Shown: one piece after another, positions 1 through 64,000 of the stretch
Layout: every line of letters begins with the position of its first letter
Position numbering within the stretch: the stretch's first letter is position 1
Assembly: GCF_017352155.2 (NCBI RefSeq)
Contig: NZ_CP071462.1
Coordinates: 2,418,001 to 2,482,000, forward strand
Source: Haloterrigena alkaliphila
Lineage (GTDB): Archaea; Halobacteriota; Halobacteria; Halobacteriales; Natrialbaceae
DNA length: 64,000 nucleotides
Direction: 5' to 3'
Position numbers and translations under genes: made by a program
The notes under the pieces: model-generated
The model's input: the letters and a program-made list of their open reading frames with translations, nothing else
The model's database searches: none
Told to the model about the DNA's origin: nothing

Positions 1-223
1 ACGAGGGCCGGCGCACTCGAGTCGTCGACCGAGTTGGCAATTGTAATGCGGTGACAACTGGAGTATCGTTCCCGTACCGGTCCCGAAATATCGGCTTACG
101 CCGACGCCATCGGGACGACCGTCGTGACGCGACCGGCGGCCGCGCGTCGCGCGCGAACGCACTGGCAGACGACTCGGGGAGAGACGGTCCCGCGAACGCC
201 CGGCCGACGGCGGGACGCTACCC

Positions 224-973
224 TTAGAGGTAGGACGCGTCCCACCGCGTCGCTTTCCGTCGGTTGCCACAGACGTTGCACTCGATTCGTCCCATCGTGT
301 CCATGCTGTTCTCCAGCGAGTCGCAGTAGCCGCAGTACCAGGCGTACAGTTCCTCGCCGTCTGCGGTCTCGTAGGCGCCGTAGAACGGCGCCTTCGCCCC
401 GCGGGAGGCCTCGCCGTAGTTCACGAACACCGTCTCGCCGTCGACCTCGAGTTCGTCGACGGCCTTCCAGCCCTCGTCGCCGATCTCGCCCTCGGCGTAG
501 ACGTTCTCCGTGAAGGTCTCCTCGCCGATCTCGACATCGCGCTGGCCGGCCCGTTCGAAGCCGTTGTCACGGTAGAACTCGTTGCCGCCCTCGTTGTCCT
601 CGAGGACGAGCGCCTGGACGTGGTCGGCGCCCTTGTCGAGCAGTTTCTCGCGGGTGCGCACGAGCAGCCGGACGCCGGTGCCGCCGCCCCGGTGGTCGGG
701 ATCGATGTGCAACCAGAGGATGCGACCGGTGTCGTACTGCTGGCCGATCATGTCGCTCTGAGAGAAGCCGGCGACCTCCCCGTCTCGCTCGATGACGAGG
801 ACCATCGAGTGATTGTCCTCGAGGTCGTCGGTAAAGGACTCGCCGTACCACTGTTCGATCGCGTCGTCGACGGTTTCCGTGCTGAGAAAGTCCGTGTACG
901 TCGACTCGAGCGAGCGCTGGGCGATCGAACGAATGGCGTCGATGTCGTCTGCGGTCGCTTCGCGAATATCCAT
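224..973 (-). CDS. GNAT family N-acetyltransferase with C-terminal zinc-finger extension
   Basis: Residues 1 to about 150 have the GNAT pattern: an N-terminal IREATADDID segment, a central strand followed by the acetyl-CoA loop (DHRGGGTG), and a late FYRDNGFERAG motif typical of the family's last strands. The C-terminal 90 residues form a separate module ending in two Cys pairs (CGYC and CNVCG) that probably bind zinc, as in small haloarchaeal domains fused to acetyltransferases. The ATG at 973 was chosen because the GNAT fold begins right there; an in-frame ATG at 1000 adds nine residues. The substrate cannot be told from sequence. Confidence 0.85.
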   Translation of the reverse strand: MDIREATADDIDAIRSIAQRSLESTYTDFLSTETVDDAIEQWYGESFTDDLEDNHSMVLVIERDGEVAGFSQSDMIGQQYDTGRILWLHIDPDHRGGGTGVRLLVRTREKLLDKGADHVQALVLEDNEGGNEFYRDNGFERAGQRDVEIGEETFTENVYAEGEIGDEGWKAVDELEVDGETVFVNYGEASRGAKAPFYGAYETADGEELYAWYCGYCDSLENSMDTMGRIECNVCGNRRKATRWDASYL

Positions 974-1149
974 AGCCGGGGCTACCATGGCATCGTACAA
1001 AACGTATGCCCACGGGGAGAGATTTTCCCCGTCTTCGTTTCAGTGCAACGACCGGTTTCGCCGTAATATCCACACCGGCGGCCGCCGTTCTCGCTCCGAT
1101 TTCACGTCGAGGTGAGAAGATTCACATTGCTACCGGTCAAGCAACCGGT

Positions 1150-2253
1150 ATGAGCGACGTTATGGACGAACCGCCGGACGACGGTGCGTCCGACCGCGAC
1201 CCCGAGCCGTTCACCTACAACGGCGGCCGGGTCGACCCCGGCGAGTCGGCCAACATCCGGTACGGCATCAGCGAAACCTACCTCGGTGATCCCGTCCGCA
1301 TCCCGGTGACGGTCGTCAACGGCGAGCGACCGGGCCCGACGGTGTTCCTCTCGGCCGCCGCCCACGGCGACGAACTCAACGGCATCGAGGTCGTTCGCGA
1401 GGTGGCCCACGACTGGGACCACTCGGAACTCCACGGGACGCTGGTCTGTCTGCCCGTGATGAACGTCCCCGGCTTCCTCGCACAGGAGCGGTACCTGCCG
1501 ATCTACGATCGGGACCTGAACCGCTCGTTCCCCGGCCGCGAGGACTCGACGTCCGCCCGGCGGATGGCCTACCGAATCTTCACGAACTTCATCGAACCCT
1601 GCGACCTCGGGATCGACTTCCACACGTCCACGCGCGGACGAACGAACATGCTCCACGTCAGGGCGAACATGGACGATCCGAACGTCGGCCGCCTCGCCAA
1701 GGCGTTCAGTTCGAACGTCGTCATCGCCGGCGAGGGGCCCTCCGGGACGCTGCGCCGCGAGGCGACCCGCGCGGGCATTCCGGCGATCACCGTCGAGATG
1801 GGCGAAGCCCACCGGTTCCAGCGCCGACTGATCGACCGCGCGCTGACCGGCGTCGCGAGCGTGCTCGCCGAGTTCGGCTGCCACCCGGACTCGTCGGTCC
1901 ACTGGCCCGGCTGGCGGACCGTGATCGACGACGACAACGAGAAGACCTGGATCCGCGCCGACGCGGGCGGCATCGTCGACATGAAACGCGGCCGCGGCGA
2001 GTTCGTCCGGGAGGGCGAGACGATCTGTACGATCACGAACCCGTTCAAGGAGGAAGACGACATCGTCACCGTCGAGGCACCCTTCACGGGGTTGATCGTC
2101 GGCGTCCTCGAGAATCCCGTGGTCTACCCGGGCAACCCCCTCTGCCATCTGGTCGGCCTGTCGGCGGACACCCGGACGGCGCTCGAGCGCGAACGGACCA
2201 AGGAAAGTTCGCGGTCGGAACTCCGGTCGGCCGAGCCGGACGACGGGGAGTGA
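1150..2253 (+). CDS. Succinylglutamate desuccinylase/aspartoacylase family zinc hydrolase
   Basis: This is a zinc carboxypeptidase-like amidohydrolase of the M14/AstE-AspA type. The metal-binding HGDE motif (AAAHGDELNG) and the later DFHTST motif that supplies another histidine are both visible, with a conserved RDLNRSFPG substrate-binding segment between them. A C-terminal beta-rich domain (from VDMKRGRGEFVREGETI) resembles a lipoyl/biotinyl-like barrel often present in these proteins. The ATG at 1150 starts just before the conserved core; upstream in-frame codons back to 1006 look like intergenic sequence. The exact N-acyl amino acid or amide substrate is unknown. It is transcribed alone, upstream of sdhC. 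Confidence 0.85.
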   Translation: MSDVMDEPPDDGASDRDPEPFTYNGGRVDPGESANIRYGISETYLGDPVRIPVTVVNGERPGPTVFLSAAAHGDELNGIEVVREVAHDWDHSELHGTLVCLPVMNVPGFLAQERYLPIYDRDLNRSFPGREDSTSARRMAYRIFTNFIEPCDLGIDFHTSTRGRTNMLHVRANMDDPNVGRLAKAFSSNVVIAGEGPSGTLRREATRAGIPAITVEMGEAHRFQRRLIDRALTGVASVLAEFGCHPDSSVHWPGWRTVIDDDNEKTWIRADAGGIVDMKRGRGEFVREGETICTITNPFKEEDDIVTVEAPFTGLIVGVLENPVVYPGNPLCHLVGLSADTRTALERERTKESSRSELRSAEPDDGE

Positions 2254-2394
2254 CCCGCCTCGAGGGCGACCGCGGCGCTCGCCGACTCCGAACGAACGGA
2301 CGGACGACGCTCGAATCCCGAACGGGTTCAGGATTCGTGTGCAAAAACGAGTCGATTTCTGATCAAATCAGGACCGACCGACCGTCCCGCTCCA

Positions 2395-2408
2395 GAGATA
2401 AAAGTAAC
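2395..2408 (+). promoter_or_regulatory. Putative TATA box of the sdhCDBA operon
   Basis: An A/T-rich element (ATAAAAGTA, 2398-2406) stands about 44 bp before the sdhC ATG in otherwise GC-rich sequence, which would put the transcript start roughly 15-20 nt before the start codon. No strong Shine-Dalgarno sequence is visible. Confidence 0.5.
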
Positions 2409-2445
2409 TTCTATACCCCCACGGTCTAACGGTTCACATGAGCGT

Positions 2446-2841
2446 ATGAGTCAGTCTTACAATCGCGGCCTCGTCGAGGACTTCGGTCGCTGGAAGGAGT
2501 TCTCGGCCGGCATGTGGGCGTGGATCTTCCACAAGTTCACCGGGTGGATGCTGATCGGCTACCTGTTTACCCACATCGCCGTGTTGAGTAGCGCGCTGTC
2601 CGGACCCGAAGCGTATACGAACACCCTTCAGGGCCTCGAGGCGCTGTTTATCGTGCGAGTTCTCGAGGTCGGCCTCCTGGCGGTGGCGGTCTTTCACATC
2701 CTGAACGGGCTTCGCCTGCTGATGGTCGACCTCGGCGTCGGGCTGGAGGCACAGGACAAGAGTTTCTACGCCTCGCTGGTGTTGACCGCCATCATCACCG
2801 TCGCGAGCGTGCCGACGTTCATGACCGAGGTGACCATCTGA
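2446..2841 (+). CDS. sdhC: Succinate dehydrogenase cytochrome b556 subunit
   Basis: First gene of a four-gene complex II operon. The protein (131 aa) has three hydrophobic helices; histidines in HKFTGWM, THIAV and VFHILNG are candidates for heme b ligation and quinone-site lining, as in the family. It anchors the catalytic SdhA/SdhB pair in the cytoplasmic membrane and passes electrons from succinate to quinone. Its stop codon overlaps the ATG of sdhD by one base, implying translational coupling. A minimal ORF (ATG AGC GTA TGA, 2438-2449) overlaps the start codon out of frame. Confidence 0.95.
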
Positions 2842-3206
2842 TGGCGGAACGATACTCCTCGTTTACGCCCGGCGGAACCGGTTGGCTGCTCCAGCGGATC
2901 ACGGCGGCGTTTCTCGTCGTCGTGCTCGCCTTTCACTTCTTCCTCCTGCACTTCGTCAACCACGCCGCGGAGATCGAGTTCGCCGGCACGCAGGCCCGCA
3001 TGCAGAACGTGGGCTACTTCCTGACGATGGTGTCGTTCCTGATCGCCGGCACCTTCCACGGCGTCAACGGCGTCTACAACGCCCTGCTCAATCAGGGGCT
3101 GGAGGGGACGCAAAAGAAGGTCGTGCTCGCAGTGCTTGTGATCGCGAGCCTCGGACTGATCGGGCAGGGAATCTACGTTGCGACCACGATGGCGGGGTGG
3201 ACCTAA
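2841..3206 (+). CDS. sdhD: Succinate dehydrogenase hydrophobic membrane anchor subunit
   Basis: A 121-residue integral membrane protein with three hydrophobic segments and histidines in FHFFLLHFVNH and GTFHGVNG positioned to help bind heme and quinone. It is the second anchor of complex II and pairs with SdhC. The start codon overlaps the sdhC stop, and sdhB starts one base after this gene's stop. Subunit order C-D-B-A is the usual haloarchaeal arrangement. Confidence 0.93.
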   Translation: MAERYSSFTPGGTGWLLQRITAAFLVVVLAFHFFLLHFVNHAAEIEFAGTQARMQNVGYFLTMVSFLIAGTFHGVNGVYNALLNQGLEGTQKKVVLAVLVIASLGLIGQGIYVATTMAGWT

Positions 3207-3207
3207 C

Positions 3208-4080
3208 ATGAGTACCCAACAACAGCAACCCGAAACGCAGGAAGCACCGGAAGACCCGGAGATGAAGGGCGCGGAGTCGCCCGTCGACGAGAAGGAAAAA
3301 GAGGACGGGATGATCGACCAGACGGCGGCCGACGCCTCCGAACTCGAGGGGAAGACGGTCCTCATCAAGGTGTTCCGTTACGACCCCGAAGTCGAGGGCA
3401 AGCAGGAACCGCGATTCGACGACTTCCACGTCCCCTTCGAGAAGGGGATGACGGTCCTCGACGCGGTCATGTACGCGCGAGACACCTACGACTCCTCGCT
3501 GACCTTCCGTCACTCCTGTCGGCAGGCCGTCTGCGGCTCCGACGCGTTCTTCGTCAACGGGAAACAGCGCCTGGGCTGCAAGACCCAGATCGCCGACCTC
3601 GAGCATCCGGTTCGGATCGAACCGCTGCCACATCAGGAGGTCGTCAAGGACCTGGTCGTCGACATGGACCACTTCTACGACCAGATGCACACCGTCGAGC
3701 CGTACTTCCAGGACGAGGACACGCCGAATCCGGCAGACCTGGAGGAGCAGCGCCAGAGCCCCGAGAATCGCGAGAAGATCAAGATGTCCTCGCGGTGTAT
3801 CTGGTGTGGCGCCTGTATGTCGAGCTGTAACATCGCGGCCGGCGACAACAACTACCTCGGGCCGGCGGCGATCAACAAGGCCTACAAGTTCGCGATGGAC
3901 GACCGAGAGGGCGAGGCGATCAAGGAGCACCGACTCCGCATTCTCGAGCAGGAACACGGCGTCTGGCGGTGCCAGACCCAGTTCTCCTGTACCGAGGTGT
4001 GCCCGAAAGACATCCCGCTCACCGAGCACATTCAGGAGCTCAAGCGGGAGGCAGTCAAGAAGAACCTGAAGTTCTGGTAA
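3208..4080 (+). CDS. sdhB: Succinate dehydrogenase/fumarate reductase iron-sulfur subunit
   Basis: The 290-residue protein has an acidic haloarchaeal N-terminal extension of about 45 residues, then a 2Fe-2S ferredoxin domain (SCRQAVCGSD followed by GCKT), a 4Fe-4S motif (CIWCGACMSSC) and a 3Fe-4S motif (SCTEVCPKDIP). It relays electrons from the SdhA flavin to quinone at the membrane anchors. The ATG at 3208 follows the sdhD stop directly; an in-frame start at 3178 would overlap sdhD by 29 bases and is less likely. sdhA follows three bases after its stop. Confidence 0.96.
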   Translation: MSTQQQQPETQEAPEDPEMKGAESPVDEKEKEDGMIDQTAADASELEGKTVLIKVFRYDPEVEGKQEPRFDDFHVPFEKGMTVLDAVMYARDTYDSSLTFRHSCRQAVCGSDAFFVNGKQRLGCKTQIADLEHPVRIEPLPHQEVVKDLVVDMDHFYDQMHTVEPYFQDEDTPNPADLEEQRQSPENREKIKMSSRCIWCGACMSSCNIAAGDNNYLGPAAINKAYKFAMDDREGEAIKEHRLRILEQEHGVWRCQTQFSCTEVCPKDIPLTEHIQELKREAVKKNLKFW

Positions 4081-4083
4081 TCC

Positions 4084-5922
4084 ATGTACGAACACGACGT
4101 TATCGTGGTCGGCGCCGGCGGCGCCGGCCTCCGGGCCGCGGTCGCAGCGGACGAGGCTGGTGCGGACGTCGCACTGGTCTCGAAACTCCACCCGGTTCGC
4201 AGCCACACCGGCGCGGCCGAAGGGGGAATCAACGCCGCCCTGCAGGAGGGCGACGACTGGGAGCTCCACGCCTACGACACGATGAAGGGGTCGGACTACC
4301 TCGGCGACGCGCCGGCGGTCGAGACCCTCGCACAGGACGCTCCCGAGGACACGATGCGCCTGGAGCACTGGGGGATGCCGTTCTCGCGCGAGGAGGACGG
4401 CCGCGTCTCCCAGCGGCCGTTCGGCGGCCTCTCCTATCCGCGGACCACCTACGCCGGTGCGGAGACGGGCCACCACCTGCTGCACACGATGTACGAACAG
4501 GTCGTCAAGCGCGGCATCCAGGTCTACGACGAGTGGTACGTCATGGATCTGGCGACGACCGACGAGGACGACCCCAACGACCGCGAGTGCCACGGCGTCG
4601 TCGCCTACGACGTCCAGTCCGGCCAGATTGAAGGGTTCAAGGCGAACCAGGGCGTCGTCCTCGCGACCGGGGGTCCCGGACAGGCCTTCGATCACACCAC
4701 CAACGCCGTCTCCTGTACCGGCGACGGCCACGCGATGGCCTACCGCGCTGGCGCGCCGCTCGAGGACATGGAGTTCATCCAGTTCCACCCGACGTCGCTG
4801 CCGTCGACCGGCGTCCTCATTTCTGAGGGCGTCCGCGGCGAGGGCGGCATCCTCTACAACAGCGAGGGCGAGCGGTTCATGTTCGAGCACGGCTACGCGA
4901 ACAACTCCGGCGAACTCGCGAGCCGCGACGTCGTCGCCCGCGCCGAACTGACCGAGGTTCAGGAGGGACGGGGCGTCAACGACGAGTACGTCCACCTCGA
5001 CATGCGCCACCTCGGCGAGGAACGCATCCTCGACCGCCTCGAGAACATCCTCCACCTCGCGGAGGACTTCGAGGGCGTCGACGGCCTCGTCGAGCCGATG
5101 CCGGTCAAGCCCGGCCAGCACTACGCGATGGGCGGCATCGAGGTCGACGAGAACGGCCAGACCTGCATCGACGGCCTCTACGCGGCCGGCGAGTGCGCCT
5201 GCGTCTCCGTCCACGGCGGCAACCGACTCGGCGGCAACGCGCTGCCGGAACTGATCGTCTTCGGCAAGCGCGCCGGTCGCCACGCGGCCGGTGACGACCT
5301 CGGCGAGCCCCAGATCAAGACGGGCTACGGCGACGACGTCGAGGACGAGACCGAGACCGAACTGCCCGTCCAGCCCGGCAGCGCCGGCCTCGAGTCGTCC
5401 GGCGGCGTCGCCGCCGACGGCGGTGTCGCGGCCGACGCGGAGGGCATCCTGCAGCGGAAAGTCGAGACCGCCCGCGAGCGCGTCGACCGCCTGATGGACA
5501 AGGACGACGGCGTCCAGCACGCCGAGATCCGCGCGAAGCTCCAGCAGGCCATGACCGACTACGTCAACGTCTTCCGCACCGAGGAGGGCGTCAAGAAGGC
5601 CCTGCGGCTCATCCGCGAGTGCCGCGAGGAGTACCAGGACGTCTACGTCGACGACCCCTCGCGCACGTTCAACACCGACCTCCAGCAGACCATCGAGACG
5701 CGCAACCTGATCGACGTCGCCGAGACCATCGCGCTCGGCGCGCTCGTGCGCAACGAGTTCCGCGGCGCCCACTGGCGTCAGGAGAATCAGAACCGCGACG
5801 ACGAGAACTGGCTCAAGCACACGCTCGTCTCCTGGGACGACGGCGCCCCCTCGATCTTCTACCGGCCGGTCATCCTCGAGGGCGAGAGCAAGACCTACGA
5901 GCCCAAAGAGCGCAGCTACTGA
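4084..5922 (+). CDS. sdhA: Succinate dehydrogenase flavoprotein subunit
   Basis: A 612-residue FAD-binding catalytic subunit that oxidises succinate to fumarate. It opens with the dinucleotide-binding motif VVGAGGAGLRAA; the RSHTGAAEGG segment carries the histidine that covalently binds FAD in this family. Active-site motifs FHPTS, RGEGG and HGGNRLGGNALPE are all present, and the C-terminal helical domain is complete. Around residues 420-450 there is an alanine/glycine-rich insertion (VAADGGVAADAEG) that looks like a haloarchaeal linker. Last gene of the operon; about 90 bp separate it from the next small gene. Confidence 0.97.
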   Translation: MYEHDVIVVGAGGAGLRAAVAADEAGADVALVSKLHPVRSHTGAAEGGINAALQEGDDWELHAYDTMKGSDYLGDAPAVETLAQDAPEDTMRLEHWGMPFSREEDGRVSQRPFGGLSYPRTTYAGAETGHHLLHTMYEQVVKRGIQVYDEWYVMDLATTDEDDPNDRECHGVVAYDVQSGQIEGFKANQGVVLATGGPGQAFDHTTNAVSCTGDGHAMAYRAGAPLEDMEFIQFHPTSLPSTGVLISEGVRGEGGILYNSEGERFMFEHGYANNSGELASRDVVARAELTEVQEGRGVNDEYVHLDMRHLGEERILDRLENILHLAEDFEGVDGLVEPMPVKPGQHYAMGGIEVDENGQTCIDGLYAAGECACVSVHGGNRLGGNALPELIVFGKRAGRHAAGDDLGEPQIKTGYGDDVEDETETELPVQPGSAGLESSGGVAADGGVAADAEGILQRKVETARERVDRLMDKDDGVQHAEIRAKLQQAMTDYVNVFRTEEGVKKALRLIRECREEYQDVYVDDPSRTFNTDLQQTIETRNLIDVAETIALGALVRNEFRGAHWRQENQNRDDENWLKHTLVSWDDGAPSIFYRPVILEGESKTYEPKERSY

Positions 5923-6010
5923 GGGCCCTTTGCGGATTCGGTTCCGTTTTCGAGCGTCGAAAGACCGATAGCAGCAGGGCTATGTATCTGCTCTCGATTC
6001 GTCTACGTAA

Positions 6011-6199
6011 ATGAACCTCAGGCGATTCGTCCTCCTGAACGCCGTTCTCGTGCCGGCGATCGTGCTCGCGATCCGCTGGCACCTCGAGTCGTTCCCGCTG
6101 TTGCTGTACGTCCTCGCGGTGGGATACGTGACGTTCGCCGGCCTCATCTCGATCGTGTGGGTACTCTCGCAGACGTCGGTGGGACGAACCGGTTCCTGA
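6011..6199 (+). CDS. Small two-helix membrane protein, function unknown
   Basis: A 62-residue ORF with two predicted membrane helices (LLNAVLVPAIVLAI and LLLYVLAVGYVTFAGLISI). It starts with an ATG 88 bases after sdhA and could be cotranscribed with the sdh operon, but no coupling is visible. I do not recognise the family. Coding status rests on length, composition and the intact hydrophobic pattern. Confidence 0.5.
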   Translation: MNLRRFVLLNAVLVPAIVLAIRWHLESFPLLLYVLAVGYVTFAGLISIVWVLSQTSVGRTGS

Positions 6200-6240
6200 T
6201 CGGCGTCGGACCGTCTCACGTCGGGGTGGCCGCCCGGCCG

Positions 6241-6435
6241 CTACGCGCCGAGTAACTCGAGCAGGTCGACGCCGATGTCGAGGTATTCGATCAGCTTGTA
6301 GCCGACGTAGATTCCGACGATACCGATGATACCGGGGATTTCCGGCGGTGCGGGGATCGGAACGTTGAGAAAGCGAAACAGCGCGCCGGTGACCACTCCC
6401 GTCAGCAGCGCGAGGACAGTAAGCTGGGTCGACAT
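6241..6435 (-). CDS. XapX domain membrane protein
   Basis: A 64-residue protein matching the XapX pattern: a first helix (ALLTGVVTGALFRFL), the hallmark proline-rich linker VPIPAPPEIPGI and a second helix (GIIGIVGIYVGYKLIEYL). Function of this family is not established; members are small integral membrane proteins in bacteria and archaea. It is convergent with the small gene at 6011-6199 and transcribed away from the winged-helix gene at 6700. Confidence 0.75.
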   Translation of the reverse strand: MSTQLTVLALLTGVVTGALFRFLNVPIPAPPEIPGIIGIVGIYVGYKLIEYLDIGVDLLELLGA

Positions 6436-6668
6436 ATCGTGCTGATTCCGCGGGGCGGATACAAAAGCGCCTCGGCTGGTAGCCGTCGCCGTCTCATCGT
6501 GACGATTGGGACTGGCATATCGCCCCCGTCGTCGGTCTCGTCGATCGTCACACCCTCGTTCCGCGTCGAAATCCGATCACAGACGGCCGTTCCGGCGAAA
6601 GTCGTCCCGCGGGATCGTTGCGCTTCACCTCAACTGCCATAGATTTTCGACGATCGTTGTAGATGAGA

Positions 6669-6675
6669 TTTATTA
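6669..6675 (+). promoter_or_regulatory. TATA box of the small winged-helix gene
   Basis: TTTATTA lies about 28 bp before the ATG at 6700 in a GC-rich background. The spacing predicts a leaderless or near-leaderless transcript. Confidence 0.55.
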
Positions 6676-6699
6676 TCGTCGAAACTGAGAGGCTCGAGT

Positions 6700-6924
6700 A
6701 TGGCAACACAGTCACCACCGGAAGTCGATATCTCGGTACCGACGGATCTCGAGTCCGCACAGGCGAAACTGGTGTACCTGTACGTCGCCGCCAGCGGCGG
6801 CGCGACGGCCGAGCAACTGCGGGACGACCTCGGCGTGAAGAAGGGTACCGCGCTCTCGATCACCGGGACGCTCCGGGATCGGGGGTACCTCGAGCGGACC
6901 GGTTCGGGATTCGAACTCGCCTGA
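6700..6924 (+). CDS. Small winged helix-turn-helix protein (MarR/TrmB-like)
   Basis: The 74-residue protein is essentially one winged-helix domain: a first helix (SAQAKLVYLYVAAS), the HTH pair (GATAEQLRDDLGVKKGTALS), and a wing (RGYLERTGSGFELA). Single-domain wHTH proteins of this size are common haloarchaeal transcription factors or their partners. No ligand or dimerisation domain is present. A strong TATA box precedes it. Targets are unknown. Confidence 0.75.
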   Translation: MATQSPPEVDISVPTDLESAQAKLVYLYVAASGGATAEQLRDDLGVKKGTALSITGTLRDRGYLERTGSGFELA

Positions 6925-7278
6925 ACTCGTTTTCGATCGCGACTGCGTAGCACCCCCAGATACCGGCCGGGAGCGGGTTCCGAGCACTGCGAGTAACCCG
7001 CAACCCGGGGGAGGGCAGGCCGCCACACCGTTTGCGCCGCGAGCGAGGCCGAAGGCCGAGCGAGCGGGCCGACGACTGCTGTGAACGAGCGACTGACGAC
7101 GCGAAGCGTCGCTCAGAAGTGAGTGAACGGAGGGAGGAGTGTTTTCGTGAGCGTAGCGAACGAAGGCTCGGAAGTCGCAGCCCGCGAACGAAGTGAGCAG
7201 GAACGTCTTCCGTTGCTTTTAATCGAATTTTTGCCGAGGGCGCGCCGTAGGCGCGCCCGCAGCGCAAAACTTCGTTCC
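6925..7278. other. Intergenic mosaic of short GC-rich inverted repeats
   Basis: This 354-base stretch between convergent genes has no convincing ORF. It contains many copies of short words such as CGAACGAAG, GAGCGAG and GTGAGC in both orientations, the mosaic often seen at haloarchaeal gene ends, plus a perfect hairpin at 7238-7258. It probably serves as a two-way 3' end region; no mobile-element gene is present. Confidence 0.5.
7238..7258 (-). terminator. Perfect 9-bp hairpin downstream of the HD-domain gene
   Basis: GGGCGCGCC, a 3-base loop and GGCGCGCCC form an uninterrupted stem 20 bases beyond the stop of the HD gene on the minus strand. There is no downstream T-run on that strand (an A-run follows), so classical termination is uncertain; it could instead protect the RNA 3' end. 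Confidence 0.35.
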
Positions 7279-8094
7279 TTAGAGCTCGATGCGCTCGACC
7301 AACTGCTCGTGGTTCTCGTTGGTGTTGAGCGCGACGATGCGGATCTCGTCCTCGAGGCCCGACCCCTTGAGCTTCGCTTTGAGCAGGTTGTCGACCTGGT
7401 AGACGCCGGCGGCGTTGGTCATGGCGATCTCGACCAGGACGGGGCTGCTCTCGCCGGGTTGCAGCGTGACGCGCCGGATCGCCTGGCTCGAGAGGGTGTT
7501 GATGCCGCGGCCGCCGTGTTCGTAGGGGATCCGGGAGCGGCCGCTCTCCATGTCCAGGGCGTCGGCGACGCGGATGACCCCGGCTTCGGTGGTCAGCGGG
7601 GTCTCGGGCGTGTGGTGACAGAGGATCGCGTGCAGGATCTCGGCTTTCATCCGGACGGTCTCGGCGAGGCCGTAGAACTCCGGAAGGACGCGATCGAGGA
7701 CGTCGGCGGCGAGCGGGATCGAGTAGTAGACGTGTTCGTCGCGGTGGACGACGTGGCCGATATCGTGCAGCGTCGCCGCGAGGGCGATGATCACCGACTC
7801 GTCTTCCTCCGCGAGCCCCTGCTGGCGCGCGCCGTTGAAATCGACGCTGCCGGCCTTCAGGAGGTCGTAGAGGTTCAGCGCCCGGTTGCGGACGATCTCG
7901 ATGTGCTTTGCGCCGTGGTCGTTGTACCGCATCCGGTCGACCGCGTTGACGTTCTGGGCCTCGAGGTAGGTCTGGATCTCCTCGTCGTCGGTGACGAACT
8001 CGAGGACCTGGTTCAGTTTCGCGTCGGGAAAGTCGTGATCGTCGTCGGGAGCGTAGACACGGTAGCTGGAGTCGTTGTCGGCAGCGTCGCTCAT
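7279..8094 (-). CDS. HD domain metal-dependent phosphohydrolase
   Basis: A 271-residue HD-superfamily protein. The metal site is visible as H in NDHGAKHIEIV, the HD doublet in AATLHDIGHVVHRDEHVYYS, further histidines in HAILCHHTPET and a late aspartate in VADALDMESGR. These match hydrolases acting on nucleotides or signalling phosphates, but the substrate is not determinable. The C-terminal 80 residues are a beta-rich accessory domain. The ATG at 8094 opens an acidic, haloarchaeal-type N-terminus before the fold; the gene is alone. Confidence 0.85.
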   Translation of the reverse strand: MSDAADNDSSYRVYAPDDDHDFPDAKLNQVLEFVTDDEEIQTYLEAQNVNAVDRMRYNDHGAKHIEIVRNRALNLYDLLKAGSVDFNGARQQGLAEEDESVIIALAATLHDIGHVVHRDEHVYYSIPLAADVLDRVLPEFYGLAETVRMKAEILHAILCHHTPETPLTTEAGVIRVADALDMESGRSRIPYEHGGRGINTLSSQAIRRVTLQPGESSPVLVEIAMTNAAGVYQVDNLLKAKLKGSGLEDEIRIVALNTNENHEQLVERIEL

Positions 8095-8244
8095 AAACGA
8101 TACTCTCGTGCCGGCTAAAAAAGCCCTGCGGCGACGGATTTCGGTTGCGTCCGTACCCCAGGGGAGCGGTACGGAACCGGAACCGAATCGCGAAGCGATC
8201 GGACCCGGCGGTCGGTGAGTCGCGACGGTGTCGGTGCGGGCCGC

Positions 8245-8724
8245 TCAGGCGAGGTCTTCGACCGCGGCCTCGACCTCGTCGTAGTCGGGTTCGACGCCGG
8301 GGTCGTCGCTGACCCAGGCGTAGGTGATCTCGCCGTCGGCGTCGACGACGAACACCGAGCGCTTGGCGACGCCGAAGACGCCCAGGTCGGCGAAGTCCAT
8401 CTCGACGTCGTAGTCGTCGACGATCTCCTTGTTGTAGTCGCTGATGAGCCCGAACTCGAGGTCGTTCTGTGCGCGGAACTCGTTGAGCGTGAACGGAGAG
8501 TCACGGCTGACGCCGTAGACGTTCGCGTCGAGGTCGTTGAAGGAGGCGAGTCGGTCCTGGAACGCGCACATCTCGGTCGTACAGACGCTGGTGAACGCGC
8601 CGGGGAAGAACGCGAGGACGATCGGGGCCTCGCTCTCGAGGCGGTCGGAGAGGGTGAACTCCTCGATGTCGCCGTTTGCGAGCGGTGCGGTAAAATCTGG
8701 GGCGCTGTCTCCGGTTTCTGCCAT
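8245..8724 (-). CDS. Peroxiredoxin, PrxQ/BCP-like (AhpC/TSA superfamily)
   Basis: The 159-residue protein has the thioredoxin-like peroxidase core APDFTAP ... FFPGAFTSVCTTEMCAF. The peroxidatic cysteine is C48 and a second cysteine at C53 gives the C-x4-C spacing of atypical two-Cys PrxQ/BCP enzymes, which reduce hydrogen peroxide and organic hydroperoxides with thioredoxin. A conserved arginine lies in GVAKRSVFVVD. It is cytoplasmic, monocistronic and divergent from tatA. Confidence 0.92.
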   Translation of the reverse strand: MAETGDSAPDFTAPLANGDIEEFTLSDRLESEAPIVLAFFPGAFTSVCTTEMCAFQDRLASFNDLDANVYGVSRDSPFTLNEFRAQNDLEFGLISDYNKEIVDDYDVEMDFADLGVFGVAKRSVFVVDADGEITYAWVSDDPGVEPDYDEVEAAVEDLA

Positions 8725-8962
8725 CGCCCGTCAGTTAACGGTTAGTCCGAAAGTCAGTTTCGTTCGCGGAACCGATCGCAGCCCGTCGATAGCGCCGACG
8801 TCGTTGTTTCCGCTTGCGATGGAACCCGGGTTCGGCTCTGCCGTCGGCGTAATCGGTCGGGTACCGGCACTATATTCCGGTGTTCGGGCGGAGTAATTAG
8901 CTCGATAGTCCCCGTCAAACGGACTTTCGCTAATACTTGCTCTCCTAAGTGGTCCAAAAAGG

Positions 8963-8970
8963 TTATAATT
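8963..8970 (+). promoter_or_regulatory. TATA box of the tatA-like gene
   Basis: TTATAATT centred about 30 bp before the ATG at 8996, in GC-rich surroundings, predicts a nearly leaderless mRNA. Confidence 0.6.
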
Positions 8971-8995
8971 GGCAGTGGCCAAGCTAAGGATAGAG

Positions 8996-9295
8996 ATGGT
9001 AGCCGAAATCGCACCGCTGTTCATCCCCGGCGCACCTGGGGGTCCGGAACTACTGATCATCCTTTTCATCGCCATCCTGCTGTTCGGGGCCAACAAGATC
9101 CCGAAACTGGCGCGCTCGACCGGCGAGGCCATGGGCGAATTCCAGAAGGGGCGTGAAAAGGTCGAAACGGAACTCGAGGAGATGCGCGAGGGTGGATTCG
9201 AGGAGGAGGAACTCGACGAGACCGACGACGACTTCGTCGACACCGAACCCGTCACCCAAGAAGACGAGACCGAGACCGAAACGGAAACCAACTGA
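8996..9295 (+). CDS. tatA: Twin-arginine translocase TatA/TatE family subunit
   Basis: A 99-residue protein with the TatA layout: a short N-terminal transmembrane helix (GPELLIILFIAILLFGA), the FGANKIPKLARSTGEA hinge and amphipathic helix, and a charged acidic tail. TatA multimers form the pore for folded, twin-arginine signal-bearing proteins, the main export route in haloarchaea. The ATG at 8996 was chosen over an upstream start (8969) because the TATA box at 8963 and the conserved N-terminus fit it. It is followed by a T-run terminator and a tRNA gene. Confidence 0.92.
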   Translation: MVAEIAPLFIPGAPGGPELLIILFIAILLFGANKIPKLARSTGEAMGEFQKGREKVETELEEMREGGFEEEELDETDDDFVDTEPVTQEDETETETETN

Positions 9296-9305
9296 TCGGT
9301 TTTTT
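9285..9305 (+). terminator. Terminator of tatA
   Basis: A short stem (AAACC and GGTTT) spans the stop codon and runs into six thymidines at 9300-9305, a plausible archaeal oligo-T terminator just before the tRNA gene. Confidence 0.5.
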
Positions 9306-9312
9306 CCCCGAG

Positions 9313-9385
9313 GGGCGTGTGGCCTAGCGGAGAGGGCAGGAGGTTCCTAACCTTCTGATCGCGGGTTCGAATCCCGTCACGCCCG
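9313..9385 (+). tRNA. tRNA-Arg (anticodon CCU)
   Basis: The cloverleaf folds fully by eye: acceptor GGGCGTG (9313-9319) pairs with CACGCCC (9378-9384); D arm GCCT/GGGC; anticodon stem GGAGG/CCTTC with loop TTCCTAA, giving anticodon CCT at 9346-9348 (reads AGG, arginine); T arm GCGGG/CCCGT with loop TTCGAAT. The discriminator base is G at 9385. No intron and no encoded CCA are seen. Confidence 0.95.
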
Positions 9386-9412
9386 CTTGCGACGAACGGA
9401 TGTGAGGAGCAA

Positions 9413-9431
9413 GCGGGCGCGGGATTCGAAC
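9413..9431 (-). repeat. Inverted partial copy of the tRNA-Arg T arm/acceptor end
   Basis: Read on the minus strand this 19-base segment is the tRNA T-loop and T-stem 3' side followed by an acceptor end with three bases missing (GTTCGAATCCCG then CGCCCGC). Confidence 0.5.
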
Positions 9432-9472
9432 TAGACTGAGGTTCTGCGAGCGGTAGCGAGCAGGTTCTCAGG

Positions 9473-9498
9473 CGTAGTTCAAATCCCGTCACGCCTGC
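9473..9498 (+). repeat. Direct degenerate copy of the tRNA-Arg 3' end (attachment-site-like)
   Basis: This segment repeats the tRNA region 9361-9386 with a few mismatches; the core AATCCCGTCACGCC is identical in both. The spacing to the true tRNA end is about 112 bases. It resembles a residual att site, though nothing mobile remains between the copies. Confidence 0.5.
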
Positions 9499-9761
9499 CC
9501 GAATTCGCTTCGTTGGTCACGCAACTGGGGCGTATATCGCGAATTCTTCGCGTTCGCTCACTCCTGTTATTCCCGCTCGCTGATGCTCATCGGTGAGTCC
9601 AAGACCAACACTGACAGATTCGACTCCCCGTTGCACTCGAGTACGTCTTCGCGCGATTCGATTCCCTCTCGCCGGCCGTGTGTGGCAAATCGTAACGTCT
9701 GTAGAACAGGTTCACAGCGGTCAACAACCGACGCTCGAGCCACCTCCCATCCCCCGAACCT

Positions 9762-11003
9762 TCAGTGACCGCCCTCGCGTCGCGTGTTCGGATCGCCGAA
9801 CCGGGTCAGGGCCTCGAGTTCCTCGTTCGGCACGTCCTCGAAGGCGTCGCGGGCGATGACGCGGCGGTGGACCTCGTCGGCGCCGTCGACGATGCGGAAC
9901 TTGCGGACGGACTGGTAGAACTCGGCCAGCGGGAGGTCCTTTCCGATGCCGTTGGCGCCACAGCACTGGACGGCGAGGTCGATCGCCTCCTGGGTGACGT
10001 TCGCGGTGAAGACCTTACACATCGAGACGGGGATGCGGGCCTCCTCGCCCGCGGCGATTCGGTCGGCCGCGTCGCGGATGGCGGTGCGGGCGACGTGGAG
10101 TCGCGTTTCGGCGTCGGCGATGCGGTAGCGCAGCGACTGCTTATCCGAGAGCGTCGAGCCGAATCCCTCGCGTTCGCTGGTGTAGGCCTTCGCGATGTCG
10201 AGCGCGCGCTGGGCCATCCCGGAGAAGCGCATACAGTGGGTCAGCCGCGCGGGGCCGAGCCGTTCCTGCGCGTGGGTAAAGCCCTGGTTCAGTTCCCCCA
10301 GCAGGTGTTCCTCGGGGACGCGGACGTTCTCGTAGAGGATCTCGGCGTGGGAGGCGCCGAGCGTCTCGCCGCCCATGTGTGGGACGTCGCGGACGACCTC
10401 GACGCCGTCGGCCTCCGCGGGAACGAGGAACAGCGAGCAGCCCTCGTAGGGGTGGGCGTCCGGATCGGTTCGCGCGAGGACGATCAGGACGTCTGCCTCG
10501 ACGCCGTTGGACGTCCACCACTTGTGGCCGTCGATGACCCACTCGTCGCCCTCTTTCTCCGCGGTAGTCTGGATCATCTTCGGGTCCGATCCGGCCCCCT
10601 GCAGCGGTTCGGTCATCGAGAACCCCGACGAGAGCTCGCCCTTCACGAGGGGCTCGAGGTACGTCTCCTTCTGGAGGTCGTCGCCCGCCAGTTCCAGCAG
10701 GTGCATGTTCCCCTCGTCGGGGGCGTCGACGCGCATCGCCACGGCACCGAGCAGGCTGCGGCCGGCCTCCTCGAAGACGGGCAGCGCGTCCCGGAAACTC
10801 TCGCCCATCCCACCGTACTCCTCGGCGATCTGGGGCGCGTAGACATCGTACTCGCGGGCGGCCTCCCGGAGCTCCGCGACGGTGCCACTCGAGATGCCCA
10901 TGCCGCCGGGTCGCTCGCGCTCGATGGGGAGGACGACCTCCTCCATCAATTCGTGGGCGCGGTCGGCGAGCTCCTGTGCTCGATCGGAATCAGCGTAGTT
11001 CAT
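9762..11003 (-). CDS. Acyl-CoA dehydrogenase family protein (ACAD10/11-like)
   Basis: The 413-residue flavoprotein has the ACAD N-terminal helical domain, the middle beta domain with FAD-contact motifs (FSMTEPLQGAGSDPK and DGHKWWTSNG) and the C-terminal helical domain (QCCGANGIGKDLPLAEFYQ). Near the end, DGADEVHRRVIARD stands where many ACADs have an EGT catalytic-base motif, as in the ACAD10/11-like branch. It oxidises an acyl-CoA, passing electrons to ETF; chain length is unknown. The ATG at 11003 follows conserved sequence; an upstream GTG/ATG-like start at 11051 adds unrelated residues. An SDR reductase follows upstream in the same orientation. Confidence 0.9.
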   Translation of the reverse strand: MNYADSDRAQELADRAHELMEEVVLPIERERPGGMGISSGTVAELREAAREYDVYAPQIAEEYGGMGESFRDALPVFEEAGRSLLGAVAMRVDAPDEGNMHLLELAGDDLQKETYLEPLVKGELSSGFSMTEPLQGAGSDPKMIQTTAEKEGDEWVIDGHKWWTSNGVEADVLIVLARTDPDAHPYEGCSLFLVPAEADGVEVVRDVPHMGGETLGASHAEILYENVRVPEEHLLGELNQGFTHAQERLGPARLTHCMRFSGMAQRALDIAKAYTSEREGFGSTLSDKQSLRYRIADAETRLHVARTAIRDAADRIAAGEEARIPVSMCKVFTANVTQEAIDLAVQCCGANGIGKDLPLAEFYQSVRKFRIVDGADEVHRRVIARDAFEDVPNEELEALTRFGDPNTRREGGH

Positions 11004-11181
11004 ACGTCCACTCCGAACACTGTAGCGATAGGTGCCGGTGATAATTCTCACGAGTGTGGAACTCTACCAAAGATATTTACGATAGGTGTATAAATTCCTA
11101 GCTTCCCTTCCAGAGATAGTTGATAGAGAGTTTCTTGCTACCAATGGAAAATATGTGGGTTGCAGGCTGACCGGTCGCGGG

Positions 11182-11949
11182 TTATCGGGCGGTCCAGCCG
11201 CCGTCGATCGACAGACAGGTGCCGGTGACGTAACTCGCCGCGTCGCTGGCGAGGAAGACGACGGGCCCGGCGATCTCCTCGGGGTCAGCGAAGCGCTCGA
11301 GGGGCGTGCGATCGATAATCGACTGTCGAAGGCGATCGTTCGACTCGAGGTCCTCGGTGAGTTCCGTCGAGACGTAGCCGGGCGCGACGGCGTTAACCCT
11401 GACGTCGGGGGCCCAGTCCAGGGACATGCTCTTGGTGAGGCCGACCAGCCCGTGTTTCGAGGCGACGTAGGGATGCTGGCGGGGAAGTCCGACCAGACCG
11501 CCGACGCTCGCGACGTTGATCACCGACCCACCGCCGCTCTCGAGGAGGTGGTCGGCGGCCGCATGTGTCACCTCGTAGGCGCCGTTGAGGTTGACGTCGA
11601 GCACCCGATCGAGGGACTCGGTCTCGACGTCCTCCGGGCGCCCGAGCGCATCGTCGGGGTTGAAGCCGGCATTATTGACGACGACGTCGATGCCCCCGAA
11701 CGCGTCGGCCGTTCGTTCGATCACGTCGTCCACCGCGTCGGGATCCGTTACGTCCGCAGCCACGGCGAGTGCCTCGCCGCCGTCGTCCTCGATTTCGCTG
11801 GCGACGGCCTCTATCTCGCCGCGGGAGCGCGCGGAGGGGACGACCGCGGCGCCGGCCGCGGCGAGTTCGGTCGCGATGGCGCGACCGATGCCGCGGCCCC
11901 CGCCGGTGACCACCGCGACGCGGTCCTCGAGGCTGAACTGGTCGGTCAT
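11182..11949 (-). CDS. Short-chain dehydrogenase/reductase (FabG-like)
   Basis: A 255-residue classical SDR. The NAD(P)-binding motif TGGGRGIG, the structural NNAG, the catalytic Ser in NVASVGG and the Y-x3-K pair in YVASKHGLVG are all present, and the C-terminal SYVTGTCLSIDGGW segment is typical of 3-oxoacyl reductases and glucose-1-dehydrogenase-type SDRs. Its position before the acyl-CoA dehydrogenase gene on the same strand suggests a 3-hydroxy/3-oxoacyl-CoA role in fatty or branched acid metabolism, but the 178-base gap means separate transcription is possible. Confidence 0.88.
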   Translation of the reverse strand: MTDQFSLEDRVAVVTGGGRGIGRAIATELAAAGAAVVPSARSRGEIEAVASEIEDDGGEALAVAADVTDPDAVDDVIERTADAFGGIDVVVNNAGFNPDDALGRPEDVETESLDRVLDVNLNGAYEVTHAAADHLLESGGGSVINVASVGGLVGLPRQHPYVASKHGLVGLTKSMSLDWAPDVRVNAVAPGYVSTELTEDLESNDRLRQSIIDRTPLERFADPEEIAGPVVFLASDAASYVTGTCLSIDGGWTAR

Positions 11950-12345
11950 GGTCCTGTGGCTGCCGCGGTTTCGGAGGCGGGTAGCGAGGTCGATTCGGGT
12001 CGACTCCCGGTTCGTTGCCAGCCCGCCTGATCGTCGTCACTCACTTCCATCGGCCGGGTCGTACTGCTGGCGTCCCCATATATGTTCTGCCCACTGCGGG
12101 CATACCGCCCGTTCGTCCGAGTAGCGCTCCCGAACCAGTCTGGGAGCGTACCTGTAATACCACAGTATAAGTACGATTACGGAGAACGTATCGGTTGATC
12201 GATAGGCGTGACAGACGTATGAGGGAATATCTGACTGAGCGAAGACATTTGTGCAGACCGAGGGTACAGAGCGGTGTACCCGGGATTATCAGAAGTGGTA
12301 ATGTATGGATGAAATTTTTGAAGGGTGAGAGTTTGGGTGGACTCA
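11950..12345. other. Divergent intergenic region between SDR and pilus operon
   Basis: About 396 bases without a supportable gene. It must carry the promoter of the SDR gene (minus) and that of the pilus operon (plus). A TATA-like AGTATAAGTA lies near 12165, and the 12240-12345 part is unusually A/T-rich for this genome. The ATG at 12346 is preceded by a GGTGG Shine-Dalgarno-like element. Confidence 0.45.
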
Positions 12346-15300
12346 ATGGCTATTGACGAGGCCGACCAGTCGGATGCCGGGGACTTTTCTGAGGGGGAGG
12401 CATCCGATCCTGCGTCGGCGGACGATCGGTCTCACGAGTCGGACGGCGATTCGGACTCGAACGGGGGAGTCCGCGTCGGCGAGTACACGTGGGAAGACTA
12501 CATGGAAGAGTACGGATACGGCGACGACGCGTCGGTGCTGTATCCCGACGAACCCGCCGGGGCGGGCGCGGACGATCAACTCGGACTCGACACCGACGAG
12601 GGATCGGCGCACACGGTTCCCAGCGGGGACGACTGGAATCAGGTCGACTTCGATCCCGAATCCCATCTCGGCTATCATCCCGACGATCTGGACTCGTCGG
12701 TCCTCCCGATCGCCGGGGACAACGCCGAGGAACTTCGGGAGATCTTCCTCGAGTACGTCGACCCGGAGACGACGCCGGTCGTCAAGGACGAGTGGACCTG
12801 GGAACACTACAAGTGGGAGTACTACTACGAGGACGACGGCTCCCGACCGCGGGACAAGAACGGCGAGATCGTCCGTCACGACGAGGAGGAGGCGCTCGGC
12901 TTCGATCCGGACGCGCTGGAACAGCGGCTGTTCGCCGGCGACGAGGCCGCGATGGAACTGGACGAACTCGTCGAGGAACGGACCGTCAACGTCGAGGAGG
13001 ATCTCGACGAGGACGAGTTCTTCTCGACGGTCGACGGGAACACGACCGTCTCCAACCGCTACGACCTCGAGAAGGCGGTCCCCTTCGAGAAGAAGACCCA
13101 CTTTCAGGAGGTCGAGCGGTACTGGGTGAACAAACCCTACGCCTACGTCGTCATCTTCCACTCCGACAAGGAAAACGAGAAGAAGTACTACATGGTCGAG
13201 CCGTACCTGAACGAGATCGAGATCGAACTCCAGGAGTTCCTCTCGGGCAAACTCAGGACGGCGATCAAGTACTCCGACGAGGGGATCAAGGAGAAGGCGA
13301 CCGAGGACGGGCGCCGGACGGTCATCGAAGACGAGGCCCGACGACTGCTCAAGCGGTACGATCTCTTCGAGAAGACGTCGGGCAGCACCCAAGAGAGCGT
13401 CCTGGACACGCTACGGAACCTGCTCGACGACGACGAGGACGTCGACGACGAGGAGCGCTCGGGTCCCGACCCGCTCGAGGGCATCGAGGTCCGGCCCGAA
13501 CCGGCCATCCTCGAGGACGACCCGGACACGCTGAACGAGTATCAGGTCGAGAAGCTGCTGTACCTGCTCAAGCGAAACTTCATCGGTTACGAGCGGATCG
13601 ACGGGATCAAACACGACATCAACGTGGAGGACATCTCCGTCGACGGCTACAACTCGCCGGTTTTCGTCTACCACTCCGAGTACGAACAGATCATCTCGAA
13701 CATCTACCACGGCGAGGACGAACTCGACGACTTCGTCGTCAAACTCGCCCAGCGCTCCGGGAAGGGGATCAGTAAACGGCTCCCGCAGGTCGACGCGACG
13801 CTGCCGGACGGGTCGCGTGCCCAGTTGACCCTCGGGAAGGAGGTGTCCGACCACGGGACCAACTACACCATCCGTCAGTTCAAGGACGTTCCCTTCACCC
13901 CGATCGACCTCATCAACTGGAACACCTTCTCGCTCGACGAGATGGCGTTCCTCTGGCTCTGTATCGAGAACCACAAGAGCCTGATCTTCGCCGGGGGGAC
14001 CGCGTCCGGGAAGACGACCTCGCTGAACGCGGTCTCGCTGTTCATCCCGAGCAGCGCCAAGATCGTCTCCATCGAGGACACCCGCGAGGTCGAACTGCCC
14101 CAGCGAAACTGGATCGCCAGCGTCACGCGCCCCTCCTTCGCCGACGACGAGCAGGGCGACGTCGACGAGTTCGACCTGCTCGAGGCCGCACTCCGACAGC
14201 GCCCCGACTACATCGTCATGGGTGAGATCCGTGGGGAGGAAGGCCGGACGCTGTTCCAGGTCATGTCGACCGGTCACACGACCTACACGACCTTCCACGC
14301 CGACTCCGTCGACGAGGTGCTCAAGCGGTTTACGACCGACCCCATCAACGTCTCGAAGACGATGTTCACCGCGCTGGACCTCGTTTCGATCCAGACCCAG
14401 ACCCGGGTGCAGGGGCGGAAGGTCCGCCGGAACAAGTCGCTGACCGAGATCAACCACTACGAGGCCGAACACGACGAGATCAACGTTCAGGACGTCTACC
14501 AGTGGCAGGCGGAGACGGACGAGTACCTCAAGATGGGGGACTCGAACACCTTGGAGGAGATCCAGTTCGACCGCGGATGGAGTACGGAGAAACTCGAGGA
14601 TGAACTGTTCAAACGCCAGGTCATCCTCGCCTACCTCATCAAGAACGGACTCAATACGTACGCGGAGGTCGCGGCGACCGTTCAGGCGTTCATCAACGAC
14701 CCCGACACGATCCTCACCCTCATCGCCAACGGGCAACTCGAGGACAGCCTCGAGGACCTTCGGGAGATGGAGAGCGTTCTGATCGACGTCGACCCGGAGA
14801 AAGAGGAACTCGTCCCGCGTCCGGAGGCGACCGACGAGACCTACAACATCTCGATGGATCTCCTCGAGCGCGCCGAGGAATCGCTGTTCGAGGAGTACCG
14901 CGGGAAGGTTCCCAGCGGACTCGCGAGCAGCCTCGGCGAGGTCGAGGAGGACGAGCCCATCGAGGTCGACCGCGCCGACGCCGACGAGTTCGACTTCGCC
15001 GGCGCCGTCGACGAGACCGCCGAGGAAGGCGAGTGGGAACTCGGCGACGGCTCGACGGATTTCGACATCGACGGGGACGACGAGGCGGAGCCCGCGTGGA
15101 TCAGCGACGACACCGGGTTCGATATCGACGACGGCGCCAGCGCGGGAGCCGAGCAGTCCGCCGGTGGAACGGCCGTCGAACAATCCTTCGAGGAAGCGTC
15201 GGCGGACGGAACTGCCGACGAACCCTCGAGCGCGTCCGCCCGGAGCGGGACGACGGACGGATTCGATATGGCCGCCGAAGAATCGGCCGAAGTCAGCGGT

Positions 15301-16272
15301 CCGCCGGCCCCGTCGACGGACGCGGGGACGGAGCCGGCCCAGCCGGCGACCGAGACGAAGCCGCCCCAGCCGGAGACCGAGACGGACGACGAAACGGACC
15401 CGACGGTCTTCCCGTCGGAGGACGGCGACGACGCGGACCTGGGTGGGCTGTTCGACGACATGGGCGAAACGGTCGACCGACTCGACGACGGGAGCGAGCC
15501 GGATCCCGCGACGGAGGAACCGTCGACACCGAAGCCGGATACCTCCGGCTTCGATTCGATGTTCCCGGAGGACGACCTCGACTCGATCTTCGATCCCGAC
15601 GCCGGCGACGAGACGGCCGGAGACTTCAGTAGCGAACTCGAGACAGGCGGGACGGCCGAGACGGCTTCCGGAGACGAGACGAGTGACGAACCGTCGGGCA
15701 TCATCGACGACGGAACTGGTGCCGGGACCGGCACGGGCGAAACCGGAAGTATCGTCGCCGAAGGACCCGACGAACCGGCGGCGGAGACGGACGCCGCATC
15801 GCCGACCGACGGGGACGGCGGCGCCGACGATAGCGACGATGGCGGTGCCCCGGCCGGTGGAACCGACGAGACGACGGGGATCACGGACGATCCGCCCCGC
15901 GACGCCACTAACGGCACAGCGTCGGCCGCGGAGCCGACGTCGGCCGACGACGCGGCCGAGGCAAATGTGGCGAACGAGGCAGACACGGCGGCCGAGGCGG
16001 AAGCGGTGGACGAAACGGAAGCGGCGGCCGAGGCGGAAACGATGGACGAGACGGACGGGACCGACGAATCGGCGTCCATCTTCGGCGACGACTCCGAGTC
16101 CGATTCCATCTTCTCCGACGATGGGGACGACGACGGCGACGACGGATCGCTGTTCGGCGACGACACGAGCGAGACGGAGACGAACGATTCGATATTCAAG
16201 TCCTCCGCCGACGACGAACAGCGCGGCGATGACGAACCCGACGGCGACGACAACGAGGAGTCCGACGCATGA
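12346..16272 (+). CDS. Type II/IV secretion system ATPase (archaeal PilB/TadA-like) with long acidic tail
   Basis: A 1308-residue protein. The first 470 residues hold an acidic N-terminus and an N-terminal secretion-ATPase domain. The ATPase core follows: Walker A GGTASGKTTS (about residue 550), the Asp-box SIEDTREVELP, Walker B region DYIVMGEIRGEE and His-box GHTTYTTFHADS. Residues from about 845 to the end (roughly 460 aa) are a low-complexity Asp/Glu/Thr/Ala tail, far longer than in typical PilB/FlaI proteins. It powers assembly of a type IV pilus-like surface structure. The platform gene overlaps by four bases (ATGA). ATG at 12346 is preferred over the in-frame GTG at 12325. Confidence 0.92.
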   Translation: MAIDEADQSDAGDFSEGEASDPASADDRSHESDGDSDSNGGVRVGEYTWEDYMEEYGYGDDASVLYPDEPAGAGADDQLGLDTDEGSAHTVPSGDDWNQVDFDPESHLGYHPDDLDSSVLPIAGDNAEELREIFLEYVDPETTPVVKDEWTWEHYKWEYYYEDDGSRPRDKNGEIVRHDEEEALGFDPDALEQRLFAGDEAAMELDELVEERTVNVEEDLDEDEFFSTVDGNTTVSNRYDLEKAVPFEKKTHFQEVERYWVNKPYAYVVIFHSDKENEKKYYMVEPYLNEIEIELQEFLSGKLRTAIKYSDEGIKEKATEDGRRTVIEDEARRLLKRYDLFEKTSGSTQESVLDTLRNLLDDDEDVDDEERSGPDPLEGIEVRPEPAILEDDPDTLNEYQVEKLLYLLKRNFIGYERIDGIKHDINVEDISVDGYNSPVFVYHSEYEQIISNIYHGEDELDDFVVKLAQRSGKGISKRLPQVDATLPDGSRAQLTLGKEVSDHGTNYTIRQFKDVPFTPIDLINWNTFSLDEMAFLWLCIENHKSLIFAGGTASGKTTSLNAVSLFIPSSAKIVSIEDTREVELPQRNWIASVTRPSFADDEQGDVDEFDLLEAALRQRPDYIVMGEIRGEEGRTLFQVMSTGHTTYTTFHADSVDEVLKRFTTDPINVSKTMFTALDLVSIQTQTRVQGRKVRRNKSLTEINHYEAEHDEINVQDVYQWQAETDEYLKMGDSNTLEEIQFDRGWSTEKLEDELFKRQVILAYLIKNGLNTYAEVAATVQAFINDPDTILTLIANGQLEDSLEDLREMESVLIDVDPEKEELVPRPEATDETYNISMDLLERAEESLFEEYRGKVPSGLASSLGEVEEDEPIEVDRADADEFDFAGAVDETAEEGEWELGDGSTDFDIDGDDEAEPAWISDDTGFDIDDGASAGAEQSAGGTAVEQSFEEASADGTADEPSSASARSGTTDGFDMAAEESAEVSGPPAPSTDAGTEPAQPATETKPPQPETETDDETDPTVFPSEDGDDADLGGLFDDMGETVDRLDDGSEPDPATEEPSTPKPDTSGFDSMFPEDDLDSIFDPDAGDETAGDFSSELETGGTAETASGDETSDEPSGIIDDGTGAGTGTGETGSIVAEGPDEPAAETDAASPTDGDGGADDSDDGGAPAGGTDETTGITDDPPRDATNGTASAAEPTSADDAAEANVANEADTAAEAEAVDETEAAAEAETMDETDGTDESASIFGDDSESDSIFSDDGDDDGDDGSLFGDDTSETETNDSIFKSSADDEQRGDDEPDGDDNEESDA

Positions 16273-18341
16273 GCCTTCAGACCGACAGTAGCGGCGGGTC
16301 GGGCGAGATCTCCGGCGGTTCCGATTTCCTCGGAGAGACGTTTTACCCCCTCTACGCTCGTCTGTTCAGCGACGACAGCGAGTTCGCCAACGACGTCGAG
16401 ACGAAACTCGCACAGGCGCGGATGACCGATACGGTCGAACTCTACCTCTCGCGGGCCATCGGCATCGGCTGCATCAGCGGCGTCGCGCTGTGGTTGCTCG
16501 GCCTGTTGCTCGGCTACGTGCTGTTCGCGACCGGGGTCATCCAGGTCGACGAGATCCTCGGGTTCCCGGTCAGTAGCGAGGCCCTCCTCAGGCTCATCGA
16601 TATGCTCCGGGTGCCGGCGCTGGTGTTCGTGACGGGTCTGGTCTTCGGCACGATCGGCTTCGCGATCGGGTTCGGCTCGCTCGTGGCGATCCCCTACTCG
16701 CGGGCCTCGACCCGGAAGCGCGAGATCAACATGCTGTTGACCGACTCGGTCTCGTTCATGTACGCGCTGTCGGTCGGCGGCCTGAACCAACTCGAGATCA
16801 TCGAGGCGATGGCCCAGTCCGACGACACCTACGGAGAGGTGGCAAAGGAGTTCCAGAGCATCGTCAAGGAGACCGAGTACTTCGACGTCGACTACCGGAC
16901 GGCGATCCGCAAGCAGGCACTGGAGACGCCCAGCGACGAACTCTCGCAGTTCCTGACGGACATGCTCTCGATCGTCAACAGCGGCGGCGACATGGAGAGC
17001 TTCCTCGAGGACAAGAAGGAAAAGCACATGCGGACCGCGAAACAGGAGCAGGAACTCACCCTCGAGACGCTCGAGTTGTTCGGCGAGATGTACATGACGC
17101 TGTCGCTGTTCCCCCTGCTCTTGATCATCATCATGGTCGTCATGCAGATGATCCCGCAGGCGACCGTCACGAACTCGATGCTCTATATGACCGTCTACGG
17201 GCTGATTCCGGTGACGGGAGTCGGCTTTCTCATCATGGTTTCGACGGTCAAACACGACGAACCGGGAGACGGCTACCTCTCGATGGGCAGCAACGACCGA
17301 CGCATCGACGTCGGGGGGGACGAGGGCCTGCTCAATCTCGGCCTCATCGAGAAGTTCACGGGCGAGCACAGCGTCTTCGACCGGATCAAGAACCGCGAGG
17401 GGACCTACGAGACGATGGAAGTGCTCCGGAAGCCCCACCACTTCTTCCGGGACAACCCGCTGTACACGATGGCGCTGACGGTGCCCGCGGTGCTCGTGAT
17501 CATCGCGACGGCGATGATGAACGGCTCGGCGCCGATGTCGTGGCAAGCGATGCTCGACAATGCCGTCTGGGGAACGTTCATCCTCGTCTACGTTCCGCTG
17601 TACGTCATCGCGATCCCGCTCGCGGTCTTCCGCGAGTGGAACGTCCGTCACCGCAACTCCGTCGTCAGCCAGCTGTCGGAGGACCTGCGCAAACTCTCGA
17701 GTTCGAACGACACCGGGCTGACGTTGCTCGAGTCGCTCAAGGCCGTCTCCGACACGACGAACGGGAAGCTGGCTCGCGAGTTCGAGATGATGCACACGAA
17801 GGTCAACTACGGGACGAGCCTGAAACAGGCTCTCATCGAGTTCAACAACAAGTACCACATCCCGCGGTTGGCCCGGACGACCCGGCTGATCACCGAGGCC
17901 CAGGAGGCCTCGAACCAGATCTCCGACGTGCTCCGGACGGCCGCCCGCGCCAGCGAGAACCACGACGATATCGAGCGCGAGCGCAAGTCCCGTACCCGGA
18001 TGCAAGTCGTGATCATCATCATGACGTTCCTGACCGTCCTCGCCGTGATCGCGATCCTCAAGACGCAGTTCATCGATACGATGGCTGGTCTCGGGGGTGC
18101 CGGCGGCGACGTCGAGTCCGAGGCCGCCAGCGGCGCCGGCGGTGGTCTCTCCGACGCCAACCTGAGCGAGAACATCAACGTCGACATGCTCTCGGTGTTG
18201 TTCTTCCACGCGGTGACGATGCAGGCGATCCTCTCGGGGATCATCTGTGGCTACATCCGCGACGCCGACATCCTGAGCGGACTGAAGTACTCGGTCATAC
18301 TGGCGACGATCGCACTCGTCGGCTGGACACTGGTGGCATAA
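16269..18341 (+). CDS. Type II secretion system F family membrane platform protein (PilC/TadC-like)
   Basis: The 690-residue polytopic protein has two T2SSF/GspF repeats: one around residues 150-280 (LTDSVSFMYALSVGGLNQLE ...) and a second around 450-590 (QLSEDLRKLSSSNDTGLTLL ...), with hydrophobic helices before, between and after them. This is the layout of archaeal FlaJ/PilC platform proteins, which anchor the ATPase and feed pilins. It overlaps the ATPase stop by ATGA and is followed after one base by the first pilin-like gene. Translational coupling through the operon is strong. Confidence 0.93.
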   Translation: MSLQTDSSGGSGEISGGSDFLGETFYPLYARLFSDDSEFANDVETKLAQARMTDTVELYLSRAIGIGCISGVALWLLGLLLGYVLFATGVIQVDEILGFPVSSEALLRLIDMLRVPALVFVTGLVFGTIGFAIGFGSLVAIPYSRASTRKREINMLLTDSVSFMYALSVGGLNQLEIIEAMAQSDDTYGEVAKEFQSIVKETEYFDVDYRTAIRKQALETPSDELSQFLTDMLSIVNSGGDMESFLEDKKEKHMRTAKQEQELTLETLELFGEMYMTLSLFPLLLIIIMVVMQMIPQATVTNSMLYMTVYGLIPVTGVGFLIMVSTVKHDEPGDGYLSMGSNDRRIDVGGDEGLLNLGLIEKFTGEHSVFDRIKNREGTYETMEVLRKPHHFFRDNPLYTMALTVPAVLVIIATAMMNGSAPMSWQAMLDNAVWGTFILVYVPLYVIAIPLAVFREWNVRHRNSVVSQLSEDLRKLSSSNDTGLTLLESLKAVSDTTNGKLAREFEMMHTKVNYGTSLKQALIEFNNKYHIPRLARTTRLITEAQEASNQISDVLRTAARASENHDDIERERKSRTRMQVVIIIMTFLTVLAVIAILKTQFIDTMAGLGGAGGDVESEAASGAGGGLSDANLSENINVDMLSVLFFHAVTMQAILSGIICGYIRDADILSGLKYSVILATIALVGWTLVA

Positions 18342-18342
18342 G

Positions 18343-18879
18343 ATGACGCGCAACCGTTCCCAGACGGACTCCGACCGACGCCCGCGGACGATCTCGCTGT
18401 CCCTGCGCGATCGCGGGCAGACCACGCAGGACTTCGCGGTCGGGATCGGCGTGTTCATCCTGGCGATCGCCTTCGTCTTCTCGTTCCTGCCGACGATGTT
18501 GACCCCCTTCGACTCGTCGGTCACTGGAGGGCAGACGGCACAGGCCGATCGGATCGCGGATCGGGTCGTTCACAATCTATCTGAATCGACGGATCGGCCC
18601 AACGAGATCGACGGCACCGAGTTCAGTGAGGACTACGCTGCCGATGACGCGAACCTGTCCACACTCGTCGGTCTTCGCAGTATCGATCAGGTGAATATTC
18701 GACTCGAGCATCCGAACGGATCCGCGGTCAACGATCCTGGGAACTGGACCGCCGGGTCGGAGTATCGAAATCAATCCGCGGCCAGTTCGGCGCGCCTGGT
18801 AACTGTCGGCGACACCCCCCCGGGCGTCTCCGAGCCCGGCTGTGATCCGGCGTGTCGACTCGTCGTACGGGTATGGTGA
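18343..18879 (+). CDS. Pilin-like secreted protein 1
   Basis: A 178-residue protein with a class III (prepilin) type N-terminus: a charged leader ending in DRG, then QTTQDFAVGIGVFILAIAF as hydrophobic stalk helix. Processing after the glycine by prepilin peptidase is predicted. The mature part is polar and acidic and has two cysteines near the end (GCDPAC). It starts one base after the platform gene stop. Conserved haloarchaeal family by appearance, but I cannot name it with certainty. Likely minor pilin or pseudopilin. Confidence 0.75.
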   Translation: MTRNRSQTDSDRRPRTISLSLRDRGQTTQDFAVGIGVFILAIAFVFSFLPTMLTPFDSSVTGGQTAQADRIADRVVHNLSESTDRPNEIDGTEFSEDYAADDANLSTLVGLRSIDQVNIRLEHPNGSAVNDPGNWTAGSEYRNQSAASSARLVTVGDTPPGVSEPGCDPACRLVVRVW

Positions 18880-18885
18880 TCTGAT

Positions 18886-19536
18886 ATGCAACGATCTACA
18901 TCGACATCCGACGAACGGGGGCAGGCCTACACCCTCGAGGGATTCGTCTCGGCGATGGTCGTCCTGATGGCCCTACTGTTCGCACTCCAGTCGGTCGTCA
19001 TCACGCCGACGACCGGCGGGGTAGGCGATCGGACGGTACAGGCGCAACTGGGACAGGAGGCCCAGGACGCGCTGGTGGTCGCTGCAACGGCGAACGAGAG
19101 CGAGGGGAACCTCACGGAGATGGTTCGCTACTGGGACCCTGCCGAGGAGGAATTCCACAACTCCAGCGAAAATTCGGGGACTGGCTACTACAAGGCCTCG
19201 AACGACACGGAGTTGTACAACGAGTTCTCCCTGGGGAAGACGCTCAACGAGCGGTTCACTGAACGAGGGATGAGCTACAATATCGAACTCGTCTATCAGG
19301 ATCAGGCCGGGGAATTCGACGACGATCACCCGTACCTGGTATATCAGGGTGAGTCGGGGGCGGTGACGGCGAGTTACACCGTCACACTCTTCGAGTCGGA
19401 TAATCTGACGGCACCGGGTCATGAAAATACCCCCATTCGGGAGGCGTGGGAGGATCACGAGTACCCGATTCCGCCGAGTACCGGCGAGGACCAGCCGGTA
19501 TACAACGTTGTGGAGGTGCGCGTATCAGTATGGTAA
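18886..19536 (+). CDS. Pilin-like secreted protein 2
   Basis: A 216-residue protein with leader DERG followed by QAYTLEGFVSAMVVLMALL, a class III signal and stalk helix. The ectodomain contains several N-x-S/T sequons (NES, NLT, NDT) that could be N-glycosylated, as for haloarchaeal surface proteins. It is the second of five tandem pilin-like genes; six bases separate it from gene 1, and gene 3 starts inside its last codons. Confidence 0.75.
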   Translation: MQRSTSTSDERGQAYTLEGFVSAMVVLMALLFALQSVVITPTTGGVGDRTVQAQLGQEAQDALVVAATANESEGNLTEMVRYWDPAEEEFHNSSENSGTGYYKASNDTELYNEFSLGKTLNERFTERGMSYNIELVYQDQAGEFDDDHPYLVYQGESGAVTASYTVTLFESDNLTAPGHENTPIREAWEDHEYPIPPSTGEDQPVYNVVEVRVSVW

Positions 19537-20018
19537 CTACTAGTGATTCAGGCCGTCCCGAACGAGAGGCCGATCGATCGAACGGCCGTGCGGACAGGGC
19601 ACAGGTCATCCTCATCGGTGCCGTCGCACTCGCGTTCATCATTCTCGGCATCGTCGTCGTTTTCAACGGCGTCATCTACACCGAAACGCTGTCGTCGGCC
19701 GACACGAGCCAGAGAGCGAGTAGCGCCGAAACGACCGAACTCGAGGTCAGGCAGGGTGTCGGCTGTCTACTCAACGAGGACGATGAGGGTCTCGTTGACT
19801 CGGTGCGGAAATCGAACCTCGAGGAGGAAATCGAGAACGAATACAGCCGTCTGTACCGAAACGCGACTGCACACTCACAGCCAGCAGTCGTGGACCTCGA
19901 GACCGATCCCTCGCTTATCACTCTCGACGATAGCGTGACCGTCACGATCACCTACGACTCGAACGATCTCACGTACGAACGAGACGTCGAGATCAGTGCG
20001 GAGGAGTGTCCATCATGA
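19530..20018 (+). CDS. Pilin-like secreted protein 3
   Basis: A 162-residue protein with leader DRA followed by the very hydrophobic QVILIGAVALAFIILGIVVV. The ATG at 19530 overlaps the previous gene's last codons by seven bases; an in-frame start at 19446 would overlap far more and is unlikely. Sequons such as NAT occur in the ectodomain. Likely a minor pilin of the same filament. Confidence 0.72.
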   Translation: MVTTSDSGRPEREADRSNGRADRAQVILIGAVALAFIILGIVVVFNGVIYTETLSSADTSQRASSAETTELEVRQGVGCLLNEDDEGLVDSVRKSNLEEEIENEYSRLYRNATAHSQPAVVDLETDPSLITLDDSVTVTITYDSNDLTYERDVEISAEECPS

Positions 20019-20524
20019 TCCGACGACCACACGACGAGACCGACCGCGGGATGTCGATCGCGCTCACGCACATCCTGACGATCGGCATCACGACAATTCT
20101 CATCGCCATGCTCCTGATGGCCGGTAGCACGATGCTGGACACCGAGACCGAGCGGTCGACCCGGACTTCGCTCGAGACCGTCGGCGAGCGACTGGCTGGC
20201 GAGATCGACAACGTCGATCGGATCGCGAACGACAGCGAGGAGGCCAGCGTAACACTCGTCGCCGATCATCCGCGCCGGGTCGCGAACTCACGGTATTCCG
20301 TGGCGTTGCTCGAGGACTGCAGCGGTGACGAGGCGCCATTGATCGACAGTGGCTCGTGCATCGAACTATCGGCGCACAACACCGACGTGACGGTACACGT
20401 GCCGCTCGTGACAGAGAGTGAACTCGATACCGATGCATCGGTATCTGGCGGATCGATCGAAATCGCGTACGAGAACGATGGGAGTGGTGACCGCCACATC
20501 ACGCTGAAGGAGGTCGACCGATGA
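20015..20524 (+). CDS. Pilin-like secreted protein 4
   Basis: A 169-residue protein with leader DRG followed by MSIALTHILTIGITTILIAML. Its ATG overlaps the previous stop as ATGA, with GGAGGAG about 10 bases upstream serving as ribosome binding site; this decides the start at 20015 over 20006. Two cysteines (DCSG and SCIE) could form a disulfide outside the cell. Confidence 0.72.
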   Translation: MIRRPHDETDRGMSIALTHILTIGITTILIAMLLMAGSTMLDTETERSTRTSLETVGERLAGEIDNVDRIANDSEEASVTLVADHPRRVANSRYSVALLEDCSGDEAPLIDSGSCIELSAHNTDVTVHVPLVTESELDTDASVSGGSIEIAYENDGSGDRHITLKEVDR

Positions 20525-21285
20525 GCGACCGACGAACCGAATCGATCGTAGGGATAGAATCAGCCGATCGCGGGGTCTCCGAGGTCGTCGCCTTCGTCCT
20601 CGTCTTCGCGATGATCCTCGGCTCGGTCGGGATATTGTACTCGACCGCGTTCGGTGCGATGAGCGACTATCAGGAGACCGAACAGCAGATCAACGCCGAG
20701 CGAGCGATGGAGGCGCTCGCGGACAACTTCAACGACGTCATCAGAGATAACGGTGTCAATCAGCGCTCCGGTGAACTCTCGCTGCGAGAAGGGACGGTCT
20801 CGACGAGCGGAAGCGGGACGACCCTGGACATCACCGTAAACAAGACTTCGGGGCCTGACGACAGCGTCACCGCCGACCTCGGGGAGTTCACCTACCGGTC
20901 TGACGACAGACGAATCGCGTACGAGGGCGGCGGCCTCGTCAGCGCTGGCGACGACGGCGACTGGAGCCTCGTCCGTAAACGACCACAGCTGAAGTGCGGG
21001 GACGATACTGCAGTCATCTCGCTCGTCACGATTTCGAGCGACGATCGATCCATATCGAGCAGCAGCGGGCTCGAGTTCACGATGGAGGTCGAGGACCGTA
21101 GCAGTACCGTCTACACCGGTGTCGACGACGTCTCGGTGTCGGTCAACGAGACCGACTACGACGACGCGTGGACGGATATCCTCTCGGAATGGGACGATAG
21201 TACTGATACCAAAGGGACGTGTGACTTCGACGATGACGACGGCCGAGTCGTCGTTACGCTCGTCGACGTCGATGTCCACTACTGA
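20521..21285 (+). CDS. Pilin-like secreted protein 5
   Basis: A 254-residue protein, the largest of the five. Leader DRG is followed by VSEVVAFVLVFAMILGSVGIL, which closely resembles the archaeal type IV pilin N-terminus (RGVSxVVGxxL). The rest is a beta-rich acidic domain. ATGA overlap with gene 4. It ends the operon, 34 bases before the convergent gene at 21320. It may be the tip or the main pilin. Confidence 0.75.
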   Translation: MSDRRTESIVGIESADRGVSEVVAFVLVFAMILGSVGILYSTAFGAMSDYQETEQQINAERAMEALADNFNDVIRDNGVNQRSGELSLREGTVSTSGSGTTLDITVNKTSGPDDSVTADLGEFTYRSDDRRIAYEGGGLVSAGDDGDWSLVRKRPQLKCGDDTAVISLVTISSDDRSISSSSGLEFTMEVEDRSSTVYTGVDDVSVSVNETDYDDAWTDILSEWDDSTDTKGTCDFDDDDGRVVVTLVDVDVHY

Positions 21286-21319
21286 CCGGCGCACCCGATT
21301 CGTTCCGTCACGACCCCAT

Positions 21320-22594
21320 CTACTCGGACTCCCAGTCCCCGGTCAGCATCGCCCGTAACCCGGCACGGTCGACCAGCGCCTCGAGTCGAGTCGCCCGTTC
21401 GTCGACGCTTCCCGCGGTCTCGAGGTAGAGCCCGTTCGAGAGCTGTTCTGGCGCGCTCATCGGGGTGCCGTCGGGGTGCGTCGGAGACTCGTTCATGACG
21501 GCTCGAGCGCCGTCGCTCTCGTCGGGACTCCAGGGGACGGTGACCCCCGAGAGGCCGCGCTCGAAGAGATACTCCGCGGTGGCGACCAGCGCCCGATCGG
21601 CACTCGAGTGGCCGATCGCACCGATCGAGCCGCGGTCGTTGAAAAAGCGGACGACGTACTCGCCGTCGCTCTCGTCGTCGTCCTCGCTCGCCGCCTGATC
21701 GGACCGGGAGTCGTGCGATCGGTCGGAGTCGCCGTCGTCCGGGAGGGGCTTCGGTTCACCGTCGGCAGCGGCGTCGTCCCCGCGTTCGCTGGCCGCGTCC
21801 TCCTTGGGGGCTCTCGAGTCCGTTTCCGCCGTGCGCGACGGCTCCGGGCTCTCCGCGGCGCTCGATTCGGCATCGGTTGAGTGGTCGGTCCCCGAAATCG
21901 TCGTTTCGGAAAATTCGATCGAGACGTCGGCGTCGGGAGCCGATTCGAGTTCTCCCGCGGCCCGGCGGTCGTCGTCGGCGAACGACGCGACGAGTCGGTC
22001 GACGAACCGGTCGGCCGCGGACTCGAACTCCGCGCTGTAGGTCCCGCTCTGGTCGGCCGCGTCCGTCAGTTCCGCGACGATCGCGTCCACCAACGTCTCG
22101 CGTTCGACCGCCAGTTGCCGGGCGACGAACGGCCGGGCGTGGCGCTCGAGGCGCTGGCCGATCGTCTCGCGCGTGTAGTGGGCGACGGTCGACTCGTGCT
22201 CGCCCAGTTCGGGCAGCTGGCAGGCCAGCCTGTCGACATCGGTCGTGCCCGCCAGCAGAAGGTAGTCCCGGCCGTTCGTGTAGATCGCGCGGTCGATCCC
22301 CGTCCACGCCATCGTCTCGAGGAGGTCGACGGCCCGCGCTTTCTCGAGGGATTCACTGTAGGACTCCACGGCGACCAACAGGGCGGGGACGCCGCCGACT
22401 GCGAGGACGTACTCGAGGGGCGAGCCGTCGACGGTCGCGTCGGTCAGGCACGCCTCGTCGTGGACGTCCCACCCGAGCGTCTCGAGAAACGGTTCGACGA
22501 GCCAGGCCCGCGTTTCCCGGCGCGTCGCGGGCGGCGTCGAACCGACGAGCGCCCGGGCGCGGCTGACGTACGCGTCGAGGTCGAGTGCACTCAT
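21320..22594 (-). CDS. Nuclease-like (PD-(D/E)XK, HsdR-N-type) acidic protein, probably inactive
   Basis: The N-terminal 170 residues look like the HsdR-N branch of the PD-(D/E)XK fold: ETRAWLVEPFLETLGWDV, then EYVLAVGGVPALLVAVESYS and DRAIYTNGRDYLLL. Where active enzymes have E-x-K this protein has E-S-Y, so catalysis is doubtful. Residues 210-320 are a low-complexity acidic linker. The C-terminal 100 residues contain a small domain (YVVRFFNDRGSIGAIGHSS). It lies 76 bases after cheR on the same strand and could be cotranscribed with chemotaxis genes, but no functional link is known. Confidence 0.6.
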   Translation of the reverse strand: MSALDLDAYVSRARALVGSTPPATRRETRAWLVEPFLETLGWDVHDEACLTDATVDGSPLEYVLAVGGVPALLVAVESYSESLEKARAVDLLETMAWTGIDRAIYTNGRDYLLLAGTTDVDRLACQLPELGEHESTVAHYTRETIGQRLERHARPFVARQLAVERETLVDAIVAELTDAADQSGTYSAEFESAADRFVDRLVASFADDDRRAAGELESAPDADVSIEFSETTISGTDHSTDAESSAAESPEPSRTAETDSRAPKEDAASERGDDAAADGEPKPLPDDGDSDRSHDSRSDQAASEDDDESDGEYVVRFFNDRGSIGAIGHSSADRALVATAEYLFERGLSGVTVPWSPDESDGARAVMNESPTHPDGTPMSAPEQLSNGLYLETAGSVDERATRLEALVDRAGLRAMLTGDWESE

Positions 22595-22670
22595 CTACGT
22601 CGCTATTCGAAGCACGGGTATGTAAGACTCGGTGTGCGTTGCACGGGCCGCGACGGGCGGGCCGAACCGG

Positions 22671-23525
22671 TTAGAGCCCGGTGTTCGATTCCGGCTGATC
22701 GCCGGTCAGGCTGTTCGTCTCCATGGTATCCCGGTTGTAGATGCGCAGGCGCGCGTCGCGGACCGAGAACGCGGACTTGAGGTTCGGCGGGATCGTCTCG
22801 GCCTTTCCGATGACGAGATAGCCTCGGCTGCGAATCGACCGGGCGATCGTCGCCAGCATCGGCTGCTTGTACTCGTTGTCGATGTAGATGAAGAGGTTCC
22901 GGCAGATGACGAGATCGAATCCGGTCTTCGGGTCGTCGTTGATCAGGTCGTGGCGCTCGAACGCGATGTTCCGTCGCACGCGGGGCTTCATCCGATAGGT
23001 CCGCCCGTCTCGCTCGACGTAGTCGGTGTAGTCGTCGAGAAACGAGAGCTGGTCGGCGATGTCGACGGTTCGGGACTCCTCGTAGACGCCCTCGCGGGCC
23101 GTCTCGAGTGCCGGTTCGCTGATGTCGGTGCCGAGGACCCAGACCGACGAGTCGTCGATGTCGGGGTCGTCGTGGGCGAGCATGGACACCGAGTACGGTT
23201 CGCGGCCGTCCGCACAGGCGGCGCTCCAGACGCGGACGGTCTCGTTCGTCGCGGTGAGACACTGGAGGACGTCGCGGATCCCGTCCCAGACGTCGGGGTT
23301 TCGGAAGAACCCCGTGACGTTGATGCTCATGGCCTCGAGCAGCGCCTTCTGTTCGTCGGGATCGGCGCGCAGTTTCTCGAAGTACTCAGCGTACGAGTCG
23401 CTGTTGGTCCGACGGATGCGCGAGGAGACGCGGCGGTCGAGGTAGCTGTCGTTGTAGTGGCTGGTCGCGAAGGAGAGTTCGTCCTCGACGAACGCGAGGA
23501 GTTCGTCGAACGCCTGGTCGCTCAC
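22671..23525 (-). CDS. cheR: Chemotaxis protein methyltransferase CheR
   Basis: A 284-residue SAM-dependent methyltransferase that methylates glutamates on transducer proteins. The N-terminal helical domain ends in NVTGFFRNPDVW, the SAM motif is VWSAACADGREPYS, and FDLVICRNLFIYID is the conserved post-motif segment. The start is a GTG at 23525 that overlaps the cheD stop as GTGA; no in-frame ATG precedes the fold. Last clear gene of the chemotaxis operon. The C-terminal extension of about 20 residues is unremarkable. Confidence 0.93.
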   Translation of the reverse strand: MSDQAFDELLAFVEDELSFATSHYNDSYLDRRVSSRIRRTNSDSYAEYFEKLRADPDEQKALLEAMSINVTGFFRNPDVWDGIRDVLQCLTATNETVRVWSAACADGREPYSVSMLAHDDPDIDDSSVWVLGTDISEPALETAREGVYEESRTVDIADQLSFLDDYTDYVERDGRTYRMKPRVRRNIAFERHDLINDDPKTGFDLVICRNLFIYIDNEYKQPMLATIARSIRSRGYLVIGKAETIPPNLKSAFSVRDARLRIYNRDTMETNSLTGDQPESNTGL

Positions 23526-24043
23526 AGTTCCTTCACTCCGTCCTCGGCGCTTTGATCGGCCGTTTTGACGAGCAGCCGGCCCGTTCCCGGCGTGAACTCG
23601 ACGGTTCGGCCGTAGCCGCCACCGACGTCTTCGGCCACCAGCGGGACGCCGAGTTTCTCGAGTTCCTCTTTGGCGGCGGCGATGTTGCGCTGGCCGACGC
23701 CGTCGCCGAAGCTCTCGAACTCGAACATGTCGCTGCCGCCGGCGATCTTGGCCTCGACGGTGGTGTAGCTGGCGCCCTTTTCGACCATCCGTCGCAGCAG
23801 CGCCCGGATCGCGGTGTCGGCGTACTTGCCGGGTTTGCGGTCGCTGTTGTCGGCGGCGTCGCCGTCGGGCAGCATGACGTGGGCCAGTCCGCCGATATCG
23901 GTTCCGGGGTCGTAGAGAACGATCGCGAGACACGACCCCAGCCCGTAGGATTTGAGCGTATCGTCGCCGTCGCTGATGGCCAGTTCGGAGATCCCGACCT
24001 GGACCGGCGTCGGCGCGCCCGGTTCGGTTCCGTACGTCTTCAT
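23522..24043 (-). CDS. cheD: Chemoreceptor glutamine deamidase CheD
   Basis: The 173-residue enzyme has the CheD Cys-His-Thr triad region: C38 in GLGSCLAIVLYD, H55 in GGLAHVMLP and threonines in SYTTVEAKIAGG. CheD deamidates transducer glutamines and is bound by CheC, which sits next to it here. ATGA overlap with the preceding cheC gene and GTGA overlap with cheR show tight coupling. Confidence 0.94.
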   Translation of the reverse strand: MKTYGTEPGAPTPVQVGISELAISDGDDTLKSYGLGSCLAIVLYDPGTDIGGLAHVMLPDGDAADNSDRKPGKYADTAIRALLRRMVEKGASYTTVEAKIAGGSDMFEFESFGDGVGQRNIAAAKEELEKLGVPLVAEDVGGGYGRTVEFTPGTGRLLVKTADQSAEDGVKEL

Positions 24044-25296
24044 GTGTTGTTGACTTCCTGGAATTCGGCCGTCGTCGGCGTCTCTTCGATCCGATCGACG
24101 TCGAGGTTGTTCAACGCGCGTTCCAGGTCGGCCTCGTCGGGGATCGCGTAGACTTCACAGTCGAACTCTCGACCGTCCGCGACGACGACCGTGTCGAAGA
24201 CGAACGCGAACTCCTGATCCTCCCCGAGCTGGATGATCACGGGATCGACGGCGGCGGCGCCCATGTCGTGGATGAACTCCGGCGTCGAGTGGTCGATCGT
24301 CGTATCGAGGACGTTCGCCCAGCCGTCGAGGAATCCGCTGGCCATGATGTTGCCCAGTTCCTTGATCGCGCTGGTGCCCATTTCGCCGAACCCGTCTTCG
24401 TCGACCTCCATGGGGACCATCGCGTCGACGATCTCGTGGGCCGACTCCTCGTCGAACAGGAAGAGGAGGTAGCCGCTTGGCATCCCGTCGAACTCGAAGG
24501 CGACGCCGACGAGTTTCTCGTCGGCCACCTGTTCGGGGATCGCCTCGAGCGAGACGAAGTTGAGCCGGCGGATCTCGACGCTGGTGTCGATGCCGGTCAG
24601 CGTCGTCGCCGTCTTGGCGACCTCCTCGGCGCCGCGCTCGGCCATGCGGTCGAAGCCGTCGAGTTTGTCGTACTCGATGCCGCCGCTGGTCCGCAGTTGC
24701 TCGAGCAGCGACGACATCGACTCCCGTTTCGGGAAGAGGTAGTGGCTGAAGCCGACCTCGGTGCCGACGGTCTCGATCCGGCTCTGGAAGAGCAAGGCGA
24801 GGTCGTCGTCGTCGGGCGTCTCCTCGATGTCGCCGAAGAAGGGTTCGGCCGTCGCGCCCTGAACGAACTCGGGCGTCGAGACGTCGATGACGGTCTCCAG
24901 GACGTCGGCCCAGCCGTCGATGAATCCGCTGTTCATGATGTGGCCGACCTCGGTCGCGGCGCTTTTCGTCATCTCGTCGAACTCGACGTCGTCGCCGTCG
25001 AGTTCGGCGTCGTCGGCCTCCGCGAGCAGCGTCTCGACGATTCGGAGGGCGTTGTCGCGCTCGAAGACGACCATCGAGTAGCCCTCGATGGCGCCGGTGA
25101 GGTTGACCCGAACGCCGACTTTCTCCGTCGAGTCTTCGAAGTCGCGACGGATCTCCTGTCCGCGCATGAAGTTCAGTTTCGTGACGCCGACTTGCGTTTC
25201 GACCCCGGTCATGTGTGTCAGCCGACCGGCGGCCAGTCCGGCGCCCTCTCGGGCCATCCGGTAGAACGTGCCGAGGGCGTTGACGTCGAGTTTCAT
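24040..25296 (-). CDS. cheC: Tandem CheC-type CheY-P phosphatase / CheC protein (two domains)
   Basis: A 418-residue protein of two CheC repeats, about residues 1-200 and 205-400. CheC active sites read [D/S]-x3-E-x2-N-x22-P. The second repeat has it (SAIKELGNIMASGF ... STPEF), whereas in the first repeat the Asn position is His (SAATEVGHIMNSGF), so one centre looks degenerate. The family removes phosphate from CheY-P and regulates CheD. ATGA overlaps join it to both neighbours. Confidence 0.88.
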   Translation of the reverse strand: MKLDVNALGTFYRMAREGAGLAAGRLTHMTGVETQVGVTKLNFMRGQEIRRDFEDSTEKVGVRVNLTGAIEGYSMVVFERDNALRIVETLLAEADDAELDGDDVEFDEMTKSAATEVGHIMNSGFIDGWADVLETVIDVSTPEFVQGATAEPFFGDIEETPDDDDLALLFQSRIETVGTEVGFSHYLFPKRESMSSLLEQLRTSGGIEYDKLDGFDRMAERGAEEVAKTATTLTGIDTSVEIRRLNFVSLEAIPEQVADEKLVGVAFEFDGMPSGYLLFLFDEESAHEIVDAMVPMEVDEDGFGEMGTSAIKELGNIMASGFLDGWANVLDTTIDHSTPEFIHDMGAAAVDPVIIQLGEDQEFAFVFDTVVVADGREFDCEVYAIPDEADLERALNNLDVDRIEETPTTAEFQEVNNT

Positions 25297-25898
25297 GCGT
25301 GCTGGACTTCGATGCCGTTGACCATTTCGACGAACTCCTCGAGGTCGGGGAACGCGTAGATTTCGGCCTCGATCTGGTAGCTCGGGACGGTCAGGTCCGA
25401 GTCGAAGAACAGTGCGAGATCGTCGCCGCCGAGCCCGGCGGTCCGGGTGACGATCTCTCCCGTCGGGGCGTAGACGAGCTGGGGCGCGGCGATGTCGATC
25501 GCCCGCCCGAGCACGTCGGCCCAGCCGTCGATGAAGCCACTCGCCATCATGTTGCCCATCTCTTCGACGGCGCTGCGGGCCATCTTGCCCGAGACGTCGG
25601 ACATGTCGTCGACGACGTCCCGGAGCATGATCGCCGTGATCTTCTTCGCGCTCGCTTCGGGGAAGAGGATGAGGATGTGGCCGTGGGGTGGATCGAGCAG
25701 TCGAACGCGAACGCCGACTCGCTTGCCCGAGTCCAGCTGGGACTCGATGTCGTCGACGTCGATGAAGTTCGTCTTCGTCACCTCCATCTGGGCGTCCTCG
25801 CCGGTCAGTTTGCTCATGTTGTCGGCGACGCCGTTCGTCCCGACCTTCGCCATTTCGTTGATGAAACTCAGCTTCCGAATATCGACCATTAGCGTCAT
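25293..25898 (-). CDS. cheC: Single-domain CheC protein
   Basis: A 201-residue CheC-family protein with an intact phosphatase-type motif (SAVEEMGNMMASGF, followed by a proline about 23 residues later in APQLVY). It lies 34 bases downstream of cheA and overlaps the tandem cheC gene by ATGA. Haloarchaea commonly carry several CheC homologues next to each other; which acts on CheY-P and which binds CheD cannot be told here. Confidence 0.9.
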   Translation of the reverse strand: MTLMVDIRKLSFINEMAKVGTNGVADNMSKLTGEDAQMEVTKTNFIDVDDIESQLDSGKRVGVRVRLLDPPHGHILILFPEASAKKITAIMLRDVVDDMSDVSGKMARSAVEEMGNMMASGFIDGWADVLGRAIDIAAPQLVYAPTGEIVTRTAGLGGDDLALFFDSDLTVPSYQIEAEIYAFPDLEEFVEMVNGIEVQHA

Positions 25899-25932
25899 GG
25901 GTTCCTCCGTGGGTGTGGATTGTCGTTTAGTG

Positions 25933-28900
25933 TCATAGTGTTGTTACGTCTAGAATGTTCACCACTTCCCCCCGTCCCCGTACCGTCGCACCGCTGAGTC
26001 CCGGAATGTCGCTCATGAAGCCCTCGAAGGGCTTGACGACGACCTCCTGCTGGCCGTGAACGTGGTCGCAGTGGAGCGCGACCGGCCGGACGTCGCCGCG
26101 GATGCGAACGATCATCCCGTCCCCGTTGACACCGCGTCGCGGCGTCTCGAGCGTCTCGTCGAGTCGAACCACCGAGTAGTCCTCGGCGTCGGGGAGGGCC
26201 GGGCGGCCCTCGACCGTCTCGAGAACCTCCGCCGGTTCGATGTCCTGGACGGCCTTCGTCGGCACGCCGAACTCCTCGCCGCCGCTCTCGACGAACAGAA
26301 CGTCGTCGATCGCCACGGTCACCGGCAGCGTCATCGTGACGGTCGTCCCAGCCCCGATTTCGCTGTCGATCGAGACCGTTCCCTCGAGGTCCTCGACGGT
26401 TCGTTTGACGACGTCCATCCCGACGCCGCGGCCGCTGACGTCGGTCACCTCGTCGGCCGTCGAGAGGCCGGGGTGGAAGATGAGTTCGTAGGCCTCATCG
26501 TCGGACAGGTCGTCCGCCTCCGCTTCCGTGAGAATGTCCGCGTCAACCGCCTCGGCGCGCAGCCGGTCGGGATCGAGGCCGCTGCCGTCGTCTTCGACCG
26601 TGATCGTCACGCGATCCCGGGCGCGGTCGGCGTGGACTTCGACGGTCCCCTCGCTGGGTTTGTCGTCACCGCGCTCCGCGGGCGGTTCGATCCCGTGATC
26701 GACCGCGTTGCGGACCAGGTGGATTAGCGGGTCGCCGATCCGATCGAGGATACTCCGGTCGAGTTCGACGTCCTCGCCGGTCATCTCGAAGGCGACCTCC
26801 TTGTCCTGTTCGCGCGCGATGTCGCGGACGACGCGGGGCAGCCGGTTGGTCACCGTCTGCAACGGCACCAGCCGGATGTCCATCACCGTCTCCTGGAGCT
26901 CCGTCGTCAGATCCTCCAGGTCGTCGAGTTCCGTCTCGAGCGCGCCCGTTTCCTCGCCCTCGGTCGCGGCGTGGCGGAGCCGAACGCGGCTCGTGACCAG
27001 CCCCTCGACCAGGGTCAGCAGCGAGTCGATCTGGTCGACGTCGACCCGGACCGACTGAATCTCGTCGGTCTGCTGGTCGGCGTCGGGCCGATCGGTCGTC
27101 TCCGGAATCGACAGCGACGGACTCTCGAGGGTCGGTTCGTCGATCCGTCGGACGACGCCGTCGTCCGCGTCGTCGCCGTCATCGGCCCTGTCGTCGCCGA
27201 ACGAGCCCGCGTCCGAATCGACGGGATCGGTTGATCCCGCGTCGCTCTCGTCGAACTCGTCCGCGAAGTCGTCGTCCGCGAACGGATCGTCGAACTCGTC
27301 GTCGGCGAAGGCGTCGTCGAACGCGTCGTCCTCGAGGTCGTCGGCCGACTCGGCGTCGAACGATTCGTCCGTGCCGCCGAACGCGATGTCGTCGGCGAAC
27401 TCGTCGTCCGCAAACGGATCGTCGTCCGCGAGGGAGTCGTCCGCGAGGGAGTCGTCCGCAAACGGATCGTCGTCCGCCGCCGCTTCGGTCGCCTCGTCGG
27501 CCGGGGACGATGCGAACTCGTCTTCGAACTCCGCCTCGAAGCTCTCCGCGGTGTCGTCTTCGTCGGTACCGTCCACCGACTCGTCGGACTCGTCCCAATC
27601 GGATTCCTCGCTGGAGTCGTCCGCGACGGATTCTTCTGGGGAGTCGTCCACGACAGGTTCTTCGAGAGTATCGTCCGCGACGGCCTCTTCGCTCGAGTCG
27701 GCTGCGGCAGGTTCCGCGACGGAATCGTCCACAACGGAATCGTCAGCGACGGACGCTTCGGCGGAGTCGTCCGACTCGACTGCGGAGACGGACTCGTCCG
27801 GTTCCTCGGCGACCGCCACTGGATCGGATTCGTCGTCCGAACCGACCGCATCGGAGCCGTCGTCGACCGGGGTCGCCTCGAGTTCGTCCGCGGCCTCGGC
27901 GGTCGGCGCGTCGTCGGCGTCGGCCGTCGACTCGCCGCTGTCGTCCGCGACCGCGAGGTCGTCCTCGTCGGCAGGTCCGACCGCGACTGGGCCATCGTCG
28001 TCGATAGCTGTCCCATCGACGAGGTCGGCGACGCTGGGTTCGTCCGGCATCGATTTCTCGTCGATACCGGGCACCGCCGCCTCGGCCTCGGTCGACTCCG
28101 TCGACTCGTCGTCGCCATCGTAGAGGATGTCGTCGACGGCGTCCTCGGACGGCTCGCCCTCGAGGAACGAGTCGTCCTCGACGTCGACGTCGTCACCGAG
28201 GAGTTCGTCCATCCCGACCTCGTCGTCGTTGTCGAACTCGTCGAACTCGAGTTCGTCGAGTTCCGCCTGGAGTTCGTCGAAGCCGACCATCTCGACCTCG
28301 TCTTTGAGTTCGTTGAAGACGGCGTTGGCGTCGTCGACGTCCTCGTCGTCCGCCGGCTCGGTCGCCGACGCGGCGTCCGTCTCGTCGGCCTCGAGGTCGC
28401 CCCCCTCGTCGAGGGTGTCCTCGGTCGCGACGTCGGGTTCCGCATCGAGGGCGAGCTCCTCCTCGTCGAGGAGGTCGTCGAACGAGCCGGCCTCGCCCAT
28501 GTTCTCGAACGCCTCGAGTTCGTCGTCCTCGACGTCCTCGACCATCTCGTCGAGGTTGTCGAACTCCTCGAACTCGTCCAGGAGGTCGTCGACCTCGAGA
28601 TCGGCGGCGTCTTCCGACGAGATGCCGGCGCCCGGACCGCTCGCGGATTCGGCCTCGGCGGCCGCCGCGTCGGCGCGGGCCTCGAAGCGGTCCGAGACGT
28701 CGACGAGTTCGAAGTCGGCGACCTCCTCGACGGGCTCGAGTCCGGACGCGATGGCGGCCTCGCCGACCGCGCTGCCGAAGACGGCGTCGAACTGGCCGCC
28801 GGCGTCGCCGGCTTCGATCTCGTCGCGCGGCGGCTCGGTCCCGATCAGATCGAACGCGTCGATCAGGGCGTCGAGCACGAGATTGCCGTTGTTGACGTCG

Positions 28901-29400
28901 TCGCGGTCGACGACTCCGAGTCGCACCAGGTAGGCGTGGTGCTCGTCGTCCGCCGGCGGCTCGAACCGCTCGATGACGGCGTCGATCTCGTCGGTCGTCG
29001 GCGTCCGGATCGTCTTCTGATCCGTGCCCGCCTCGAGCTGGTCGCGCAGCGCCTCGATCGTCGCCGACGGATCGGTATCGATCTCGCCGTCGGCCGCGAC
29101 CTCGTCGATCATCGTCTCGAGTTCGTCGACGGCGTCGAAGATGACGTCCATCAGGTCGGCCGTCACCTCGAGATCGCCGGTTCGGACGGCGTCGAGCACG
29201 TCTTCGATCGCGTGTGCGAGGTCGCTCGCCGGGTCGAGACCCATCGCACCGCAGTTGCCCTTGAGCGTGTGCGCGACGCGGAAGATCTGTTCCAGCGCCT
29301 CGTCGTCGGTCGGATCGCGCTCGAGCGTGAGCAACGCGTTGTTCAGTTCCGTAATTCGTTCTTCGCTCTCCTGAACGAAGTCGGTCACATAATCAGTCAT
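25933..29400 (-). CDS. cheA: Chemotaxis histidine kinase CheA with giant acidic linker
   Basis: An 1155-residue kinase. The HPt domain starts the protein, with the phosphoryl-accepting H44 in RVAHTLKGNCGAMGL. A P2-like segment follows to about residue 240. Residues 245-770 are an Asp/Glu/Ser-rich low-complexity linker, far longer than in bacterial CheA. The dimerisation helices (QIDSLLTLVEGLVTSRVRLR), ATPase (N box RNAVDHGIEPP, G boxes VEDDGSGLD and GRGVGMDVV) and C-terminal CheW-like domain complete it. It signals to CheY and CheB. It overlaps cheB by eight bases. Confidence 0.95.
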   Translation of the reverse strand: MTDYVTDFVQESEERITELNNALLTLERDPTDDEALEQIFRVAHTLKGNCGAMGLDPASDLAHAIEDVLDAVRTGDLEVTADLMDVIFDAVDELETMIDEVAADGEIDTDPSATIEALRDQLEAGTDQKTIRTPTTDEIDAVIERFEPPADDEHHAYLVRLGVVDRDDVNNGNLVLDALIDAFDLIGTEPPRDEIEAGDAGGQFDAVFGSAVGEAAIASGLEPVEEVADFELVDVSDRFEARADAAAAEAESASGPGAGISSEDAADLEVDDLLDEFEEFDNLDEMVEDVEDDELEAFENMGEAGSFDDLLDEEELALDAEPDVATEDTLDEGGDLEADETDAASATEPADDEDVDDANAVFNELKDEVEMVGFDELQAELDELEFDEFDNDDEVGMDELLGDDVDVEDDSFLEGEPSEDAVDDILYDGDDESTESTEAEAAVPGIDEKSMPDEPSVADLVDGTAIDDDGPVAVGPADEDDLAVADDSGESTADADDAPTAEAADELEATPVDDGSDAVGSDDESDPVAVAEEPDESVSAVESDDSAEASVADDSVVDDSVAEPAAADSSEEAVADDTLEEPVVDDSPEESVADDSSEESDWDESDESVDGTDEDDTAESFEAEFEDEFASSPADEATEAAADDDPFADDSLADDSLADDDPFADDEFADDIAFGGTDESFDAESADDLEDDAFDDAFADDEFDDPFADDDFADEFDESDAGSTDPVDSDAGSFGDDRADDGDDADDGVVRRIDEPTLESPSLSIPETTDRPDADQQTDEIQSVRVDVDQIDSLLTLVEGLVTSRVRLRHAATEGEETGALETELDDLEDLTTELQETVMDIRLVPLQTVTNRLPRVVRDIAREQDKEVAFEMTGEDVELDRSILDRIGDPLIHLVRNAVDHGIEPPAERGDDKPSEGTVEVHADRARDRVTITVEDDGSGLDPDRLRAEAVDADILTEAEADDLSDDEAYELIFHPGLSTADEVTDVSGRGVGMDVVKRTVEDLEGTVSIDSEIGAGTTVTMTLPVTVAIDDVLFVESGGEEFGVPTKAVQDIEPAEVLETVEGRPALPDAEDYSVVRLDETLETPRRGVNGDGMIVRIRGDVRPVALHCDHVHGQQEVVVKPFEGFMSDIPGLSGATVRGRGEVVNILDVTTL

Positions 29401-30583
29401 CTATCTCACCGTCCGTATCGAACGCGTCGACGATCGTCTGGGCGATATCGCCGGCGGGCGCGACGTCGTCGACGCAGCCCGTCTGAATCGCCTGACAGGG
29501 GATGCCAAAGACCGGACTCGTCGCTTCGTCCTGTGCGATGGTGTGTCCGCCCGCGGCGCTGATCGCCTCGATGCCGGCCGCGCCGTCGCGTCCCATGCCG
29601 GTCAAAACCACGCCACAGAGCGGATCGCTGACCCGATCTGCGGCCGACTCCATCGTCACGTCGATCGCCGGCCGGACGCCGTGGAGTCGGTCGCCGTCGT
29701 CGAGGCGAACCCGCAGGCGGCCGTTGACGTTGCTCGTCACCTCGAGGTGGGCGTCGCCGGGTGCGACCGCCACCTCGCCGGAGCGGATCGATTCTCCGTC
29801 GGCCGCCTCGCGGACGTCGTACTCGCTGCGCGCGTCGAGGCGCGTGGCGAACCGATCGGTAAAGCCCGCCGGCATGTGCTGGACGACGAGGATTTTCGCG
29901 TCGAGGCCGACCGGCAGGCGCTCGAACAACTGCTCGACGATCTTCGGACCGCCCGTCGAGGCGCCGAGGACGACGGTCGGGTCGTCCGCGTAGGTTCCCT
30001 CGAAGGTAACCGGGGCGAGGTCGCCGTCGCCACCGGGGCCCGTCGGGGACGTCTCCGTCGGGCCGCAGGGTCCGCTACCGGTATCGCTCCCGGAGCCGGC
30101 GACCGCTCGTCTCGCGCCGGCCTGTCCGGTCGTCCGATTCGATCGCGTCGCGTACGCGGACGCGGCGGCGCGGGCGAGCGCGATCGACGAGACGTTGGCG
30201 TCGGCCAGTTCGTCGACCTTCGCGACGACCTCGTCGCTCAGGTGTGCGACGTTTCGTTCATCCGACCCGTCGGGTTTGTGGATGAAGTCGACGGCGCCGC
30301 GCTCGAGCGCGTCGAGCGTCGCCTCCGCTCCGTCGGCGGTGTGGACGCTGAGCATGAGAATTAGCGACGGATTCGTCGCCATGATCCGTTCGACGGCGCC
30401 GATACCGTCGAGTTGGGGCATCTCGACGTCCATCGTCACGACGTCGGGATCGTACGCCGCGGCGGCCTCGACGGCCTCCGATCCGTTCGTGGCCGTTTCG
30501 ACGTCGTAGCCGGCCTCCGTGAGCGCGTTGCCGATGACTGTCCGCATGAACCCCGAGTCGTCGACAACGAGTACTCGCGTCAT
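29393..30583 (-). CDS. cheB: Protein-glutamate methylesterase CheB
   Basis: A 396-residue response regulator-esterase. The N-terminal receiver has VLVVDDSGFMR and the phospho-acceptor in VTMDVEMPQLDG; the C-terminal esterase has the catalytic serine in GASTGGPK, histidine in QHMPAGF and aspartate in GMGRDGAAG. An Ala/Gly-rich linker of about 65 residues joins them. It removes methyl groups from transducers, opposing CheR. ATGA overlap with cheY upstream. Confidence 0.95.
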   Translation of the reverse strand: MTRVLVVDDSGFMRTVIGNALTEAGYDVETATNGSEAVEAAAAYDPDVVTMDVEMPQLDGIGAVERIMATNPSLILMLSVHTADGAEATLDALERGAVDFIHKPDGSDERNVAHLSDEVVAKVDELADANVSSIALARAAASAYATRSNRTTGQAGARRAVAGSGSDTGSGPCGPTETSPTGPGGDGDLAPVTFEGTYADDPTVVLGASTGGPKIVEQLFERLPVGLDAKILVVQHMPAGFTDRFATRLDARSEYDVREAADGESIRSGEVAVAPGDAHLEVTSNVNGRLRVRLDDGDRLHGVRPAIDVTMESAADRVSDPLCGVVLTGMGRDGAAGIEAISAAGGHTIAQDEATSPVFGIPCQAIQTGCVDDVAPAGDIAQTIVDAFDTDGEIDD

Positions 30584-30942
30584 GCCGCGGCGACGTCGGT
30601 GAGGGCCTTTCTGACGCTGGGTTCTTCGAACGGTTTCGTGACGTAGCCGTCCGCGCCAGCCTTCACGGCGAGTTTCATTTTCTCACGCTGTCCGACGCTC
30701 GTACACATGATGACGCGGGCGTCCGGGTCGATCTTCTTGATCGCCGCGGTCGCCTTGATGCCGTTACACTTGGGCATCACGATGTCCATCATGACGATGT
30801 CGGGGTCGTGTTCTTTGTACAGTTTGACTGCTTCGGCGCCGTTGGACGCCTCTCCGAGAATGCGGTAATCCTGTTCCAAGATCTGGCGCAGTAGATTCCG
30901 CATAAAATGAGAGTCGTCCACGATGAGCACCCCTGTCGACAT
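30580..30942 (-). CDS. cheY: Chemotaxis response regulator CheY
   Basis: A 120-residue single receiver domain: acidic pair in LIVDDSHFM, phospho-acceptor D53 in MMDIVMPKCNG, switch Thr/Ser in MCTSVGQ and the conserved Lys in VTKPFEEP. Phosphorylated by CheA, it signals through archaeal adaptors to the archaellum motor (no archaellum genes lie in this window). First gene of the che operon, with its own TATA box. Confidence 0.96.
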   Translation of the reverse strand: MSTGVLIVDDSHFMRNLLRQILEQDYRILGEASNGAEAVKLYKEHDPDIVMMDIVMPKCNGIKATAAIKKIDPDARVIMCTSVGQREKMKLAVKAGADGYVTKPFEEPSVRKALTDVAAA

Positions 30943-30978
30943 TCAGTAGTACACCAACCGCTGATAGAAATACAACTA

Positions 30979-30985
30979 CCATAAA
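30979..30985 (-). promoter_or_regulatory. Putative TATA box of the cheY-first chemotaxis operon
   Basis: On the minus strand TTTATGG lies about 40 bp before the cheY ATG, giving a predicted leader of roughly 10-15 nt. The intergenic stretch is A/T-rich compared with flanking coding DNA. Confidence 0.5.
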
Positions 30986-31075
30986 TGCTGTCTCTCGATT
31001 ATCAGTCGTGATAAATGACAAATACCGGACGGAGAGGCCGCTCAGACTGCGACATCGTGACCCCTGTGTTCTCAG

Positions 31076-31897
31076 CTATTCGCGTTGTCCGGACGCCAAC
31101 AGGAGGGTGTCGACGTCGATCACCGGTGTCGCCTCGACGACAACTTCCCGCGTCGGTTCCGACCCGTCCGCTCCGGTCGGGTCGCCGCCGGACGGGTCGT
31201 CGCCGCCGGTCGTCTCGTCGGCGGCTCCCGACTCCTCGCCCTCGAGTGCGAACTGCTGTCCGACGTCGGCGGTGGCGTCGCCGAGGGCTCCCGACGGTCC
31301 CGACAGCGCGGTGCCGCCGGCGTCGTGTTCGGCGTCGGTCTCCAAACCGACCTCGGCCCGGCGATTCGGCGTGGCGACCGGTTGGTGCCGTTCGTGTTCC
31401 TGTTCGACGAGGGCGACGATCAGGGGGTGCTCGAGCGCGTCGCCCGAGAGCGGTCCGTCCGCGACGGTCGTCTCGTCGAGGACGTCACGTTCGGGTACCG
31501 TCTCGACGCCGAGTACCTCGTCGACGCGAAGGGCTGCGGACTGTTGGTCCGCCGGTCGGTCGAGGACGAGCAGGCGTTGGCTGCCGGTCCGTTCTTCGGG
31601 TGCGATGTTCGGAAAGTGGACCAGTGGATCGATGACGGCCGTGATCTCGCCGCGAAGGTCCATCATCCCCTCGATAGCCGGCGGCGCCCGCGGGACGCGG
31701 GTGAGCCCGTCGGGCACCTCCGCGAGCGTTCTGACGGCCGCGACCGGCACCGCGAAGCGCTGGGCGCCGAGGGCGACGAAGAGGAACTGCGCGAGTTCCT
31801 CCTGGTCCTCGTCCGTCCCGTCCGCGTTCCCGCGCTGTCCGTCGTCGGCGTCGTCGATATCGATTCCGAGAAGCTTTTCTGAGAGATCCGGGGCCAT
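31076..31897 (-). CDS. cheW: CheW adaptor with internal acidic insertion
   Basis: A 273-residue CheW-domain protein. The beta-barrel signature runs from QFLFVALGAQRFAVPV through PAIEGMMDLRGEITAVIDP to LLVLDR. Around residues 165-250 a Gly/Asp/Glu-rich insertion interrupts the fold; the last CheW strand returns in VIDVDTLLLASG. CheW couples transducers to CheA. It is transcribed separately from the cheY operon and divergently from a second CheW-like gene. Confidence 0.85.
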   Translation of the reverse strand: MAPDLSEKLLGIDIDDADDGQRGNADGTDEDQEELAQFLFVALGAQRFAVPVAAVRTLAEVPDGLTRVPRAPPAIEGMMDLRGEITAVIDPLVHFPNIAPEERTGSQRLLVLDRPADQQSAALRVDEVLGVETVPERDVLDETTVADGPLSGDALEHPLIVALVEQEHERHQPVATPNRRAEVGLETDAEHDAGGTALSGPSGALGDATADVGQQFALEGEESGAADETTGGDDPSGGDPTGADGSEPTREVVVEATPVIDVDTLLLASGQRE

Positions 31898-31923
31898 GGT
31901 CTTGGTCGAGTATCACATTCCAA

Positions 31924-31932
31924 CACTAAAAC
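31924..31932 (-). promoter_or_regulatory. TATA box of the larger cheW gene
   Basis: Minus-strand GTTTTAGTG about 30 bp before the ATG at 31897; it shares the 136-base divergent region with the promoter of the second CheW gene. Confidence 0.45.
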
Positions 31933-32000
31933 GTTGACTCCCCACGTCCCGCTCCGCGGTCTCGACCCGTCCGTTCGTCTTTCCCCCGAAAACTCGAAAC

Positions 32001-32008
32001 GTTTATCG
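32001..32008 (+). promoter_or_regulatory. TATA box of the smaller cheW-like gene
   Basis: GTTTATCG about 30 bp before the ATG at 32034 predicts a leaderless transcript; no Shine-Dalgarno element is seen. Confidence 0.5.
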
Positions 32009-32033
32009 CGCTCCGGTTTAATTTCGCACCAGC

Positions 32034-32492
32034 ATGGCATCGGCCGTAAATCGCGAGGATCGGGACGATCGGGTCTCCGTGCTCACGTTCGATCTCGAGG
32101 CGGAGCGGTACTGCGTCCGGGCCGAGTCCGTCGCGTCCGTTCTCGGCGTCACCGATGATCAACCCGTCGCGGTGGCAGACGACCCGTGGAACGCGGGAAC
32201 CGTCTCGGTCGGGGACGACCGGGTTCGGGTCGTCGACCTGCCCCGGGCGTTCAACTCGTCGGTCCGGACGACCACCCGGATCGACGAACCGAAATTGATC
32301 GTCTTCACGCTGACCGACGACGACGGCTCCTACTACGGCTGGCTCGTCGACGACGTCGACGTCACGCGGCGGGTTCGGCCGGCCGAACTGCAATCGACCG
32401 CCACGAGCGCCCGCATGGCACACGTCAAGGGCAGCATCGAGATCGACGACGAGGAGGTCGTCTGGCTCGACGAACGGACGATTCACGGCTGA
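32034..32492 (+). CDS. CheW-like chemotaxis adaptor, compact form
   Basis: A 152-residue protein whose strands match CheW: VSVLTFDLEAERYCVRAESV, DRVRVVDLPRAF and a terminal VKGSIEIDDEEVVWLDE, where VxxxxxxDxxxVxxLD is the usual CheW ending. It lacks the large insertion of the neighbouring CheW. Possibly a second adaptor linking a different transducer subset to CheA; divergent promoters allow different expression. Confidence 0.8.
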   Translation: MASAVNREDRDDRVSVLTFDLEAERYCVRAESVASVLGVTDDQPVAVADDPWNAGTVSVGDDRVRVVDLPRAFNSSVRTTTRIDEPKLIVFTLTDDDGSYYGWLVDDVDVTRRVRPAELQSTATSARMAHVKGSIEIDDEEVVWLDERTIHG

Positions 32493-32541
32493 CGACCGGT
32501 TCGCAGACCGGCAAAAAACGAGCTACGAGTCGCGACCCCGG

Positions 32542-33312
32542 CTACAGGCCCGGCGGCGAGCCGTCGTCGGAATCGTCTTCGAGTTCGACGTCGAGACCGA
32601 GCTCCTCGCGCTGGGCTTTGAGTCGCTTGACCTCCCGGTAGTAGTACCCGATACCGGCGCCGCCGATCAGGGCGACGGCCCCGACCAGCCCGACGAACAG
32701 CGGGATGTCGCGGGTGAGGTAGTATCGCAGCGAAATGTCGCTGTCCAGTTCGTCCCACGTCAGGCGCTCCGAGTCGTCGACGACCTCGCGTTCGTAGCCG
32801 TTCGGCGTGACGTCGCCGAAGATGAAGTTCGACGTCCGGTGGCCCGCTGGCAGCGTGATCTCGTAGGAGCCCTCGACGTAGGCCGGCAGGCCGAACGTCT
32901 TTCGGCCCGCCTCGCCCGAGAACGCGAGCGTCCCGTTGCCGTCGGGGACGCGAACGTCGGTACTCGACTGGCCCTGCTCGATGTCCAGTTCGGAGCCGGT
33001 CACCTCCGTCCCGTTGGGGTACCAGTAGCGGACGCTGTGAATGTCCAGCGCCTGATCGCTGTAGAGGTTCGATCGGTACAGCGAGAGCTCCTCTTGCTCC
33101 TCGAGGTCGTAGACCGCGCGGAACTCGCCGTTGCTGATCAGGCTCCCGGTCTCGACGTCGATGGCGACGTCGGCGTCGCTGTCCCGGAGGTCGTCGTACT
33201 CCTGGTCCTGATCGAGTTCCTCGTCGGAGATGCCGCCGCCGAACATCGAACAGCCGGCGGTGGTGACGAGCAAGCCGACGGCGAGCGCCGCGAGAACGAG
33301 TCGCCGGTTCAT
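32542..33312 (-). CDS. Membrane-anchored lipoprotein, function unknown
   Basis: The 256-residue protein has a signal peptide ending in a lipobox (LLVTTAGC, Cys21), an extracellular beta-rich domain and one transmembrane helix near residues 205-228 (LFVGLVGAVALIGGAGIGYYY) followed by a charged cytoplasmic tail. It appears to be the haloarchaeal DUF5803-type protein often found next to the tfe/DUF2110 genes; that name is from memory of the synteny. The gene starts two bases below the stop of the preceding gene. Confidence 0.7.
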   Translation of the reverse strand: MNRRLVLAALAVGLLVTTAGCSMFGGGISDEELDQDQEYDDLRDSDADVAIDVETGSLISNGEFRAVYDLEEQEELSLYRSNLYSDQALDIHSVRYWYPNGTEVTGSELDIEQGQSSTDVRVPDGNGTLAFSGEAGRKTFGLPAYVEGSYEITLPAGHRTSNFIFGDVTPNGYEREVVDDSERLTWDELDSDISLRYYLTRDIPLFVGLVGAVALIGGAGIGYYYREVKRLKAQREELGLDVELEDDSDDGSPPGL

Positions 33313-33313
33313 A

Positions 33314-34036
33314 TTATGGAACGACGCAGCGCAGTTCCGCCGGGAGGTACTCCCCGACGCTGGCCAGGAGTCCCGGCGGGTCGGTGTCCTCGGTACAGAT
33401 CACGCTCTGCTCGAGGAGACCCAGCCGCTCGACGGTGACGTAATCCTGGGCGTGGCCGGCGCGGTTCAGCGTCGCCCGCACCTCCGCGCGGGTGGCGCTG
33501 TTGACGTTGAGCCGACCGTCGCCGCGGGTCCAGTCGTAGAGGCGGTCGCGTTCCTCGTCGGCGAGTCGCGACGGCTCGTCCCCGTCGCCCTCCCCGTCGT
33601 CGGAGCCCGCTCCGCCGCCACCGCTACCGCCGTAGACGAACCGCAGCGGAAGATGTTGGACCAGCCCGTACCGCTCGCGGAGCTGTTCCGGGGAGCCGGG
33701 GCCGAGCCCGAGTTCGTCGGTCGGAATTCGCACCCCCTCGCCCTGTCCGGCGTCGAGGACGAAGCCGTCGTCGTCCCAGGACTCGAGCGTGCCGACGTAG
33801 GTTTCGCCGACCTCGAGGTCGGGGACGATCTCGCCGAACTCCTCGCGGAGGACGTTTCGCGCGACGGTGGCGTCCTCGCCCTCGATCGTCACCGACGGGA
33901 AGTCGTCGTGGCGCACGCCGAGTTCGAACTCGACGGCGAGCTCGCCGATCTCGTTGTCGACCAGCGAGCGCAGCGAGTCCAGCGCCCGCTCGCGGGCGTC
34001 GCCCTCGACGTAGAGCTTGGTTGCGAGTACGACCAT
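33314..34036 (-). CDS. DUF2110-like protein, tfe neighbour
   Basis: A 240-residue protein starting MVVLATKLYVEG at the ATG overlapping the tfe stop (TGATG); the longer in-frame start at 34144 would run into tfe. The N-terminal 120 residues are alpha/beta; a glycine/acidic linker (GGSGGGGAGSDDGEGDGDE) separates a C-terminal domain. Conserved coupling to tfe in euryarchaea suggests a link to transcription or RNA metabolism, but no activity is established. Confidence 0.75.
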   Translation of the reverse strand: MVVLATKLYVEGDARERALDSLRSLVDNEIGELAVEFELGVRHDDFPSVTIEGEDATVARNVLREEFGEIVPDLEVGETYVGTLESWDDDGFVLDAGQGEGVRIPTDELGLGPGSPEQLRERYGLVQHLPLRFVYGGSGGGGAGSDDGEGDGDEPSRLADEERDRLYDWTRGDGRLNVNSATRAEVRATLNRAGHAQDYVTVERLGLLEQSVICTEDTDPPGLLASVGEYLPAELRCVVP

Positions 34037-34554
34037 CAGGCCTCTAGATTCAGTTCGTCCTCGAGCGCGTCGAGGCGGTCGTCCATCGCGTTGACGAGCC
34101 GATCGTTGTCCATCGATTCCAGCGGCGAGCCGCACTCGGGACACTCGAAGCCGAAGTCCATGGCCTCGCCGAACTCGAACCGGATCGAGCAGATCTCACA
34201 GAGGTAGAACTCGTGGTTGCGCTCGTACTCCCGGCGCTTCTCGAGGGCCTCGTGGAGGCGGTACATCTCGTCTTCCAAGTTCTCGGGGATGTTGTCGTAC
34301 TCGAAGGTCCAGAGATAGGTGAGCCATCCCGAGTCCTCGTCGCGAAGCCGCCGATAGGTGGCGAGGTCGTTCTCGTAGAGAATGAACAGCGCCCGCCGCA
34401 CGTCGTTCAACTCGAGGTCCAGCTCTTCCGCGAGCTCCTCGTCGGTCACCTCTCCGTCCGGGGGCGCCGCCGCGACGGGCATCCCCTTCGGGCCGACCAG
34501 CTCGTGCAAGTACTTCTGGATAACCGGATCCTCGAGCAGGTCCTCAAAAGCCAT
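34036..34554 (-). CDS. tfe: Transcription initiation factor TFE alpha subunit
   Basis: A 172-residue TFIIE-alpha homologue: an N-terminal winged helix (VTDEELAEELDLELNDVRRALFILYENDLATYRR), a helical linker (YRLHEALEKRREYE) and a C-terminal zinc ribbon (YLCEICSIRFEF ... FECPECGSPLE). TFE helps open the promoter with TBP, TFB and RNA polymerase. Its stop overlaps the start of the next gene by one base, so the downstream gene is translationally coupled. A TATA box precedes it. Confidence 0.95.
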   Translation of the reverse strand: MAFEDLLEDPVIQKYLHELVGPKGMPVAAAPPDGEVTDEELAEELDLELNDVRRALFILYENDLATYRRLRDEDSGWLTYLWTFEYDNIPENLEDEMYRLHEALEKRREYERNHEFYLCEICSIRFEFGEAMDFGFECPECGSPLESMDNDRLVNAMDDRLDALEDELNLEA

Positions 34555-34578
34555 TACCTACGTGTAACGGCATGCGGC

Positions 34579-34586
34579 CATTAAGT
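34579..34586 (-). promoter_or_regulatory. Putative TATA box of the tfe operon
   Basis: Minus-strand ACTTAATGG-like element about 28 bp before the tfe ATG, in the 136-base gap shared with the divergent MBL hydrolase gene. Confidence 0.45.
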
Positions 34587-34690
34587 CTTGTCTTGTCAAC
34601 CCGCCCGCGCAGCCCCGTTCCGGGGCCGAACGCGGAGGGGACGGACCCGGGAGAGGGTAACATTCACAGTCGTGGACGGCTCCTCTCGAG

Positions 34691-35686
34691 GTGATGAAGA
34701 CTGACACCGACGGTTCCTGTCGGAGCGATGGCCTCTTCTCGACGCTCCATCGCCTCGAGTTCGACGTCCCGTGGCCCCCGAAACACGTCGCAGCGTACGC
34801 CCTCGACGGCCCCGAACCGATGCTGATCGACGCCGGCACGCCGGTCGACGAGGGCGAGTCGACGCTCGAGACCGGTCTCGAGCGAGCCGGCCTCTCGATT
34901 CGCGATATCGAACACGTCGTCGTGACCCATCCCCACAGCGACCACCTCGGGCAGGCCGACACCCTCCGCGAGGCCGGCGCGACGATCTACGCGCCGAGAC
35001 CGGCCCTCGAGCGGTTGCGGCGGGACCCGGACCGAGTCCGCGAGGCCGTCCACGAAACGGCGCGGGCTGCGGGGTACAGCGGCGACGCCCTCGAGGAGAT
35101 CGTCGAGGGGGAAGTCGACTCGTTTCGGCGGGATCGACGGCTGCTCGACCCCGAAGCGACCGAACCGATCGCCCCGGAAACGACGTTCGCGGTCGGCGAC
35201 CGAAAGTTTCGCTCGCTCGAAACGCCGGGCCACCAGATCCACCACCTGAGCCTCGAGACCGACCTCGAGGGGACGACGGTCCTCTTCTCCGGCGACGCGC
35301 TCATCGAATCTTTCCGCGCCGGCGCCTTCCACGTCGGGTTCGATCGGGGCGCCGACGAGGCCGTCGACGCCTACTACGACGCGATGGATCGACTGCAGGA
35401 GACGACGGCGACGCACGTCTTCCCCGGCCACGGCCCGGTTTTCGAGGATCCCCACCGGGTCGTCGATCGCACGCGGGATCGACTCGACACGTTGCTCGCC
35501 GAGACCCTCGAGGCGGTCGCGGCGATCGAACCCGCGACGGCGCTGGCGATCGCCGAGGAGCACACCGGGAGCGTCCGCTACCCCGCGCCCGTGATGGACG
35601 CGCTCGGCGCGCTCGGGACGCTCGAGAACCGGGGACGGGTCCGCTCCGAGAGCGAGGACGGCGTGCGATACTACCGGACGACCTGA
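34691..35686 (+). CDS. MBL-fold metallo-hydrolase with C-terminal winged helix
   Basis: The metallo-beta-lactamase signature THPHSDHLG (near residue 78) plus later metal residues in GHQIHHL, SGDAL and FPGHGPVF define a dinuclear zinc hydrolase. The final 75 residues (VAAIEPATALAIAEEH ... ALGTLENRGRVRSESEDG) look like a winged-helix domain as in LACTB2-type proteins, which can be thioester hydrolases or RNases. Either ATG (34691 or 34694) could start it. Substrate unknown. Confidence 0.88.
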   Translation: MMKTDTDGSCRSDGLFSTLHRLEFDVPWPPKHVAAYALDGPEPMLIDAGTPVDEGESTLETGLERAGLSIRDIEHVVVTHPHSDHLGQADTLREAGATIYAPRPALERLRRDPDRVREAVHETARAAGYSGDALEEIVEGEVDSFRRDRRLLDPEATEPIAPETTFAVGDRKFRSLETPGHQIHHLSLETDLEGTTVLFSGDALIESFRAGAFHVGFDRGADEAVDAYYDAMDRLQETTATHVFPGHGPVFEDPHRVVDRTRDRLDTLLAETLEAVAAIEPATALAIAEEHTGSVRYPAPVMDALGALGTLENRGRVRSESEDGVRYYRTT

Positions 35687-35789
35687 TCGATCGACGGGAG
35701 ACGAGAGCGGATGGCGAGCGGCCGACGGGCGACGGAAGCAGAGATGAACGGTCGACGCGAGAGAGAGGAAGACGGCCGACGACTGACGA

Positions 35790-36023
35790 TCACTCCGCCG
35801 ACTCGGCGTCGGACCCCCCGCTCCCGCCGAGGACCAGTCGCAGGGTGACCACGATGAGCAGGATGATCGTCGCCTGAAAGAGACCGAAGAACAGCCCCAT
35901 CGAGAACGACGCCGGCAGGGTGTGGCCGGTCGCGAGCAGGCCGACCACATTGAGGACGACCAGCCCCGCGGCGAACGCGTAGTACTCGATCGGGGTCCGC
36001 TGTAACGGCGCGTCGAAAGCCAT
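35790..36023 (-). CDS. Small two-helix membrane protein, function unknown
   Basis: A 77-residue protein with two hydrophobic helices (YYAFAAGLVVLNVVGLLAT and FFGLFQATIILLIVVTLRLVL) and an acidic Ser/Gly tail. It lies between two unrelated genes and has no recognisable motif. Kept because the reading frame is clean and the transmembrane pattern is strong. Confidence 0.5.
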   Translation of the reverse strand: MAFDAPLQRTPIEYYAFAAGLVVLNVVGLLATGHTLPASFSMGLFFGLFQATIILLIVVTLRLVLGGSGGSDAESAE

Positions 36024-36144
36024 ACGCGACCTGCGTCCGCGATCGCCGAAAAACTAGCCCATTCGTCCGGCCGTCCGCCCCGTCGCCCTGCTGCGTCGAC
36101 TGGGAGTGCGCGCGCCGGGGTACACCTCGTCTTGCTCGAGTCGG

Positions 36145-37722
36145 TTACGACTCGTCGTCCTCGAGTTTGTACTTCTGGATCTTCCCGCTGGTCGTGCGGG
36201 GGAGTTCGTCGATGAACTCGATCTCGCGGGGGTGTTTGTACTCGGCGACGCGGTCGAGACTGAACTGCTTGATCTCCTCGGCCGTGACGTCGGTGCCCGA
36301 CTCGACGTCCGCCGACGCGACGACGAACGCCTTCGGTACTTCGTTGCGCCGCTCGTCGGGAATTCCCACGACGGCGACGTCCGCGACGGCCTCGTGCTCG
36401 AGCAGGAGATTCTCGAGTTCGCTGGGGTAGACGTTGTAGCCGGCGGTGTTGATCATGTGCTTCTTCCGGTCGACGATCTCGTAGTAGTTGTTCTCGTCGC
36501 GGCGGGCGATGTCGCCGGTCCGGAAGTAGCCGTGCTCGGTGAACGCCTGCTCGGTCGCCTCGGGCATCTCGTGGTAGCCCGACATCACCTGCGGCCCGCG
36601 CACGACGAGTTCGCCCTTCTCCCCGGGCGGGACTTCGTCCCCGCTGTCGTCGACGATCTTGCAGTCGGTCATTCGCAGCGGCTGGCCGATCGTCCCGTGT
36701 TTCAGCCCGAACGAGGAGCCGAGCTGGGTGTGGGTCGCGCCGTGGGTCTCGGTGAGGCCGTACCCCTCGGAGATGTCGACTCCGGCGGTCTCCTCGAACT
36801 GCTCTTGCACCGCGGTCGAGAGCTTCGCGCCGCCCTCCGAGGCCGACTCGAGGCTCGTCATGTCGTACTCGCCGAAGTCCTCCGCCTGCACCATGTCGGC
36901 GTACATCGTCGTCACGCCGACGAAGTGGGTGATCTCCTCCTCCTCGACGAGCTGCATACACTCCTGGGCGTCCCACTCGAGGGCGCTGCGGAAGTAGAGG
37001 CTGCCGCCGCCGACCAGCGGCTGGAGGGCGGTGTGGGTGAAGCCGGTGATGTGGTACAGCGGCAGCCAGATGAGGCTGCGAACGTCCTCGCTCTCGACGT
37101 CGACGTTAGAGGCCGCGAGCGTCCAGTTCAGCTGCGCCCGGGTGTTGCGGTGGGTGAGCTGGACGCCTTTCGGTTTACCCGTCGTTCCGGAGGTGTAGGG
37201 CAGCAGGGCGACGTCGTCGTCGGCGCGCTCGACCAGCGTGGCCTCGCCGCTGACGTCCTCGAAGAAGACGTCCTCGGGGTTTCGCTCCATCCCCTCGCTC
37301 TCGATAGTGATGACCTCGGCCTCGCGGTCGGCGTCCTCGAGCCCCTCGTCGACGACCTCCCGGAGCCAGGGGTGGGTGACGATCGCCTTCGCGTCGGTGT
37401 CCTCGAGCTGGTAGGCGACCTCGCGGCGCTTGTACTGGGGGTTGACCGGCGAGATGACGACGCCCGCCCTGAACGCCCCCAGCGACGCGATCAGGTACTC
37501 CGGACAGTTCGGCAGGAACAGCAGCATTCGGTCGTCTGGCTCGAGCCCCAGATCGTGGAGTCCGCCGGCGAACGCGGCGGTTCGGTCCCGCAGTTCGGCG
37601 TGGGTCCGCCGCTCCCCGTGGTGTTCCATCGCTTGCGCGTCCCCGTGCTGGGACGCCGTCTCGTCGAACAGCTTCGCGACGTTCCCCTCCCGTGCGACCG
37701 GATCGACGTCTTCCAGATCCAT
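36145..37722 (-). CDS. AMP-dependent acyl-CoA synthetase
   Basis: A 525-residue ANL-family ligase that activates a carboxylic acid with ATP and CoA. The P-loop-like motif YTSGTTGKPKGV, the GYGLTETHG segment, the hinge YFRTGDIARRDENNYY and the C-terminal lysine motif RTTSGKIQKYKL are all present. The size and motifs fit medium/long-chain fatty acyl or aromatic acid ligases; the acid itself is not determinable. Monocistronic, with a TATA box about 27 bp upstream. Confidence 0.92.
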   Translation of the reverse strand: MDLEDVDPVAREGNVAKLFDETASQHGDAQAMEHHGERRTHAELRDRTAAFAGGLHDLGLEPDDRMLLFLPNCPEYLIASLGAFRAGVVISPVNPQYKRREVAYQLEDTDAKAIVTHPWLREVVDEGLEDADREAEVITIESEGMERNPEDVFFEDVSGEATLVERADDDVALLPYTSGTTGKPKGVQLTHRNTRAQLNWTLAASNVDVESEDVRSLIWLPLYHITGFTHTALQPLVGGGSLYFRSALEWDAQECMQLVEEEEITHFVGVTTMYADMVQAEDFGEYDMTSLESASEGGAKLSTAVQEQFEETAGVDISEGYGLTETHGATHTQLGSSFGLKHGTIGQPLRMTDCKIVDDSGDEVPPGEKGELVVRGPQVMSGYHEMPEATEQAFTEHGYFRTGDIARRDENNYYEIVDRKKHMINTAGYNVYPSELENLLLEHEAVADVAVVGIPDERRNEVPKAFVVASADVESGTDVTAEEIKQFSLDRVAEYKHPREIEFIDELPRTTSGKIQKYKLEDDES

Positions 37723-37745
37723 GGTGGACGATACCGAGGATCACG

Positions 37746-37752
37746 TATAAAA
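37746..37752 (-). promoter_or_regulatory. TATA box of the acyl-CoA synthetase gene
   Basis: Minus-strand TTTTATA about 27 bp before the ATG at 37722; one of the clearest TATA boxes in the window, predicting a leaderless mRNA. Confidence 0.6.
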
Positions 37753-37882
37753 TTTCGCGTTGGCGATAGCTTCGGTTCGAACCGCTGGACGGCTCGCCCC
37801 TCTCGCTCTCGTCGATATCGTCTTCGATCGCGGCACCGCCGATGCAGCCGCGAATTCGGAGCCGATCCGAACGGTAGTATTA

Positions 37883-37895
37883 ACACCAATGGTGT
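37883..37895 (+). promoter_or_regulatory. Small dyad near the predicted transcript start of the first membrane/HTH gene
   Basis: ACACC, three bases, GGTGT forms a perfect inverted repeat 16-28 bases before the ATG at 37911, just after a TATA-like TAGTATTAA. Position suggests an operator for autoregulation by the wHTH protein it precedes; this is inference. Confidence 0.35.
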
Positions 37896-37910
37896 CCGTT
37901 TTTCTACACG

Positions 37911-38573
37911 ATGATTCGACGATTTGCGTCCCGGTTCCGGAACGAAATCGACCGCGCTGACGTCGTCAGTGCCGTCCTCTTCGCCGTCGTCCTCTCCCTG
38001 TTCGGCCACGAATCGACCGCGATCGGCGTGCTCGCCGGCCTCCTAATCGGCGTCCCGTTCGTCACCGCTCTCTTCGAGGCCACCGAACTGGATCTCGGGC
38101 CCGGTCTCGCCGAGTGTCTGTTCGGCGCGTTCGCCGTCGCCGCGGGGATCAACAGCTACTGGAACGGCAGCCACTGGCTCGGTCTGGCGTTCGGTATCGC
38201 CGGCGCGTGGCTCGTTCTCGACGGGATCGATACGCGCCGCCACGGCGACGTCGCCGACACGAGTAAGGACGACGATATGTTGACCGACGAACTGCATCTC
38301 TACGGCGAGTACAACCGCTGGCTGGTCGAGGAACTCCGCACGGCAGATCGGCCGCTCACCGCCGACGAAATTCAGTCGCGGACGGGGCTCACCGAGGACG
38401 ATTTCGAGCGCCTGCTCGAGATTCACGGCGAGTCGGGACCGATCGAACGCGTCGGCACCGGCTACACGATCGACGAGCGCGAACTCGGCGCCGTCGCGTT
38501 CGTTCGGAACCTCGTCCGGACGATCGGCGGGCGCCTCCTCCGGCCGTTCCGGCTGTTTCGGCCGGCCGGCTGA
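37911..38573 (+). CDS. Membrane protein with C-terminal winged-helix domain
   Basis: A 220-residue protein. Residues 15-110 have three to four hydrophobic segments (VVSAVLFAVVLSLFG, GVLAGLLIGVPFVTALF, LAFGIAGAWLVLDGI); residues 125-190 form a winged-helix-like unit (LTADEIQSRTGLTEDDFERLLEIHG ... IERVGTGYTIDE). The closely similar gene at 38659 follows on the same strand. The layout suggests a membrane-tethered regulator; no sensor or target is known. Confidence 0.65.
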   Translation: MIRRFASRFRNEIDRADVVSAVLFAVVLSLFGHESTAIGVLAGLLIGVPFVTALFEATELDLGPGLAECLFGAFAVAAGINSYWNGSHWLGLAFGIAGAWLVLDGIDTRRHGDVADTSKDDDMLTDELHLYGEYNRWLVEELRTADRPLTADEIQSRTGLTEDDFERLLEIHGESGPIERVGTGYTIDERELGAVAFVRNLVRTIGGRLLRPFRLFRPAG

Positions 38574-38658
38574 CCGGCGGCCGGCCCGCCGATAAGCGAA
38601 CCGGCGTCCTGTCAACTGGATCATCGTTGTTTTGTACTGTCGTCACGAAGCGAATCGT

Positions 38659-39343
38659 ATGACACACTCGTTCGTTCGGACGCTCCGGACGGAACTCGAG
38701 CCGCAGAATCCGGTCTCGTTCGCAGTCGCGCTCGCCGTCGTCTATCTGCTGACTGAGTCGTGGCTGGCCTTCGCCGCGATTCCGGCCGTCATCGTCGGAC
38801 TGGCCGTCCTCAGAGCGGTGCTAGCGACCCTCGAGGCGCCCGACTACCTCTCCGGAGTCCTGATCGGCGGCGGCGTCGGACTCGGCGCCGCTATCGCCGC
38901 CGTCGGCTGGTTCTCGTGGCTGTTCGTCGCCTTCTCGGCCGTCGGCTGGTGGCTCTGTCTCGATTCCCTCTACGATCGCCGCCACGGGATCGATCGCGCG
39001 GGGCCGTCCGAGGACCCCATGGCGGACCACTCGTTTCGCGAGAGCATGCGGGTCGTGTCGGATACGGGCGCGATCGGCCGGGTCCTCCGCGAATCGCCGG
39101 TCGCCCTCTCACCCGCAGAAATCGCCGGTCGCCCTCTCACCCGCAGAAATCGCCGATCGAAGCGACTTCTCGGTCGACGAGGTCGAACGTCTCCTCGAGG
39201 AGTTCGGCGACGACGTCCCGATCGAACGGGTCGGTGACGATCGGTACACCGTGAACGAAGCGAAGATGGGGATTTCTGGGCTGGCTCGCGACGCGATCCG
39301 CCGGCTCTGTCGGCCGCTCTCGGTGTTGATTCCGGGTCGTTAG
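38659..39343 (+). pseudogene. Second membrane/winged-helix paralog, frameshifted by a 28-bp tandem duplication
   Basis: The reading frame from ATG 38659 encodes four hydrophobic segments and reaches ALSPAEIA in the HTH, then shifts. Two adjacent identical 28-base units (39094-39121 and 39122-39149) cause it: 28 is not a multiple of three. Read with one copy removed, the frame continues as a full winged helix (DFSVDEVERLLEEFGDD ... IERVGDDRYTVNEAKMG) to TAG at 39341-39343 and aligns with the intact paralog at 37911-38573. As the DNA stands, translation ends at 39237 with a foreign Arg-rich tail. Could be a true mutation, a phase-variable state or an assembly error. Confidence 0.8.
39094..39149 (+). 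repeat. 28-bp perfect tandem duplication inside a gene
   Basis: Positions 39094-39121 and 39122-39149 are identical, with the unit starting TCGCCGGTCGCC. It shifts the frame of the surrounding gene by +1. Confidence 0.95.
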
Positions 39344-39349
39344 CGGGAG

Positions 39350-39913
39350 TCAGCCGTCGTCTTCCGATTCGACGCGTTTGCCGGTCTCCATCGGCACGAC
39401 GCGGCGGTCGGCGTCGGCCCACTCGCGCTCGAGTTCGCGACCCTCGAACAGCCGGTCCAAAAAGACCGCGAGGCCAGCGACCTCAGAGTGGGGCTGGTTG
39501 GTGACGCCGACGTTCCAGTCGGCGGCCTCGTAGACGTCGAAGGGAACCTTCTCGGCGCCGACGACGATCAGAATTGGCTCGCCGCCGCTCTCGTCGCCCT
39601 CGCTCCGGTGGGCCTTCCGAATCTCGTCCTCGACGTCCTGGACGCGCTCGCCGTACATCGTGAGGTGGACGACCCGACCCTCCCAGTCGCCGATGACTCC
39701 TTGCGGCGAATCGGTAAGTTCGACCGCGAATGGGCCGCCGAAGCGGTCGGTGATGTCTTCGACCGTCTCGAGGGACTGGCCGGCGTTGTCCGGAAACCAG
39801 ACGCGGTCGGCGCCCAGCGCCCGCGCGGTCAGGCCGACGTGGGTCGTCATCCGCTCGTCCCGGCCGGGCCGGTGGCCCAGCCGGAGGACGGCGACCGCGG
39901 GTTCGTCGTGCAT
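39350..39913 (-). CDS. trm56: tRNA (cytidine(56)-2'-O)-methyltransferase
   Basis: A 187-residue SPOUT-class methylase matching archaeal Trm56: it opens with VAVLRLGHRPGRDERMTTHV, LTARALGADRV, and has the knot-forming segment ILIVVGAEKVPFDVYEAADWNVGV. The enzyme methylates the 2'-OH of C56 in the tRNA T loop using SAM. The ATG at 39913 fits the family N-terminus; a GTG four codons upstream is an alternative. It is convergent with the broken paralog, six bases apart. Confidence 0.92.
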   Translation of the reverse strand: MHDEPAVAVLRLGHRPGRDERMTTHVGLTARALGADRVWFPDNAGQSLETVEDITDRFGGPFAVELTDSPQGVIGDWEGRVVHLTMYGERVQDVEDEIRKAHRSEGDESGGEPILIVVGAEKVPFDVYEAADWNVGVTNQPHSEVAGLAVFLDRLFEGRELEREWADADRRVVPMETGKRVESEDDG

Positions 39914-40027
39914 GCTCGAATCCACTCCCGGACATGGTTAGGGGGTTTCGTTTTCGCGCCGAGCGCGAGCGTCGGCGTCATCGCGCCCGACCGAGCGACT
40001 GCGAGACGGCCACCGGACGGTCGCCGC

Positions 40028-40321
40028 TCACCTGGACGGGGACCGTAACGGCTCGTCACAGTACGAACACCGGTCGCGGTCGCCGGGGGCCGGCGACCCA
40101 CAGCTTGGACAGTTCACCGTCTCGGACTCCCGTCGCTCGCCGCTCGATCCGTCGCTCTCCCGGGTCGCAAGCTGGTGGTCGTACAGGACGCCGCAGTTGT
40201 CACAGCGGGCCATATTCCGCCCGTCCCACGCGCTTCCGATCGCCTGCGTGAGGTCGCTCTCCTGTTCGATGCGGACGTTGATCACCGTCACGTCCGTCTC
40301 ATCGCAAACTGGACACGTCAT
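40028..40321 (-). CDS. Small zinc-ribbon protein
   Basis: A 97-residue protein with four Cys pairs: CPVC at the N-terminus, CDNC in the middle, and CPSC plus CSYC near the end, which make two likely zinc ribbons separated by a polar acidic linker. No enzymatic motif. Such proteins are common in haloarchaea and usually lack assigned function. It is divergent from the cupin gene. Confidence 0.7.
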   Translation of the reverse strand: MTCPVCDETDVTVINVRIEQESDLTQAIGSAWDGRNMARCDNCGVLYDHQLATRESDGSSGERRESETVNCPSCGSPAPGDRDRCSYCDEPLRSPSR

Positions 40322-40473
40322 GGGATCGGAACGTCGCCCTCCGATCGCTTAACTGTACTGACGGATGGCCGGTGGATCGAATCGATCGTTACGAACTCGA
40401 TCTCGAACCGCGCGGCGATTGACCGTCGCTCTCTCGCGCGAGGGCTATTCCCGCACCGACTCGAGCACCCTCG

Positions 40474-40482
40474 AATATATTA
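40474..40482 (+). promoter_or_regulatory. TATA box of the cupin gene
   Basis: AATATATTA about 30 bp before the ATG at 40510; strongly A/T-rich against its background and well placed for a leaderless mRNA. Confidence 0.55.
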
Positions 40483-40509
40483 CTCTTCTGACCGACTTCG
40501 ATACCGTCG

Positions 40510-41007
40510 ATGAACACGATCAACGAGTCGGACCTCGAATGGTCCGAGAACGACCCGGAACTCGATGACGTAGTGTTTCGCCGAAAGGAACTCTCGACGG
40601 CCGTCGACGCCGACGACCTCGGCTGCAGCCTCTACGAACTCCCGCCGGGGAAGCGTTCGTGGCCCTACCACTACCACACGGCCAACGAGGAGGCGCTGTA
40701 CGTGCTGGCGGGCGACGGGCTGCTCGTCGCTGCCGACGGCGAGCACCCGCTCGAGGCGGGCGACTACGCGACGTTCCCGGCGAACGAGCGCGGCGGCCAC
40801 CGGATCGTCAACGACGGCGACGAGCCGCTGCGATACCTGCTGGTCTCGACGATGAACGAACCGGACGTCACCGTCTACCCCGAGCTGGAGACGTTCGGCG
40901 TCTACGTGGGCTCGCCGCCGGGCGGTCGCGAGGAGCGAACGCTCGAGGGCTACTACCGAATCGACGACGACGTGGCGTACTGGGACGCGGACGAACCCGA
41001 GGAGTAG
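40510..41007 (+). CDS. Cupin domain protein
   Basis: A 165-residue single-cupin protein. Motif 1 (PYHYHTANEEALYVLAGDG) supplies two His and Glu metal ligands; motif 2 (DYATFPANERGGHRIVNDG) supplies another His. The fold is usually an iron, manganese or zinc enzyme or a sugar-binding protein; the reaction is unknown here. Monocistronic with its own TATA box. Confidence 0.88.
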   Translation: MNTINESDLEWSENDPELDDVVFRRKELSTAVDADDLGCSLYELPPGKRSWPYHYHTANEEALYVLAGDGLLVAADGEHPLEAGDYATFPANERGGHRIVNDGDEPLRYLLVSTMNEPDVTVYPELETFGVYVGSPPGGREERTLEGYYRIDDDVAYWDADEPEE

Positions 41008-41082
41008 GGACGGCAGTCCCGTCGTGAGTCCTCCGTCCGTCGGAATCCGTGGTTATTAGGTAACACACCACTAACGTCTCGT

Positions 41083-41310
41083 ATGAGCAACGAGCCGAAC
41101 GACGAACGGTGGTCGACGTTCACGGACGGGTTCATCGTTCCGATCGCCGGGCTACTGTCACTCGTGTTCGCCGTCATGGCCGGGATGAGCGTCCAGCCCG
41201 CCCTGTCCGGATCGCCGTCGGATCTGGCGACGCCGGTCATCTTCGCCGGTGCCGCGCTGCTGAGTTTCCACCTGCGACGGCGGGCTGTCGCAGCCAGAGA
41301 CGACGACTGA
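41083..41310 (+). CDS. Small membrane protein, function unknown
   Basis: A 75-residue protein with two hydrophobic helices (IVPIAGLLSLVFAVMAGM and ATPVIFAGAALLSFHL) and basic residues after the second (RRRAVAARDDD). A TATA-like GTTATTAGG precedes it by about 30 bp. Family not recognised. Confidence 0.5.
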   Translation: MSNEPNDERWSTFTDGFIVPIAGLLSLVFAVMAGMSVQPALSGSPSDLATPVIFAGAALLSFHLRRRAVAARDDD

Positions 41311-41359
41311 ACGTGCGGACTCGTTTTGCTGCGCCGAGACGTCGTTCCGGCGGCCCGTC

Positions 41360-41584
41360 TCAGTCGTGTTGCTGCTTGGCCGCCTCGAGCGACCAGAAGA
41401 ACCCGAAGTAGGCGGGAATGCCCGCGGCCATGAACATGTAGAAGACCCACGTGGGCGCGCCCGTGAAGACGAAATCGAAGAGGGCGTTCACGAGCGCAAC
41501 CCAGACGACGGCGAACAGCAGGTCGTACACCATGCCGCCCCCGTGTTCGTCGACGTGTTCGCGCACGCGATCGACGACGCTCAT
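41360..41584 (-). CDS. Small membrane protein downstream of the symporter operon
   Basis: A 74-residue protein with an amphipathic start (VVDRVREHVDEHGG) and two helices (LLFAVVWVALVNALFDFVF and WVFYMFMAAGIPAYFGFFW). It is the last gene in line after acs, DUF4212, symporter and USP on the minus strand, 86 bases below the USP gene; possibly part of the same transcript. Unknown function. Confidence 0.5.
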   Translation of the reverse strand: MSVVDRVREHVDEHGGGMVYDLLFAVVWVALVNALFDFVFTGAPTWVFYMFMAAGIPAYFGFFWSLEAAKQQHD

Positions 41585-41670
41585 CGCGCTGACCCTCCCG
41601 CGTGCGTGGACCGTGGCTGTATCATGTCGAAAGAATGGAATCGGTGGGACGTCAGTCTTGCGCGTCCGAC

Positions 41671-42132
41671 TCAGTCCTCGCCTTCGTAGTCGACCACCAG
41701 CACGGGAACGGTCGTCGAGCGGAGCACGCGCTCGGTGACGCTCCCGAGCAGCGCTCGCCGGACGCCCGACCGGCCGTGACTGCCGATCACGATGAGGTCG
41801 ATATCGTTCTCCTCGGCGTAGTCGGCGATCATCCGGTGGGGCTGTCCCCCGGCGTGGCGCTCGTAGGCGGTCAGGCCGGCGGCCTCGGCCGCCTCCGTGA
41901 CGTAGCCGGTCGCCGCCTCGGCGTCCTCGCGCAGGTCCGTCATTCCCTGGAACTGACCCTGTCGGATCCGGTCGACCTGTTCGGTGCCCAGTCCGTACGC
42001 GATCGCGTCGGTGTCGGCGACGAATATCGCGTGAACGTCGGCGTCGTACCGCTCGGCGAGATCGATCGCGTGATCGACCGCCGCCTTCGCGACCTTGCTA
42101 CCGTCCGTCGGAACGAGTATGCGTTCGTACAT
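41671..42132 (-). CDS. Universal stress protein
   Basis: A 153-residue USP-domain protein with ILVPTDGS at the first strand and the ATP-binding motif GSHGRSGVRRALLGSVTERV (G-x2-G-x9-GS). It follows the symporter by three bases, a frequent arrangement in haloarchaea where the USP may sense ATP/AMP and tune transport. Likely same operon as the symporter. Confidence 0.92.
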   Translation of the reverse strand: MYERILVPTDGSKVAKAAVDHAIDLAERYDADVHAIFVADTDAIAYGLGTEQVDRIRQGQFQGMTDLREDAEAATGYVTEAAEAAGLTAYERHAGGQPHRMIADYAEENDIDLIVIGSHGRSGVRRALLGSVTERVLRSTTVPVLVVDYEGED

Positions 42133-42135
42133 CGG

Positions 42136-43872
42136 TCAGTCGTCCGCAGGGGTGTTTCCGCCACGGTTCTTCTCGGCGACGATGTCCGCCGCGGTCTTGT
42201 CGCTGGGCATCGGATCGGGGCTGTGACACTGTCGGACCATCTGTTTGGTCTCGAGCGGTGGTTCGGTGGTCACGAGCGAGACGATGATCGTCACTGCGAA
42301 CACGATCGGCGTCCCGACGAGCGCCGAGCCGATGGCCGGCATCCACGTCGAGATGACGTCGATGCCGAGTCCGCCGTCGATGAGACCGAAGTTCCCCTCG
42401 TTGAACATTGGGATGAACCAGACGATGATCCCGGTCGTCATGCCCGCGAGCGCACCCGGCCGGTTCGTGTTCTCCCACCAGAGCCCGAGGAAGAACATCG
42501 GGAACAGCACGATGGCCGCGAGCGAGAACGCGAACCCGACCAGGGCCGCGATCGGCTGCTGGGGGTTCAGCGCGAAGACGATCGTGAGCAGACCGATCAG
42601 GATGATGCTCAGGCGGCCGACGAGCACCTGCTGGCGCTGCGTCGCGTCTTCGTTGATGATGTTCGCGTAGATGTCGTGGGAGATCGCGGACGAGGCGGCG
42701 ATGAACAGGCCGGCCGTCGTCGCGACCGCCGCGGCGATGCCGCCCGCCGCGACGAAGCCGACGAACCACGCCGGCAGCTCCGCGAGCTGTGCGGCCAGCA
42801 CGACGAGGACGTCGCCGGCGGCGCTGGTCATGCCGGGGTCACCGTACACGGCGCCGATCTGGTCCCCGTACAGTGCCGTGCCGATCGCGGCGAACGCGGG
42901 CGCGCTCAGGTAGAGGAGCGAGATGAAGAACAGCCCCCAGGTGCACGACCAGCGGGCCACGCGCTCGTTCTTGACCGTGTAGAACCTGACCAGCACGTGG
43001 GGCAGTCCGCACGTTCCGAAGACCAGGCTGAAACACGTCGCGACCCACAGGTAGTAGCTGCCGCCCGCGAACGGCTCCGAGAACTCGGCGCCGAGACTGT
43101 CGATCATCATCCCGTACTCGAGCTGGGGCAGGATCGTCGTGTACCCCGCCGACCAGCCGGTTACGACCAGTCCGAGCAGGAACGCGACGATGAGGATGAC
43201 GTACTGCAGGACCATGTTCTTGGTCGCGCCGAGCATCCCCGACAGCGAGAGGTAGGCGACGGTGATGACCATGAAGATCACCATCATCGTCTGGTAAGCG
43301 GATAGCGCACCGCCGGTGACCGCCGACCAGTCGCCGAGGATGTACATCCCGACGAGGCCCATCCCGCGGGCCTGACCGAGCGCGTAGACGAATCCGATCA
43401 GGAACGTGGTGATCGCCGCGAGGGCGCGCGCGGCGTCGGAGTTGAAGCGGTCGCCGACGAAGTCCGGCGCGGTGTACTTCCCGAACCGCCGCATCTGGGC
43501 GGCCATGAAGATCAGCAGGATGAAGTATCCCGTCGTCCAGCCGATCACGTACGCCAGCCCGTAGACGCCCGAGATTGCGACGGTGGCAGCCACGCCGAGG
43601 TAGGTCGCGGCCGACATCCAGTTGGCCCCGATGGCCATCCCGTTCTCGATGTTCCCGATCGACCGGCCGGCGACCCACATGTCGTCGGTGTCGGCGACCT
43701 TGAACATGAAGCCGGCGACGATGAACAACAGCATCATGCCGATGACGATGATCGACGGAACGAGTTTGAAGGAGACGTTGAGTCCCTCCGGGAGCAACCC
43801 TTCGTCCGTCTGCAGCGGCGCCCCGGCCATCGCACCGATCGCGAGGTTCGCCAGCGCCGGCGTGCCGATCAT
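42136..43872 (-). CDS. Sodium:solute symporter family protein (probable acetate/monocarboxylate transporter)
   Basis: A 578-residue SSS-family transporter with about 13 membrane helices. Typical features are the first-helix core with WVAGRSIGNIENGMAIGANWMSAATYLG, GYFILLIFMAAQMRRFGKYTAPDF, and a late GLFIAASSAISHDIYANI. The dedicated small subunit gene overlaps as ATGA upstream, a pattern of the VC_2705/ActP-like subgroup. Location between two acetyl-CoA synthetase genes and a regulator argues for acetate as substrate, by context. Confidence 0.88.
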   Translation of the reverse strand: MIGTPALANLAIGAMAGAPLQTDEGLLPEGLNVSFKLVPSIIVIGMMLLFIVAGFMFKVADTDDMWVAGRSIGNIENGMAIGANWMSAATYLGVAATVAISGVYGLAYVIGWTTGYFILLIFMAAQMRRFGKYTAPDFVGDRFNSDAARALAAITTFLIGFVYALGQARGMGLVGMYILGDWSAVTGGALSAYQTMMVIFMVITVAYLSLSGMLGATKNMVLQYVILIVAFLLGLVVTGWSAGYTTILPQLEYGMMIDSLGAEFSEPFAGGSYYLWVATCFSLVFGTCGLPHVLVRFYTVKNERVARWSCTWGLFFISLLYLSAPAFAAIGTALYGDQIGAVYGDPGMTSAAGDVLVVLAAQLAELPAWFVGFVAAGGIAAAVATTAGLFIAASSAISHDIYANIINEDATQRQQVLVGRLSIILIGLLTIVFALNPQQPIAALVGFAFSLAAIVLFPMFFLGLWWENTNRPGALAGMTTGIIVWFIPMFNEGNFGLIDGGLGIDVISTWMPAIGSALVGTPIVFAVTIIVSLVTTEPPLETKQMVRQCHSPDPMPSDKTAADIVAEKNRGGNTPADD

Positions 43873-44327
43873 TCCTCGACACCTCCGTCAGTCGCGGCCG
43901 CGTCGTCCGGGACGGAGTCGGTGTCGGTCGTCTCCGGTTCGGCGACGCCCTGTTCGATACCGTACTTCTCGTCGATCTGATCTCGCTTGCGCGCGTACCA
44001 GACCGAGAGGATGAGCGCCGCCCCCGGCCCGACGATGGCGAGCAGGAAGTAGTGTAACGGGAAGCCGATCAGCGGCATCTGACTCGTCATCAGGTCGGGT
44101 GCGAGACGCGTCGCCGTGATCGGCGCGAACGTCGTCAGCACCCAGATGCCGAAGCCGATCCAGATGATCCGCAGGTGATCCCGCATGAACGGGGTCGCCG
44201 GCTTCAACAGGTTGATCTCGACGTCCATGTAGTCGATTTGCTGTTCGCGTTCGACGTCGCTCAGTCCGCCGTCGGTCGCGACGTCTCGGGGTTCGTCTCC
44301 CGTATCGTGGTTGGTGTTATCTGCCAT
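43869..44327 (-). CDS. DUF4212-type small subunit of the sodium/solute symporter
   Basis: A 152-residue protein with an acidic N-terminus and two membrane helices (IIWIGFGIWVLTTFAPI and FPLHYFLLAIVGPGAALILS), then VWYARKRDQIDEKYG, the family's conserved end of the second helix. Such proteins always accompany an SSS large subunit, which overlaps it here by ATGA. Function in the complex is unproven. Confidence 0.88.
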   Translation of the reverse strand: MADNTNHDTGDEPRDVATDGGLSDVEREQQIDYMDVEINLLKPATPFMRDHLRIIWIGFGIWVLTTFAPITATRLAPDLMTSQMPLIGFPLHYFLLAIVGPGAALILSVWYARKRDQIDEKYGIEQGVAEPETTDTDSVPDDAAATDGGVEE

Positions 44328-44396
44328 GGTTTCGTATGTCGTCTCTCGGTTTTCGCGTTCGTTGGATTTCGAAAATATTCGCCTCGAACGGACGCC

Positions 44397-46376
<1,980 letters not shown>

Positions 46377-46391
46377 GATACAACAGGGCAA

Positions 46392-46430
46392 TGCACAACT
46401 GCCATAGTAAAGCCGCCATCTAGTTGTGCA
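46392..46430 (-). promoter_or_regulatory. Promoter of acs copy 1: TATA box framed by a 9-bp inverted repeat
   Basis: On the plus strand TGCACAACT (46392-46400) and AGTTGTGCA (46422-46430) are perfect inverted copies 21 bases apart. The minus-strand TATA box (TTTACTATGG, about 46402-46410) sits between them, about 30 bp before the ATG at 46376. A dimeric repressor or activator could cover the core promoter. Centre spacing is about 30 bp, three helical turns. Confidence 0.6.
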
Positions 46431-46648
46431 AAATCGGGCCGCGTACGGGGCGGATAGCTAAGGAATATTGACTGTATTAGGAGAATATAGCCGGTTATAT
46501 CGGCCCGTCGACGCCGGTTCGCGGTCGCGCGACGCGACGCGACGCCTCGAGCGCGGACGACCGCGGCCGTGACCACGCAGGTGCAAGGCCGACGCTCTAG
46601 AGGTTTAGGGTCGGGCCGGTCGCCACGACGGTCGAGCGATCGGCGCCG

Positions 46649-48892
46649 TCAGTCGGTATCGGCGGTGTCGGTCGTTTCCGCCGTCGGATCGTCGAAGAAG
46701 GTCCGCAGGAGTTCGTGTTGGCCCTTCCGCAGGTGGTTGTGCAGCGTCGGCGACGAGATGCCCATCGCGTCGGCGATCTCCTCGGCGGTGCTCTCGCGGG
46801 GCCAGTCGTAGTAGCCGCCGAAGTACGCCGCCCGCAGCGACGCCTCCTGGCGGTCGGTCAGTCGGTCCTCGAGTCCCTCGCGGAACTCCCGGGCGGTCCG
46901 GACGGTCCGCTCGGTCTCGCGTTTCCCGATCAGTTCGGAGTCGGGGAAGACGGCGCGAAGCCCGTCGACGATCGTCCGGATATCGGCGTCGGCGGCGCAC
47001 TCGGCGGTGATCGCCGCGGTCCCGCCCTCGAAGTGCGCCTCGAGGACGGTGGTGCCGTACTCGGTGAGCGTGACGATCGGACAGGCACCGTCGACGACGA
47101 ACTCGACGCGCCACCCCTCCGCGTCGGTCTCGACCAGCCGGTAGTCCTCGATGCCGGCCTCGTCCGCGGCGAGATCGAAGACGTCGGCCGGCGAGGCGTC
47201 CTCGAGGCGTAGGTAGTACAGCTTCGTCGACTCCGAGAGGGGGACGAGCGAGTCGAGTTCGAACCGACAGCCCAGTCGCCGGGAGGCGTCGACGAAGAAG
47301 GAGTCGGTATCGCGACACTCGACGTCGAGTTCGACGATCCGATCGGACAACAGGAGGTTCCGCCGCCGGATCGCGGCGATGGCGTAGCCGACCTGCCGGC
47401 CGATCGTCTCGAGCCAGCGCCGCTCCTCGTCGTCGAACGCCGCGGACGCGTCGGTCGCGACCGCGAGGGCGCCGTAGACCGTGTCCCCGTAGGCCAGCGG
47501 GACGCGCGCGAGGGCGCCGGCCGCGTCGTCCGCGTTACCCCCACCGCCGCTGTCCACGCCGTCGCCATCGACCGCGAGGGGGACGTCCGTCTCGACTACG
47601 ATCGGCGTCTCGTCGGCTGACGCGTCGGTCTCTCCGCCGTCCTCGCGCCAGCCGTCGGGGACCAGTCGCTCGACCGCGTCGGGGTCGATCCCGCTCGCGG
47701 CGCGCCAGTCCCGGCGCTGATTCGCGTGGGTCGCTCGGTCGATCCAGGCGTACTCGTAGGCGCCTCCAGCCGTCAGCGCGGCGCAGGTCTTCGTCTCCAC
47801 TTCCTCGTGGTCGGTCGATTCCAACAGCGCCCGCGTGACCGCTCGGTGGGTCCGGGCGACGGCGTCGCGCCGTTCGAGATCGTGCGTGCGCGCGCGAAGA
47901 TCCTCGAGTTCTTCGTGGGCGGGGGAGACGTCGCGGACGAAGACGGCGAAGCCGCGGTGACGCCCCTGGTCGTCCCGCAGGGGCGAGACGACCTCGGTCG
48001 CCCGGAACTGCGAGCCGTCCTTGTGGACGCGCCACCCCTCGTGCTCGTAGCCCGACTCCTCGAGGGCCGCGGACAGCGTCCGCTCGGGGACGCCGTCGTC
48101 GACGGCCGCGTCGGGGTAGAACGTCGAGACGTGCGTGCCGACGATCTCGCCGGCTCGGTAGCCGAACATCGCGGCCGCGCTCCGGTTCCAGCGCTCGACG
48201 TAGCCGTCCGCGTCCAGCCGCAACAGCGCGTACCGGTCGCTGGCGGCCAGTAACAGGCGGATGACGCTGTCGTCGCCCACGACGGGTCCGTCGCCTCGGT
48301 CGCGGCCGGTGCCGGAGGGCTGCTCGACGGCGTCGAAGGCGTCGACGATCTCGGCGTCGGTGGGTTCGGGCAGGTACGGCTCGAGGGCCTCGAAGCTCCG
48401 CCAGCCGCCGGCGGCCTTGACGACGCGCGGGTTGACGGCGTGGTCGACGAGCGCCCGGCGGGCGAAGTACTGCCGGAGATCGCTCGTGGAGACGTGGGCG
48501 AGCGGCGGTCGATCGAACAGATCGGCGGCCCGGTCGCCCACGTCCGAGACGAGCATCTGGAGGCGCCGCGCCGTGACGGGAAAGATCCGATCGTCGGTCG
48601 TCAGTCCGTTGCTCCGGGCGTACCGCCGCAGTTCGCGTTCCACCCTGGTTGGCAGGTACGCCGTCCGTCCGTCACCGTCGTCGACGACCGGCACGCGGAC
48701 AAGGTAACGGGGCGGCTCGATTCGGACCTGCTCGACGTCGTCGACGGTGAGTTCGGCCAGCTCCGTCGGGCGGAGACCGACGTCGCCACAGAGGCGCACG
48801 ACCAGCGCCTCGCGGTAGGTTTCGGCGGCGTCGAGGAGGAGTTCGTACTCGTCGCGCGCGAGTACCGACGACTCGGTCTCCTCGAGACTCAT
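46649..48892 (-). CDS. Bat-type regulator: degenerate tyrosine-recombinase-like domain, PAS, GAF, Bat and HTH
   Basis: A 747-residue protein. Residues 1-190 resemble the catalytic domain of tyrosine recombinases (VGLRPTELAELTVDD ... SDLRQYFARRAL ... GGWRSFEALEPYLP): the two arginines and terminal tyrosine survive, but the first motif histidine is Ser (STSDLR) and the GH is GW, so it should not recombine DNA. A PAS domain (about 220-335), a GAF domain (about 345-525), a bacterio-opsin activator domain and a C-terminal HTH (TAEEIADAMGISSPTLHNHL) follow. Lying between two acs genes it probably controls acetate metabolism. The start ATG is at 48892; TATA box near 48920. Confidence 0.85.
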   Translation of the reverse strand: MSLEETESSVLARDEYELLLDAAETYREALVVRLCGDVGLRPTELAELTVDDVEQVRIEPPRYLVRVPVVDDGDGRTAYLPTRVERELRRYARSNGLTTDDRIFPVTARRLQMLVSDVGDRAADLFDRPPLAHVSTSDLRQYFARRALVDHAVNPRVVKAAGGWRSFEALEPYLPEPTDAEIVDAFDAVEQPSGTGRDRGDGPVVGDDSVIRLLLAASDRYALLRLDADGYVERWNRSAAAMFGYRAGEIVGTHVSTFYPDAAVDDGVPERTLSAALEESGYEHEGWRVHKDGSQFRATEVVSPLRDDQGRHRGFAVFVRDVSPAHEELEDLRARTHDLERRDAVARTHRAVTRALLESTDHEEVETKTCAALTAGGAYEYAWIDRATHANQRRDWRAASGIDPDAVERLVPDGWREDGGETDASADETPIVVETDVPLAVDGDGVDSGGGGNADDAAGALARVPLAYGDTVYGALAVATDASAAFDDEERRWLETIGRQVGYAIAAIRRRNLLLSDRIVELDVECRDTDSFFVDASRRLGCRFELDSLVPLSESTKLYYLRLEDASPADVFDLAADEAGIEDYRLVETDAEGWRVEFVVDGACPIVTLTEYGTTVLEAHFEGGTAAITAECAADADIRTIVDGLRAVFPDSELIGKRETERTVRTAREFREGLEDRLTDRQEASLRAAYFGGYYDWPRESTAEEIADAMGISSPTLHNHLRKGQHELLRTFFDDPTAETTDTADTD

Positions 48893-48914
48893 GCTTCGCG
48901 CATTCAAGCGGCCC

Positions 48915-48924
48915 GAATATAATT
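48915..48924 (-). promoter_or_regulatory. TATA box of the Bat-type regulator gene
   Basis: Minus-strand AATTATATTC about 28 bp before the ATG at 48892, a good haloarchaeal TATA match with leaderless spacing. Confidence 0.55.
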
Positions 48925-49031
48925 GTGTCGCTGTGCTGGCCGCTATTTGGCTGAATGACTCGAGACTACCGCGTTTTCTGCGCTACCTGCGTTTCGCACT
49001 CTCTGATATCCCGAAACAGTCCGTCGTCCGA

Positions 49032-51008
49032 CTACTCCTCGTCGATCTCGGCCTGAATCTCGCCGACGATCTCCGGGTTCCGCAGCGCCGAGGTGTCCCC
49101 GAGTTCCTCGTCGTTCGCGACGTCCTCGAGGAGGCGGCGCATGATCTTGCCCGAGCGGGTCTTCGGGAGTTCTGGCGTGAAGACGACCGCTTCCGGGCGG
49201 GCCATCGACCCGATCGCACTCTCGACGTTGTCGAGGATCGCCTCCCGAACGGCGCCGTCGTCGTCGTAGCCGCCCTCGGTGCTGACGTAGGCGTGGATAT
49301 CGGTCCCGGTTCCCTCGCTCGAGCGGCCGACGACGGCGGCCTCGGCGACGCCGGGAACGTCGGTGATCGCGCTCTCGATCTCCATCGTGCTCAGGCGGCG
49401 CCCGGAGACGTTGATCACGTCGTCGATCCGGCCGAGGACGGTGACGTAGCCGTCCTCGTCGACGCGCGCGGCGTCGCCGCTGAAGTAGCGCCACTCGTCG
49501 CGGCCGGGGTCGGAGAATCGCTCCCAGTACTCCGTCCGGAAGCGCTCGTCGCCGTCGTACAGCGTCCGGGCCATCCCCGGCCACGGCCGGTCGATGGTGA
49601 GGTAGCCCGAGTCCCCGGGATCGACGGGCTCGCCGGCGGCGTCGACGACGTCGACGTCGATGCCGGGAAGCCCCGGTCCCGCGGCGCCGGGTTTCATCTC
49701 GTCGATGGCCGGCAGCGTCGAGATCGTCACGGCGCCCGTCTCGGTCTGCCACCAGGTGTCGACGATGGGACACTCTTCGTTGCCGATGTGCTCGTAGTAC
49801 CAGTTCCACGGCCGCGGGCTGATCGGTTCGCCGACGCTTCCGAGCAATCGTAGCGAGGCCAGGTCGTGGTGAGCGGGATAGTCTTCCCCCCACTTCATGA
49901 ACGCGCGAATCGCCGTCGGCGCGGTGTAGAAGACGTCGACCGCGTTCCGTTCGACGATCTCCCAGAGCCGATCCCGGTCGGGATAGTCGGGGGTGCCCTC
50001 GTACATGAGGCTGGTCGTTCCGAGTGCGAGCGGCCCGTAGACGATGTAGGAGTGGCCGGTGATCCAGCCGATGTCGGCCGCACACCAGTAGGTGTCCTCC
50101 GGTTTGACGTCCAGCACGGCGTGGGTCGTCCACGCGACGTGCGAGAGGTAGCCGCCGGTGGTGTGGACGACGCCCTTCGGTTCGCCGGTCGTCCCGGAGG
50201 TGTACATCAGGAACAGCATGTCCTCGGCGTCCCGCGAGACCGGGTCGACGGTCTCGCTGGCGAACTCGTCGCGGAGGTCGTGGTAGTCGTACTCCTCGTC
50301 GCCGAGGACGTGCGGGAGGTCCGCGCCCAGCCGATCCACGACGACCGTTCGCACGTCGTGCTCGAGTTTGAGCAGGGCGTTGTCGGCCTTGCTCTTCTGG
50401 TTGAAGGCGTCGCCGCGGCGGTAGTAGCCGTCGCAGGTCAACAGGTACTCGCTGTCGGCGGCGTCCATCCGCGTCGCGAGCGCGTCGGCCGAGAGGCCGG
50501 CGAAGACCACGCTGTGGGGCGCTCCGATCCGGGCACACGCCAGCATCGTGATCGGCAGTTCCGGGATCATCGGGAGGTAGATCGTCACCACGTCGTCCTC
50601 TTCGACGCCCAGGTCCCGCAGCGCCGCGGCCACCTCGTTGACCTCGACGTACAGATCGCGATAGGTGTACGTCCGGCGCTCGCCCCGCTTGCCCTCCCAG
50701 CGGATCGCGGCGTGGTTCTTCCGCCCCGCCTCGAGGTGGCGGTCGAGGCAGTTGTACGAGGCGTTGAGTTCGCCGCCGGAGAACCACTCGTAGAAGGGGG
50801 CGTTTTCGTCCTCGAGGACGGTCTCGTACGGCTCCGCCCACGAGAGCAGGTCGGCCGCCCGCTCCCAGCAGTCGGGCCACTCTGCCTCGAACTCGTCGTA
50901 GATCCCCGGGTCCGTGACGTTCGCCTGCTCGACGAACGACGCCGGCGGGCTGCGGGGCGACCCGGTGAGGACGGGATGCTCCCGTCCCCACCCGTTCCGA
51001 TCGTCCAT
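49032..51008 (-). CDS. acs: Acetyl-CoA synthetase (AMP-forming), copy 2
   Basis: A 658-residue paralog of copy 1 with the same motifs: YTSGTTGEPKGVVHTTGGYL, DTWWQTETGAVT and the lysine motif KTRSGKIMRRLL. Sequence identity to copy 1 is high through the body; termini differ. Two differently regulated acetyl-CoA synthetases flank the Bat regulator, so they may serve different acetate levels or acids such as propionate. Weak TATA (CGCTTATTC, near 51041). Confidence 0.92.
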   Translation of the reverse strand: MDDRNGWGREHPVLTGSPRSPPASFVEQANVTDPGIYDEFEAEWPDCWERAADLLSWAEPYETVLEDENAPFYEWFSGGELNASYNCLDRHLEAGRKNHAAIRWEGKRGERRTYTYRDLYVEVNEVAAALRDLGVEEDDVVTIYLPMIPELPITMLACARIGAPHSVVFAGLSADALATRMDAADSEYLLTCDGYYRRGDAFNQKSKADNALLKLEHDVRTVVVDRLGADLPHVLGDEEYDYHDLRDEFASETVDPVSRDAEDMLFLMYTSGTTGEPKGVVHTTGGYLSHVAWTTHAVLDVKPEDTYWCAADIGWITGHSYIVYGPLALGTTSLMYEGTPDYPDRDRLWEIVERNAVDVFYTAPTAIRAFMKWGEDYPAHHDLASLRLLGSVGEPISPRPWNWYYEHIGNEECPIVDTWWQTETGAVTISTLPAIDEMKPGAAGPGLPGIDVDVVDAAGEPVDPGDSGYLTIDRPWPGMARTLYDGDERFRTEYWERFSDPGRDEWRYFSGDAARVDEDGYVTVLGRIDDVINVSGRRLSTMEIESAITDVPGVAEAAVVGRSSEGTGTDIHAYVSTEGGYDDDGAVREAILDNVESAIGSMARPEAVVFTPELPKTRSGKIMRRLLEDVANDEELGDTSALRNPEIVGEIQAEIDEE

Positions 51009-51066
51009 ATCTCGTTCGAATCGACGGCAGGCAGCGGAATAAGCGTTAGGCCCCGAACTTTTTTAA

Positions 51067-51105
51067 CTGGGTCCTCGTGCGGCCAACGGCCGCGCTCGAA
51101 CCCAG
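51067..51105 (-). terminator. Hairpin with long stem next to an A/T run
   Basis: Outer arms CTGGGT (51067-51072) and ACCCAG (51100-51105) enclose a perfect inner stem GCGGCC-AAC-GGCCGC (51079-51093). It lies between copy 2 of acs and the antiporter terminator. Plus-strand TTTTTTAA precedes it. A structural end or processing site is likely. Confidence 0.4.
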
Positions 51106-51113
51106 CCAAAAAA

Positions 51114-51162
51114 CTTCGATGAAAAAAGACCGCCTCCGCGGGGCGAAGCCCCGCTCCGGCGG
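51114..51162 (-). terminator. Intrinsic terminator of the antiporter gene
   Basis: On the minus strand a dyad (CCGCC, TCC bulge, GCGGGGC stem with GAA loop; 51130-51162) is followed by a run of T (TTTTTT, from the A-run at 51121-51128). Stem and T-run are textbook in geometry; it lies about 46 bases past the antiporter stop. Confidence 0.7.
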
Positions 51163-51208
51163 AAAACCGCTCACTTCGTTCGCGGATGCTCCAGATTCAG
51201 TAGATCGA

Positions 51209-53245
51209 TCACCGGAACTGGAGGAACTGCCGGTCGTCGCCCCGGTCGCCGACCGCCGGATAGATCACGACGAAGTTCGCGTCGGTCGACTGCGCGACCG
51301 TCGTGGGGAGCGTCCGGAGCGGCGACTGCCAGCCCATCGTTCCCCGGCGGGCGCTCAGCGGAACGACGAGCGAAGATTCGTCGACCTCCTCGCGGAGGCG
51401 CGTCGTGACCTCGCTCCAGTCCGCCGCCCGCTCGAACGTCGCGGGGACGTCCGGTTCGACCAGTTCGAAGAGCCGTTCGAACTGGGCCGAATCGTCGTCC
51501 ACGACGACGGCGCGGATCGGCGCCCCGAGCTGGTCCGCGAGCCATTCGACCGTGTGCACGGTCTCGTAGAACCCCTCGTTCCGGTCGATTCCCGCCGGGA
51601 GGACGACCACGACCTCGTCCGTCGTGTTGAGGGGGTGCCGGACGCGTCCGACCAGCACCTGCTGTTTCGTTCGGATCAGGACCTGATCGATCACGTGGCC
51701 GAACACGCGCTGATCGCGTCGGGCGCCGTCCCAGCCGATGACCAGCGTCGTGATCCGGTTCTCGAGCGCCGCGCGAACGATCCCCGACGCGACGTTAGCC
51801 TCGACGCGGGCCTGGGGTTCGACCGCCACCTCGGCCCCGGCGGTGTAGGCCTCGGTCTCCTCGAGAGCGGCCTCGATGGCGGCGACGTCCGCCTCGGCCC
51901 GCTCGCCGGGCTGGGCCACGCTCAGCGTGTAGAGCGGCTGGTCGTCCTCCGGGTCGCGGACGAGCAGCGCCAGATCGAGGAGGCGGTCGCGGTACTCGGA
52001 GTCCCGGGAGAAGGGGACCATGATCCGCCGCGGGGCGGTCCGCGGGTCGTACTCGAGGCGCTCGGACGCGCGGACGACCGCTCGCCCGTAACGGTCGACG
52101 ACGGCGGGGCTGATCACGCTGACGACGAGGATCATCAGAACGACCGCGTTGAGCATGGCCTCGCCGAACAGTTCCTCCTGGTAGCCGATGAGGACGATCG
52201 CGAGCGCCGCCGCGGCCTGGCCCAGCGAGAGGCCGAACATGGTCATCGCCTCCGCGTGTGAGTAGCCGTACAGCCGCGCGGTCAGCCACGCGGCCGCGTA
52301 CTTCGTCGCGAGCAGCGGGATCACGAACGCGACGGTGATCGTCAGCGTCTCGAGCCCCTCCGTCAGGACGCGCACGTCGACGAGCATCCCGACCGACAGC
52401 AGGAAGAAGGGGATGAACAGCGCGTTGCCGACGAACTCGATGCGGTTCATCAGCGGACCGCTCTCGGGGATCAGCCGGTTGAGCACGAGGCCGGCGAGGA
52501 AAGCGCCGACGATGTACTCCACGCCGGCGAGTTCGGCGAGGAAGGCGCAGCCGAAGAGGACGACCATCACGAACAGGAACTCGTAGTAGCTCTCCTGGTC
52601 GACCGTCCGGAAGAACCACTCGCCGAGTCGGGGGACGAGCAGCCAGACGCCCGCGAAGAACGCGGCGAGTTTGGCGGCCATCGAGAGCCAGAACGCCGGG
52701 CCGATCTCGCCGGTCTCGGCGGCGATGACGACGGCGAGGACGAGCAACGCGAGGGTGTCGGTGACGATCGTTCCACCGATCGTCGCGGTGACGCTCTCCG
52801 TCTTCGTGATCCCCAGTCGGCTGACGATCGGATACGCGAGCAGCGTGTGCGAGGCGAAGATGGCCGCGAACAGCGCCGCGGCCCCGAGCGTGAGTCCGAG
52901 CGCGTAGACCCCGACGATCATCCCGACCGCCTGCGGGACGACGAACGAGAGCAGGCCGAAGACGACGCTCCGATCCTTGTACGCGATGAACTGGGCGAGG
53001 TTGATCTCGAGGCCGGCGACGAACATCAGGTAGACGATGCCGACCTCGCCCAGCAGGACGATCGTCTCGCCGCGCTCGAGCACCCCGATCCCGTTGGGTC
53101 CGATGGCCGCGCCGACGACGATGACGCCGATGATCCCCGGGAGGCGATACCGGCCGAGCACCAGCGGCACGACCAGGAAGACGGTCATCGCCAGCCCGAA
53201 GATGAGAATGGAGTCCTCGAGGGGGAACGTTAGCGGCGCCGTCAT
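51209..53245 (-). CDS. CPA2 cation:proton antiporter with cytoplasmic USP-like tail
   Basis: A 678-residue transporter. The first 385 residues carry about 12 membrane helices with KefB/NhaS-like motifs (LPGIIGVIVVGAAIGPNG, VGIVYLMFVAGLEI, YPIVSRLGITK ... IVTDTLALLVLAV, GAFLAGLVLN). The remaining 290 residues are soluble and read like two USP-type domains (RRIMVPFSRDSEYRDRL and DEVVVVLPAGIDRNEG). It likely exchanges Na+ or K+ for H+, with the tail sensing nucleotides or redox state. USP genes follow on the upstream side. Confidence 0.9.
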   Translation of the reverse strand: MTAPLTFPLEDSILIFGLAMTVFLVVPLVLGRYRLPGIIGVIVVGAAIGPNGIGVLERGETIVLLGEVGIVYLMFVAGLEINLAQFIAYKDRSVVFGLLSFVVPQAVGMIVGVYALGLTLGAAALFAAIFASHTLLAYPIVSRLGITKTESVTATIGGTIVTDTLALLVLAVVIAAETGEIGPAFWLSMAAKLAAFFAGVWLLVPRLGEWFFRTVDQESYYEFLFVMVVLFGCAFLAELAGVEYIVGAFLAGLVLNRLIPESGPLMNRIEFVGNALFIPFFLLSVGMLVDVRVLTEGLETLTITVAFVIPLLATKYAAAWLTARLYGYSHAEAMTMFGLSLGQAAAALAIVLIGYQEELFGEAMLNAVVLMILVVSVISPAVVDRYGRAVVRASERLEYDPRTAPRRIMVPFSRDSEYRDRLLDLALLVRDPEDDQPLYTLSVAQPGERAEADVAAIEAALEETEAYTAGAEVAVEPQARVEANVASGIVRAALENRITTLVIGWDGARRDQRVFGHVIDQVLIRTKQQVLVGRVRHPLNTTDEVVVVLPAGIDRNEGFYETVHTVEWLADQLGAPIRAVVVDDDSAQFERLFELVEPDVPATFERAADWSEVTTRLREEVDESSLVVPLSARRGTMGWQSPLRTLPTTVAQSTDANFVVIYPAVGDRGDDRQFLQFR

Positions 53246-53468
53246 ACTCGTTTCCAGAATCGATCCAGCAGGCTCCAGGATCGAACCGGCTGGCTGCGTC
53301 GCCGACGGCCGTCAGTTACTGCGTTCGAATCCCATCCAGACATCGTCGGATACCTGCTCGAGACGGGGATGATCGAGGGGAAGCTGGTTGCGATTTCCGA
53401 ACGAGGGAATCGACCCGTGCCGACCTCGAACGCGTCGCCGATTCCGGAGTCGGACGCTCGGGGCGGAC

Positions 53469-53963
53469 TCACTCGATGGTCGAGTCGATATCCGTGATCT
53501 CTTCGGGGTCGACGTCGGCGCCGTGCTGGCGGACGACGTAGACGTCGTATCGCTGATCGTTGGCGACGGGACTGCCGACGCTGGACTGGGGCGTGATCAC
53601 GGAGCCGGCGTTCTCCGAGCCGATGAATACGACGGAAGCCTCGACTTCGGCGGCGACTCGGCGAATCTCGCGGACGACGTTCTTCGTCGAGGTCGCGGTC
53701 GGTTCGTCGGAGCTGACGCGCTCGGTGCGAACCGTCGCCTCCGGCGCGATCTCTTCGGCCCGCGTCGCGATGCCCTCCTCGATGGCTTCGAGGTTGAACG
53801 GCTCTCCCTCGGCGATCCAGCCCCGCTCCCGGGCGTAGTCGGCGTCGTCCGGGATCACCGTCAGCACGACGAGTTCCTCGTCGAGCAGATCGCCGAATTC
53901 GGAAGCCTTCTCGAGTGCTTTGCCGGCCAACTGCGAGCCGTCGAAGGGCACGAGTAGCGTCAT
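53469..53963 (-). CDS. Universal stress protein, divergent
   Basis: A 164-residue USP-like protein starting TLLVPFDGSQLAGKALEKA. The nucleotide loop is altered (GSENAGSVITPQSSVGSPVA) yet keeps the final GS. It lies upstream of the antiporter in the same orientation with a 223-base gap and just below the USP remnant. Possible regulator of the antiporter. Confidence 0.85.
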   Translation of the reverse strand: MTLLVPFDGSQLAGKALEKASEFGDLLDEELVVLTVIPDDADYARERGWIAEGEPFNLEAIEEGIATRAEEIAPEATVRTERVSSDEPTATSTKNVVREIRRVAAEVEASVVFIGSENAGSVITPQSSVGSPVANDQRYDVYVVRQHGADVDPEEITDIDSTIE

Positions 53964-53972
53964 GGGCCTATC

Positions 53973-54160
53973 TCATACGACAGTGGAAGTAAATGTTCGG
54001 CCTCCATCGCCCCATCGAATCGGGTGGTAGCGGCACTCCTCGCCGTCGACGATCAGGACGGGGCGGTCCGCGGTCCGAACGAGTCGGGTGACGGTGCTTC
54101 CGAGCAGCGCTCGCCCCGCAGCGGCCGCCGATCGACGGCTGCGAACCGCAATGTGAACGC
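53973..54160 (-). pseudogene. USP gene remnant (C-terminal end only)
   Basis: About 60 residues reading VRSRRSAAAAGRALLGSTVTRLVRTADRPVLIVDGEECRY are the end of a USP domain (nucleotide-loop half and last strand). No start codon and no N-terminal half are present; the sequence begins right after the stop of the gene at 54161-54637. It appears to be a truncated USP copy, perhaps lost when the neighbouring gene was inserted or rearranged. Confidence 0.6.
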
Positions 54161-54637
54161 CTATTCTCCCGCCTCGCGCTCTCGATCGCCGATCGCCGCC
54201 ACGACGTTCCTGACGTAGCGCATGCTCGTCGCGATCGACATGATGCCGTCCATCAGGACCTGTTGGGAGGCGCTGTCGGGGTAGATCCGGTACTCGACCT
54301 GGACCGTCTCCGCACGCCGCAACTGGCACGCCGCACCGTCCGGGTCGAGAAACGTGTAGAACCCCGGCGTCGCCGCCAGCATAGGGCCGACGTACTGGAG
54401 GAGTTCGCTGCGGTGCTGTTCGTCCCGCAGGAGCTCCTTCGTCCGTTCCGTGTCGAATCCGCTCCGACCGACGATCCGCACCGGCCCGAACTCCGACTCC
54501 TTGATGACGTGGACCGGGAGCTGCGAGAGTTCGACCTGCAGATTGAACTCGGTGTCCTCGTCGGTGTGGGCCGTCACGTCCCGGATCGCCGTCTCGTCCA
54601 GCCAGTGGCGGATCTGCGTCTCGCTAATGTGCCTCAT
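54161..54637 (-). CDS. DUF2299/YbjN-like small protein
   Basis: A 158-residue protein starting at ATG 54637 (MRHISETQIRHWLDE); a longer in-frame start would run through low-complexity upstream DNA. The alternating strands (EFNLQVELSQLPVHVIKE ... RRAETVQVEYRIYP) and C-terminal helix (GIMSIATSMRYVRNVVAAI) resemble the YbjN-like DUF2299 proteins of archaea, a guess from pattern memory. Some members act as secretion-chaperone-like folds. No clear operon partner. Confidence 0.6.
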   Translation of the reverse strand: MRHISETQIRHWLDETAIRDVTAHTDEDTEFNLQVELSQLPVHVIKESEFGPVRIVGRSGFDTERTKELLRDEQHRSELLQYVGPMLAATPGFYTFLDPDGAACQLRRAETVQVEYRIYPDSASQQVLMDGIMSIATSMRYVRNVVAAIGDREREAGE

Positions 54638-54771
54638 AACACGATTCGGACGACGCCAACCCCGATAAATCACCGGCGTTGTGGAGCCTGCCGTCGGTCC
54701 CGTCGGCCGTGTGCTCGATCCGATCCGACTCGGCCCGCCCCAACCCGACCCGACCACGACTCGAGGTCCGA

Positions 54772-55824
54772 TCAGTGTCGTCTGGGCATGGTGGAGTGTC
54801 GCGTACTGGCTCGCATATCCGCGCGTTCCGACGGCGGGGGCGCCATCGTCGAGTGGCGCGTTCCGTCGCCGCCGCCGGTCCTCTTCTCGCTCGAGCCGAG
54901 ATCGGTGTCGAGCGGGCCGTCGTCCTCGTCTTCCTCGGCGTCGTCGGCCCTGTTGTTTTCGTCGTCATCGGTTTCGTCTCCGCCGACGGCGCTGGCACTG
55001 CGGTTCTGCAGTCGATCCTGGAGACCCTCGAGGTCGTCGCCGACGTCGGTCAACGAGGACTCGACCGCCGATCGAAGCCGGTCGCCGATGTCGCCGCCGT
55101 CATCTGTCGACGTCTCGTCGCCGTCCGCCTCGCCGTCCTCGCTCTCGGCCGATTCGTCGTCCTCACTCTCGAGGACCCCGTCGAGCCCCCCGGCCTCGCT
55201 GACCGTCTCGGCGGCCGACTCGATCGCCTCTCGAGCGCCGCCCTCGCTCTCGGATTCGTCACTTTCGTCGGCCTCGTCGGCGTCTTCGGCTTCAGCGCCG
55301 CCGTCCCCGTCGGCGCTGTCGCCCTCCTCGCTCGAGCCGAGGACGCTCTCGAGCAGTCCGTCCTCGGCTTCGTCGTCGCTCCCGCCGCCGGCGTCGCTCT
55401 CGCCGTCCGCGTCTCCCTCGCCCTCCTCGGCGTCCGAATCGCTCGACGCACCCTCGCGCTCGCCGATCGACGCCCGCAACTCGTCGACGGCACCCTCGAG
55501 TGTCCCCTCGTCGTCGCCGTCGCCGTCGGCGAGATTCGAGAGGTGCAACAGCCGCTGGAGGTCCGCGACCTGCTCCGGATCGCCCTGCGCGATCGCCGCC
55601 GGAATCGAGTTCGGTTCGCTGCCGTCCGGTAGCGTATCAAGGCCGACGGCTGCGAGCAGCTGGTTCGGCTCCGCGGACTCGAGGAGGTCGCTGGCCTCCT
55701 CGGCGGTCTCGAGCAGATCCGTGCCGTCGCCGTTCTCGCCGCCGAGCATCGATCCGCTCGAGGTCTCGGCCGCGTTCAGTATCTCGGTCACCCGGTCGTG
55801 AAGGTCCTGGCTGTCCTGGCTCAT
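54772..55824 (-). CDS. Acidic cluster protein D: Ser/Asp/Glu-rich protein of unknown function
   Basis: A 350-residue protein of very low pI, last of four tandem acidic genes. Residues 1-110 look folded and helical (QDLHDRVTEILNAAE ... DPEQVADLQRLLHLSNL). A motif of the form A-x-E-A-I-E-S-A-A-E-T-V-S-E-A-G-G-L-D-G-V-L-E-S occurs near residue 210 and matches two repeats in the next protein. The rest is low-complexity Asp/Glu/Ser. The C-terminal 30 residues turn basic (RASTRHSTMPRRH). No signal peptide or membrane helix. Function unknown. Confidence 0.75.
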   Translation of the reverse strand: MSQDSQDLHDRVTEILNAAETSSGSMLGGENGDGTDLLETAEEASDLLESAEPNQLLAAVGLDTLPDGSEPNSIPAAIAQGDPEQVADLQRLLHLSNLADGDGDDEGTLEGAVDELRASIGEREGASSDSDAEEGEGDADGESDAGGGSDDEAEDGLLESVLGSSEEGDSADGDGGAEAEDADEADESDESESEGGAREAIESAAETVSEAGGLDGVLESEDDESAESEDGEADGDETSTDDGGDIGDRLRSAVESSLTDVGDDLEGLQDRLQNRSASAVGGDETDDDENNRADDAEEDEDDGPLDTDLGSSEKRTGGGDGTRHSTMAPPPSERADMRASTRHSTMPRRH

Positions 55825-55904
55825 GGCTCCCCTCGGCGTCCGCACCGCGGTTCGCGGTTCGCCGCCCGCCGCCGTCGGAGTCGCACTCGAGGGGCGGACG
55901 GGCG

Positions 55905-56885
55905 CTATTCGGCTTCGGCCTCCGCTTCCGACTCGTCCTCGCCTTCGTCGTCCGTCACCGCCGCGATGATCTCGTCGGTCATCTCCTCGCGACTGAGGTT
56001 CGCCTTCACGCCGACGTCCTTGGCCACCGACTGCAGGTCCTGGTAGGACATCACGCCGAGGAAGTCCTCGAGGGTGTCTTTGCGGAGGTCTTCGATGTCT
56101 TCGACCGACGGCTCCGAGTCGTCGCCCGCTTCGTCCTCGACCGTCTCCTCCTCGTCGCCTTCGCCTTCCTGCTCCCCTTCGGACTCCTCGTCCGTTGCGT
56201 CGTCTTCGTCGCCTTCTGCTTCCGGCTCTGCCTCGTCTTCTTCACCTCCGTCTTCCGCGTCGTCCTCGTCGCCTTCACCTTCCGACTCGGTTTCCTCCCC
56301 GTCGTCTTCCGCGTCGTCCTCGCTGCCTTCGACTTCCGACTCGGATTCCTCCCCGTCGTCTTCCGCGTCGTCCTCGTCGCTCTCGAGGAGCTCGTCGAGT
56401 CCGCTCTCCTCGCCGATGCTCTCGACGACGTCCTCGATGGTCTCCTGCGTGCCGCCCTCGCTTTCGGCCTCGTCGGTCTCGTCGTCGCTCTCGGAGTCGC
56501 TCTCTCCGCTCTCGAGGAGGCCCTCGAGGCCGCTCCCCTCGGAGACGCTCTCGGCCAGCGACTGGACCGATTCCTTCGCGTCGTTTTCCTCGACCGACTC
56601 GCGGATGGCCTCGCGGATCGACGCCGTGAGGTCCGACCGTATCTCTTTGCGGTCTTTCCCCTCCTCGATGCCTTCGGCGATCGATTCGTGGATGCCGCGA
56701 CCGATCGCGCCGCCCAGTTCTCGGCCGACGCGTTCGCCGAACTCGCGGCCGACCGCCGCACCGACTTCGCCGCCGTCGATGCTGTCCTCGATGTCGCCGT
56801 CGCCGAGCAGTTCGGCCACGTCGAGCTGGTCGCTGACCTCCTGGGCCACCATCGCTTTCAGCCCGCTCTCAGTCACGGCGCTCAC
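55905..56885 (-). CDS. Acidic cluster protein C: glycine-zipper N-terminus and SAP/Rho-N-like C-terminus
   Basis: A 326-residue protein. Residues 35-80 have GxxxG spacing (GGEVGAAVGREFGERVGREL), a glycine-zipper-like helix able to oligomerise or touch membranes. Two copies of a motif ending in GLEGLLES/GLDELLES lie at about 105-160. A centre of Glu/Asp repeats (about 165-265) follows. Residues 265-320 (DLRKDTLEDFLGVMSYQDLQ ... SREEMTDEIIAAV) resemble a SAP or Rho-N helical unit that can bind nucleic acid. No signal peptide. Function unknown. Confidence 0.75.
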   Translation of the reverse strand: MSAVTESGLKAMVAQEVSDQLDVAELLGDGDIEDSIDGGEVGAAVGREFGERVGRELGGAIGRGIHESIAEGIEEGKDRKEIRSDLTASIREAIRESVEENDAKESVQSLAESVSEGSGLEGLLESGESDSESDDETDEAESEGGTQETIEDVVESIGEESGLDELLESDEDDAEDDGEESESEVEGSEDDAEDDGEETESEGEGDEDDAEDGGEEDEAEPEAEGDEDDATDEESEGEQEGEGDEEETVEDEAGDDSEPSVEDIEDLRKDTLEDFLGVMSYQDLQSVAKDVGVKANLSREEMTDEIIAAVTDDEGEDESEAEAEAE

Positions 56886-56936
56886 CTCGAGGCTGGATCG
56901 GCGAGTCGGTGTTGGGAATCTGGCTCCGTTTCATGG

Positions 56937-57521
56937 TCAGTCCTCCTCGGATTCGGCCGCTTCGGCCTCTTCGTCCTCGCCGTCGGCGTCGGCTTCGTCG
57001 CCGCCCCCGTCGTCCGCCGCGGCGTCGTCCTCGCTTTCGTCGGCCTGTTCGTCGTCACCGCCTTCGTCGTCGGACGCATCGGACTCCTCGTCTTCCCCGT
57101 CGTCCGCGGATTCGTCGTCCCCTTCCTCGTCGTCGGATTCGGTCTCGGTGTCCTCCTCCGCCGACTCGTCGGCGTCTTCGGAGGCGTCCTCCTCGTCCTC
57201 GGCTTCCTCCTGAACTTCGTCTTCTTCGGCATCTTCCTCGAGGTCCTCGCCCTCGGCCTCCTCCTCGAGTTCGTCCGCGCCGCCGAGCAGTTCGTCGACG
57301 ACCATGTCGCCGATCGTCCGGCCGATGGATTCGCCGATCTTCCGGCCGACGAGCGCGCCGATCTGGGCGCCCAGCGCCTCGCCGAGGGGCTTGTCCTCGT
57401 CGATCTCGTCTTCCCACTGGGTACCCTCGATCAGCTCGTTGATGTCGATGTTCTCGGTGATCTTCCCGTAGTCGATTCGCTGTGCCATTGATTCGGACTC
57501 GGATTCGGATTCTCCACTCAT
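56937..57521 (-). CDS. Acidic cluster protein B: glycine-zipper protein with acidic tail
   Basis: A 194-residue protein. The N-terminal 80 residues hold a folded region (YGKITENIDINELIEG) and a GxxxG zipper (LGAQIGALVGRKIGESIGRT) resembling that of protein C. The last 110 residues are almost only Glu, Asp, Ala and Ser. It starts three bases after the preceding gene stops, so it is translationally linked. No signal peptide. Unknown function. Confidence 0.75.
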   Translation of the reverse strand: MSGESESESESMAQRIDYGKITENIDINELIEGTQWEDEIDEDKPLGEALGAQIGALVGRKIGESIGRTIGDMVVDELLGGADELEEEAEGEDLEEDAEEDEVQEEAEDEEDASEDADESAEEDTETESDDEEGDDESADDGEDEESDASDDEGGDDEQADESEDDAAADDGGGDEADADGEDEEAEAAESEED

Positions 57522-57523
57522 CG

Positions 57524-59470
57524 TTAGGCTGCCTCCGCTGTCGCGTCGGATTGGTCACTGGCCCCTTCCTGCTCCTCGTCGGGTTCTAGCTGCTCAATTA
57601 ACTGCTCGAGCACCTCGCTGACGACCGTCGCCACGAAGTCCTCGACCGGCAAGCTCGGTACGAGTCCGGCGAGACCCTCCTTCGCCCGGTCGCTGGCTGC
57701 GGAGATCGGACTCGGCGATTCGGTCGCTTCCTCGTCCTCCTCCGCTTCGTCCGGCGTCTCTTCGCCTTCTTCTTCTTCTCCCTCCTCCGCTTCGTCCGGT
57801 GTCTCTTCGCCTTCTTCTTCTTCTCCCTCCTCCGCTTCGTCCGGTGTCTCTTCGCCTTCTCCTTCTCCCTCCTCCGCTTCGTCCGGTGTCTCTTCGCCTT
57901 CTCCTTCTCCCTCCGCTTCGTCCGGCGCTTCCTCTTCTTCGGCTTCGGCCGCTTCTTCCTCGTCCGGCGCTTCCTCCTCGTCTCCGCTGCCGAAGAGCCC
58001 GCGGATCCACTCGACCGGCTTGCCGAGCATTCCCTTCACCCAGCTGACGGCCGAGGAGATCCGGCCACCGGAGTCCGCTTCTTCCTCTTCTTCGCCCTCT
58101 TCGGCTTCGGCCTCCTCCTCGCCTTCGGCTTCTTCCTCGCCGCCGAGTCCCAGCATCCCCAGCAGCTTGTCGAACAGTTCCTTCGGCTTGCTCAGCAACC
58201 CGCTGAGGAACTCCTTGGGCTTCTCGAGGAGTCCGCTGAGCATCTCTTTCGCCTTGCCGGGGGCCTTCTTGAGAAGCTCGATCGGCTTGCTCAGGAGCTC
58301 TTTCGCCTTGCCGGGGACTTTCTTGAGAAGCTCGACCGGCTTGCTCAGGAGCTCTTTCGCCTTGTCGATCATTGCACCGGGGCCGTCCAGTAGCCCCGTC
58401 ACGGCGGACAACAGGTTCCCGAGGAGGTTGTTTCCGCCCGGACGGGCCGACACGTCGAGCTGGAGCGGGTTCAGGTTGACCTCGAGGCCGAGCAGATCGA
58501 GGAAGAGGCCGTCGAGATCGAGATGGAGGACGCCGGACGCGTCGTCGCCCTCGTAGACCTTTTCGGCGTCCTCGGCGTGTCCTTCCTCGCGCTTGTCCTC
58601 GGTGAGGTCACCGGTATCGTCTCCGACGTCCTGTTCCTCTTCTTCAGCTTCCTCTTCTTCAGCCTCTTCGTCTTCGGCTTCTTCCTCTTCGTCTTCGGCT
58701 TCTTCCTCTTCGTCCTCGGCTTCCTCCTCTTCGTCCTCGGCTTCCTCCTCTTCAGCCTCTTCGTCCTCAGCTTCCTCCTCTTCAGCCTCTTCGTCCTCAG
58801 CTTCCTCCTCTTCAGCCTCTTCGTCCTCAGCTTCCTCCTCTTCAGCCTCTTCGTCTTCGGCTTCCTCTTCCTCTGCCTCTTCGTCTTCGGCTTCCTCTTC
58901 CTCTGCCTCTTCGTCTTCGGCTTCCTCTTCCTCTGCCTCTTCGTCTTCGGCTTCCTCTTCCTCTGCCTCTTCGTCTTCGGCTTCCTCTTCCTCTGCCTCT
59001 TCGTCTTCGGCTTCCTCTTCCTCTGCCTCTTCGTCTTCGGCTTCCTCTTCCTCTGCCTCTTCGTCTTCGGCTTCCTCTTCCTCTGCCTCTTCGTCTTCGG
59101 CTTCCTCTTCCTCTGCCTCTTCGTCTTCGGCTTCCTCTTCTTCAGCCTCTTCGTCTTCGGCCTCCTCTTCTTCGGCTTCCTCTTCCTCTGCCTCTTCGTC
59201 TTCGGCTTCCTCTTCCTCCGCCTCTTCGTCCTCTTCTTCCGCTTCTTCGGCGTCAGCACCTTCCGTGTCGGCTGCCGACGCTTCGTCGGCATCACCACTC
59301 GAGTCCTCGTCGTCGCTCTCCTCAGCCATCTCTGCCTGGCCGCCATCGGTCATAATCCTGCGGCCCGATCGCTCCGCGTGCTCACCGTCGTGACGATCGC
59401 TCGAGGCGTCCGCGACCTCCACGGGATCGGAACTCTCCTCGGAACCATCATCTTCTAAACCGTTTGTCAT
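57524..59470 (-). CDS. Acidic cluster protein A: giant repeat-rich protein with LLGNLL core and amphipathic lysine repeats
   Basis: A 648-residue protein, first of the cluster. Residues about 75-285 are nearly pure Glu/Ala/Asp, encoded by a 30-bp tandem repeat. Residues about 310-365 contain DLDGLFLDLLGLEVNLNPL and NNLLGNLLSAVTGLLDG, a motif I know from secreted hypothetical proteins of bacteria and archaea; here there is no signal peptide. Residues about 370-440 are repeated amphipathic units (KAKELLSKPVELLKK). A second acidic repeat (GEETPDEAE) precedes a C-terminal hydrophobic helix (VEDFVATVVSEVLEQLIEQL). The start may be downstream: the only TATA match overlaps the ATG at 59470, and an ATG at 59353 is a good alternative. 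Confidence 0.75.
   Translation of the reverse strand: MTNGLEDDGSEESSDPVEVADASSDRHDGEHAERSGRRIMTDGGQAEMAEESDDEDSSGDADEASAADTEGADAEEAEEEDEEAEEEEAEDEEAEEEEAEEEEAEDEEAEEEEAEDEEAEEEEAEDEEAEEEEAEDEEAEEEEAEDEEAEEEEAEDEEAEEEEAEDEEAEEEEAEDEEAEEEEAEDEEAEEEEAEDEEAEEEEAEDEEAEEEEAEDEEAEEEEAEDEEAEEEEAEDEEAEEEEAEDEEEEAEDEEEEAEDEEEEAEDEEAEEEEAEEEEQDVGDDTGDLTEDKREEGHAEDAEKVYEGDDASGVLHLDLDGLFLDLLGLEVNLNPLQLDVSARPGGNNLLGNLLSAVTGLLDGPGAMIDKAKELLSKPVELLKKVPGKAKELLSKPIELLKKAPGKAKEMLSGLLEKPKEFLSGLLSKPKELFDKLLGMLGLGGEEEAEGEEEAEAEEGEEEEEADSGGRISSAVSWVKGMLGKPVEWIRGLFGSGDEEEAPDEEEAAEAEEEEAPDEAEGEGEGEETPDEAEEGEGEGEETPDEAEEGEEEEGEETPDEAEEGEEEEGEETPDEAEEDEEATESPSPISAASDRAKEGLAGLVPSLPVEDFVATVVSEVLEQLIEQLEPDEEQEGASDQSDATAEAA
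57745..57935 (-). repeat. 45/42-bp tandem repeat in protein A
   Basis: Four to five copies of a unit coding for about 15 or 14 residues (GEETPDEAEEGEEEE types). The first copies have 45 bp and the later ones 42 bp, differing by one Glu codon. It lies in the acidic C-terminal part of protein A. Confidence 0.75.
58215..58365 (-). repeat. 54-bp repeat coding amphipathic lysine helices
   Basis: Nearly identical 54-base units encode KAKELLSKPVELLKKVPG and KAKELLSKPIELLKKAPG; a third, more divergent unit (KAKEMLSGLLEKPKEFL) follows. The positive faces contrast with the acidic rest of the protein. Confidence 0.75.
58640..59255 (-). repeat. 30-bp minisatellite coding the Glu/Ala-rich stretch of protein A
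   Basis: About 20 tandem copies of a 30-base unit. Nine copies at 58861-59130 are identical to each other (plus-strand start CTTCCTCTTCCTCTGCCTCT), and three to four at 58741-58860 form a second identical group (CTTCCTCCTCTTCAGCCTCT). The two groups show local homogenisation. The frame is kept: every unit gives 10 residues. Confidence 0.9.
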
Positions 59471-59625
59471 TATATACGAAAAAGACGGGAGTCAGCGTTG
59501 TGGTGATTTCCCTTGCGTGTGCGACTTTCACCCGTGTCAGCAGTCCGAGGCGGATTCCGACGTTACGTGACGACAAACCGGAAATTTCGAAGCCGGCGAT
59601 CGAACGACGCGATCGCGGCGGACCG

Positions 59626-60948
59626 CTACTCGAGCGCGGCCACGTGGAGCGCGTACTCGCCGCGCGTCTCGCCATCGTCGTGGTACTCGACGGGTTCTTC
59701 GATCGCTGCGAGCGTCCCGTCGTCGGCCGCTGCGGCGGTCGCGATGCCCTCGAGTCGCTCGAGTCCCTGCGGTCCCGATTCACGCTCGAACCAGCGGACG
59801 GCGTGCGTTTCGGGATCGCGAACCCGGAAGTTCTGTGCGCAGGGCGCAGCGATCGTCTCGCCGCCGGTCGCGAGGCCGTGGACGAAGCCCCGCACCTGGG
59901 CGTCCCACGCCACCTCGCCGTCGGCGTCGAACGTCGCGATTCGGTGCTCGTTCGGGTGGCGCCCCTCGGTCTCGCGGCTCTCCTCGGCGTAGGTGTTACC
60001 GGTGACGAACGTCACCCGTCCGTCGGCCGCCGAGACGTGATTCGGGTAGGCGTAGAGCGTCTCGCCATCCATCTCGGTCTCGACCGCGAGGTCGACGCGC
60101 CAGCGCTCGGTGCCGCCGGGACCCAGCAGGTAGCCGCGCTTGTCGCCGTGGCTCGAGACCGCGAGCGTTTCGCCGTCGAACGAGACGTCGCCGACGCGGC
60201 GGTCGCCCTCCGTTCCGGGGTCCCAGGTCCACTCGAGGTCGCCCGTCTCGGCTTCGAGGACGACGAGACCGGTGTCGTGGTCGCCCATACAGCGGTTGTA
60301 GCCGACCGCCAGTCGCTCGCCGTCGGCGTCGAGATCGATCGCGATCGGTGACGCGTCGGTCTCGTAGCGCCAGCGAACGGTACCGTCGGCGTCGAACGCG
60401 TAGACGGTGCTGTGCCACCGCCGCACCTCGCCGTCGCGCTCGTACCGACGCGCGGCCGCGTAGAGGGTGTCGCCGTCGCTGCCGGTCTCGAGACTGACCA
60501 CGTAGGGCAGGTAAAACACGGTGTCCTTGACGGCCTCGCCGAGGTCGTCGACGGTGTCGTACCGCCAGCGCTGGTCCCCCGTCGCAGCGTCGTAGGCCGC
60601 GACGGTGCCGGTCTCGCCGCGGCCGGCGACGACGACCGTCTCTGCGGTGTCGCCGTCACTATCGGCGTTGCTACTCTCGGCACCGCTCCCCTCGAGCGTC
60701 GTGATGCCGACCGCGTGATCTGGATGGTCGGTCGTCCAGCGGGCCTCGAGCGAGTCGCTCTCACGGGCCGTAACCGTTCCGTCCCACTCGCCGGTGACGA
60801 CCAGGTCGCCCCCGTCGGCGACGTGGACCGCCGAGCGAGTCCACATGTGGCGGCTCCGGGCCGTCTCGATATCGCCGAGCGGGACCGACCGGAATTCGAG
60901 TCTGCCGTCACCGTCCTCGCCGCGGTCGACGTCTGCAGCTTCGGACAT
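59626..60948 (-). CDS. PQQ/WD-type beta-propeller protein of the cobalamin cluster
   Basis: A 440-residue protein made of repeated blades with W-x-Y-x-T and G-D-L-x-W type strands (AATGDQRWRYDTVDD, ADGTVRWRYETDAS, AETGDLEWTWDPG). No signal peptide is seen, so it is probably cytoplasmic, unlike many BamB/PQQ propellers. It is the last gene of the cobalamin operon here, three bases after the DUF3209 gene. Scaffold or assembly role is inferred only from location. Confidence 0.78.
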   Translation of the reverse strand: MSEAADVDRGEDGDGRLEFRSVPLGDIETARSRHMWTRSAVHVADGGDLVVTGEWDGTVTARESDSLEARWTTDHPDHAVGITTLEGSGAESSNADSDGDTAETVVVAGRGETGTVAAYDAATGDQRWRYDTVDDLGEAVKDTVFYLPYVVSLETGSDGDTLYAAARRYERDGEVRRWHSTVYAFDADGTVRWRYETDASPIAIDLDADGERLAVGYNRCMGDHDTGLVVLEAETGDLEWTWDPGTEGDRRVGDVSFDGETLAVSSHGDKRGYLLGPGGTERWRVDLAVETEMDGETLYAYPNHVSAADGRVTFVTGNTYAEESRETEGRHPNEHRIATFDADGEVAWDAQVRGFVHGLATGGETIAAPCAQNFRVRDPETHAVRWFERESGPQGLERLEGIATAAAADDGTLAAIEEPVEYHDDGETRGEYALHVAALE

Positions 60949-60950
60949 AG

Positions 60951-61322
60951 TCAGTCCTCGACCGGGAAGGTCTCGTGGAGGGTGTCGTGGGCGTCGCCGA
61001 GGCCGTCGACGATGCTCTCGCCCTGCGCGCTCAGGCGCTGGACTGCACGTTCGGCGTCGCGAACCGCCAGCAGGCGCCCGCGCGTGTAGTCGTACTCGGG
61101 GTCGTCGCTGTCCATCGCGGCCACCTCTTCCTCCAGATCGACGAGGGTCGCGTCGAGGTGGCGCTCGATCTCCGCGAGGCTCTCGGCGTTGGCGAGCCCC
61201 TCGATCGGCCCCTCGAGGTGACCCTCGAGTTCCTTCTCCGCGTGGTCGCGGGCGCTGTCGTCCCCGACGCCGAGGACGGTCATCAGTCCGAGTCGTAACG
61301 CTTCGATTTCGTGGCAGCTCAT
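60951..61322 (-). CDS. DUF3209 family protein
   Basis: A 123-residue, mostly helical protein beginning MSCHEIEALRLGLMTVLGV at the ATG at 61322. It resembles the DUF3209 proteins that accompany cobalamin genes in haloarchaea; the name is recalled from that synteny. Two Cys/His at the start (CHE) could bind metal. It follows the CbiX gene with a 68-base gap. Confidence 0.72.
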   Translation of the reverse strand: MSCHEIEALRLGLMTVLGVGDDSARDHAEKELEGHLEGPIEGLANAESLAEIERHLDATLVDLEEEVAAMDSDDPEYDYTRGRLLAVRDAERAVQRLSAQGESIVDGLGDAHDTLHETFPVED

Positions 61323-61390
61323 GGGTATACGTAGTGGATTATCGGTTTCGTGTCTTTCGTTTCGCGTGTCTCGATGGTCGATTCGGTCCG

Positions 61391-62623
61391 CTACAGCGTT
61401 TGGTCGACGAGGTCGCTCACGATCCGATCCCGATCGAGGTGGTCGCCGACGATCCGTTCCGCGTCCTCGCTCGCCACGTCTCCGTACCAGATCCCGTCCG
61501 GGTAGACGGCGACCATCGGTCCGTCGCCGCACCGGCCGAGGCAGGAGGAACGCGTGATGCGGGCGTCGCAGTGCTCGGAATCGCGGGCCTCCTGTCGGAG
61601 TCGCTCGAGGACCGCTGGCGACCCCATCTTCGCACACGTCTGGTTGGTACAGACCGCGACGTGCTTTTCGAGCGCGTCGTGCGTGTGGGGTTCGTCGTCG
61701 ACGTCCTCCCGGTCGGCGTGGGCCTCCTGATGGGCCAGCGCGCGCAGCATGGCTCGCGCGCCGCCGACGTCCTCCTCGTAGCCCTCGAGGTCGACCTTGT
61801 ACTTGCACGTGTCACAGGACATCTCGACGCTCTCCGTGCGGGCCTCCTGCCAGCGGTCGGCGAAGACGTCCAGCAGTCGGGAGTCGGTCCCCAGCGGATC
61901 GCCGGCCAGCGCGTCGACGTACGGGTAGTCGTCGTCGAAGTCGTCCGTCCAGTCCCGGACCCGCTGGGTGAGGACGCCGTCGCCGAGCATGTACGGCAGG
62001 ACGACGACGGCATCGGGGCGGTGCTTCGAGAGTCCGTGGAGCGTGTCCTCGAGCGTCGGCTCCGTGACGCCGATGAACGATGCCTCCAGGCGGTCGAACG
62101 CGCGGCCCTCGTAGAGCAGGCGGGCCAGCTTGTGTACGTCGCCGTTAGCGTCCGGATCGCTCGAGCCGCGGCCACAGAGGACGACGGCGACGTCGTCCGC
62201 CTCGCGGTCGACGCCCAGTTGATCCTCGACCGCGGCTGCGCGGTCGTCCAGCAGGTCCACGATTGCGGGATGGATCCCCAGATGCGCGCCGTTGTTGATC
62301 TCGATGTCGTGGGTCGCCCGAGCCTGCTCGATCGCCAGCGGCACGTCGTTTTTGACGTGGCTCGCGGCGAACAGCGAGCAGTGGACGACGGTCACCTGTG
62401 AGGCGATCGGTTCGAGCGCGTCGAAGGCCTCGTCGATGGCCGGCTCCGCGAGTTCGAGGAAGGCGGCGTCGACCGGGATGCCGAGCCGGGACTCGAGGTC
62501 GGCGGCCAGTTCGCGGACCTGTTCGTTGGACTTCTCGCGCCTGGAGCCGTGGCCTACCAGCAGGACGGCCTCGTCGTCGAACGCGGCCGCGGGCGCGGAC
62601 GTGGAGTCGTCGGGTGTACTCAT
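61391..62623 (-). CDS. cbiX: Sirohydrochlorin cobaltochelatase CbiX with C-terminal 2Fe-2S ferredoxin-like domain
   Basis: A 410-residue fusion. Two CbiX-type halves occur: residues 10-130 (LLVGHGSRREKSNEQVREL) and about 145-255 (VVLCGRGSSDPDANGD), the chelatase inserting cobalt into sirohydrochlorin. The last 100 residues contain C-x4-C (VCTNQTC) and C-x3-C (SCLGRC), a thioredoxin-like 2Fe-2S ferredoxin unit that may regulate or feed electrons. It sits in the anaerobic cobalamin operon. Confidence 0.9.
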   Translation of the reverse strand: MSTPDDSTSAPAAAFDDEAVLLVGHGSRREKSNEQVRELAADLESRLGIPVDAAFLELAEPAIDEAFDALEPIASQVTVVHCSLFAASHVKNDVPLAIEQARATHDIEINNGAHLGIHPAIVDLLDDRAAAVEDQLGVDREADDVAVVLCGRGSSDPDANGDVHKLARLLYEGRAFDRLEASFIGVTEPTLEDTLHGLSKHRPDAVVVLPYMLGDGVLTQRVRDWTDDFDDDYPYVDALAGDPLGTDSRLLDVFADRWQEARTESVEMSCDTCKYKVDLEGYEEDVGGARAMLRALAHQEAHADREDVDDEPHTHDALEKHVAVCTNQTCAKMGSPAVLERLRQEARDSEHCDARITRSSCLGRCGDGPMVAVYPDGIWYGDVASEDAERIVGDHLDRDRIVSDLVDQTL

Positions 62624-62639
62624 GGTGGGGCTCAGTCGA

Positions 62640-63362
62640 TCACTCGTCGTAGGCGTCGGCCTGCTCGAGGCTGCGCTCCAACTTGCGCCGGCGACTCGGC
62701 GCGAACAGGCCGGTCGCCTCGCAGTCCTCGTAGAGCCACGTGCCGAACGCGGGCGCGGCGTCGTCGTCGACGCCGAACCAGTAGCCGCCCGACGAGGTCT
62801 CCGAGAGGTCGTCGAAGGGCGCTTCGACCGGACAATCGGCGATCAGTTCCTGTGCGAGTTCGAGCAGGTCCGCGTCGTCGTGAACGAACGAGATCCCGAC
62901 GGTGCCGCTCGAGGACTTGAAGCAGACGGTGCCACAGCCCTCGAGCAGGCCCCGCAGGAGTTCCCGGTCGTACTCGGAGAACGCGCCGAAGCGGTAGTTG
63001 CCGCGGCCGTCGACGGGCAGGCCGAGCGCGCCGCTTCGCCCCAAGAGGCCCGTTTCATCGTCGTCGCCGATCGTCAGCGTGTACTCGTCCTCCGTCCGCG
63101 TGATCGACGTATCGTGGGCGTAGTCGCGCGTCGTCGTCTCGTGCTCGAGGTCGCCGCCGGCGACGGCGGCCAGCACCTGCGCCGATTCCTCGTCGTTGGC
63201 GACGACCTCGATGCGGTCGTCGGAAACGTCACCACTGCCGGCGACGTGGCCCCAGAAGTACGCCGTAGCGGGGTGGCCCGCGAGCGGATCGGACGGGACC
63301 GCGATCTCGAGCGACTCTTCCGCCGCGGCCTCACCGTCGGATTTCGGCCGACTCTCGCTCAT
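62640..63362 (-). CDS. Cobalamin-cluster protein with degenerate LAGLIDADG fold
   Basis: A 240-residue protein. Two halves line up with LAGLIDADG endonuclease repeats: YFWGHVAGSGDVS and LLRGLLEGCGTVCF, each followed by the beta strands of that fold. The catalytic acid of each repeat (eighth residue of the motif) is Ser or Cys, so nuclease activity should be lost. Its start overlaps the ferredoxin stop by ATGA and cbiX follows 16 bases away. Annotated in general terms as a cobalamin protein in haloarchaea; its role is open. Confidence 0.7.
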   Translation of the reverse strand: MSESRPKSDGEAAAEESLEIAVPSDPLAGHPATAYFWGHVAGSGDVSDDRIEVVANDEESAQVLAAVAGGDLEHETTTRDYAHDTSITRTEDEYTLTIGDDDETGLLGRSGALGLPVDGRGNYRFGAFSEYDRELLRGLLEGCGTVCFKSSSGTVGISFVHDDADLLELAQELIADCPVEAPFDDLSETSSGGYWFGVDDDAAPAFGTWLYEDCEATGLFAPSRRRKLERSLEQADAYDE

Positions 63363-63625
63363 TCGCCCACCTCCTCGACGATGATCGCGTCCGTCGGACA
63401 GGCCGCGGCGGCCTGCTGGGCCTCGCCGATGCGGTCGTCGTCGAACGTCGCGACGACGCGCTCGGTGGTGTCCGTCACTTCGCCCTCGCAGTCGTAGACC
63501 GGGTCCGCGCCGGGATCGATCGTCGCGAGGCCGTCCTCACCCTCGACGAACCGCGGGTCGCGGGTCAGGCAGGCGAAGATGCCGTCGCAGGCGTCCTTCT
63601 CGATGGTGACTTCGTATCGTGGCAT
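63359..63625 (-). CDS. Ferredoxin-like iron-sulfur protein
   Basis: An 88-residue protein. A first cysteine pair (ACDGIFAC) and a late CPTDAI motif flank an acidic middle; only three clear cluster cysteines are seen, so a 3Fe-4S or a modified 4Fe-4S centre is likely. In cobalamin operons such ferredoxins may reduce corrin intermediates. Its stop overlaps the next gene by ATGA, and it starts two bases after the CobJ-like stop. Confidence 0.78.
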   Translation of the reverse strand: MPRYEVTIEKDACDGIFACLTRDPRFVEGEDGLATIDPGADPVYDCEGEVTDTTERVVATFDDDRIGEAQQAAAACPTDAIIVEEVGE

Positions 63626-63627
63626 CG

Positions 63628-64000
63628 TTAGTAATCGTACTTCGTCTCGTAGCCTCGAGGCGTGACCATCCGGTCGTCCCAGACGTAGGTGTCCTCGGTG
63701 CCGACGACGATCGTCGTCGTCATGTCGATGATCTCGCTCTCGCCGAGCTCCTCGAGTTCGGCGAGTTCGGTGATCATCACCTGTTCGTCCTCGCGGCCGG
63801 CGCCGTGGACGATGCCGACCGGCGTGTCGGGGTCGCGGTGGGTCAGCAGGATCTCGCAGGCCTTCTGGAAGTTCTCCCGGCGCTTGCGGCTCCAGGGGTT
63901 GTAGATGGTGATCGTGAAGTTCTCGCTCGCGACGGAGTGGAGCCGCGACTCGATCTCGGGCATCGGCACGAGGTGGTCCGACAGCGATACGGAGACGGTG
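63628..64000 (-). CDS. cobJ: Precorrin-3B C17-methyltransferase-like enzyme, 3' part only
   Basis: The open frame runs off the right edge, so the N-terminal part (including the first SAM-binding region) lies outside. The visible 124 residues contain HLVPMPEIESRL, FTITIYNPWSRKR, VGIVHGAGREDEQV and TTIVVGTEDTYVWDDRMVTPRGY, the C-terminal domain of CobJ/CbiH SAM methylases that make the corrin ring contract. The internal ATG at 63969 is not the start. It is the upstream gene of the cobalamin row seen here. Confidence 0.85.
   Translation of the reverse strand, partial: TVSVSLSDHLVPMPEIESRLHSVASENFTITIYNPWSRKRRENFQKACEILLTHRDPDTPVGIVHGAGREDEQVMITELAELEELGESEIIDMTTTIVVGTEDTYVWDDRMVTPRGYETKYDY

Follow-up and report, generated by a model that had tools for sequence, protein, structure and literature searches.

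A conserved element beside the TATA box of a haloarchaeal acetyl-CoA synthetase gene and its association with an integrase-fused Bat-type protein

In the 64,000 nucleotides of Haloterrigena alkaliphila DNA analysed here (contig NZ_CP071462.1; hereafter the window), the TATA box of one of two acetyl-CoA synthetase genes, acs copy 1, lies between the halves of a perfect dyad. The first-pass annotation had treated this dyad as a possible regulatory unit. This raises the question of whether both halves matter to the promoter and which protein might read them. On the same strand, acs copy 1 is preceded upstream by the gene for Int-Bat, a protein combining integrase-like and Bat-type domains, and further upstream by acs copy 2. 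The features of the locus, all on the minus strand, are as follows.

42136..44327: DUF4212 protein (43869-44327) and sodium:solute symporter (42136-43872), downstream of acs copy 1; no element upstream
44397..46376: acs copy 1, AMP-forming acetyl-CoA synthetase, 659 aa; start codon 46376-46374
46377..46392: start-proximal bases ATTG (-16 to -13) and TGTAYC (-6 to -1), from column conservation
46392..46400: AGTTGTGCA, the downstream dyad half, with weak conservation (GTTSTNCA as family consensus); perhaps a weak second site
46404..46411: TATA box TTTACTAT of acs copy 1; TTTA (-35 to -32) invariant among in-register promoters
46419..46433: TTTTGCACAACTAGA, the element conserved as TTTTGYACANCTAGA (column conservation), spanning -57 to -43 relative to the acs copy 1 ATG; proposed upstream activating site
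46422..46430: upstream half of the dyad, inside the conserved 15-bp element
46649..48892: Int-Bat, 747 aa, with integrase-like, PAS, GAF, BAT and HTH_10 domains; proposed regulator
49032..51008: acs copy 2; promoter without the element

Elsewhere in the window (54772-59470), we observed a run of very acidic, low-complexity proteins, one of them with long EEEEAEDEEA-type repeats.

The dyad around the acs copy 1 TATA box

On the forward strand, the dyad consists of TGCACAACT (46392-46400) and AGTTGTGCA (46422-46430), separated by 21 bases. Read along the minus strand, the promoter runs from TTTTGCACAACTAGA (46433-46419) through TTTACTAT (46411-46404) and AGTTGTGCA (46400-46392) to the ATG (46376-46374), which confirms the annotated arrangement of a perfect 9-bp dyad with the TATA box between its halves. 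The half-site centres had been placed 30 bp apart on one DNA face; at 10.5 bp per turn this distance amounts to about 2.9 helical turns and thus to roughly one face. An exact search found the dyad only once in the window and once in the 4.27-Mb genome. In line with the annotation, the DNA preceding acs copy 2, the Bat gene and the DUF4212/symporter pair showed no copy of the half-site.

The chance expectation of zero for this dyad applies to its exact sequence only. Perfect 9-bp dyads with a gap of 3-30 numbered 48 in the window (overlapping dyads tallied separately), compared with a mean of 30.7 (range 14-55) in first-order random sequence, and about one per random window has a gap of exactly 21. 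A 272-bp segment of this composition contained at least one perfect 9-bp dyad in 6.5% of draws. Since perfect 9-bp dyads with a gap of 3-30 are this common by chance, the dyad by itself is unremarkable and therefore needs other support; what stands out is how well its upstream half is conserved. Seen in a single genome, a striking dyad can mislead; comparing genomes tells the conserved half from the drifting one.

Conservation of the two dyad halves

The upstream half forms the core of a 15-bp element, TTTTGYACANCTAGA, located 7-8 nt 5' of the acs copy 1 TATA box. Across 83 distinct in-register promoters from 20 genera of the family (Natrialbaceae), column conservation revealed TTTTGYACANCTAGA, separated from TTTACTAT by seven bases of loose conservation. 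Within the element, the core TAG is near-invariant in family promoters, and CTAGA and TTTT are the most conserved bases of the in-register promoters. Upstream half and TATA box, combined into a strict composite, were found in 47 of 125 family genomes, in all sequences read at 54 nt before the start codon; for three of the 47 sites the automatic start search halted at an earlier ATG, and the aligned promoter shows the same place. A looser composite occurred in 91/125 genomes with exactly one site in each, compared with 2/125 for its reversed-pattern control. The patterns used in the comparisons were devised after the promoters had been seen. Within the H. alkaliphila genome, 13 one-mismatch copies of TGCACAACTAG were found at other sites, and on inspection by reading none showed an acs-type element followed by TTTA at 7-9 nt; all but one of the 13, L126, are covered by stop-to-stop frames longer than 100 codons (counted mechanically, without gene calling). 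The bases ATTG (-16 to -13) and TGTAYC (-6 to -1) are likewise well conserved family-wide as a possible initiator or leaderless-start signal, and this region is probably the transcription and translation start of what would be a leaderless mRNA.

The downstream half behaves differently. In the 83 promoters, position -22 is always T and position -16 is A in 93%, with the remaining positions mixed. A dimeric repressor (or activator) that spans the TATA box by occupying the two 9-bp halves and so blocks TBP/TFB would nevertheless agree with several observations. Among the 97 promoters that share one register (the seven in which the element is spaced differently were set aside), the mirror match was 9/9 in two, the own genome (G000) and G093, the latter with a matched two-sided change (TGTACAACT and AGTTGTACA); it was 8/9 in two (G012, G088), 7/9 in 16, and 2 to 6 of 9 in 77. 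The family mean of 4.82 of 9 was the highest among the 36 registers listed, and column-order permutations reached it in 10 of 20000 cases, or 17 of 20000 without the window's genus. However, once any register was allowed, the permutations reached the mean in 1101 and 1701 of 20000 (5.5 to 8.5%). Pairing the halves within each genome scored hardly better than pairing them across genera (4.80 vs 4.74; genus permutation 272/5000), and outside the family no mirrored copy was found, the match at the same register being 2.21 of 9 (19 promoters). The most conserved bases, CTAGA and TTTT, are not mirrored, and -22, the mirror position of the variable base -48, remains T regardless of the base at -48. 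No clear compensatory change between the halves was seen in the 97 in-register promoters, and the family promoters do not show both halves conserved with such change, the pattern of a two-half-site operator. The 8-bp dyad, with a gap of 17-27 allowed, was detected in only one of 125 family genomes.

In sum, conservation, slid registers, permutations and cross-pairing left only a weak residual signal for a symmetric repressor operator, seen as inverted similarity at the dyad register in several genera, and we consider such an operator unlikely. Judged from the alignments, the downstream half would be incidental or a weak second site, at most a weak, lineage-specific second contact and not an operator half. 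The annotation's reading of the dyad as a regulatory unit is not supported, as the upstream half belongs to the 15-bp element and the downstream half drifts. Its further proposal of regulation specific to the acs copy 1 promoter holds for the regulatory character and the promoter specificity, with one composite site per positive genome (91/125), and is not supported for the dyad as the unit.

Alternatively, the element could extend the core promoter and be recognised by a specific TFB/TBP pair instead of Int-Bat. BRE contacts are expected directly 5' of the TATA box, where the bases of in-register family promoters are poorly conserved. The element also follows one particular neighbouring gene, as described below. 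These two points render a core-promoter role quite improbable, even though the spacing between element and TATA box is near-fixed and Halobacterium possesses several TBP and TFB genes (PMC1447603).

Co-occurrence of the element with Int-Bat

Among 128 family acs promoters, drawn from 122 of the 125 genomes (G035 gave no acs match at E 1e-100, and in G116 acs was not among the matches listed), the element was present in 104/104 that have a same-strand BAT/HTH_10 gene upstream and in 0/24 that lack one. A further Bat-less promoter (G115), shortened by a contig end and examined separately, also lacks it. In other haloarchaea (41 promoters; the table omits L054, which has neither Bat nor element), the element was found in 19/21 promoters with a Bat match and in 0/20 without, as the variants GTATAGTTAG, GATAGTTAG and CGTATTTAG, spaced from the TATA box much as in the family. 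Of the two Bat-positive promoters that do not match, L030 has a distant BAT protein 2.7 kb away that has no integrase part, and L032 carries TTAG at a spacing slightly longer than the pattern allowed. Of the 47 loci, the first 30 were covered over 1.5 kb upstream and the remaining 17 over 2.2-2.4 kb; nearly all others were covered over about 3.5 kb.

Two side observations concern promoters outside the family. In Haloferax elongans (L043:4001-6053), the acs frame ends after about 220 aa in the assembly, yet promoter element and Int-Bat are present. By eye, TTGTGA recurs about 18-20 nt past the start of the TATA box in most of L015, L021, L026, L031, L052 and L053, nearer in L031, and is perhaps the counterpart of ATTG at -16.

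Because many of the 104 promoters come from close relatives, Fisher values for the promoter table overstate the association, and a tree-based test is fairer. On a tree of 55 haloarchaeal acs proteins (excluding L043 for its broken frame), the Bat label changes nine times, six of them forced by well supported branches. In six independent supported pairs, the element follows the Bat label in 5.8 on average and never the opposite (sign test, median p 0.031). Here the element labels were taken from the promoter table and are identical to the Bat label except for L032; L030 was scored Bat-positive in the table and Bat-negative in the tree test. With nine changes of the Bat label required on the tree and the element changing alongside, the association does not reduce to a single inherited block.

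Genomes with two acs copies point in the same direction. Six second copies, picked among those listed, entered the family comparison, and the element occurs only at the Bat-linked copy in each genome read (G016, G026, G027, G048, G099, G103). The same was observed in Haladaptatus pallidirubidus (L053 vs L017). In G037 and G083, extra DNA separates Bat from acs, and the element still lies beside the acs TATA box.

Neighbourhood and promoter may still be inherited together without direct contact, with another HTH_10 protein or an unlinked factor binding the element and Int-Bat co-inherited as part of a gene-pair block. The H. alkaliphila genome has 17 BAT/HTH_10 matches (E 1e-8), any of which could bind. 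However, the Bat label changes nine times on the acs tree and the element follows it, and there is no evident reason why Bat-less acs copies in the same cell should lack it if another factor were responsible. We therefore give this explanation only a small chance. By a crude pattern, none of 11 other BAT/HTH_10 loci of this genome has the element nearby, leaving the Int-Bat locus as the only one of the 12 examined.

Int-Bat as a putative activator and known systems

Int-Bat, which resembles light/oxygen sensors, shows the domains of a Bat-type regulator, BAT (PF15915, 154.1 bits) and HTH_10 (PF04967, 64.1 bits), together with PAS and GAF_2 sensor domains, all above cut-off. Its HTH_10 domain is nearly unchanged in 105 family rows, among which the protein of the window appears twice. 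The recognition-helix residues are common to 20 others; the TAG core of the element is likewise shared beyond the family, so that HTH_10 helix and TAG core are both near-invariant. Active tyrosine recombinases carry a catalytic R, the HxxR histidine, a second R, H/W and Y. The integrase-like part of Int-Bat keeps R41, R140 and W164, and the nucleophile-like Y173 is found in 74/74 family rows and in 40% of 20 rows from other haloarchaea. The HxxR histidine position (137) is occupied by S in 74% of the 74 family rows and by R in 80% of the 20 others. By these residues, Int-Bat does not match an active recombinase; with the histidine lost and the tyrosine missing in most rows outside the family, the integrase-like part is probably a structural or DNA-binding remnant.

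We observed directly that the element is present, that it keeps a fixed place next to the TATA box, that it is unique and that it occurs together with Int-Bat. In our view, the upstream dyad half is likely the core of an upstream activating site (UAS) of acs copy 1, bound and activated by the adjacent Int-Bat on a signal tied to acetate use. Considering sequence and neighbourhood, the neighbouring Int-Bat is probably the switch of the element, and binding by Int-Bat rather than by another HTH_10 protein of the genome is predicted. Int-Bat would bind the element through its HTH_10 domain, right next to the TATA box on its TFB side. Once its PAS/GAF domains receive a signal accompanying acetate use, it would promote assembly of the pre-initiation complex at acs copy 1. 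Just 5' of the TATA box, the element occupies the position of a UAS; because of this location, an activator touching TFB would suit the site. We infer activation, not repression, from this position and by analogy. A more elaborate variant, which we regard as unlikely, takes Int-Bat as a domesticated tyrosine recombinase turned activator, whose HTH_10 domain reads the YTAG core while the integrase-like domain contacts TGYACA and, in some genera, its inverted copy on the far side of the TATA box; a single protein would thereby clamp or bend the DNA around TBP.

Haloarchaea encode many Bat-type (HTH_10) proteins with few known targets. The proposed role would assign the integrase-fused Bat subfamily a predicted DNA site and, throughout the class, one target gene, and thereby offer a directly testable acetate-use switch. 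In Haloferax mediterranei, transcripts of AMP-forming acs rise on acetate (PMC11784441). A search by title and beginning of abstract, with most subscription papers outside its coverage, found no report linking acs to Bat in haloarchaea. The kind of system is thus ordinary, a UAS with a Bat-type regulator, and the pairing is new as far as the literature searched shows.

A close parallel is the bop-type UAS with the consensus ACCcnactagTTnGG. Its letters have only the CTAG core in common with TTTTGYACANCTAGA, and the flanking bases differ. Like the bop UAS, the acs element lies 5' of the promoter and goes with a PAS/GAF/HTH regulator whose gene belongs to the same cluster; unlike it, the target is acs, not bop, crtB1 or brp, and Int-Bat adds an N-terminal integrase-like domain. 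The UAS 5' of the Bat-activated bop gene is published (PMC1447603 and PMC3184054), and its Bat dependence in the Halobacterium bop promoter was described by Baliga and DasSarma, as cited in PMC1447603. DmsR of Halobacterium activates the dms operon with a Bat-like HTH (PMC1447603). DmsR and the proposed Int-Bat would both be Bat-type HTH regulators of metabolic genes, the one directed at anaerobic respiration and the other, as proposed, at acetate activation. Finally, the archaeal tyrosine recombinase family fam30-04 combines Phage_integrase, BAT and HTH_10, in some members with GAF (PMC8371274). Int-Bat shares this domain set and adds PAS; fam30-04 is classed among recombinases by sequence, whereas the integrase-like domain of Int-Bat has lost recombinase residues and its gene tracks a promoter element.

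Follow-up and report, generated by a model that had tools for sequence, protein, structure and literature searches.

A four-gene haloarchaeal module linked to gas vesicles, with a possible role in place of GvpC

Four tandem genes encoding extremely acidic proteins, here called A, B, C and D, almost certainly belong to the gas-vesicle system of haloarchaea, as judged from their co-occurrence with gas-vesicle genes, their gene neighbourhood and the homology of D to GvpI. The genes are present just where GvpC is missing and may therefore replace it; we consider it rather probable that A-B-C-D is an unrecognised, lineage-specific gas-vesicle module doing so. They were found in a window of 64,000 nucleotides (C1:2418001-2482000) of the 4.27 Mb genome of Haloterrigena alkaliphila. 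The original prediction had treated the cluster as an unassigned system and had proposed an intracellular scaffold, a condensate or a membrane-associated complex. The module can now be assigned to gas vesicles, and we found nothing in favour of a condensate or a membrane-bound complex.

The four genes, their domains and their conservation

The cluster and its parts have the following coordinates in the window.

57524..59470, minus strand: gene A, 648 aa (ORF list), with a conserved (T/P)DGG N-terminal motif, long Glu/Asp/Ala tracts, the LLGNLL core domain, lysine-rich amphipathic helical repeats and a short conserved C-terminal region
58641..59170, minus strand: 30-bp tandem array in A, about 17.6 copies, encoding EEAEEEEAED
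58382..58537, minus strand: core domain of A (VLHLDLDGLFLDLLGLEVNL...NNLLGNLLSAVTGLLDG), its best conserved part in alignments of A homologues
58139..58375, minus strand: amphipathic helical repeats of A (AKELLSKPVELLKKVPGK...), 54-bp repeats in the DNA, predicted to form helices
57575..57718, minus strand: conserved C-terminal region of A (GLVPSLPVEDFVATVVSEVLEQLIEQLE), from alignments of A homologues
56937..57521, minus strand: gene B, 194 aa, with an N-terminal glycine-zipper domain (ELIEGTQWEDE...LGEALGAQIGALVGRKIGESIGRTIG) and an acidic tail
55905..56885, minus strand: gene C, 326 aa counted from GTG, with a B-like glycine-zipper domain, an acidic linker and a C-terminal SAP/Rho-N-like domain
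55950..56105, minus strand: the SAP/Rho-N-like C-terminal domain of C (VEDIEDLRKDTLEDFLGVMSYQDLQSVAKDVGVKANLSREEMTDEIIAAVT), from a fold model and weak Pfam matches
54772..55824, minus strand: gene D, 350 aa from a conserved ATG at 55824, with an N-terminal domain, an acidic linker and a C-terminal RHSTMAPPPSERADM..RHSTMP tail common to GvpI
59497..59522, minus strand: 26-base upstream element of A, GCAYACGCAAGGNNAANNNCCACAAC, from comparison of A upstream regions

The genes are separated by gaps of 2, 51 and 59 bases, the last being 80 if D begins at its ATG; the longest ORF of D spans 54772-55845 and encodes 357 aa. Each of the four proteins has a calculated pI of 4.05, and Asp and Glu together make up 47.8% of A, 46.9% of B, 39.9% of C and 30.9% of D, compared with 17-21% for five neighbouring genes. 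The tandem of low-pI minus-strand genes described in the original prediction is thus confirmed in its ORFs, gaps, pI and acidic content, and no signal peptide was seen in A-D, as had also been claimed. Pfam and NCBIfam scans of the four proteins gave no family match above the cut-off, and a search of the accessible literature returned no description of them.

About 20 genera of the window's family, the Natrialbaceae, have orthologues of all four genes arranged as A-B-C-D. We scanned named genomes with the last domain of C as query and obtained 57 loci, 56 of them haloarchaeal (Natrialbaceae, Haladaptatus and Halogranum). The original prediction had turned on the co-occurrence of the four genes in other genomes, and this is what the scan found: the order A-B-C-D is kept in nearly all 56 haloarchaeal loci, the exceptions being loci at contig ends and a single locus (L144) at which gene A was not found. 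A gammaproteobacterial match to the C domain (L155) lies within a sigma-factor-like protein and was taken as a chance resemblance. The genes flanking the module differ between genera, and the limits of the unit are therefore A and D. Since motifs, gene order and upstream element are conserved over about 20 genera, A-D are genuine genes and not chance ORFs. The predicted joint assembly holds to the extent that the four genes form one conserved unit, whose products very probably act together; its casting as an intracellular scaffold, condensate or membrane complex was not borne out.

We compared 15 Natrialbaceae A upstream regions and could recognise the 26-base element in most of them; the whole genome has a single copy, with up to 3 mismatches allowed. 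It is a probable promoter or regulator site. We looked for a promoter element common to A and gvpA and found no clear common site; the gvpA upstream regions carry a different one, GCTTGCAnnnGCAG...

Within A, the EEAEEEEAED array varies between species, and most relatives have a shorter array or none. The LLGNLL core, about 55 residues long, is present as predicted and near-invariant in alignments; its fold model contained helices only, with a pLDDT of about 50-66 for the core itself and a pTM of 0.30. A domain related to this core was also observed in a protein with a Tat-like signal (L162), encoded in the same genome as the module. The core is therefore not unique to vesicles and looks recruited by the A-D module. 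The amphipathic lysine helices ascribed to A are real: helices are predicted, and the repeats have a mean hydrophobic moment of 0.457, against 0.280 +/- 0.042 in shuffles, of which 0/2000 reach that value. In two A homologues (L167 and L176) the helical repeats have grown into long arrays (about 22 residues). The lysine-rich repeats are missing from some other homologues and are therefore not the whole function of A.

The GxxxG zippers of B and C likewise proved real, and the two proteins are homologous (hhalign 97.4%, E 1.5e-11). B scored 14.1 bits against a glycine-zipper family, under the curated Pfam cut-off of 25, and no zipper family was among the Pfam matches of C. Fusions of B and C occur at L093 and L165, and a zipper-like segment ends the A homologue of L169, a combination which suggests that the proteins form a physical complex. 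A motif said to be common to C and D is present in both as GLDELLES/GLDGVLES blocks; its conservation stops at close relatives. The SAP/Rho-N-like end proposed for C finds tentative support in a fold model (pLDDT 85-93) and in weak Pfam matches, the best being Rho_N at E 9e-4 in a single relative. Compared with structures, the predicted fold of the last 55 residues of C matched SAP, Rho N-terminal and FAN1-SAP chains at Z 4-7 and about 2-4 Å. Folds of this kind often serve nucleic-acid binding.

Link to gas-vesicle genes and to GvpI

We scored 292 haloarchaeal genomes for A, using the A-core profile, and for gas-vesicle genes, using gvpA/J/M. Both were found in 95 genomes, gvp without A in 24, neither in 173 and A without gvp in 0 (Fisher 2e-54, a value which, like those given below, takes genomes as independent, which genomes are not). 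B was found in 97 gvp-positive genomes, and in 3 gvp-negative ones, where the E-values were all marginal (4e-4 to 1e-3). Within the window's family, 65 genomes have both B and gvp, 7 have neither, 2 have gvp only and 0 have B only; the 7 genomes lacking both are spread over four genera (g6, g7, g9 and g10). Among 41 relatives, gvpA/J/M were found in every genome with a D match. These joint losses within one family, together with the varied physical linkages that follow, are better evidence than the p-values.

The module adjoins gas-vesicle genes in several different arrangements. The layout gvpA-O>A>B>C>D is found at L163 and L164, and gvpA-O>A>B>C at L166; A and B/C lie directly behind gvpA-O at L093, L165, L167 and L176, and A-B-C-D adjoins gvpO at L168. 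At L092 A-B-C-D stands behind gvpM, as does the module at L169. In two families (L091, L175 and L173), A and B lie between gvpH and gvpI within the accessory operon, giving gvpF-G-H-A-B-I-J-K-L-M. In Natrialbaceae the module is mostly distant from gvp, and in the window genome about 1.27 Mb separates it from the gvpA-N-O / gvpF-M cluster. We searched plasmids for named module carriers outside Natrialbaceae and found Haladaptatus halobius only, in which a plasmid carries the module, annotated 'hypothetical protein', about 11 kb from gvp.

Gene D supplies a direct homology to a known gas-vesicle protein. Distant relatives of D occupy the gvpH-gvpJ interval of gas-vesicle clusters, which is the position of gvpI. 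D matched 16 GvpIs from gvp clusters with an hhalign probability of 99.4% (E 8.5e-22, 215 columns), and the same 16 matched H. salinarum NRC-1 GvpI at E 1.2e-10. In the window genome a separate gvpI occupies the gvpH-gvpJ position, and D lacks the final YGxRF of GvpI; D is therefore a distant GvpI paralogue rather than GvpI itself. H. salinarum GvpI binds to GvpC at the latter's C-terminal part (PMC9372576). Loss of GvpI leads to overlong vesicles, and GvpI belongs to the accessory complex (PMC7688916).

Exclusion of GvpC and the role of the module

GvpC is regarded as an outer protein that strengthens and shapes gas vesicles, its helical repeats being thought to cross the GvpA ribs. In haloarchaea the standard arrangement is gvpA-C-N-O, as on pNRC200. 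The window genome has gvpN directly behind gvpA, and its cluster has no gvpC. Clusters without gvpC have been reported for Natrialbaceae and Haladaptatus (PMC4390858, PMC3403918); a 2022 review table gives gvpC for the same species (PMC9501494), which contradicts both those papers and the loci that we read. The cited Natrialbaceae and Haladaptatus species were reported to form no gas vesicles (PMC4390858), and the module might therefore serve an unusual or silent vesicle.

Among 119 gvp-positive genomes, 95 carry A only, 11 carry GvpC (PF05465) only, 0 carry both and 13 carry neither (Fisher 2e-9); outside the window's family the exclusion gives Fisher 6e-6, again with genomes taken as independent. 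The GvpC search covered all 292 genomes; the 11 gvpC genomes have strong PF05465 matches, and neither A nor B was found in any of them. Matches adjoining gvpA, for example in G050 and G068, gave this search its positive control. A 12th genome is similar: G011, of the window's family, is gvp-positive without A-D, and a GvpC-like gene of 416 aa, missed by the Pfam model, lies between its gvpA and gvpN. A resemblance of the C end to the tail of this GvpC-like protein reached 2.7 bits only and was discarded. Ten gvp-positive genomes lack both gvpC and A-B-C-D. A vesicle cluster is therefore possible without either, and exclusion alone is no proof of replacement.

A itself was considered as a member of the GvpC family and rejected: PF05465 was unmatched, and hhalign of A against NRC-1 GvpC gave a probability of 0.1%. 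With no GvpC homology in A, A is not GvpC, and our proposal is limited to its working like GvpC. In this proposal A would form a coat on the GvpA shell by means of its LLGNLL core and its amphipathic, lysine-rich helices; its acidic tracts would face the cytoplasm and maintain vesicle solubility at high salt. Glycine zippers would let B and C multimerise, and these two could tie A subunits together, or to partners via the SAP-like domain of C. D could be a second GvpI-type factor, binding the A-D coat as GvpI binds GvpC and limiting vesicle length or aiding assembly. This division of labour is less secure than the replacement of GvpC as such.

The evidence can also be read without replacement, although we find this doubtful. 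A-B-C-D would then be a gas-vesicle module acting in nucleation, tethering, clustering or turnover of vesicles; the SAP-like domain of C might tie vesicles to DNA or protein, for example, or D might modify the GvpF-M nucleation complex. The position of A-B in the gvpH-gvpI interval of the accessory gvpF-M operon in two families (L091, L175 and L173) fits such roles, as does the often nucleic-acid-binding SAP/Rho-N-like fold of C. So does the paralogy of D to GvpI, a protein of the accessory complex (PMC7688916). The mutual exclusion of module and gvpC, however, is left unexplained on this account.

Two further readings are weaker still. It is improbable that A-D regulate gvp expression in lineages without gvpDE: the GvpC-less clusters do also lack gvpDE (PMC4390858), C has a SAP-like domain and A-D have a conserved upstream element of their own, but the SAP-like domain is the sole regulator-type fold, acidic tracts and amphipathic repeats suit structural proteins better, and the B-C fusions, like the terminal zipper of one A homologue, point to a physical complex. 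Least probable, and largely refuted, is that the link to gvp reflects shared ancestry only and that A-B-C-D has an unrelated role such as an intracellular scaffold or condensate. The distance between module and gvp cluster in most Natrialbaceae would suit this reading; against it stand the joint absence of both in four genera of one family, the several different physical linkages across families, the 95:0 association of A with gvp and the homology of D to GvpI.

A broader reading follows the same lines, and we regard it as evenly poised: haloarchaea would have two non-overlapping alternative coat systems, GvpC and a sequence-unrelated four-protein coat, A-D, the latter being the commoner among the sampled genomes. 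On this reading the A-D coat would have escaped notice because its genes often lie elsewhere and carry the annotation 'hypothetical protein'. The A-D proteins open gvpC-less clusters to direct test. Four new gas-vesicle-linked families, found just in GvpC-less genomes, would explain how such clusters can work, and would supply engineered gas vesicles, as used in imaging and display, with a new surface protein.

Comparison with known proteins

The predicted fold of the C end is like that of SAP, Rho-N and HeH domains, with weak sequence matches, and nucleic-acid binding by C is a possibility suggested by this likeness. B and C share the GxxxGxxxGxxxG pattern of glycine-zipper proteins (PF13488, PF13441), but their helices are charged, unlike membrane spans.

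With Natrialbaceae GvpI, D has its N-terminal domain in common, as well as the STMPxxRxDM...STVP tail, which occurs in H. salinarum GvpI too. Unlike GvpI, it is a second copy besides the normal gvpI, is encoded with A-C rather than in the gvpH-gvpJ interval and ends after STMP; D is acidic, whereas H. salinarum GvpI is basic.

A resembles H. salinarum GvpC (PF05465) in its amphipathic helical repeats, separate C-terminal part and acidic segments. Both are linked to gas-vesicle clusters, and they occupy complementary sets of genomes. The repeats of A are about 18-22 aa long, compared with 32-40 in GvpC, and A differs further in its LLGNLL core, in being accompanied by B, C and D and in being often encoded away from gvpA.

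Gene A and the LLGNLL domain

At L192 (genome G209), gene A of the acidic-protein module A-D has shrunk to an 88-aa stub (6932-7198), with B, C, D and the gas-vesicle (gvp) genes retained in the same species. The A homologues at L167 (7988-10303) and L176 (7539-9887) are just short of 800 aa. In both, what appear to be Ig-like domains precede the LLGNLL core, and long amphipathic repeats, each of about 22 residues, follow it. A domain akin to this core is also found outside the module in H. alkaliphila (G000), where it forms the C-terminal end of a protein with a Tat-like signal (L162:7265-8080; G000:C1:2187264-2188079). This domain contains an extra cysteine relative to the core of A and has no Pfam name.

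Small features within and near A-D

Two small features were located in the window:
53973-54329, UspA-like gene remnant, C-terminal part only
56871-56934, minus strand, 21-codon ORF (MKRSQIPNTDSPIQPRGERRD) between B and C

The remnant has an intact UspA gene on one side and a DUF2299-like gene on the other, and is apparently a copy that has decayed. The ORF overlaps the start of C.

GvpI-like, GvpC-like and gvpA genes

An orphan gene encoding a GvpI-like protein with an STVP tail is present at L062-L065 (e.g. L063:7282-8061), distant from both gvp and A-D; its neighbour in L063-L065 appears to be the pyridoxal-phosphate synthase gene pdxS. Genome G011, which is devoid of A-D and of a recognisable gvpI, encodes a GvpC-like protein of 416 aa between gvpA and gvpN (L078:11684-12934) that falls below Pfam detection.

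At a distance from its gvp cluster, G000 carries a second, solitary gvpA (G000:C1:187443-187559; L070:7306-7656), and similar lone copies occur in G004 (L098) and G009 (L097). In Natrialbaceae, a conserved element (GCTTGCAnnnGCAG..CCGTGTTACGA) lies about 50 bases upstream of gvpA (L069, L071-L090), possibly representing an activator site in clusters lacking gvpE.
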